Position numbers and translations under genes: made by a program. This document shows positions 1 to 27,847 of a stretch of DNA of 27,847 nt, piece by piece (within the stretch, counting starts at the first letter, position 1; each line of letters starts with the position of its first letter). Below the pieces are notes generated by a model, which was given only the letters and a program-made list of their open reading frames with translations, had not been told where the DNA came from and made no database searches. The stretch is from Cladosporium sp. IMV 00045 (Eukaryota > Ascomycota > Dothideomycetes > Cladosporiales > Cladosporiaceae), in contig MSJI02000397.1 of the NCBI GenBank assembly GCA_001931905.2, positions 1 through 27,847 of the forward strand. The letters are read 5' to 3'.

Positions 1-371
1 AGTATCGGGTATCGTTTTCGGAACCTATCGATCCACCGTTTACTAATAGGAGGGTAGGAAGTCGGAGTCGAGCTTAGGCGGAAGCGGGAGTTACGGATTT
101 CTTCGGCGAGTTCTCTCGTTAACGCGAGAGTAATAGGGACTCCCGACTTCGATAATCGAGTAATAGACTTTAGGAGAGCCTCTTCTTCGGCCGTCGAGAG
201 TATCTTTTGCGATTCGTGCGATTTAGAGCGAGAAGTTCGGTTAGAGAGCCGCGAAGCGAGAGAAGAAGGAGGGATATTAAACGCGTAAGCGCACTTTCGA
301 ATCGAGGTATATTCGCTATTTCGGTAGGACGTTAGGGCCGTAGTAAGCGTATCTTCGGTATAGGTAGGCAT
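1..371 (-). CDS. Fot1/pogo-like transposase, N-terminal part (runs off left edge)
   Basis: Read on the minus strand from the ATG at 371-369, 123 codons stay open to the window edge. The protein begins MPTYTEDTLTTAL and has a psq-type helix-turn-helix (about residues 8-45, around SIRKCAYAFNIPPSSLASRL). A CENP-B/Tc5-like DNA-binding segment follows (about 60-123, with STAEEEALLKSITRL and ISKRWIDRFRKRYP). This is the DNA-binding half of Tc1/mariner-superfamily pogo/Fot1 transposases; the DDE half lies outside the window. The start fits because it lies 65 bp inside the terminal repeat at 436-478. Codon use is extraordinary: no TCA, CCA, ACA, GCA, TTG, CTG or GTG occurs in 123 codons. The DNA has only five CA or TG dinucleotides in 371 bases. 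The family call is confident; whether the full gene is intact cannot be seen. Confidence 0.85.
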   Translation of the reverse strand, partial: MPTYTEDTLTTALTSYRNSEYTSIRKCAYAFNIPPSSLASRLSNRTSRSKSHESQKILSTAEEEALLKSITRLSKSGVPITLALTRELAEEIRNSRFRLSSTPTSYPPISKRWIDRFRKRYPI

Positions 372-435
372 AAGAAAGGAATAAGAAGAAAGGACACGTA
401 AAAATCGAATAATAACGCGAGATAAGCGCGCGGGA

Positions 436-478
436 CTGTCCCGCTTCTAGTACTGTCCCGCTTCCCCTACCGTAACGT
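436..478. repeat. Terminal inverted repeat of the left Fot1/pogo-like copy
   Basis: This 43-base segment is the inverted counterpart of 27651-27693, with two mismatches. It contains two copies of a 12-mer (GAAGCGGGACAG read inward on the minus strand) separated by five bases. It ends beside a TA at 479-480, the expected target-site duplication of this superfamily. The sequence beyond the TA is LINE coding sequence, so the transposon inserted into a LINE. Confidence 0.85.
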
Positions 479-480
479 TA

Positions 481-2874
481 TGGCCAGCCGTGAAAGAGAG
501 TGTCTGTCATCTCTTCCAAACTTCACTCGACAAGGGAACTTTGCCAGAGTAGTGGAAGGTGGCAAAGATCATTCCGTTGAAAAAGCCTGGCAAGGGCGAT
601 TACACACTGGCGAAGGCATAGAGGCCCATCTCACTGCTCTCGACGCTTGGGAAACTGCTTGAAGCGGTCGTCGCGGAGAGAATATCATTCGCCGTAGAGA
701 CTTATGGACTGCTACCTGCTAACCACTTCGGTGCAAGGAAACAAAAGTCCGCAGAGCAGGCGCTGTTGCTGCTCCAGGAGCGCATCTACACAGCGTGGAG
801 AGGCAGGAAAGTGGTGAGCTTAGTGAGCTTCGATGTGAAAGGAGCGTACAACGGAGTTCACAAGGACAGGCTACTACAGCGATTACAGGCTAGAGGCATG
901 CCTTCAGACTTGGTGAAGTGGGTTGACGCGTTCTGTTCTGGACGCACGGCCACTATCGTGGTGAACGGCCAGGCATCCGAGGTGAGCGAACTTAAGCAGG
1001 CCGGGCTGCCACAGGGTTCTCCCCTGTCACCAATCCTGTTTCTTTTCTTCAACGCGGATCTTGTTCAGCAAAGAATTGACCAGAACGGTGGTGCCATCGC
1101 TTTTGTCGATGATTACACTGCCTGGGTGGTGGGTGAGAATGCCGCAGAGAACAGGGAGCGTCTTCAAGCCATCGTGCAACGAGCAACGGAGTGGGAGCGT
1201 AGGAGCGGGGCGTCTTTCGAAGGAGACAAGACCGCCTTCATCCACTTCACAAGGAATAGTGATCGCAACGCGGATCAGCCGATAAGCGTCAAAGGCGAAG
1301 AGATTCGTCCCGCACCCAGTGTCAAGATTCTGGGGCTGGTGATGGACTCGCGGCTAAGATACCAAGAACACACCGCGCGGGCAGCAACGAGAGGCCTGCG
1401 GGCGGCTATGGCCCTGAAGCGGCTGCGAGGACTCTCGCTGTCAGTGACACGCAAACTGTTCAACGCTACAGTAGCACCAGTGGTCGACTACGCGTCTCCC
1501 GTATGGATGCATGCTAGGAGGTCTAGCGCTCTGAAGGTGCTCAAGCGAGTGCAAAGAATCGGCGGACAGGCGGTGATTAGTTGTTTCCGGACTGTAGGCA
1601 CCATAGTAGCAGAGGTGGAAGCCGGCCTGCCTACGATAGAAGAACGACATTCGCGCAAAGCACTAAGGTTGTGGATAGACCTGCATAGCGTGCCCGACGC
1701 GCATCCGCTTGCGCAGCTGGTCAGGCGTCGGTCGTACAAGAGGTTCACATCCCCTATGCAGAAAATCGCCCAGGCTGCGCAAGGCGCGCCTGTGAACGAA
1801 TTGGACGTGACTCGGCCCTACATCTCAGCTCCATGGGAAGCACGGCCTGAAATCGGTGATAGTGTAGATGACGGCGTGCAGGCAGCCGCGCGAGCTTACA
1901 AGACGCAAGACATCTGCGTAGCCACCAGCGTATCGGCCAGAAATCAATTAGTCGGTATTAGTGGCGCTTGCGAGGGTATCGACTGGACACATGGTGGCAA
2001 TGAGCATTTCAAGTACGACAGAACGATGGGCAGCAGCACGCGGATTGACGCTTTTACAGCCGCACTGGCCTCTATCGAGACGGGACTCAATATGGTCGTT
2101 GGTGTCGTGTACGCTAGGGCGATGTCGCCGCGCGCAAGCTGCCGAACCATCCACGTGTTCACCAACAACCGCACCGCTCTGACCGCAATTCAGACTCTCG
2201 GTAGGGGTTCTGGACAATCGATCGTTGGCAAAATCTTGAAACATGTGAGGTATCTGGAAGGATTCGGAAATCACGTGATCTTTGCATGGGCTCCAGTTAA
2301 CCCTATCTTTGAGCTGGGACAGCAAGCGAAGCAGTTAGCACAACAATCTACCGAGGAAGGGCGAGTCGTCCAAGAAAAGATCCGGCTGAGTAAGAAGACA
2401 GTTCAAAAAGCCTAAGAGAGCGTTAGGAGAGCGGCTTCGAAAGCTCAGACAACAGTCGGACAGTCGGTGCGCAACATCGACGCCGCATGGCCGGGCGGCC
2501 ACACTCGACGTATGTACGACAACCTTAGCAAGAGACAGGCGAGCATTCTCGCACAGCTCCGTATAGACATGACACCACTGAACGGGTATCTGAATAAGAT
2601 CAAAGCATCAGAGACGAATCTGTGCGATTGCGGAGAGGCACCGGAGACGAGGAATCATTTCATCTTTCGGTGTGTCCGATGGAGCGAACAGCAGAAGATC
2701 TTGGACGTGTGGGCGAGCGAAGACAACCTTTCGCGCCTACTCGGAGGCAAGTCGTCAGAAGACACCGACGACTGGAAACCGGACATGGATGCAGTGCGGG
2801 CTGTAATTCATTTCACTCTAGCGACCAAGCGATTTGAGCACGACGTCGACGAGCGGCGGCGGAGGACGAGATGA
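481..2874 (+). pseudogene. LINE (Tad1/RNase-H type) reverse transcriptase, 5'-interrupted and with nonsense codons
   Basis: One reading frame runs from the transposon junction to the TGA at 2872-2874 with three internal stops: TAG 550-552, TAG 619-621 and TAA 2413-2415. Recognisable blocks are VAKIIPLKKPGKGDYTLAKA before the RT, RPISLLSTLGKLLEAVVAER, the first catalytic block SFDVKGAYN, GLPQGSPLSP, and the active-site box FVDD near 1105 (the usual YxDD position). An RNase H-like segment follows (about 1900-2350). The C-terminal cysteine motif is CDCGEAPETRNHFIFRC. The frame matches non-LTR retrotransposon ORF2 proteins of fungi. Its 5' part (endonuclease and RT start) is absent because the Fot1-like copy sits at 478. 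Two of the stops fit C-to-T change of CAG or CAA; the TAG at 619 replaces an expected Tyr and does not. The element is not autonomous. Confidence 0.9.
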
Positions 2875-3235
2875 GCCGAATGCAAGGACTAGAAAATATC
2901 ACCCTGTAAACCATTAACACCGCAACACCCCTAAGCACCCTCGTGCGCAAGGCAGGGCCCGCTTCATCCGCTGGAGATAGGACGATGAACACTTGGAAAC
3001 ACAGCTTCAAGACCACCCGCTGACCACTAATCACGAGAATTCGAAAAGCGAGGTAATACACACAATGGAAGTGTGGAGTGTGAAAAGAAAATGTGCTCGG
3101 AGTTCTGTTACCGTTAGGGTTAGTCTTACTGGGATGCATGTAAACTTGTGACGTAGATAGTTTGTTGCCCTTTAGGTGCCTAGCGCTGGGCGGAATAAAT
3201 CCCTCCTCCATGACAACCCCTAGCTAGTTACTAGA
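2875..3235. other. LINE 3' region and spacer, no gene seen
   Basis: This stretch follows the LINE stop codon and probably starts with its 3' untranslated region. I see no poly-A or short tandem tail marking its end, and no supportable coding sequence. The minus-strand frame covering it is an antisense shadow of the LINE. Confidence 0.5.
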
Positions 3236-3975
3236 AGACTTCTCGTTCCCGGATGCGCTCTTGCGTCTACTTGTCTCTTGTGCTCCTGCTCGCCGTCCCG
3301 ACTACATCTAGCCGCCACAGCTTTCGGGCTCGACGCCCTCCTACTGTCCTATCTTCCTGATTTGTTGCCCCCTCACTCGCCGCCTCGCTTCAACGTCTCT
3401 CCGATCGTCCCCTCGCTTCCATCAAGTCGGTCCATGTCCCATTCATCGATGGCTCTCGCTTCTTTGTCTTCCTTCCTCTTCCCTATCGCAGTTTGTTCGA
3501 GGAGTCGTAGCACTGCTTCCTCTGCGCTTTCGCCAAAAAGTAGCTGAAAGTCTGATGTGTCTCTCTGCGCTGAGATCCTGATCTTCTTTCGATGCATGTC
3601 TCTCAGCATCACGTCACGCTCTCTCCTCCACTTCCGACATTCCATTAGTAGGTGGCTAACACTCTGTACGCTATTGTCGCGCCACTAACAACGTGCGTCT
3701 TACGCCTGCTCGACTTTGAGCAGATACTCACCGGTTATGGCATGGCCCGACTGGAGCTGCAGGTATCTCGCTGTCACTGACTTTTTGCCATCACTGATGA
3801 CTTTGCTGATCTTCGATGCACTCTTCCACCTCGCTTTGTTCGACTGCGTCACGTATGAGAGCGATGCCGACCGCATCGCCTTCGGTTGCCGCGTCGCCGC
3901 AAGCTTTGCTGCGGCCCTCACGAATTCCATCCGTTCTAAGTTCTCATCTGTTCGCAGCTGTGACAGAATCACTTG
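3236..3975 (-). pseudogene. 5'-truncated LINE fragment (ORF2 C-terminus plus 3' UTR)
   Basis: On the minus strand one frame runs from about 3975 to a stop near 3373. It includes KKSVTARYLQLQSGHAITGE, a Cys-rich stretch and HLLMECRKWRRERDVMLRDM, and ends in a charged tail. These match the C-terminal blocks of the LINE at 16700-21718 (SVTARYL..LKSG, HLLLECQK..R). Two in-frame stops, TAA and TAG, lie between the two open segments where Gln and Trp codons are expected, consistent with RIP. The 3' UTR (about 3240-3370) resembles those of the copies at 4905-5105 and 21480-21700, sharing a GTCGGGACGGCGAGCA-like block. The exact 5' truncation point against the ABCG scrap is uncertain by about 20 bases. 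Confidence 0.85.
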
Positions 3976-3984
3976 GTCGCCCGG

Positions 3985-4250
3985 CTCTTGGATCAGTCTA
4001 CGTCTTCCAAGGCATGATGCGTAACGAGTTCGACCGAAGGGTTTACTCGTGTGGCCGAAATTTCGAAGGCCAATGCAATTGCGACTACGACACTGAGCTG
4101 AAGGCCGAGTGCCTGATCAAGGGTGACGCAATACCATCCGGCTATGGACTGTCGACCATATCCGCCGGCACGTCGATTGTGATCATGGTTGCAATCATCA
4201 CAAGCTACCGCTTGCTGGCATGCTTGGCTCTGTCCCTGAAGCGCAACTGA
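3985..4250 (+). pseudogene. ABCG-type transporter, C-terminal scrap
   Basis: The plus-strand frame reads VYVFQGMMRNEFDRRVYSCG, then a Cys-containing extracellular loop (GQCNCDYD). A hydrophobic segment STISAGTSIVIMVAIITSYR and a short basic tail ending LKRN at TGA 4248-4250 complete it. The order NEF, Cys loop, final membrane helix with YR, short tail is what the last about 80 residues of ABCG (White/PDR-like) half-transporters look like. No nucleotide-binding domain or earlier helices are present upstream, where the LINE fragment begins. I infer that a transporter gene was disrupted and mostly lost. Recognition rests on pattern only, so confidence is moderate. Confidence 0.5.
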
Positions 4251-4904
4251 AATCGCCAGCCGCAACTAAATCGCCAGCTTTCCGGGCGGCAAGCTTACCC
4301 TGACGTATGGCGCTTCATGAAGTCTCACCTTGAGGTATGTCTGGCTGATGGAAGTGGCCGGTATGCAGCTATCTATGGAATGGTTCCTTTCAGATGTTGA
4401 GCTGTGCGAACTTTGTGCGGTCTTTTCATCCTTTTTTGGTTTTTTCCTCCCCAAAAGCATCATGGTTGGCACTGCTCCGTACTTCGAGCTTACACGCCAT
4501 GTGAAACGCCGGTTAAGCGGCGGCACTTTCCACTAAGGAATCCAGCAGGCTTCAAAACGATTTTAATTGGCGAGACATCGCGCACTCGGACTTCTAGATC
4601 ACACTGGCATTGCAGCCATTTGGGCCCAAACGGTTGTGATGCAGGCTCAAGTTTCGGGACTAGTCGCTGCATCTTACAGGACCCATTGTTCTTGGGTCCT
4701 GACATTCCGCGCATGATGCGTAGCTACCGTACCGCCTTTATCTGTATTTGGTGGAGGAGGGCACGGCACAGTCGGACTGACCAAACGGGCGGTACAAAAC
4801 GCCCACGAGCGCCTGAGATGAGCGACTTCACAGGTGTCGACGACTTCCGGATATGACCAGGCAACGCGTGCGCATGCCAGAGGCCCCACTCACTTCGTTA
4901 GGGA
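4251..4904. other. Non-coding stretch with a small hairpin
   Basis: No supportable gene. A perfect 8-bp inverted repeat, AGGACCCA then a 7-base loop then TGGGTCCT, lies at about 4678-4700. It may be chance. Open frames here are short and carry no recognisable motif. Confidence 0.5.
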
Positions 4905-5105
4905 ATGTCTTTTTTTCCCTTTCATACTTTATGCAAGCTATTTAGCTTATAACAGGCCTGGGCTATTTTCGCAGACATTTCTTGGTCTTCTATCTGTGCT
5001 CTCGCGTTGCTTTTACCCCTTCGATCCTGCTCGCCGTCCCGACTTTGTGAAGGCGCCACGGCCTTTGGGCTCAGCGCCTTCCTACTGGCTCTTGCGTGCG
5101 GTCGC
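4905..5105 (-). mobile_element. LINE 3'-end remnant (3' UTR and short A tail)
   Basis: Read on the minus strand, this segment aligns by eye with the 3' UTR of the LINE ending at 21718. Shared blocks are TCGGGACGGCGAGCA, GCGAGAGCACA and ATAAGCTAAATAGCTTG. It ends in an A-run (T-run at about 4908-4916 on the plus strand). No LINE coding sequence is seen upstream, so it is a very short 5'-truncated insertion. It lies about 0.5 kb upstream of the histidine kinase gene. Confidence 0.7.
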
Positions 5106-5634
5106 TACTACTGACCCTTCTCCCTTCTCCTCTGCAGACTGGGCACCTCGAGTACCAGAGGTGCACGCTGTCTTGTCCGTGTTACCAGCTTCTGCTACTC
5201 GTAGCGAAAGCTCATGCGTTGTCCCATGTGGTCGCAGCCTAAGCTACGTGGCGCTTGTCCTTTGTGAGCCCATGAATGAGCTTGCTTCTTTCTTTATTGT
5301 GAAGTTGCAACGGCTCAGGCGGTTGCATCTCCTTGGCTTACGTTCATTTGTTGTCCGCCTCTTTCCGACTCTTGTGCGAGCTGTCCGCCCTCGTGTCTCG
5401 AATACCGGGCACGTGTCCGACCTTGACCTGTCTTTTTAACGTCGAGGCACAGAAGAGAGTGACGTTGGGTTCGGGCCGGACCGGAAAATGACGATCTGGA
5501 GCGTAAACACTCGGCTTGGTTTCTCTGCGCTTCACTTCTAAGACGTGGGCCGTCCCTCCACATGAGAATTCGGTTCTTCTGTAGGATTCGCGCAAGGCCG
5601 GCACGCCAACTAGACAATCAGGCAACCGCAAATT
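5106..5634. other. Spacer upstream of the histidine kinase gene
   Basis: No gene recognised. It would hold the kinase promoter if the start at 5635 is right; I see no convincing TATA box. Confidence 0.4.
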
Positions 5635-8600
5635 ATGGCTACTAACAGTAATCACAAAGCTGAGCAGACACTGGATAATCCTGCCATGGCCTTTTAAACC
5701 AAACGGACTGATTACCTAACGGGAGATGAGGGGGTATGGGAACAATCGCCGCTTGGAAAGCCGGAGACGTGGTCGGAGGCGCTGAGGGCTCACGTCAAAA
5801 CCCTTCTTTCTTTCGCTTACCCTGCCTGTATCTTTTGGGGTGAGGAGATGATTCTTCTGCAGAATCGCGAATGGATGAAGGCTAGCGGAGTTAACGACCA
5901 AGGCCAGAAACAACGTGGCAAGTTGTCTGCGGATGCTTTCAACGCATTGTCTGCATCATTACATGGTGGAGTCCCTAGGAGAGTCGACAGCCATGCACTT
6001 CTTCGAGTTAAGCTCACTGCTGAGTCAGTTCGTTATACAACGCTCATCAGTCCCTTGTTCGATGACGCGAATCCAAATCAGCATGGTGCAGGTGGCCTGT
6101 TTGTGCAATTGATACCTGGGTCCGGACTTTATGACCACTGCAGATGTGAGAAGCATTCTTTTCTTTCCAGCTCTCAGCTAGTGAAGAGCTCAAAGGAGGA
6201 ACCAGAGCCGCCTTTCGACATTAGCCACCTGGGAGAGACCCTAGACCGCATTTCATTCGACGAGCACCCATTCTTTCACCGTTTTGCTGAAATGTTACCG
6301 ACTGGCCTAGCAATACTCGACCACAAAGCACAAGCCGTCTTTGTCAATCAACATTTCTACCAATTGACCACCCATCGCGGCGACAACCAGGAATTCAAGT
6401 CGTGGCCACAAAGTATCCACCCCGATGACTACGATCGAGTCATGGAACTATACCATGATGCCTTCCTCTCGCAAACTCAGCTTCGGACAGAGTTTAGGGC
6501 TCTAGGACAACAGCATCCATGGAGGTTGCTGTTCTTGACGCCACTCGGCGACGATAATCTTCAGCATGTAAGCCTGCGTGAATATGGAGGCTTCATTTGT
6601 AGTGTCGTCGACATCACTTCCGAGAAGAGCGCGGAGCTTGCAGAAAGGAAAGCTGCTAAAGACGCACGCGAACGCAAAGAGCAGCAGGAAAGGTTTGTCG
6701 ATATGATTTCGCATGAAATCCGCAATCCCTTATCGGCCATGCTCCATTGCTCAGAAGATATCGAAGGGGCTATCAGTGACCCAAATAACGTTGACGTTGC
6801 GACCATCCGAGAGGCTTTCGAGACTATCAACGTTTGCATACAGGTGAGGCGTGCAGATCCCCGCGGAGCTGAGGCCGGTGCTAACACATACATTATTTTA
6901 CGCAGCATCAGAGAAATATCGTCGATGATGTGCTATCTTATTCGAAACTCGACGCTTCGATGTTGTCATTGAGTCCGAAGTCCTGCCTACCCTATCGCCA
7001 TCTTTCGAATTCATTGAAGCTCTTTCAACCTGAGCTCCGTCGGCAAGGTATTCGGTTCAGTTACAGGATAGATCAGTCCTACGTTGACTTCGATGTATCC
7101 TGGGTCATGGTAAGTCTCTCATCTTAGCGAAACCTTGCATGTCGAAAGGTGGCCTGTGCATGCGGGGTCCACAGCTGCATCGCTCTCAGAGAAGCAAACA
7201 CCAATTACCAGACCTACAATCTGAGTGTCAATGGCCAGAGACAAGCACTTACTCGACTTCTCTCTCTTGCCTTTTGGGGATGGATGTGCTAACCATTTAC
7301 CCCGTTTCCCCCTCCTAGGCAGATATGGCGCGGATCTCGCAAGTTTTGATTAACTTGGTTTCCAACGCGATCAAGTTCACCGCGAAGGCTGAAGGACAGA
7401 AGGAGGTGGTCGTGTCAGTAGGCGCCAGTGTGCAGCGTCCAACGAGCTACCCGCCCAATGTCGTCTTCTTCACTTCGGAGGATCATGCCTATCGCATGGA
7501 TGCCACCAACTCGCCAGATTCGGGTGCTGGAGCAGCGGTCTACCTCATGGTTGCGGTCATAGATACAGGCATCGGTATCAGCGATGAGGACCAGCAGCGG
7601 CTGTTCGAGCGATTCAGGGTAGGTTTTTCGAGATTCACTCCGATGTTTGTGCGTCGCTTGGAGCTAATGTGCGGTGCAGTGAGTCGGCTACGAAGTACGA
7701 GACCGAAATCATCTACTGATTCACGCTTACTTAGGCAGGCGACGCCTAAGACTGTTGAGATCTACGGCGGCTCGGGTTTGGGCCTGAACATCAGCCGGAA
7801 ATTGTGCCATGTCCATGGGGGCGAGGTCGGTGTCAGCTCTCAGCCCGGCTGTGGCAGTACATTTGGCTTCTTCTTCAAGGTGAAACGTACCGAACGGCCA
7901 CAGGATCATGAGCGCTCTCGAGGGCCAGGAGGTGGACAGCGCTCCTTTCAGACGCCAGATCAAGGAGCTTGGCAATGATGTACCAAAGGAAACAGATCCA
8001 GACATTTTCTCGGAAAGCTTGGAGAATCCACCGATTATAAAGACGGGAGACACAGTTGCTCATTCTGACCATCAGTATAGCGAGAGATACAAGCACGTCG
8101 CTCATATCGCTTCAAGCGCACAAGAAGTGGGAATCCACCAGGATATGAATGGTCGCATAGTCCCCCCTGACGGACAAGTCCGCCAAAGCGTGATGACCGG
8201 TCCGACGTTGCACTCTTTGAAAAACATTGGTGAAGACATCTACAATCAGGCGACTCCGGCAAGTACCCTCGCGCCCGAACCAAGCGCGCAGGCGCATTTG
8301 CTCCTAGTTGAGGATAATATTGTCAACCAGAAAGTGGTACTCCGGAAGCTGGAGCACAAAGGCTACAGCGTAACCGTGGCGAACAACGGCAGGGAAGCAG
8401 TCGAGATTCTGAAAAGTGCGCCGAAGCCTTCCACTGGAGACAAACAGGCTTTTCGCATCTGCCTTATGGACATGGAAATGCCAATGATGGATGGTAACAC
8501 CGCTACGAAAGTCATACGCGAACTCGAACTGCAGGGTAAAATCGAGCACATCCCTATCCTTGGGGTCACTGCCAATGTCAGAGACGAGCAACAAGCGGAG

Positions 8601-8820
8601 ATGTAAGCAAACCAATCTTTGGCACATCACACTCTGAAACATGCACTGACAATTTTAACTTGTGTGACAGGATGTCCGCAGGAATGGTAAGTGTGCTTTC
8701 GAGCACAAGAAAGCAAGTATAGCTAACAATCATCAGGACGACGTTATCAGCAAGCCATACAGGATTGAGGAGATCGTGGAAAAGATCAAACGAATTGCTG
8801 GCCCTTTTGAGTACGAGTGA
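5635..8820 (+). CDS. Fungal hybrid histidine kinase (PAS-HisKA-HATPase-REC), multi-exon, 5' end doubtful
   Basis: This is a two-component sensor kinase that would autophosphorylate on His and pass the phosphate to its own receiver and then to a phosphotransfer protein. Proposed exons: 5635-6843, 6906-7109, 7319-7618, 7739-7879, 7929-8602, 8671-8686, 8737-8820 (876 codons, no net frame loss). Most introns have good signals: GTGAGG..CTAAC..CAG, GTAAGT..CTAAC..TAG, GTAAGC..CAG, GTAAGT..CTAAC..CAG. The 7880-7928 intron (GTGAAA..CAG) is inferred because the frame must change there. Intron 7619-7738 is itself open and in frame. Domains: N-terminal sensor with GKPETWSEALRAHV and YPACIFWG, PAS about 212-330, H-box FVDMISHEIRNPLSAMLH (His 360), N-box LINLVSNAIKF, DTGIG, GGSGLGL, then REC with VEDN, phospho-acceptor Asp at codon 8469-8471 in CLMDMEMP, and ISKPYR. 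Oddity: the frame from ATG 5635 meets TAA at 5695-5697. Either a weak 78-nt intron (5648-5725) removes it, or the gene is null. No N-terminal membrane segment is seen. I cannot assign the fungal HK group. Confidence 0.82.
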
Positions 8821-9028
8821 GTACATGCACGCAACAATCAGGCGTGGAACGAAGGGGTTCTTTTAGTGACAGTGTGGTGAGGCGATGCAGGTCTTGCCAT
8901 GAGGTGCTGAATGATACCATGTGTAGTGCTCTTGCATCTCGTGGGAGTGCTGAAATCCCAAAGTCAATCACGCGAGCGGACATGCCGGAACGGAAAGGAG
9001 GAAGGTAACTAGGGAAGGGTGTATATGA

Positions 9029-9738
9029 TATACCGCCAAGTATAGACACAGGGGCCTACAGACCATATCGGACGAGATGAGGAACGTCGTGCAAGAGCGA
9101 CTGAAAATAACCGTGCAACGGACAATCGTAGACGCTATTCGGGATGAGGTCGCGAAGGCGGTGCAGCAACAGGTGGGTGATGCATTGCGCAGTGAAGTCA
9201 AGAGTATCATTCAGAGCGCGGTCGCGAATGGTATCAACGAGCAAGTCACTACTATAGTTCAACAGCAGGTCACTGCCATAGTGCAACAACAGGTCACTGC
9301 GATCATTCAACAGCAGGTCACCGGTATAGTGCAGCAACACGTCACCTCTATCGTCCAGGAACATGTGACCGCCATTGTCGAAAAGCAGCTATCCAGCTTC
9401 CAACTGTCCAGCCCAAACCCCTCCTACGCCGACATCGCGCACATCCCACCGGGCAGCCACCCCAGCAACGCGAGGACGCTCTCCAACCAGACAACCCCGT
9501 CGACCCTGACTGACACACTGTACTGTACCTCGGGCCTGTCCCAACGTAGAAGAGGAGGAAAGGGGCAGGGCCAATGCAAGCAAAATCAGATAGAAGATCG
9601 AGGAAGAGATGAGGAAGGAAGAAGGCGGAAGTGGCTGGCGGTGCGTGGCAGTGACGAGTGACCCTCGCAACGCCGACCGTATTCGCATCACTTGTCGGGA
9701 CGAGGACGAGCTGGCCCGTGTCAAGGGTGTGGCAGACA
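9029..9738 (+). pseudogene. LINE ORF1 (gag-like) fragment, frameshifted
   Basis: The first frame (from about 9029) encodes a long coiled-coil-like stretch (DEMRNVVQERLKITVQRTIV), then six tandem eight-residue repeats, then NPSYADIAHIPPGS and TLTDTLYCTSG. The frame shifts at about 9535-9545. The second frame reads VEEEERGRANASKIR, a TAG, KIEEEMRKEEGGSGWRCVAV, then DPRNADRIRITCRDEDELAR, and stops resembling anything at about 9738. The PSYAD.A, TLYCT and DELARVKGVA blocks are typical of ORF1 proteins of fungal Tad1-like LINEs. The zinc-knuckle end of ORF1 and all of ORF2 are missing, so this is a 3'-truncated relic. The internal TAG sits where Gln would be expected, as RIP would produce. Confidence 0.8.
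9245..9388 (+). repeat. Six 24-bp tandem repeats encoding VTAIVQQQ-like units
   Basis: Inside the LINE ORF1 relic, a 24-base unit is repeated six times in frame. The units read VTTIVQQQ, VTAIVQQQ, VTAIIQQQ, VTGIVQQH, VTSIVQEH and VTAIVEKQ. Divergence rises toward the 3' end. An eight-residue period is not the canonical coiled-coil heptad. Confidence 0.85.
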
Positions 9739-10232
9739 TCTTTGCCATCGCCGCATTTAGCACTTTCGTGAATTGAGCCTACACTCTGTCGACATTGTCC
9801 GTCATCTCATTCCGGAGAGACTAAATAGCCTCATCTGGCATATCATGGCATATGGCTGCGTTAGTTGCGCTTTCCTTGGCCCGCTTGGATGCCTCGTGAA
9901 CCTTATACAACAAGCTTTCGAGCATTAGATTTCTCCGTGTGTCTGCTTCCGCCTGCATCTTTGTTATCTCATTGGCCAAGAACTCCATGAGCCAAGCTTG
10001 TACATAAACAAAGGAGGCAGAGGCGAACCGTCTGAAGCTGACACACAGTCCTGCAAGCATAGACGAGCTTACTGACACAGGCTACATCTTGGATGAAAGC
10101 TTTGCCTCCCAAAGGCTACCTTTCAGATAGACGCAGGTACAGATAGGTACAGAATGCTCATATCGTGATCACGCGACGGTGGCGTGGTTCAAGGAGAGTG
10201 GCAAAAATGCTCGAGGCGCCAGCTTGCACTTC

Positions 10233-10234
<2 letters not shown>
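9739..10234. other. Spacer, no gene seen
   Basis: No recognisable coding sequence. The minus-strand frame at 9821-10078 has no motif I can identify and is probably fortuitous. Confidence 0.45.

Positions 10235-10277
<43 letters not shown>
10235..10277. repeat. Poly-T tract of 43 bases (poly-A on the minus strand)
   Basis: An uninterrupted run of 43 T lies 137 bases downstream of the stop codon of the minus-strand gene at 10415-11368. In that gene's orientation it is a poly-A tail following a short 3' UTR. No canonical AATAAA is visible just before it on the minus strand. Confidence 0.9.
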
Positions 10278-10414
10278 CAATCTCGCAATTTCGTGAATAA
10301 GCTTGTATCTTATGAATAACATTTGAGCACATGTTTGTGGGATGCTATATGACATGCCACGTAGCGTCGGCACTTAGGCTGGCAGGCGAGGAAGCTTGAA
10401 AGCAGCACCATTCA

Positions 10415-11368
10415 TTAAGCCTTTTTCCTGGTATGGGTCTTGTCCATCCTTCTTACTCGCCGGCTTCGTAGTCGAGGATCCTTGTTGCTGTTTCTCCAGC
10501 TGTCCACCGCACGTTGAATAAGCCCACGCTTCCCTCTGAGTGGAGGGTTGAGCGATGCCAATGCCCACCCAAGAGCATTGCACTTGCTCTCGTAGGCAAA
10601 GCGCTTGCCTTGGTATTGGTCTTTGCTGCACCACGCGCGTGGGTAGATGCAGTTGGTGGACCTAAAATCTTGAGAAAGATCCTTCGTCTTCACCGATGTT
10701 ACGTCACACCGAACAGTGTACTCCATCTTGACACTATTTCGAGAATACTCGAATGCGATCCATTCCACTCCATTGTTATCGTGATGTACAACCACAGGGG
10801 TAGTTGCGGGTACTGGCCCGGAAGCAGCGTTTCCTTTTGGCGTAGTACCACTACATCCTGGTAAAGTGTTTGCCGATACTGATCCTCCACGGGCTTGAGA
10901 AGTTCCCTGTAGTGGGACCACTCCTGCTGTTGGGCGAGTCATTGGTTGTTGAGAGGTCTTCGAGTCCGCCAGGTCAAGCTGCGAGTGGCTATGTTGAGGG
11001 TGCAGCTGCATCGGCTCTGAAAATTGCTGACTTGACTGTACAAACCCGCGGGTGAAGGTCATTTCTTCGTAATGCTGTGATCCTAATAGATGGAGATCGT
11101 ATGGCAATGACACCGACATGTGATTGGACTCGGGATAGTCCATGGCTTGGGCCATGGGTGAATTGCGACTCACTCGTCGCGCGTGGGTATCATGTTGCAG
11201 GATTTCGATGGATTGATGCCAATCCGACCGTGAGGTGTGGTGATCAGAATACTGTAGATAGGGCTGGCGAATCATGCCCGCTTGGGTCACCATGTCGTCG
11301 TTGGTCTCCGGGTATAAGAGAAGATGGGGAAATTGTTTTGCACTGAATGCGCAGAGGCGTATTTGCAA
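10415..11368 (-). CDS. DUF8032-type fungal protein, intronless, function unknown
   Basis: An uninterrupted 317-codon frame. Residues 1-190 are low-complexity (His, Ser, Gln, Thr, Pro rich; for example PMAQAMDYPESNHMSVSLPY) and likely disordered. Residues about 195-305 form a dense domain: GVEWIAFEYSRNSVKMEYTV, RCDVTSV, CIYPRAWCSKDQYQGKRFAY, ALASLNPPLRGKRGLIQRAV and DSWRNSNKDPRLRSRRVRR, then a basic tail. I recognise this as the conserved C-terminal domain annotated DUF8032 in fungal, probably nuclear, proteins; its biochemical role is unknown to me. An internal Met (residue 26) is an alternative start. The absence of introns and the 43-nt poly-T downstream raise the possibility of a retrocopy. 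No target-site duplication was found. Confidence 0.75.
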   Translation of the reverse strand: MQIRLCAFSAKQFPHLLLYPETNDDMVTQAGMIRQPYLQYSDHHTSRSDWHQSIEILQHDTHARRVSRNSPMAQAMDYPESNHMSVSLPYDLHLLGSQHYEEMTFTRGFVQSSQQFSEPMQLHPQHSHSQLDLADSKTSQQPMTRPTAGVVPLQGTSQARGGSVSANTLPGCSGTTPKGNAASGPVPATTPVVVHHDNNGVEWIAFEYSRNSVKMEYTVRCDVTSVKTKDLSQDFRSTNCIYPRAWCSKDQYQGKRFAYESKCNALGWALASLNPPLRGKRGLIQRAVDSWRNSNKDPRLRSRRVRRMDKTHTRKKA

Positions 11369-13846
11369 ATGAATGTAGCACCTTCTCTGTGTGAAGCGGA
11401 AACACAGTGATAGTGTACTTGGTGACGACAGCTATTGAAGCAGCGCCAAGCTGGGTTTCCAGACAAAGTGGCCATTCAGCGACAAGGGACCTGAGACGGA
11501 GCCGACAAGTAATAACATTAACGTTGTCGCAAGCTGTGCTTACGGTAATGATGTGAGAAGAAATAACACTCAGTCGTGGCATAGAGAGAAAGAATTCAAC
11601 AGCGATAATGACAACAAGACCAGCCAAGGCAAATGTCGCCAGCCAGTCACCTGCGGCTCGAGATTCCGCCTCATCAGCTCTCCCCTCTCCCTTCACACCG
11701 ACTTGTAACATGAATTGAAACACTGTTCTCGGGAAAGGCCGGCTTTGGGTTGGGTGTTCCAATTGTTGTCGCGGAAGGAGAGCCAATACACGCCATGCTG
11801 ATCTGAAGAAAGTTTGATTTGCACGATCAATGAAGGTCCTGTGATATGATGGATAGCGCCAAAAAAAACCGCTTGATCGCTATCTTCTTTGCTGATGCCG
11901 TCCATTGATAGGTGAGAAGGACGAGCTCTGATGCTCTGCCAAGGACAGATGCAGCACTACAGTCCAGCACCAAACCCGCGTTGGACAGAACAAAAGTTGG
12001 GGAATGGGCTGCGGGGAACGCGCGTGCTGAGCTGAGGTTTCGCACTAGGCAAAGGTGTTCTTAAGAGGCCCACAAATGCGCAAGCGGCATCGTGCTACCA
12101 CCCTGAACAGTCTGACCCATTGCAGGACCACGTGATTAATTGGAGGAAGAAGGCGCGCATCACAAACCCCGTGCGAGCGATAGTAGGCTTGTTAGACATT
12201 TAGTGTCCGAGATAATCATTCATATCAATCAGTCTGGCGGCATCTGTAAGATCGCGGTGGTGGACATGATTGGCGTCCAGTGCGTGAATGGTTGGCCACA
12301 ATACTCACGGTAACGTGCGGGGCGTGTGGGTCTGAATCCAGACGAACTAATTTGAGGCTAACTTAGTGATGTTCTTAGTGTTCCCGCGAACAGGCTACTG
12401 TAGTCGGTACTCAGGTGCTGTAACGCTTTGCTTTTCATACCTCAGCGTAACAGAATGTCGGCATATCTTGGAGGAGCTTTCGATTGTTATGTAGATCAAT
12501 CCCGCTTGAAGAAGGTCCGGATTTGAAGAAGGTCCGGAAAAGTCGTCTTCCAACGCTGACCTCCAACGCTGACCACGCCTGAAGAGCTCCGCATTGGCTC
12601 GAGGAGCTTTCTCCAAGACTTTCACGCTTGGAGAGCTCCATGCAAAGTGTACGAATCCTTCTCCCAAAAGCCAATCATGTTTCGCAAACTCCGCACTGAC
12701 TGACTCAAACACTTCGACAACGCAGAAGGAAGAGGACTTGATAGGTGGCAGACACGGCAGGCTTGTTGCGCACTACAGAATCTGCAATCAACACACTGCG
12801 CATATGCAGTCACTCGAGCGCGCATTGGACTCGGGTGCCGGAAAGCCGAATATCCGCTCATGAAAAGTTCTGATTTGCGCTCTTCGGCCCCAGGTTCGAG
12901 TCAGACTCTCGTGCACAATGTAGCCCATCCTATCGTCAGAATATGCGTAGCATTCGGGGTCGCCCGTAAAAATTCGCGGGGGACCGACCAAGTCAGCTCC
13001 TGATTCACCACGGTCCCTCATTAATTCACTGCAGCACGTATTCTCCATCAAATCGCTTGATATAGGATGCCAAGAGACCTCAAATACCTGACGTTGTCTT
13101 ATTTCATGATTAACTGCACCGTCACCCATCGCCTGCACGCTGCACATGGTGATTGCTGTGCATCTGACCACCATTGCGTAAAACGAGTGAGAGTTGATAA
13201 CCAGTCTCTGATCGCTTAGGCCTGCCAGATCGTGATTGCATAGCTAACGCTGTTCGTTAGCAGCAAAGTCTTGGCCGGATTGCGCATGATGTCCGCTACA
13301 GTTCGTCGCCAACCCAATGTGCTATCTCTTTTGATCTGTCGTTTCTTCTTGTTGATTGCCTGGCCATAACTGACGTGGGCCTCATGACTGCCTTGAGCCA
13401 CCCACTTTCCTCAGGCTCGTCGAGTCCGCTCAACCCTCTCTGTACGTGCGTCGCTCCGGCCAGTACTATTCCAACGGGCAGGTTTGTCGGCGGAATTGCG
13501 TCGCAGAAATATCTTGGATGACCGTCTGCAGTTGAACCACCCTCTTGACCAAGGCCTCCAGTCCATTTAGTTGTCGTCCGTCCGGGCGCCTAGATCATTC
13601 AGGTGATCCTGATTGAGCCCTTCCAGCCGAAGCTTCAGGCGTTGGCGCATCTTCTCCTAGCCCGGTTTGTGTCACTAGGGTTGCGCTGGTCGTTCCGTTT
13701 GCTGTGAAACTGATGTGTCGATTGTTGTGATGACCTGTCCGCTGGCGCCGCCAGTATTATTGATAACGTGCACGATAAGCGAGCTGAACACTAAAGCACA
13801 GCAACGCGTTTCCTAAAACCGTAACACGTTTGCTCCATCAAAAACA
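11369..13846. other. 2.5-kb region without a recognisable gene
   Basis: Frames of 60-180 codons occur on both strands but none carries a motif I can name. The minus-strand frame at 12788-13174 is the most protein-like (GPPRIFTGDPECYAYSDDRM), without a family match I can support. A perfect 7-bp hairpin (GCTAACG/CGTTAGC) lies at about 13240-13258. The 13470-13700 stretch on the minus strand looks like decayed coding sequence of unknown origin. Confidence 0.4.
12506..12574. repeat. Two adjacent short tandem duplications
   Basis: A 16-mer TTGAAGAAGGTCCGGA occurs at 12506-12521 and 12523-12538. Directly after, a 12-mer CCAACGCTGACC occurs at 12550-12561 and 12563-12574. Both look like recent slippage or double-strand-break repair scars in non-coding DNA. 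Confidence 0.8.
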
Positions 13847-15473
13847 ATGGAGCCCAACGAAGATCGCTTAGTCTTAGCTGCACAAGCTACTGGTCATGAC
13901 CCGGATCCCAGTATTCGGGCAGCAGCCAAGGCATATTCAGTCCCTCATGTAACATCGACTTTGCGTCTCAGAGGAACGGCATCAAGACGCGACAGCACGC
14001 CCCAATCGCGCAACCTGACCGATACGGAAGAGCTGGCGATTTCGCAACACGCCCTCGACAAGGACGTCCGGTTTTTCCCACCCGGACTTTCCAATGTGGA
14101 GGAAATTGCCGACAAATTGCTGGCGGATCGCAAAGCGCCTCCGATCGGAAAGCGGTGGGCTCCCAACTTCGTGAAACGGCACCCGCAGCTCAAGAAACGG
14201 TTTCTTCGGAGGTACAACCATAACAGGGCCCAGCGCGAAGATCCAGAAGCTGTCCGTAATTGCTTCGTGCTTGTACAGAATACGATTGCCAAGTACGGCA
14301 ATCTCGACGCGGACGTTCACTTTGACAAGGCTGGCTTTATGATGGGCGCTATGTCAACAGGCATAATCGTCACAAGCGCCAACGAACGTTCGAGCGCGAG
14401 AATGGTCCAACCTGGAAGTCGGGAATGGGTCACACTGACTCAGGGTGTCAACTCGCAAGGATGGACAATTTCGCCATTCATTATTGTTGCCGCTCAGTAT
14501 CACCTGATAACGTGGTATAAAAGCAGCCCTCTGCCATATCATTGGGAGACAAGGGCTGGAGAACAAACAATACAGCCGTAGCGTGGATCAAACACTTCGA
14601 TAAGTATAAAAGACCCCCGACTACGGGCGCATACCGCCTTCTCGTCTTAGATGGGCACCGGAGTCATCACTCCACGCCCTTTGAGCTGTATTGCAAGGGC
14701 AACGAAATCATTACCCTCTGCATGCCTCCTCACTCATTCTCCAACCTCTGGATGCTGGGCGTTTTGGTCCGCTCAAGAAATTTTATGGGCGACTGATAAA
14801 GGAGAAGGTCAGGGCAGGGATAACTCACGTTGCCAAGGAAGACTTTTCTTTTTGGGCTATACGGCTGCATTTCAGGACTCTCTGACAGAGAAGAATGAAC
14901 AGGGAGGCTTTTGAGGCACCGGGCTTGTTCCCCTAGATCCAACGAGAGTGATGACTAAGCTGAACAAGGCCGCACTAACGCCGACGCCAGTTGAAAGAGG
15001 CTCCGAGACGCCTGCGCCTTGGGACCTTCGGACGCTCAAGAATTCCACAGAAGCCACGTCACAGTCTGAATTCATCAAGGATCGCATCGCCCGTCATCAA
15101 AATAGCTCGCCGACGTCCGCTCTCGACGCGGTGGATCAAATCGTGAATTGTACACAGGGGGTAATGCATAAGATAGCACCGGAATATCAGACTCTACGTG
15201 GGGAGGTAAAATCATTTGGCCGGCGTCGCCGGACGAAGAAAACACGTCTCCATGAGGTAGTCTGTCTCTCGCGGCTGCGCGAGAGCGCGAGAGTTGCAGG
15301 TCCGAAATGACACTGAGGTCGAGATCAGACAGGAAAAGCGACGAAGCAATGGCCGCAAGCCGAGTGTCGAGGCACGGCGCCGGCATTGTGGTGCGTGTGG
15401 AAAACCCGGACATAACGCGCGCACCTGCCAGTCGAATGCGGAAGCATCTCAAGATGGTCACTATGATAGATGA
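13847..15473 (+). pseudogene. Decayed pogo/Fot1-like DDE transposase with C-terminal zinc knuckle
   Basis: The ATG at 13847 opens a 244-codon frame with an N-terminal HTH (SIRAAAKAYSVPHVTSTLRLR) and a CENP-B-like segment (IGKRWAPNFVKRHPQLKKRF). The first catalytic block reads VHFDKAGFMMGA, where the family normally has DE.GF. The frame then shifts near 14540 to YRLLVLDGHRSHHSTPFELY (second Asp), and again near 14735 to QPLDAGRFGPLKKFYGRLIK (third Asp). It returns for GTGLVPLDPTRVMTKLNKA after a TGA at 14912-14914. A last shift near 15300 gives CGACGKPGHNARTC (a CX2CX4HX4C knuckle) and the stop at 15471-15473. At least four frame changes and one nonsense codon make it dead. I could not define its terminal inverted repeats. 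Confidence 0.85.
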
Positions 15474-16690
15474 ATCCCATTTCCGAGCTTTTTCCAGGGG
15501 TTGTCATGCTTTCTTATACGCTGTCATACCATAAGCTGTATAACGTAGCGCTATCCGTCCGCCTGTAATGCTATTAGAAGATGATGGTACAGATTAATTA
15601 CTGACCCATGAGCACTTTGAAGCCAGGACACATAGGTCTCGGTAAAGACTCGGTAGGGACTGCCATCTTTAAGAGAGCGCCTAAGTCTTTGTAGTGTTGA
15701 AATAGTATTGAACTAGCTAGCGTATCGCCCTTGCAGTCCCGTTCTTGTTGATTTGTAGCATATGCAGATATAAGGAACTTGAAGTGACATTATCCTTCAA
15801 CTTGCGCGGAAAAGAGGTGCGAGAGGTTGCTAACTTCCGTATGTGGGCAACCTTGGGACATATAGATGAACTTTAGACAAATACCTAAGGTCTACGAAAA
15901 TTCCTAGCACTGTTGTGTACACATACGTGAGCTGTATAGGCTTATCAAGGAGTCAATGTACCCAGATTCGGGGCACGCGTACTGCCACCCGGGAGTGGGG
16001 GAACATCGTCCCATTGCTTCAATAGGTAGTAGCTGGCCGGATGACCAGAGGATCCAGATACCTGCAGTCAGCACTAATGCACTCGATCGAGGTCACCATC
16101 GTTCGCATGACACGCGCGCCTCGGTAGTCTCGCGTGCCATCCTTACCCAAGAGGGCCCTTGGCGGAGTTGAGCACGGACAGCATCACGGACAGCATGACT
16201 CCGGTCTCGTTCATGTAGACACTTCGTGGGATGACAGCAGGATCATCCAACAAGCTATAAGTCTCCTCGAACCAGCGTTCTGCCTTGTCGTAAATGCTTC
16301 TTGGTGAAGGTTCCAGTCTAGCGCCTTCACCCTTCTTGCTCTAAGCTCGGGATTACGGTTCTCGAGTGTTCTCCCCACTTCGGGCCTAGAGGCTTGACTG
16401 GTTAAGGCTATGGCTAGTATATACTTCATGCATACGAGTGTCCCGAGACTAGCCATCTGTAAGATGTACCTGTAAGATGAGCTCTACTACAGCCCTCTCT
16501 TCGAACGGGGCAAAATGATGCTGGCTGCTACTAAACATACATTTGGAGAGCCAAGAGACTGGCTTGTGAGCGCTTTCTCGGGGGCGTCTTTCCGACCGAC
16601 GAAAGCTCGAAATTGATCCTGCAATATCTAATAAGCGCTAAGGTACACTAATCTTCATTTGCCGTTACAAACACCAGCAATCTAAGTAGC
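15474..16690. other. 1.2-kb region without a recognisable gene
   Basis: No supportable coding sequence, RNA gene or clear repeat. The first part may be the 3' non-coding arm of the decayed transposon. Confidence 0.45.
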
Positions 16691-16915
16691 AAGCTTCAAC
16701 GGCCAGGCGGGCAAGATTGCGGCGACAGCCGAGGTGAAGGAGGAGATCGTCATAGTGCAGGCATTCCCACCGTAAGTCGGAACAGTGAGGACGTTGAGGC
16801 CCCAGATACGAGTGCTGGCGTGAGCGTCAAACAATTCCGCGAAGCTCTGTTCACACAGTCGATAAACAAAGCCCCCGGCGTAGACGGCATAGGCTTTAGA
16901 GCGTTGAGACTGCTA

Positions 16916-16963
16916 GAAGCTTTCCCCACCTCAAGCACGTCCACACCTCAGGCACGCTTGACG
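16916..16963. repeat. Left terminal inverted repeat of the nested transposon
   Basis: 48 bases matching the reverse complement of 19006-19053 with a single C/T difference. It holds two tandem CACCTCARGCACG motifs separated by four bases. Confidence 0.93.
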
Positions 16964-17014
16964 CGACACCAACGCGTCCTCTTCTCTACGTGATTTCTCA
17001 ACGACCGCAACTCA

Positions 17015-18893
17015 ATGGACATAGCGCTTGCAGAATTAGGGTCTTCTGATGGTCTGAAGATATCTGACGTCGCAAGAAAACACGGGCTTACCAGATCCGC
17101 GCTTAGCAAGCGTGTCCATGCAAAAAACTCCTCAAGTGCTCGGGACTACGAGTCGCAGAGGATGCTCAACGATAAGCAGGAAGAAGAGCTTGTAAACTAC
17201 ATACACCATCTTTGTGAGCGATGCCTTCCACCTACACCCAAAATCGTCGCCAATATTGCCCAAGAACTATGTGGGAGAAAGCTCTCAAAGAACTGGACCT
17301 CGCGTTTCGTGGCAAGACACAAGCACAGGCTTGATGCCCGATATCTCAACACCATCGACCTCGCCCGCCACAGAGCTGATTCCAGAAGTAGCTATGAGGC
17401 CTACTTCGCCATTGTTGGCCAGAAAGTAGAAGAATACAAGATAAGTGCTGGCAATACATACAACATGGACGAGAAGGGCTTTCTCATCGGCAAGCTGCAA
17501 AAGACCCGAAGGATCTTCGCACGAGAGCTGTACGAGCGAGGAAGCCTCACAAAAGCAGGCCAGGACGGTAGCAGAGAGTGGATCACGGTTGTGGCCACGA
17601 TATGCGCAGACGGTACCAAGTTGTCGCCAGCTCTAATCTACAAGGCGATCTCTGGTAATTTGCAAGACACGTGGCTCAACGACTTCGAGCCGGAGGAACA
17701 CGAGTGCCACTTCGCCTCATCGCCTAATGGGTGGACGAGCGACGAGCTTGGTTACAGCTGGCTGACTGGCCTGTTCGAGAAGGAGACGTCGTCTAAAGCG
17801 AGGCGATCTCACAGGCTCTTATTCGTTGATGGACACGGCTCACACGTCAACATGAAGTTCCTCAACTGGTGCGAGCAGCACAAGATCCTACTTGCTGTCT
17901 ACCCGCCGCTCTACACACAGGCTGCAGCCTCTGGATGTGAGCGTCTTTGCCCCACTGGCCAATTACTACAGCCAGGCGCTCGATGACTTAGTCAGGAAGT
18001 CAGAAGGCCACACGAGCATCAGCAAACGAGACTTCTTCTCGCTTTTCTGGCCAGCCTTCGAGAAGGCCTTTACGAAAAAGAACATAGCGTCAGCTTGGTC
18101 GAAGACCGGGATCTGGCCTTTGGATCCTCAGAAAGTGCTCAAATCCTTCCCTGCGGCCCAGGAAGCTGAGATCAGGTCTCAGCGAAGCACGCAACGATGG
18201 AGCGACAGTCCACCGAGTATATACGATTCGCCGTCGAAGACAAAGAGGCTAAGAAGTATCCTCAGCGTCAGCTCGGCACACAGCGACAACAAGACGCAAA
18301 AGACGCTGGAGAGGCTCAGCGACACGGTGCTCGGTCTCTCGGCCAAGCTCGTGTTATCAGATTTGAAGGTGAAGCACTTAAGTGAGTCTATCCACGAAGA
18401 GGAAAAGCGGAAGAAGAGGAAGAGGAAGGTTATAGACGAGTTAAGGGCCTCTGGTCCATCTGGGACGCTGTTCATGAGCCCTTCCAAAATCCAGAAGACG
18501 CGAGACATTGCATCGAGCAGAGAGCGAGAGAAGGAGCAGTCGCAGCAAGAAAAAGAGGTCAGGGCTCAAGAACGAGCTGAGAAGAAGGCGCAGAAGGAGG
18601 TAGAGGCGCAGAGGAAGCGAGATGAACGAGCTGCAGCTGCTTTTGCTCGCAAGACAGCTGCAGCTCAGAAGAAGGCCGCAGCACAGGCGTCACGAGAGGC
18701 TAAGAAAGCTCAGAAACAGAATGACATGGCATCGAGGGCTGCGAGCAGGCGACTGCAAAGCTTCTCAAAGAAAGAGCCAGCTGCTGAGAGTGCCCCAAAC
18801 ACTCTACGAGAGCCAGTAGTCATTGAGCCTGTAGAGCAGGCGACCACGGCGAAAGGCCGGCCAGTGCGCCGACCAGCCCGGTTCAGAACATAA
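17015..18893 (+). pseudogene. Pogo/Fot1-like DDE transposase with one frameshift
   Basis: Two overlapping frames (17015-17986 and, from about 17892, to 18893) form one protein of about 626 residues broken by a two-base loss near 17909. Domains: psq-type HTH (about 15-45, ISDVARKHGLTRSALSKRVH), CENP-B/Tc5-like HTH (about 50-110), then the DDE_1 core. The catalytic triad is Asp152 in YNMDEKGF, Asp272 in FVDGHGSH and about Asp308 in QPLDVSVF. The spacing of about 35 residues between the last two suits this family. After about residue 440 there is a long basic, Ala/Glu/Lys-rich probable coiled coil (EKEVRAQERAEKKAQKEVEA) ending RPVRRPARFRT. Everything except the one frameshift appears intact, which argues for recent insertion. 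Start chosen as the first ATG 51 bases inside the terminal repeat. Confidence 0.9.
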
Positions 18894-19005
18894 ACTTGTC
18901 GCAGACTTGTAGAGTGGTACTGTAGCTTCTTGATAATATGTTTTCTGATGGATTGAGTTGTTGATGTGTGAGATACAAGTAGTGGAAGCTCCTCGACACC
19001 GGGCC

Positions 19006-19053
19006 CGTCAAGCGTGCCTGAGGTGTAGACGTGCTTGAGGTGGGGAAAGCTTC
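19006..19053. repeat. Right terminal inverted repeat of the nested transposon
   Basis: Inverted copy of 16916-16963, followed by the duplicated TA at 19054-19055 and the continuing LINE codons. Confidence 0.93.
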
Positions 19054-21718
19054 TATGGAATAGGGCAGAAGAGCGTGTGGTAGCTCTTGTACAAGGGTGC
19101 ATAAGGACCGGGTTCCATCCCTGCACATGGAAGACTGTAAAAGGCATCCTGCTGCGCAAACACGGTAAACCCACGTACAGCGTCGCGAAAGCATATCGGG
19201 TGATCAGCCTGCTCAGCTGTCATGGGAAAGTGGTGGAGAGGGCGGTCGCAACTTGGATCGCATCCTACTATGATACAAACGAAATCCTCCATCGAGGGCA
19301 GTTCGGCTGCCGAAGGGGAAGGGGGACATCAGACGCGGTGGCTCAGCTGGTCGCAAAAGTCGAGAATGCTTGGAGCCAGAAGCGCATTACACTTGCTTTA
19401 CTCCTTGATGTCAAAGGTGCGTTTGACCGGGTCAACAAGCAGAAACTCCTACTGCGGATGGTCTAAGTCGGGATGGCTAGCAACATCGTGCGCTAGGTGG
19501 ACTCGTTCTTATCAGACCGCCGAGCCATATTAATTATTGACGGGAGAACGAGCGAGACCCGCAGCATTTAAGTAGGCCTGCCGCAAGGGTCACCGATATC
19601 ACCGGTGCTATTCATCTTATTAGTAAGCGTAATGTTCTAGTAGCTGGAAGATAGATACATAAAGCTCGAGGCGATCTCATTCGTGGACGACATCGGTCTA
19701 GTAACAGAATGTGATGATATAGAAGAAAGCTCGAGGAAGCTCGAGCATATCGCTAGAGATGTAATATAATAGGGATCGGATAATAAAGCCGATTTCGAGG
19801 TTAGCAAAACCGAAGCGCTCGTCTTTAGTAGGCGTCGCAAGATTCTATAAGTAGCAAAAGAGGTAGCTATCTGCATTAGAGAGCAGACTTTTGCTATTAA
19901 GCAAGAAGCGACGAAATGGCTAGGCTTCTAGCTGGATTCGAAGCTGTCGTTCAAAAGCCACTTCGAAAACAGGATGGTAAGTGCTAAAGGAGCTCTATAG
20001 CGGGTATCTAGTCTTAGTAGAAGCAATGGCGGCTTGTCGGTGGACTTAATGCGGAGACTGGTCGTGGTAGCTGTCACCTCCGTGGCGTTATACGGGTTAG
20101 AGATTTGGTAGAGAGGCTAGAAAGACCAAGTGGAGAAAGTATAGCTGCTGCTAAATAGCCAGGCGAAAGCCATTATAGGGCTATTAACATTAACCTCTCG
20201 AACCTTTCTTCGGGCGGAATCGTGCCTGCCTACCGCATAAGACCTTCTCGATCGTCGCTAGACATCGTTCGCGGTGCGGGCGCTTAATGCGAACGGAGAT
20301 CATCTAACGCACTAGCTCCTACCTGCTAATTTCCGTCTCGGCGAGCTTTATAGACACGAAGGGGCAACGGGTCAGCCGTCTAGCATCGGCTGGATGATAG
20401 CGGAGAAGACGCACCGATCATTCGGAAGCAGACTCGCATAGCAGGTAGCGAGGCACGTTAGCTACGACACCGAGTACGGATTCGAGCTGCCTCGAAAGGT
20501 GGACTCACCTATAACAAGCCTAGTGATCCGGACCTAAGGCTACTTGCAGATGCCGCAAAGAATGCAATCCGATAATCCCCAGACCAAAACTAATACTATT
20601 CGTGAGCACAACAAAGGATATTAGTTTTAGTCTAGAGATCGCATAGAGAGAATGCCATGTATGGAAGACCAAAATGTTATCGCTGGGAAATCACATCACA
20701 ATAGCCGACGCGGCGATAGTTGCGGTCGGCATGGGTGCGAAGAACCTCATCTCGATACTCTCGAGGACGAATCACCTCTATACCGAGATTGTTACGGAGT
20801 CGCGGGCAGTACTAGCTGCCATTCAGAGCAGCAAGTAATGGATACTGCTAGTCGTTACCGGTATCAAAAGACACGCACATAGTGTCGAAGAAGTAGGAGG
20901 CTAAGTGGTTTTAACGTGGCTCTCAAATTGCGAAGATATTAAGAGCTACAATATAGCCTGAGCTGCGGCATAACGAGCGGTAAAGCAACAACCTAAAGAG
21001 ATGCGATCAGCCTCGCTATCGTATATGAAACAAGCTATTAAGGAGAGGTAGAAGCTAACTACTAAGATGAATAAACATATCGAAGATGCGAGGAAGTCAG
21101 TTACAGCTAGATACCTATAGCTTAAGTCCGGTTATACAGTCATAGGAGCTCACCTACTAAGGATTAGCAAAGTCTAGGACGCATAATGCTAGTGGTGTGG
21201 CGAGAGCAGTCAAATCGTCGCCCACCTCTTACTAGAGTGCCAGAAGTAGCGAAGGCAGTAGGATACTATGCTATAGAAGCTACGCGCGAATAAGCTTTCG
21301 ATTAGCAGAAGGCGAAACAGAGCAGACCTAAAGATAATATTCGCAGGTAAGGCGATTATAGAGGCCCTTTAGTTTATTGAAAACACAGAAGTAGGTAAGA
21401 AGCCGGCTAGAAACGCTAATAAGAATGACTCGTGGGACATCGAACGCTTGGATCGGAGTGCAAATGAGGAAGACAGGATGTTAGAGGACAAAAAGAGCTA
21501 AGGAGAAAAGTGAGGAGTAATAGCGACAGGAAAGTAGGAGGGCACTAAGCCCGAAAGCAGTAGCAACTTAGTGAAGTCGGGACAGCGAGCAAATTTGTAT
21601 AGATGAATACCGAAGCGAGAGCACAAGTAGAAGCCATAGAAATCGTCGCGAAAATAGCCGACATGCCATAAGCTATATAGCTTGAATACAGTATGATTAA
21701 AAAAAAAATTTAAAAAAA

Positions 21719-23117
21719 CGCCTAGACAGGAAGGTTTCGGCATACGCGGCAAAGTTTGTATCGCTCCCAAAGAGTAACCCAGCTAAGAGCGCGCTATTAC
21801 GTGGGTTCAACGTGAACACACAAGTATCGCCACTCGGAGCGACAGTCGCAGCATCGAAAGAGCGGCTGAAACCAAATGGATCTAGGCTACCTACGGGCAA
21901 CCCGCCATGGATCCAGGCGCCGCGGACAGACCACAGCCACCGAGTGGTCATCAAAGAAAAAGACCAGGCAATTAGAGACACGGCCACGATCGCAGGAGCA
22001 GGTACTGTAGGCCTATACACGGATTCGTCAGTCGCGAAGCGGCTGGCCGCCATCGTAGTCGTAAAGAGGGCCGGGATGTTCACTCAGGTCGTCCGGCAAG
22101 TCTCGATAGGATGGGCATCTACGTGTGTGGTATTGAGTGCAGAGATAGCAGCGATAGCAGCGGCTCTAAAGTACGCTCAGGAGAATCTTACAGAGGTTTA
22201 ATAGCTGGCGGTATTCTCAGACAGTCAGCAGGCTCTCCGAGCAATTCAAGCCGGGAACGATGCTAGGGCCGGACGAGCGCTCCTGTCGAAGATCGTAGAG
22301 AGCATAGAAGCTCTTAGCAAGGCAGGGATAGATCTCAAATTCAGATGGTCCCCGGGACATGAAGGCATAGTGGGAAGTGAAGAGGCCGACGATGCAGCAA
22401 GAGAGGCGTCGAATCACACGGGTAAACCTACGGCTCCGGCATTAGAGAGGGTGCGGGAAGTGTCAAGCGTTGTTCGTTTGATAAATCGGGATAGGAGTGA
22501 AGATCTGAACCCGTTCGATACCACGAGGCTGCCCGGCCAATATAGGTGGAAGATGGATCAGGCCCTACCAGGAAAGCACACCCTAAAGCTATACGGGTCG
22601 CTCACCTCGGGCCAGGCGTCGATCCTGATCCAGGCGAGAACGGGACACTGCCGCCTAAACCAGTACCTGTCCCGAGCAGAACTGAGAGACAAAGCCAAAT
22701 GCGGATGTGGAGACAACGATGAAACCATCAAACACGTCCTTCTTTGGTGCCCGAGATGGGTAGACGAGCGTAAGGAGCTACGAGCAGCTGCAGGCGATAG
22801 GTCGGGAGACATATCCTACCTCTTAGGAGGATGGAGTTCGAAAAAGGACATCAGAACAGGGCACTTATTAGACGGCCCGAAAGGAAAATGGAAGCCGGAT
22901 CTAGCAGTCGTCAAGGCTACCATCCGATTCCTAGAGAAAACTAGCAGGTTGACCTACCAACAGGAGGTCATATAGGCAGTATAGGGGATGGGTTACTCTC
23001 ACTCGCCCTGAGCAAAGGCAACGAATTTCATTTGTAAGTAAGGTTACTTTTAGGGACGGCTCATACAGACACCGTGAATAGCCTAACAGAATCAATCAAT
23101 CAATCAATCAATCAATC
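21719..23117 (+). pseudogene. Second LINE: ORF2 C-terminal part (RNase H and Cys motif) with 3' tail
   Basis: Immediately after the A-rich tail of the upstream LINE, a new frame begins (RLDRKVSAYAAKFVSLPKSN). An RNase H domain follows: GLYTDSSVAKRLAAIVVV, LSAEIAAIAAALKYAQ, then a TAA-TAG pair at 22199-22204 where two Gln codons are expected, then LAVFSDSQQALRAIQ and FRWSPGHEGIVGSEEADDAA. Next come LTSGQASILIQARTGHCRLN and the terminal motif CGCGDNDETIKHVLLWCPRW, with a stop at 22973-22975. About 115 bp of 3' UTR follows, ending in (AATC)7. Motifs resemble the 481-2874 LINE more than its neighbour. The RT part is missing. The junction suggests that the upstream LINE inserted into this one or that both share a truncation point. 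Confidence 0.88.
23090..23117. repeat. (AATC)7 tandem repeat, LINE 3' tail
   Basis: Seven perfect AATC units end the LINE 3' UTR. They abut epimerase coding sequence, as expected if the tetranucleotide is the element's 3' tail made at insertion. Confidence 0.9.
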
Positions 23118-23123
23118 TATACT

Positions 23124-24608
23124 ACTGAGCATCCGGACTGGAACATAAGGGCCTTGGCTCGCAACAAGGAAAAAGGCGATCGGCTAGCGCGCACTTACCA
23201 ACAAGTTACACCAGTCATTGGTGACCTCAAAAGTCTAGCGGCTATTGAGGAAGAAGCCTTTCACGCGGACATCGTACTGCACTTTGCAAGTTGTGACGAT
23301 ATCCAATCTGCGGAGGCAATCGCGAGAGGACTTGCGCAGAAACCACTAAAAAGTGTGGGGCATTGGATTCACATTCTACCTCTGGCGCCTTGATCTTGGC
23401 CACAGAAAGCCTAAATAAGCGGGCGTACGCAAACCTGCTTTTGGTAAGGGTACCCATTTCACGGGTAAGGGTACCACCCTTAAGGGGATGGGTAAGGGTA
23501 TGAACAAGAGATTTAGTGGGTAAGGGTACCCAAAGGGTACCCATTTAATAAGATCTGATAATATTACTTACTCTGATTTGTCGAAAGCATCTCACAAGAC
23601 CGGGTAGGGCTAGGCAGCGTCCGAGCTTAGCTCGATCAGTAGACTATTAACGGCTTTGAAACATCGTGGGATCAATTCATTTAGTGTTATATAAGCTCAT
23701 TGCTTAACTGATATATTCGCTTCGCTTATGAGAGATGAATATACGAGGATTTGCATAAGAGCCGCTGGACATGACCTGCACCCTACCCGAAATCGGAAAG
23801 GGCGGGCATAAGAATGCCAAGACTTGCTAGAACAGGTACCCATTATGGGTAAGGGTGAGGCGCCACCTCCATGGGTACCCAAATCATGGGTAAGGGTAGC
23901 ACAAATTTAATGGGTAAGGGTACCAAAAGCAGGTTTGGGCGTACGGGGTCCATTTGGAACAGAGTTACAACGACTGGGAGGGCGTAAACGAACTTATGCT
24001 TTTACCCGATGACGCACCCCACCGTCGTGTCGACAAGATTGTTCAGCAGGCCGGCTCGAAGTTCGTAAAGGCCGCCATAGTCTGCCCTCCTACGGTCTAC
24101 GGACCAAGCCGCGGCGTAGGCAATCCAAGCTTTCAACGAAGCTGCGGGACTGCTCCTACTACATGGCCGAGCGTTCCAGGTCAATCAGGGAAAAAACATA
24201 TGGCACGAAGTACACGTCCAAGGTCTGACCGACCTTTATGTCTCTCTGACGGAGGCAGCTGCCTCTGGGTCTTCGGATGCGACTTGGAACGAGACCGGTT
24301 ATTACCTTGCAGAAACGGGCTACTTCTACTAGGGCGACGTGTGCAAGGCTATGGGTGACTATGGCCATAGTAGGGGTTTGCTCCACGCACCCGGCGTGCA
24401 ATTTCTTGATATACACGATACGTACCGGATCTGGCCTCGGTATAACTTCTTTCTGGGAAGCACATCAAGAAGATACGCAATCAGAGCGAGGCGCTTGCTC
24501 GATTGGGAACCACATCGTCCGACTCTAATGGAGCTCATCCCGTGGATCATGGACTGCGAAATCAAAAATCTGCCTCTACAAGTCTCCGGTGATGGCTTAA
24601 CGAGGTGA
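23124..24608 (+). pseudogene. NAD(P)-dependent epimerase/NmrA-like SDR, broken
   Basis: An extended-SDR-type reductase or epimerase gene in pieces. First piece (23124-23393): EHPDWNIRALARNKEKGDR, VTPVIGDLKSLAAIEEEAF, HADIVLHFASCDDIQSAEAI, then HWIH. A frame change near 23365 leads to SGALILATESLNKRAY, where a 508-bp MITE (23430-23937) interrupts. After it: YNDWEGVNELMLLPDDAPHR, VDKIVQQAGSKFVKAAIVCP and PTVYGPSRG. Another shift follows near 24125, then DLYVSLTEAAASGSSDATWN, a TAG, and finally RRYAIRARRLLDWEPHRPTL to the stop near 24606. The N-terminal Rossmann start (GxxGxxG) is missing because the LINE with the (AATC)7 tail ends where it should be. The substrate is unknown. Confidence 0.85.
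23430..23937. mobile_element. 508-bp hAT-like MITE with 8-bp target duplication
   Basis: The ends are perfect 17-bp inverted repeats (CAAACCTGCTTTTGGTA). They are flanked by the 8-bp direct repeat GGCGTACG at 23422-23429 and 23938-23945. Taking out the element and one repeat leaves the epimerase frame continuous there. Both arms carry copies of GGTAAGGGT (about seven) and palindromic GGGTACCC. There is no coding capacity. An 8-bp duplication, short inverted repeats and clustered subterminal motifs are the signature of hAT-superfamily non-autonomous elements. No autonomous partner is in the window. Confidence 0.88.
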
Positions 24609-25710
24609 TTCTTGACAGAGGCGTACTAATTTGACAATAATAACGGGGCTTTAGCGAAGGATCAATTGACGATGACGTCGGGCGTGTTATGGCTTTCTCT
24701 TGAACTCAAAGCGTGATGGATGCGTTTGGTTCGTTCTCTAGCGACTTATACTATGTAGAAGAACATGTGCGGCCTCCAGTGTACTCACTGTAACACTGTC
24801 CAAGTCGCAAGTCGCTGGAGCTGCGCATGTTGTAAGACTAGGCACATCCCAGTACTGTGTTCGACGTTCAACGCGATGAATACGACGTTCAATTTCACCG
24901 GTACCGTAAAGCACGTACTATAAATCAATCTGAGCTTCCATTCCTTGGCTGTATTATACGTGCGAAAGGCCTGGGTTGCGTGACACAAGATCGTAGATAC
25001 GTGAACCAAGCAGAATCGGTCGCTTTCTCGAAGAGGACTTGATGTTGTCCGTTAGATTGTAAAGTCATGAAAGACAGATATACCCTAGAGAGATCTACCC
25101 ATCGGACATGATCGGCGTTGCCGTGTGCTGGTTCGATAAACAATAGTTCGACCTTTATGTACTTGAGAAGAAGACTGAGACAGTTTGGCAATGGCAGCGT
25201 AAAGTAATATGTTGTAATTTCAACACTTGTCCTCCACTATTCGGCACTACTATTCGAAAGTCGACGGAGCTGTCTATCTCTAAGAACTGAAACCTAGACT
25301 GCTCGCGTAACCTAGATGGTACGCATGAGTTCCGTGTTTCTTGAAGTTTAATGAGGCTCGTCTGAAATTTCGTGGTTTCCATTGTGACACACCTCACACT
25401 TTTAGTAAGCTTGCCGTCTGGTTCTTTGATGACATTGTAGGGCGCGTCTTCGCGTAGTTCGGCGGCGGCTTACAAACCAGCCAGCAACTATGTACACGGC
25501 GCTGCCGCTTCACCGGACGAAGCTCGGATTGTGATGCATGGTGTGAAACGCCTGACGTCAACATTGAGCCGCCAGCTTCCCATCCGTCAGCGAGGCGAGG
25601 CGAGACAGTGAGGGGTTCGTCCGAAGCTCATTCGCTATGTTTGTAAGCTCTGGAAAGCTTCATCGGTCATAGCTCGCAATGAAACCCAGCAGCAACGTAC
25701 GAAGGCAATG
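24609..25710. other. Spacer between the epimerase relic and the oxidoreductase gene
   Basis: No recognisable gene or element. Its right end should contain the promoter of the downstream oxidoreductase. Confidence 0.5.
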
Positions 25711-25716
25711 TATATA
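25711..25716 (+). promoter_or_regulatory. Possible TATA box of the oxidoreductase gene
   Basis: TATATA lies 100 bases upstream of the ATG at 25816. The position is reasonable for a fungal TATA element, but no other support exists. Confidence 0.35.
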
Positions 25717-25815
25717 GCCTGCGCACGCCCTGATAGAATTTCATCTCTCTATCACAAGCGCATCCTCCCTTGTCCGCTCATCAACACATCCTTGCATCAC
25801 ATTGTTTAATTCATC

Positions 25816-26907
25816 ATGCCTAACCATACCGCTTTCCGCCTCGCCCACCGCAACGGGTTCGATGGCTTCCAGCCACGCGACGAGCCCGTCCCTGAGATCG
25901 ACCGACACGAGCTTCTTATCAAGGTTCGCAGTGTCGCTCTCAACTTCCGCGACGTTGCCATTGCCACCTCGCAGTACCCATTCCCGGTGAAAGATGATGT
26001 CGTACCGTGTTCGGATGCTATGGGAGAGATTCATCAAGTTGGATCGTCTGTTCAAGGCTTCGCAAAAGGTGACAAGGTCGTCGTTGCCTTTGACCCGACC
26101 GCACTCTATGGCACCATCGACAACTGGGAGCATGGCTTGGGAGGGCCGACGGATGGCGTCCTGAGGCAGTATCTGCGCGTCCCGTATCACGGCGCCGTCA
26201 AGCTACCCGCGGAATCCTCCCTCAAGGACGAGGAGTGGGCTGCTCTGGTGTGTACCGGTGTGACTGCGTGGAACTCCCTGTTCGGCAACATTCCACTTCG
26301 CCCTGGCCAGATGGTTCTGTTTCAAGGCAAGTATTTCACCGGGTGAGGATTGATTTGCATCTGCTAATACGGTGCAGGCACTGGAGGAATCTCTGTCACT
26401 GGTCTGGTCCTCGCCAGAGCTGCCGGAGCCAAGACGATCATCACGTCCTCTAGCGACGAGAAGCTGCAATACGTAAAGGAGAAGTTCGGTGTGGACTACA
26501 CGATCAACTACAAGAAAACACCGGACTGGGCCGCCGAAGCGAAAAGGATCACAGGCGGTACTGGTGTGGATTACATCCTCGAAAACGGCGGATCTGGCAC
26601 AATCAAGCAGTCTATTGATGCCATCAAGTTCGGCGGCATCATCTCTGTCATTGGCTTTCTCTCGCAAGCTTCGCAGGATGAGATGCCTGATGTGGCTGGT
26701 CTCGCGCTGTCTAAGGCGTGTGTAGTACGTGGTATCATCATTGGATCGAAGCAGTTGCTCGAAGAGGTGGTCAGGTTCGTCGGAAATCACGATTTGAGAA
26801 TTCCTGTGGAGAAGACTTTCGACTTCAGCAAGGAAGGCGTCATCCAGGCACTGGAATATATGACCTCCGGCAGTCACATTGGCAAGGTTTGCATCAATAT
26901 CAAGTGA
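25816..26907 (+). CDS. Zinc-type alcohol dehydrogenase/quinone oxidoreductase-like (MDR) protein
   Basis: Two exons, 25816-26326 and 26378-26907, encode about 346 residues, a normal length for medium-chain dehydrogenases/reductases. The N-terminal GroES-like half contains LLIKVRSVALNFRDVAIA, VVPCSDAMGEI and FAKGDKVVVAF. The Rossmann half begins at the splice junction, giving GTGGISVTGLVLARAAGAK, the NAD(P)-binding loop. VDYILENGGSGTIKQS and FGGIISVIGFLS follow. The NFRD and PCSD motifs resemble zinc-independent MDR reductases; I do not see a full set of zinc ligands. It would be a cytosolic NAD(P)H-dependent oxidoreductase of unknown substrate. The intron (51 nt) begins GCAAGT and ends GTGCAG, with CTAAT as branch site: a GC-AG intron. 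The frame is uninterrupted and the start context (ATCATGCC) is good. It is the most intact gene here. Confidence 0.9.
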
Positions 26908-27428
26908 GACAGATAAAACCATCATGTCGTAGAATGTATGTAGTTTATGATAACAATTCGCTTATTGTGGTGGGCCGAATACACGCACTTTCATCCACAG
27001 CACAGATATGTGACTAAGATATCATCTCAACCTCAATGCAATGTAGTTATCGGCTCACTGATACACTACTCAGGTCATTGGTGTCAGGTTAACATCATGA
27101 AATTTCTATCGATATAAGAGATCGCAGTAGTACCATCGCACTAGGACAAGATGTGGGAGAAAAAAAAAAACCGGAACAGTCATTGAAGGTCGTGTGACCT
27201 GCTCTTTGGTATTCATTGGGGATAGTGGCGCTTCTGGACTCAGCGTCCCACGATCCTTGCCTTCGACAATCAGTGTTTACGCAGCGCTGGTCAACTTTAT
27301 CGGTCTGCAGCTCCTTGTGTTATGAGCTGCATCAATCTCCGATGATACAAGACTCCAAGCATCACGATAGCGATCTTGTCTAACTGTCCCTTAGCCGGTA
27401 TATCCTGGTTACACCAGCTATATAACCC
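26908..27428. other. 3' flank of the oxidoreductase gene, no gene seen
   Basis: Non-coding, with an A10 run at about 27161-27170. GGTTACACCAGC occurs at 27407-27418 as an extra direct copy of the arm of the hairpin that follows. Confidence 0.45.
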
Positions 27429-27475
27429 GGTTACACCAGCGAGCCTTTAGGGTTAGGGTTTTCGCTGGTGTAACC
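27429..27475. repeat. 14-bp perfect hairpin with a telomere-like loop
   Basis: GGTTACACCAGCGA (27429-27442) pairs perfectly with TCGCTGGTGTAACC (27462-27475). The 19-base loop contains TTTAGGGTTAGGGTTT, two TTAGGG units. A third copy of GGTTACACCAGC lies 22 bases upstream of the left arm. Confidence 0.85.
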
Positions 27476-27650
27476 TTGGCTCCCACTGACAGGGATTAGG
27501 AAATTCGCAAGTTTATGGGAAATATGCAGGCATCCAAGATTAAAATCTAATAACAATATTCCGCCGTTCAGATTCGGGGTGGATTGGTAAGTATGGAGTC
27601 GGAAAGCTTGGCTGCCACATACGCTCTCAACGATCTGCTGCATTCCACTA

Positions 27651-27693
27651 ACGTCACTGTAGGGGAAGCGGGACAGTACTAGAAGCGGGACAG
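27651..27693. repeat. Terminal inverted repeat of the right Fot1/pogo-like copy
   Basis: Inverted relative to 436-478, with two mismatches in 43 bases. It includes the duplicated GAAGCGGGACAG and is preceded by a TA at 27649-27650. It lies 13 bases beyond the stop codon of the transposase fragment. Confidence 0.85.
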
Positions 27694-27706
27694 AATTCTA
27701 ACCTAT

Positions 27707-27847
27707 CTACTTCAAAATCGGTCTCCTACTAGCTACGATAATACAATCGCTCTCACTTTCGGATATATTACTCCCGATAGCTTCGTCTTCCTCGTCCTCG
27801 ATTTCGGGGGTTATAGCTTTCGCCTTTTGCTTCTTCTTCGGCTTTCC
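27707..27847 (-). CDS. Fot1/pogo-like transposase, C-terminal 46 residues (runs off right edge)
   Basis: On the minus strand an open frame enters at the right edge and ends with TAG at 27709-27707. It starts GKPKKKQKAKA, is acidic in the middle (EIEDEEDEAIGSN), and ends ESDCIIVASRRPILK. A Lys-rich stretch, an acidic stretch and a final SD.I.V motif are typical tails of fungal Fot1/pogo transposases. The adjacent terminal repeat places it in the same family as the left-edge copy. The fragment is too short for a family call on its own. It is also poor in CA and TG (four in 141 bases). Confidence 0.75.
   Translation of the reverse strand, partial: GKPKKKQKAKAITPEIEDEEDEAIGSNISESESDCIIVASRRPILK

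Follow-up and report, generated by a model that had tools for sequence, protein, structure and literature searches.

A CA/TG-depleted pogo/Fot1-type transposon family in Cladosporium that was probably hardened against RIP

The window analyzed here, a whole stretch of 27,847 nucleotides from Cladosporium sp. IMV 00045, is contig C394 of the 49.9 Mb, 954-contig assembly that we examined. It carries two copies of one DNA transposon in the same orientation: the 5' part of one copy lies at positions 1–478 (minus strand) and the 3' part of a second copy at 27651–27847. The contig ends within both copies, and many other contigs likewise end inside this transposon, referred to as family A. The left piece, truncated by the left contig end, matches a complete copy at another locus of the genome, L031, with 99.4% identity over 467 bases. 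It contains the first 123 codons of a CA/TG-depleted transposase (3–371, minus strand), including the start codon and the HTH_psq and HTH_Tnp_Tc5 DNA-binding domains, and at its right end the terminal inverted repeat (TIR) that forms the 5' end of the element (436–478, minus strand; core 436–467, located by a pattern search), where CA/TG sites are present, in contrast to the bulk of the gene. The right piece is truncated by the right contig end and is 100% identical to L031 over 186 bases; it consists of the TIR at the 3' end of the element (27651–27693, plus strand; core 27662–27693) and, as translation showed, the C-terminal 46 codons of the transposase with a TAG stop (27707–27847, minus strand). 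By direct reading, the dinucleotide TA adjoins each window-borne end (479–480 and 27649–27650) and also both ends of L031, and we regard it as a putative target-site duplication. The 32-base TIR core, counting both ends, was found at 21 places in the genome with at most three mismatches, and at none for a reversed control. An open frame with repeated QQQVTAI-like units was also observed in the window, at 9077–9661.

The initial annotation of this window had singled out the left edge for its near absence of CA and TG, and our recount confirmed it. Positions 1–371 hold three CA and two TG dinucleotides (observed/expected, o/e, 0.18 and 0.07; about 45 expected from base composition), with one TG in the start codon; CG is frequent (o/e 1.91), and the o/e of TA is 1.37. 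The 123 codons at 3–371 contain no stop, no NCA among 47 NCN codons, and no TTG, CTG or GTG among 13 Leu and Val codons. The same bias had been proposed for the right edge and is present there, with three CA and one TG in the 141 bases at 27707–27847, which encode the C terminus of the same transposase. Across the rest of the window (440–27700) the o/e is 1.11 for CA and 1.05 for TG, and in a scan with 300-base segments at steps of 200 bases the left edge alone fell below half of the expected CA/TG. RIP, the C-to-T hypermutation of repeats that acts chiefly at CpA/TpG, had also been claimed for the LINEs of the window. This claim was not confirmed: in the LINE at 480–2875, the o/e of CA+TG is 1.13 and TA/AT is 0.71, showing no sign of RIP. 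At 19467–21800, CA+TG is mildly low (o/e 0.74) and TA/AT is 1.25.

L031, on contig C837, is complete from TIR to TIR and encodes 557 amino acids followed by a stop; a frame broken in all copies, an outcome that the initial annotation had named as counting against its reading, is therefore not what was found. A Pfam search assigned HTH_psq, HTH_Tnp_Tc5 and DDE_1 domains to the transposase. The DDE_1 catalytic domain matched PF03184 with an E value of 8.9e-28, and the N-terminal helix-turn-helix (HTH) DNA-binding domains, PF05225 and PF03221, exceeded the cut-off. The acidic residues D170, D281 and D317 are present, the last two 35 residues apart, and by the motifs of the family we take these to be the catalytic three. 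By its Pfam domains we place the element among the Fot1/pogo-type transposons of the Tc1/mariner supergroup. It resembles the Fot1/pogo transposons of filamentous fungi in its HTH_psq, HTH_Tnp_Tc5 and DDE_1 domains, its TIRs, its terminal TA and its length of about 1.8 kb, and it differs from them in its CA/TG content, which across the full gene reaches 17% of the expected value.

The open frame of L031 (1746 bases, stop to stop) has an o/e of 0.17 for CA+TG, 1.76 for CG and 1.40 for TA, with a GC content of 0.49; its RIP indices are 1.59 for TA/AT and 0.21 for (CA+TG)/(AC+GT). Thirty-six CA/TG sites remain in the gene, and RIP at these sites would be silent at 2, missense at 23 and nonsense at 11. 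Met, Trp, Cys, His and Gln codons, for which CA/TG is unavoidable, account for 25 of the 36. At 19 of these 25 positions the residue is identical in at least 88% of those of 34 undepleted relatives that aligned there, and the other six are variable. These five amino acids together make up 4.5% of the family A transposase, compared with 11.3–12.5% in the relatives from the same genome, families C and D.

The codon context of the depletion carried two opposing marks: RIP products where a hit would be silent, and a lack of the vulnerable form where a hit would alter the protein. In family A the ratio of T to C at codon ends is 81:1 before A, as RIP would produce, and 5:74 before G, where the T is RIP-sensitive and is avoided; before C (30:29) and before T (28:34) there is no bias. 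Leu and Val codons end in NTA or NTG at 43:1. In the undepleted relatives C_L055, D_L057 and D_L058, the T:C ratios are 39:54, 50:61 and 63:43 before G and 19:47, 28:51 and 18:70 before A. NCA makes up 4 of 174 NCN codons in family A, and 42/146, 45/165 and 55/168 in the same three relatives. One could attribute such figures to a dinucleotide or codon bias that has nothing to do with RIP, for example one brought along from a donor host whose codon usage was unusual, and the high CG of the open frame (o/e 1.76) does recall some biased genomes. However, the bias sits at codon boundaries, runs in opposite directions before A and before G and disappears before C and T; it is not shared by the undepleted relatives of this genome; and the remaining sites are preferentially mutated from C to T in the copies, as described below. 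Donor codon bias was rejected on the codon-context test, and we consider a non-RIP bias of any kind very improbable.

The depletion also exceeds what RIP could achieve at silent sites. When the family A protein was written with the codon usage of C and D, 189±9 CA/TG sites were obtained; RIP saturation of the silent sites alone lowered this to 109±7.5 (minimum 81 in 1000 draws), whereas 36 are observed. The lowest count reachable by synonymous recoding is 25. At Ser, Thr, Pro and Ala positions identical between family A and D_L057, D_L058 or C_L055, NCA is used by family A at 3/67, 2/67 and 1/71 and by the relatives at 19/67, 21/67 and 15/71 (Fisher p = 3e-4, 1e-5 and 3e-4). Non-silent targets are swapped for synonyms in family A, and RIP itself is unable to make those synonyms.

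These results bear on a passive account, in which RIP took the silent and the tolerated missense CA/TG sites, purifying selection purged everything else, and the element is a lucky survivor in which RIP-safe codons were never favored. The silent classes are indeed almost entirely what RIP produces (81:1 before A; 43:1 among Leu and Val codons), and some of the lost Gln, His, Met and Trp residues could be accepted missense changes. In addition, when avoidance of T|G (the bar marks the codon boundary) was tested most strictly, with both amino acids identical, the comparison gave the expected direction without significance (p = 0.33, 0.09 and 0.24 against the C/D relatives; 1.0 for family B), and it became significant when the following G-codon alone was conserved (p = 0.015, 0.0003 and 0.0001; 0.009 for B). 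Against the passive account stand the 109±7.5 sites that silent-only RIP predicts in place of the 36 seen, the synonyms that replace NCA at positions shared with relatives, and the preference for C|G over T|G at 74:5, since RIP never changes T to C. We therefore regard it as unlikely.

Family B, a second multi-copy family represented by L056 (relatives L052–L054, L059 and L062), is about half-depleted, with a CA/TG o/e of 0.46 in a 580-codon open frame. It shows the same context pattern in weaker form, with T:C of 24:61 before G and 59:13 before A, and NCA at 10/159. The matched NCA test between A and B, itself depleted, gave 3/63 and 4/63. Family B seems to show the same process at an intermediate stage.

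A DNA search in which 40 of 82 candidates were scored found at least 42 family A matches of more than 280 bases, and three of them are pieces of one copy. Among copies with an identity of about 98% or higher there are at least 12 distinct 3' ends, L032 included, and the presence of near-identical copies at many places makes transposition of family A likely. Several older copies adjoin DNA resembling classic RIP relics (flank segments, chosen at a CA/TG o/e below 0.35, have a GC content of 0.27–0.49). Real relics thus lie next to members of this family, and the 371-base frame at the window edge might itself be an ordinary relic that stayed open by chance. This is hardly credible given a frame of 557 codons open from end to end at a GC content of 0.49 and at least 12 near-identical 3' ends; the complete copy rules out a chance open frame in a relic.

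Mutation in the copies was directed at CA. In the full copy L032, which is 98% identical, C-to-T changes affect 11 of 43 CA, 15 of 378 CG, 2 of 283 CT and 0 of 197 CC sites, and across a further 17 young copies or pieces they affect 5/195, 12/1771, 3/1394 and 0/945, respectively. In pairwise comparisons, CA was the most mutated context in six pairs from families A and B (0.22–0.33; in one pair the value comes from 2 of 9 sites), whereas in five pairs from families D and E it was the least mutated (0.02–0.11).

Twenty-two A-family pieces were tallied for stops, the near-identical A loci, except L032, being counted in the young-copy tally instead. In neither tally are L018 (the same place as L110), L019, L022, L026, L028, L060, an older second piece beside L015/L072, C888 and C80:16911-17350. 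The 22 pieces contain 144 stops, of which 96 fall at residual Trp or Gln codons, 43 at CGN codons and 5 elsewhere; none is TGA. CG sites are changed from C to T at 4% in L032 and at 25–61% in the heavily decayed L044, L046, L047, L050 and L096. Many CGG and CGA codons are now TAG and TAA in these five copies. The decayed copies suggest a two-step route, from CG to CA/TG and then to TA.

Five of the 22 pieces are stop-free and 17 carry stops. Relative to L031, five open pieces that belong to other subfamilies of A have dN/dS values of 0.24–0.39, and stop-bearing pieces have values of 0.25–0.45; the values record past constraint and do not separate live from decayed pieces, because most of the divergence probably predates the decay. 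As for the main claim of the initial annotation, that of a RIP-proof element, the part concerning exposure to RIP-type mutation while the frame was kept coding is borne out by the intact frame, the CA-directed spectrum and a codon pattern beyond silent-site RIP. The statement that nothing was left to mutate is not: 36 sites remain, 34 of them non-silent, and they are mutated in young and old copies, with CpG as a secondary target. Since the residual CA/TG and the CpG are still mutated, the family is better called hardened than immune.

Six DNA-methyltransferase loci were found in the genome, apparently three pairs by open-frame length (L112/L113, L114/L117 and L115/L116 are of similar length), and by their size we take the pairs to be DIM-2-like, RID-like and DNMT5-like. 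The Pfam scan took in L112 and L114, and the homolog search took in L114; L117 was paired with L114 by open-frame length only. L114, which we consider RID-like, has a PF00145 match, homologs among fungal DNA methyltransferases and an EQT motif of the kind that marks RID/Masc1 proteins. Its nearest named relatives come from Cladosporium allicinum (53% identity, with 46% of the query covered) and Hortaea werneckii (36–39% identity), and its homologs also include P0121 (100% over 94%) and P0122 (86% identical). The paired loci and the 86% homolog would fit a hybrid or duplicated genome.

If the mutator acts on repeats only, families A and B, with many copies, are mutated as expected, and families C and D, at one or two loci, are spared. 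Family E, with several copies, is spared as well: its copies are 88–95% identical and have long open frames (377–636 codons, L063–L068), normal CA/TG and no CA-directed change. A family E transposase (Tc5/DDE_1), 94.8% identical to L066, lies in the window itself, at 17015–18893, in two overlapping frames. Family E is multi-copy yet neither depleted nor CA-mutated, and copy number alone is therefore no predictor of exposure; a plain copy-number rule was rejected, with family E as the exception. RIP may thus be episodic, or family E may have spread after RIP waned.

Beyond this genome, 444 transposase homologs were found, of which 120 were listed. Among these 120, the closest 35 (P0001–P0035), from metagenomes and Cladosporium inversicolor, are 63–89% identical to the family A protein, 20 of them at least 550 amino acids long, and have a Gln+His+Trp+Cys+Met content of 4.1–6.1%. 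For the other 85 listed, the content is 9.0–14.0% in 64 and lower in 21. The same amino-acid depletion is present in transposases of C. inversicolor and of metagenomes, as read there from amino-acid content alone. Among the listed homologs, P0015, P0026, P0041 and P0085 come from C. inversicolor. A scan of viral_contigs for the relatives' DNA returned 83 stretches that fit a pattern, none of them confirmed. A quick unrooted tree was built from 73 rows: all 37 listed homologs of at least 500 amino acids with less than 8% Q/H/W/C/M, 31 (every second) of the other 62, and 5 of our own; it joins two long branches, P0115 and our own B. One depleted group in this tree unites 25 rows, L031 among them, and a second depleted group (P0065, P0067, P0068, P0049 and P0055) adjoins P0036–P0038. 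The metagenome transposases P0049, P0055, P0065, P0067, P0068 and P0115 are 51–55% identical and contain 3.4–5.7% Gln/His/Trp/Cys/Met.

Trp69, Trp113, Trp128, Trp194 and Gln180 are kept in P0036–P0038 and mostly replaced in the P0065 group, and the quick unrooted tree suggests that this group may represent a further, independent hardening. An excess of replacement at conserved Q/H/W/C/M columns is borderline both in the P0065 clade (12/29 versus 47/204, p = 0.041) and in the A clade (10/29 versus 36/204, p = 0.045; own A alone, p = 0.089); no excess was found in P0036–P0038 (5/29 versus 27/204, p = 0.57) or in our own B (p = 0.83). Fourteen held-out undepleted rows together gave 0/29 versus 0/205, and the six of them tested singly had 0–2 such columns each. 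The undepleted comparison rows, in these tests as in the residue comparison above, were picked by a Q/H/W/C/M content of at least 9%, and because of this their higher content holds by definition. Trp69 and Gln56 look like losses in the A clade, and at several positions the polarity of Trp versus Tyr/Phe could run either way. Trp69 is kept by our own B, P0115, P0036–P0038 and two of P0027, P0029 and P0034.

Given the observed depletion, intact frame, CA-directed damage in the copies and codon-context pattern, we put at roughly 80% the probability that a multi-copy pogo/Fot1-type transposon lived under RIP and was hardened against it; here we infer that RIP proper was the mutator, that the transposase was active and that robustness was selected. 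Under this reading, silent CA/TG sites would have been turned into TA by RIP itself. At non-silent sites, a copy would have kept its function often enough to leave progeny only where the target was already gone, either through a harmless synonym (NCA exchanged for NCG, NCT or NCC; T|G exchanged for C|G) or because Gln, His, Met or Trp had been replaced in a way that the protein tolerates. Many rounds of such copy-level selection would leave CA/TG mostly in unavoidable codons and in the terminal repeats, and these residual sites, together with CpG, would still suffer RIP. CpG is raised because NCG and C|G are among the synonyms by which NCA and T|G are avoided. At an exposure of 2.6% per site, a gene with 34 non-silent targets would escape every non-silent hit with a computed probability of 0.41, compared with 0.007–0.02 for the three undepleted relatives from families C and D; at the 26% per site seen in L032, this probability falls to 3.6e-5, and almost no copy would be spared.

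A broader proposal, for which we see the chances as evenly balanced, is that transposon lineages have repeatedly adapted, at the codon and the amino-acid level, to a DNA-mutating defence of their hosts in a long-running intragenomic arms race. The A clade is present in two or more fungal genomes, namely those of this strain and of C. inversicolor, as well as in numerous metagenome assemblies. The P0065 clade, which is placed separately, would have lost more of its conserved Trp, His, Gln and Cys after its split from the supported sisters P0036–P0038, in which most of these residues are retained. Recoding for robustness would cost rare amino acids and create new CpG targets, and the element would outlive RIP.

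Several known systems are comparable in part. Gypsy-like elements of Microbotryum, under TpCpG hypermutation, expanded despite RIP-like mutation, and the shedding of target sites was suggested for them (Horns et al. 2017, PMC5381629). The case differs in that the expanded clade has few RIP mutations and an inferred founder in which no target site was mutated; shedding is a suggestion there, and no such element is described (PMC5381629). The crapaud LTR retrotransposon of Podospora likewise persists in a RIP-active fungus, but the escapes named in the relevant passages are activity in the asexual phase, limits of size, similarity and distance, and divergence, and target-site loss is not among them (PMC10787394). 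The HNWD/NWD WD-repeat genes of Podospora are repeated, largely functional coding DNA with 8 of 9 silent-position CpA mutated; according to the part of the report that treats them, this concerns silent positions in a host gene family, not the whole-gene loss of non-silent targets in a transposon (PMC1805685). Sly1-1 of Neurospora crassa is a recently active DNA transposon with RIPped relatives in a strong RIP host, but it is reported without RIP skew, and the passages that deal with it do not mention target-site loss (PMC4592977). In a limited literature search, no intact transposon family that had been cleared of its RIP targets came up.

The field still asks how transposons survive in RIP-active fungi, and the answers named in the passages on this topic in one report are asexual spread, small size and divergence (PMC10787394). 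Family A offers an answer at the level of sequence, and a simple context test suffices to look for it in any genome: T at codon ends before A, C before G, scarce NCA, and remaining targets mostly at unavoidable codons. Standard RIP indices rate the intact family A gene as a relic, and pipelines may therefore discard live elements. The family provides a clear natural case for the study of selection for mutational robustness, and it suggests that parasitic DNA can be hardened, not made immune, against a mutation-based defence of its host.
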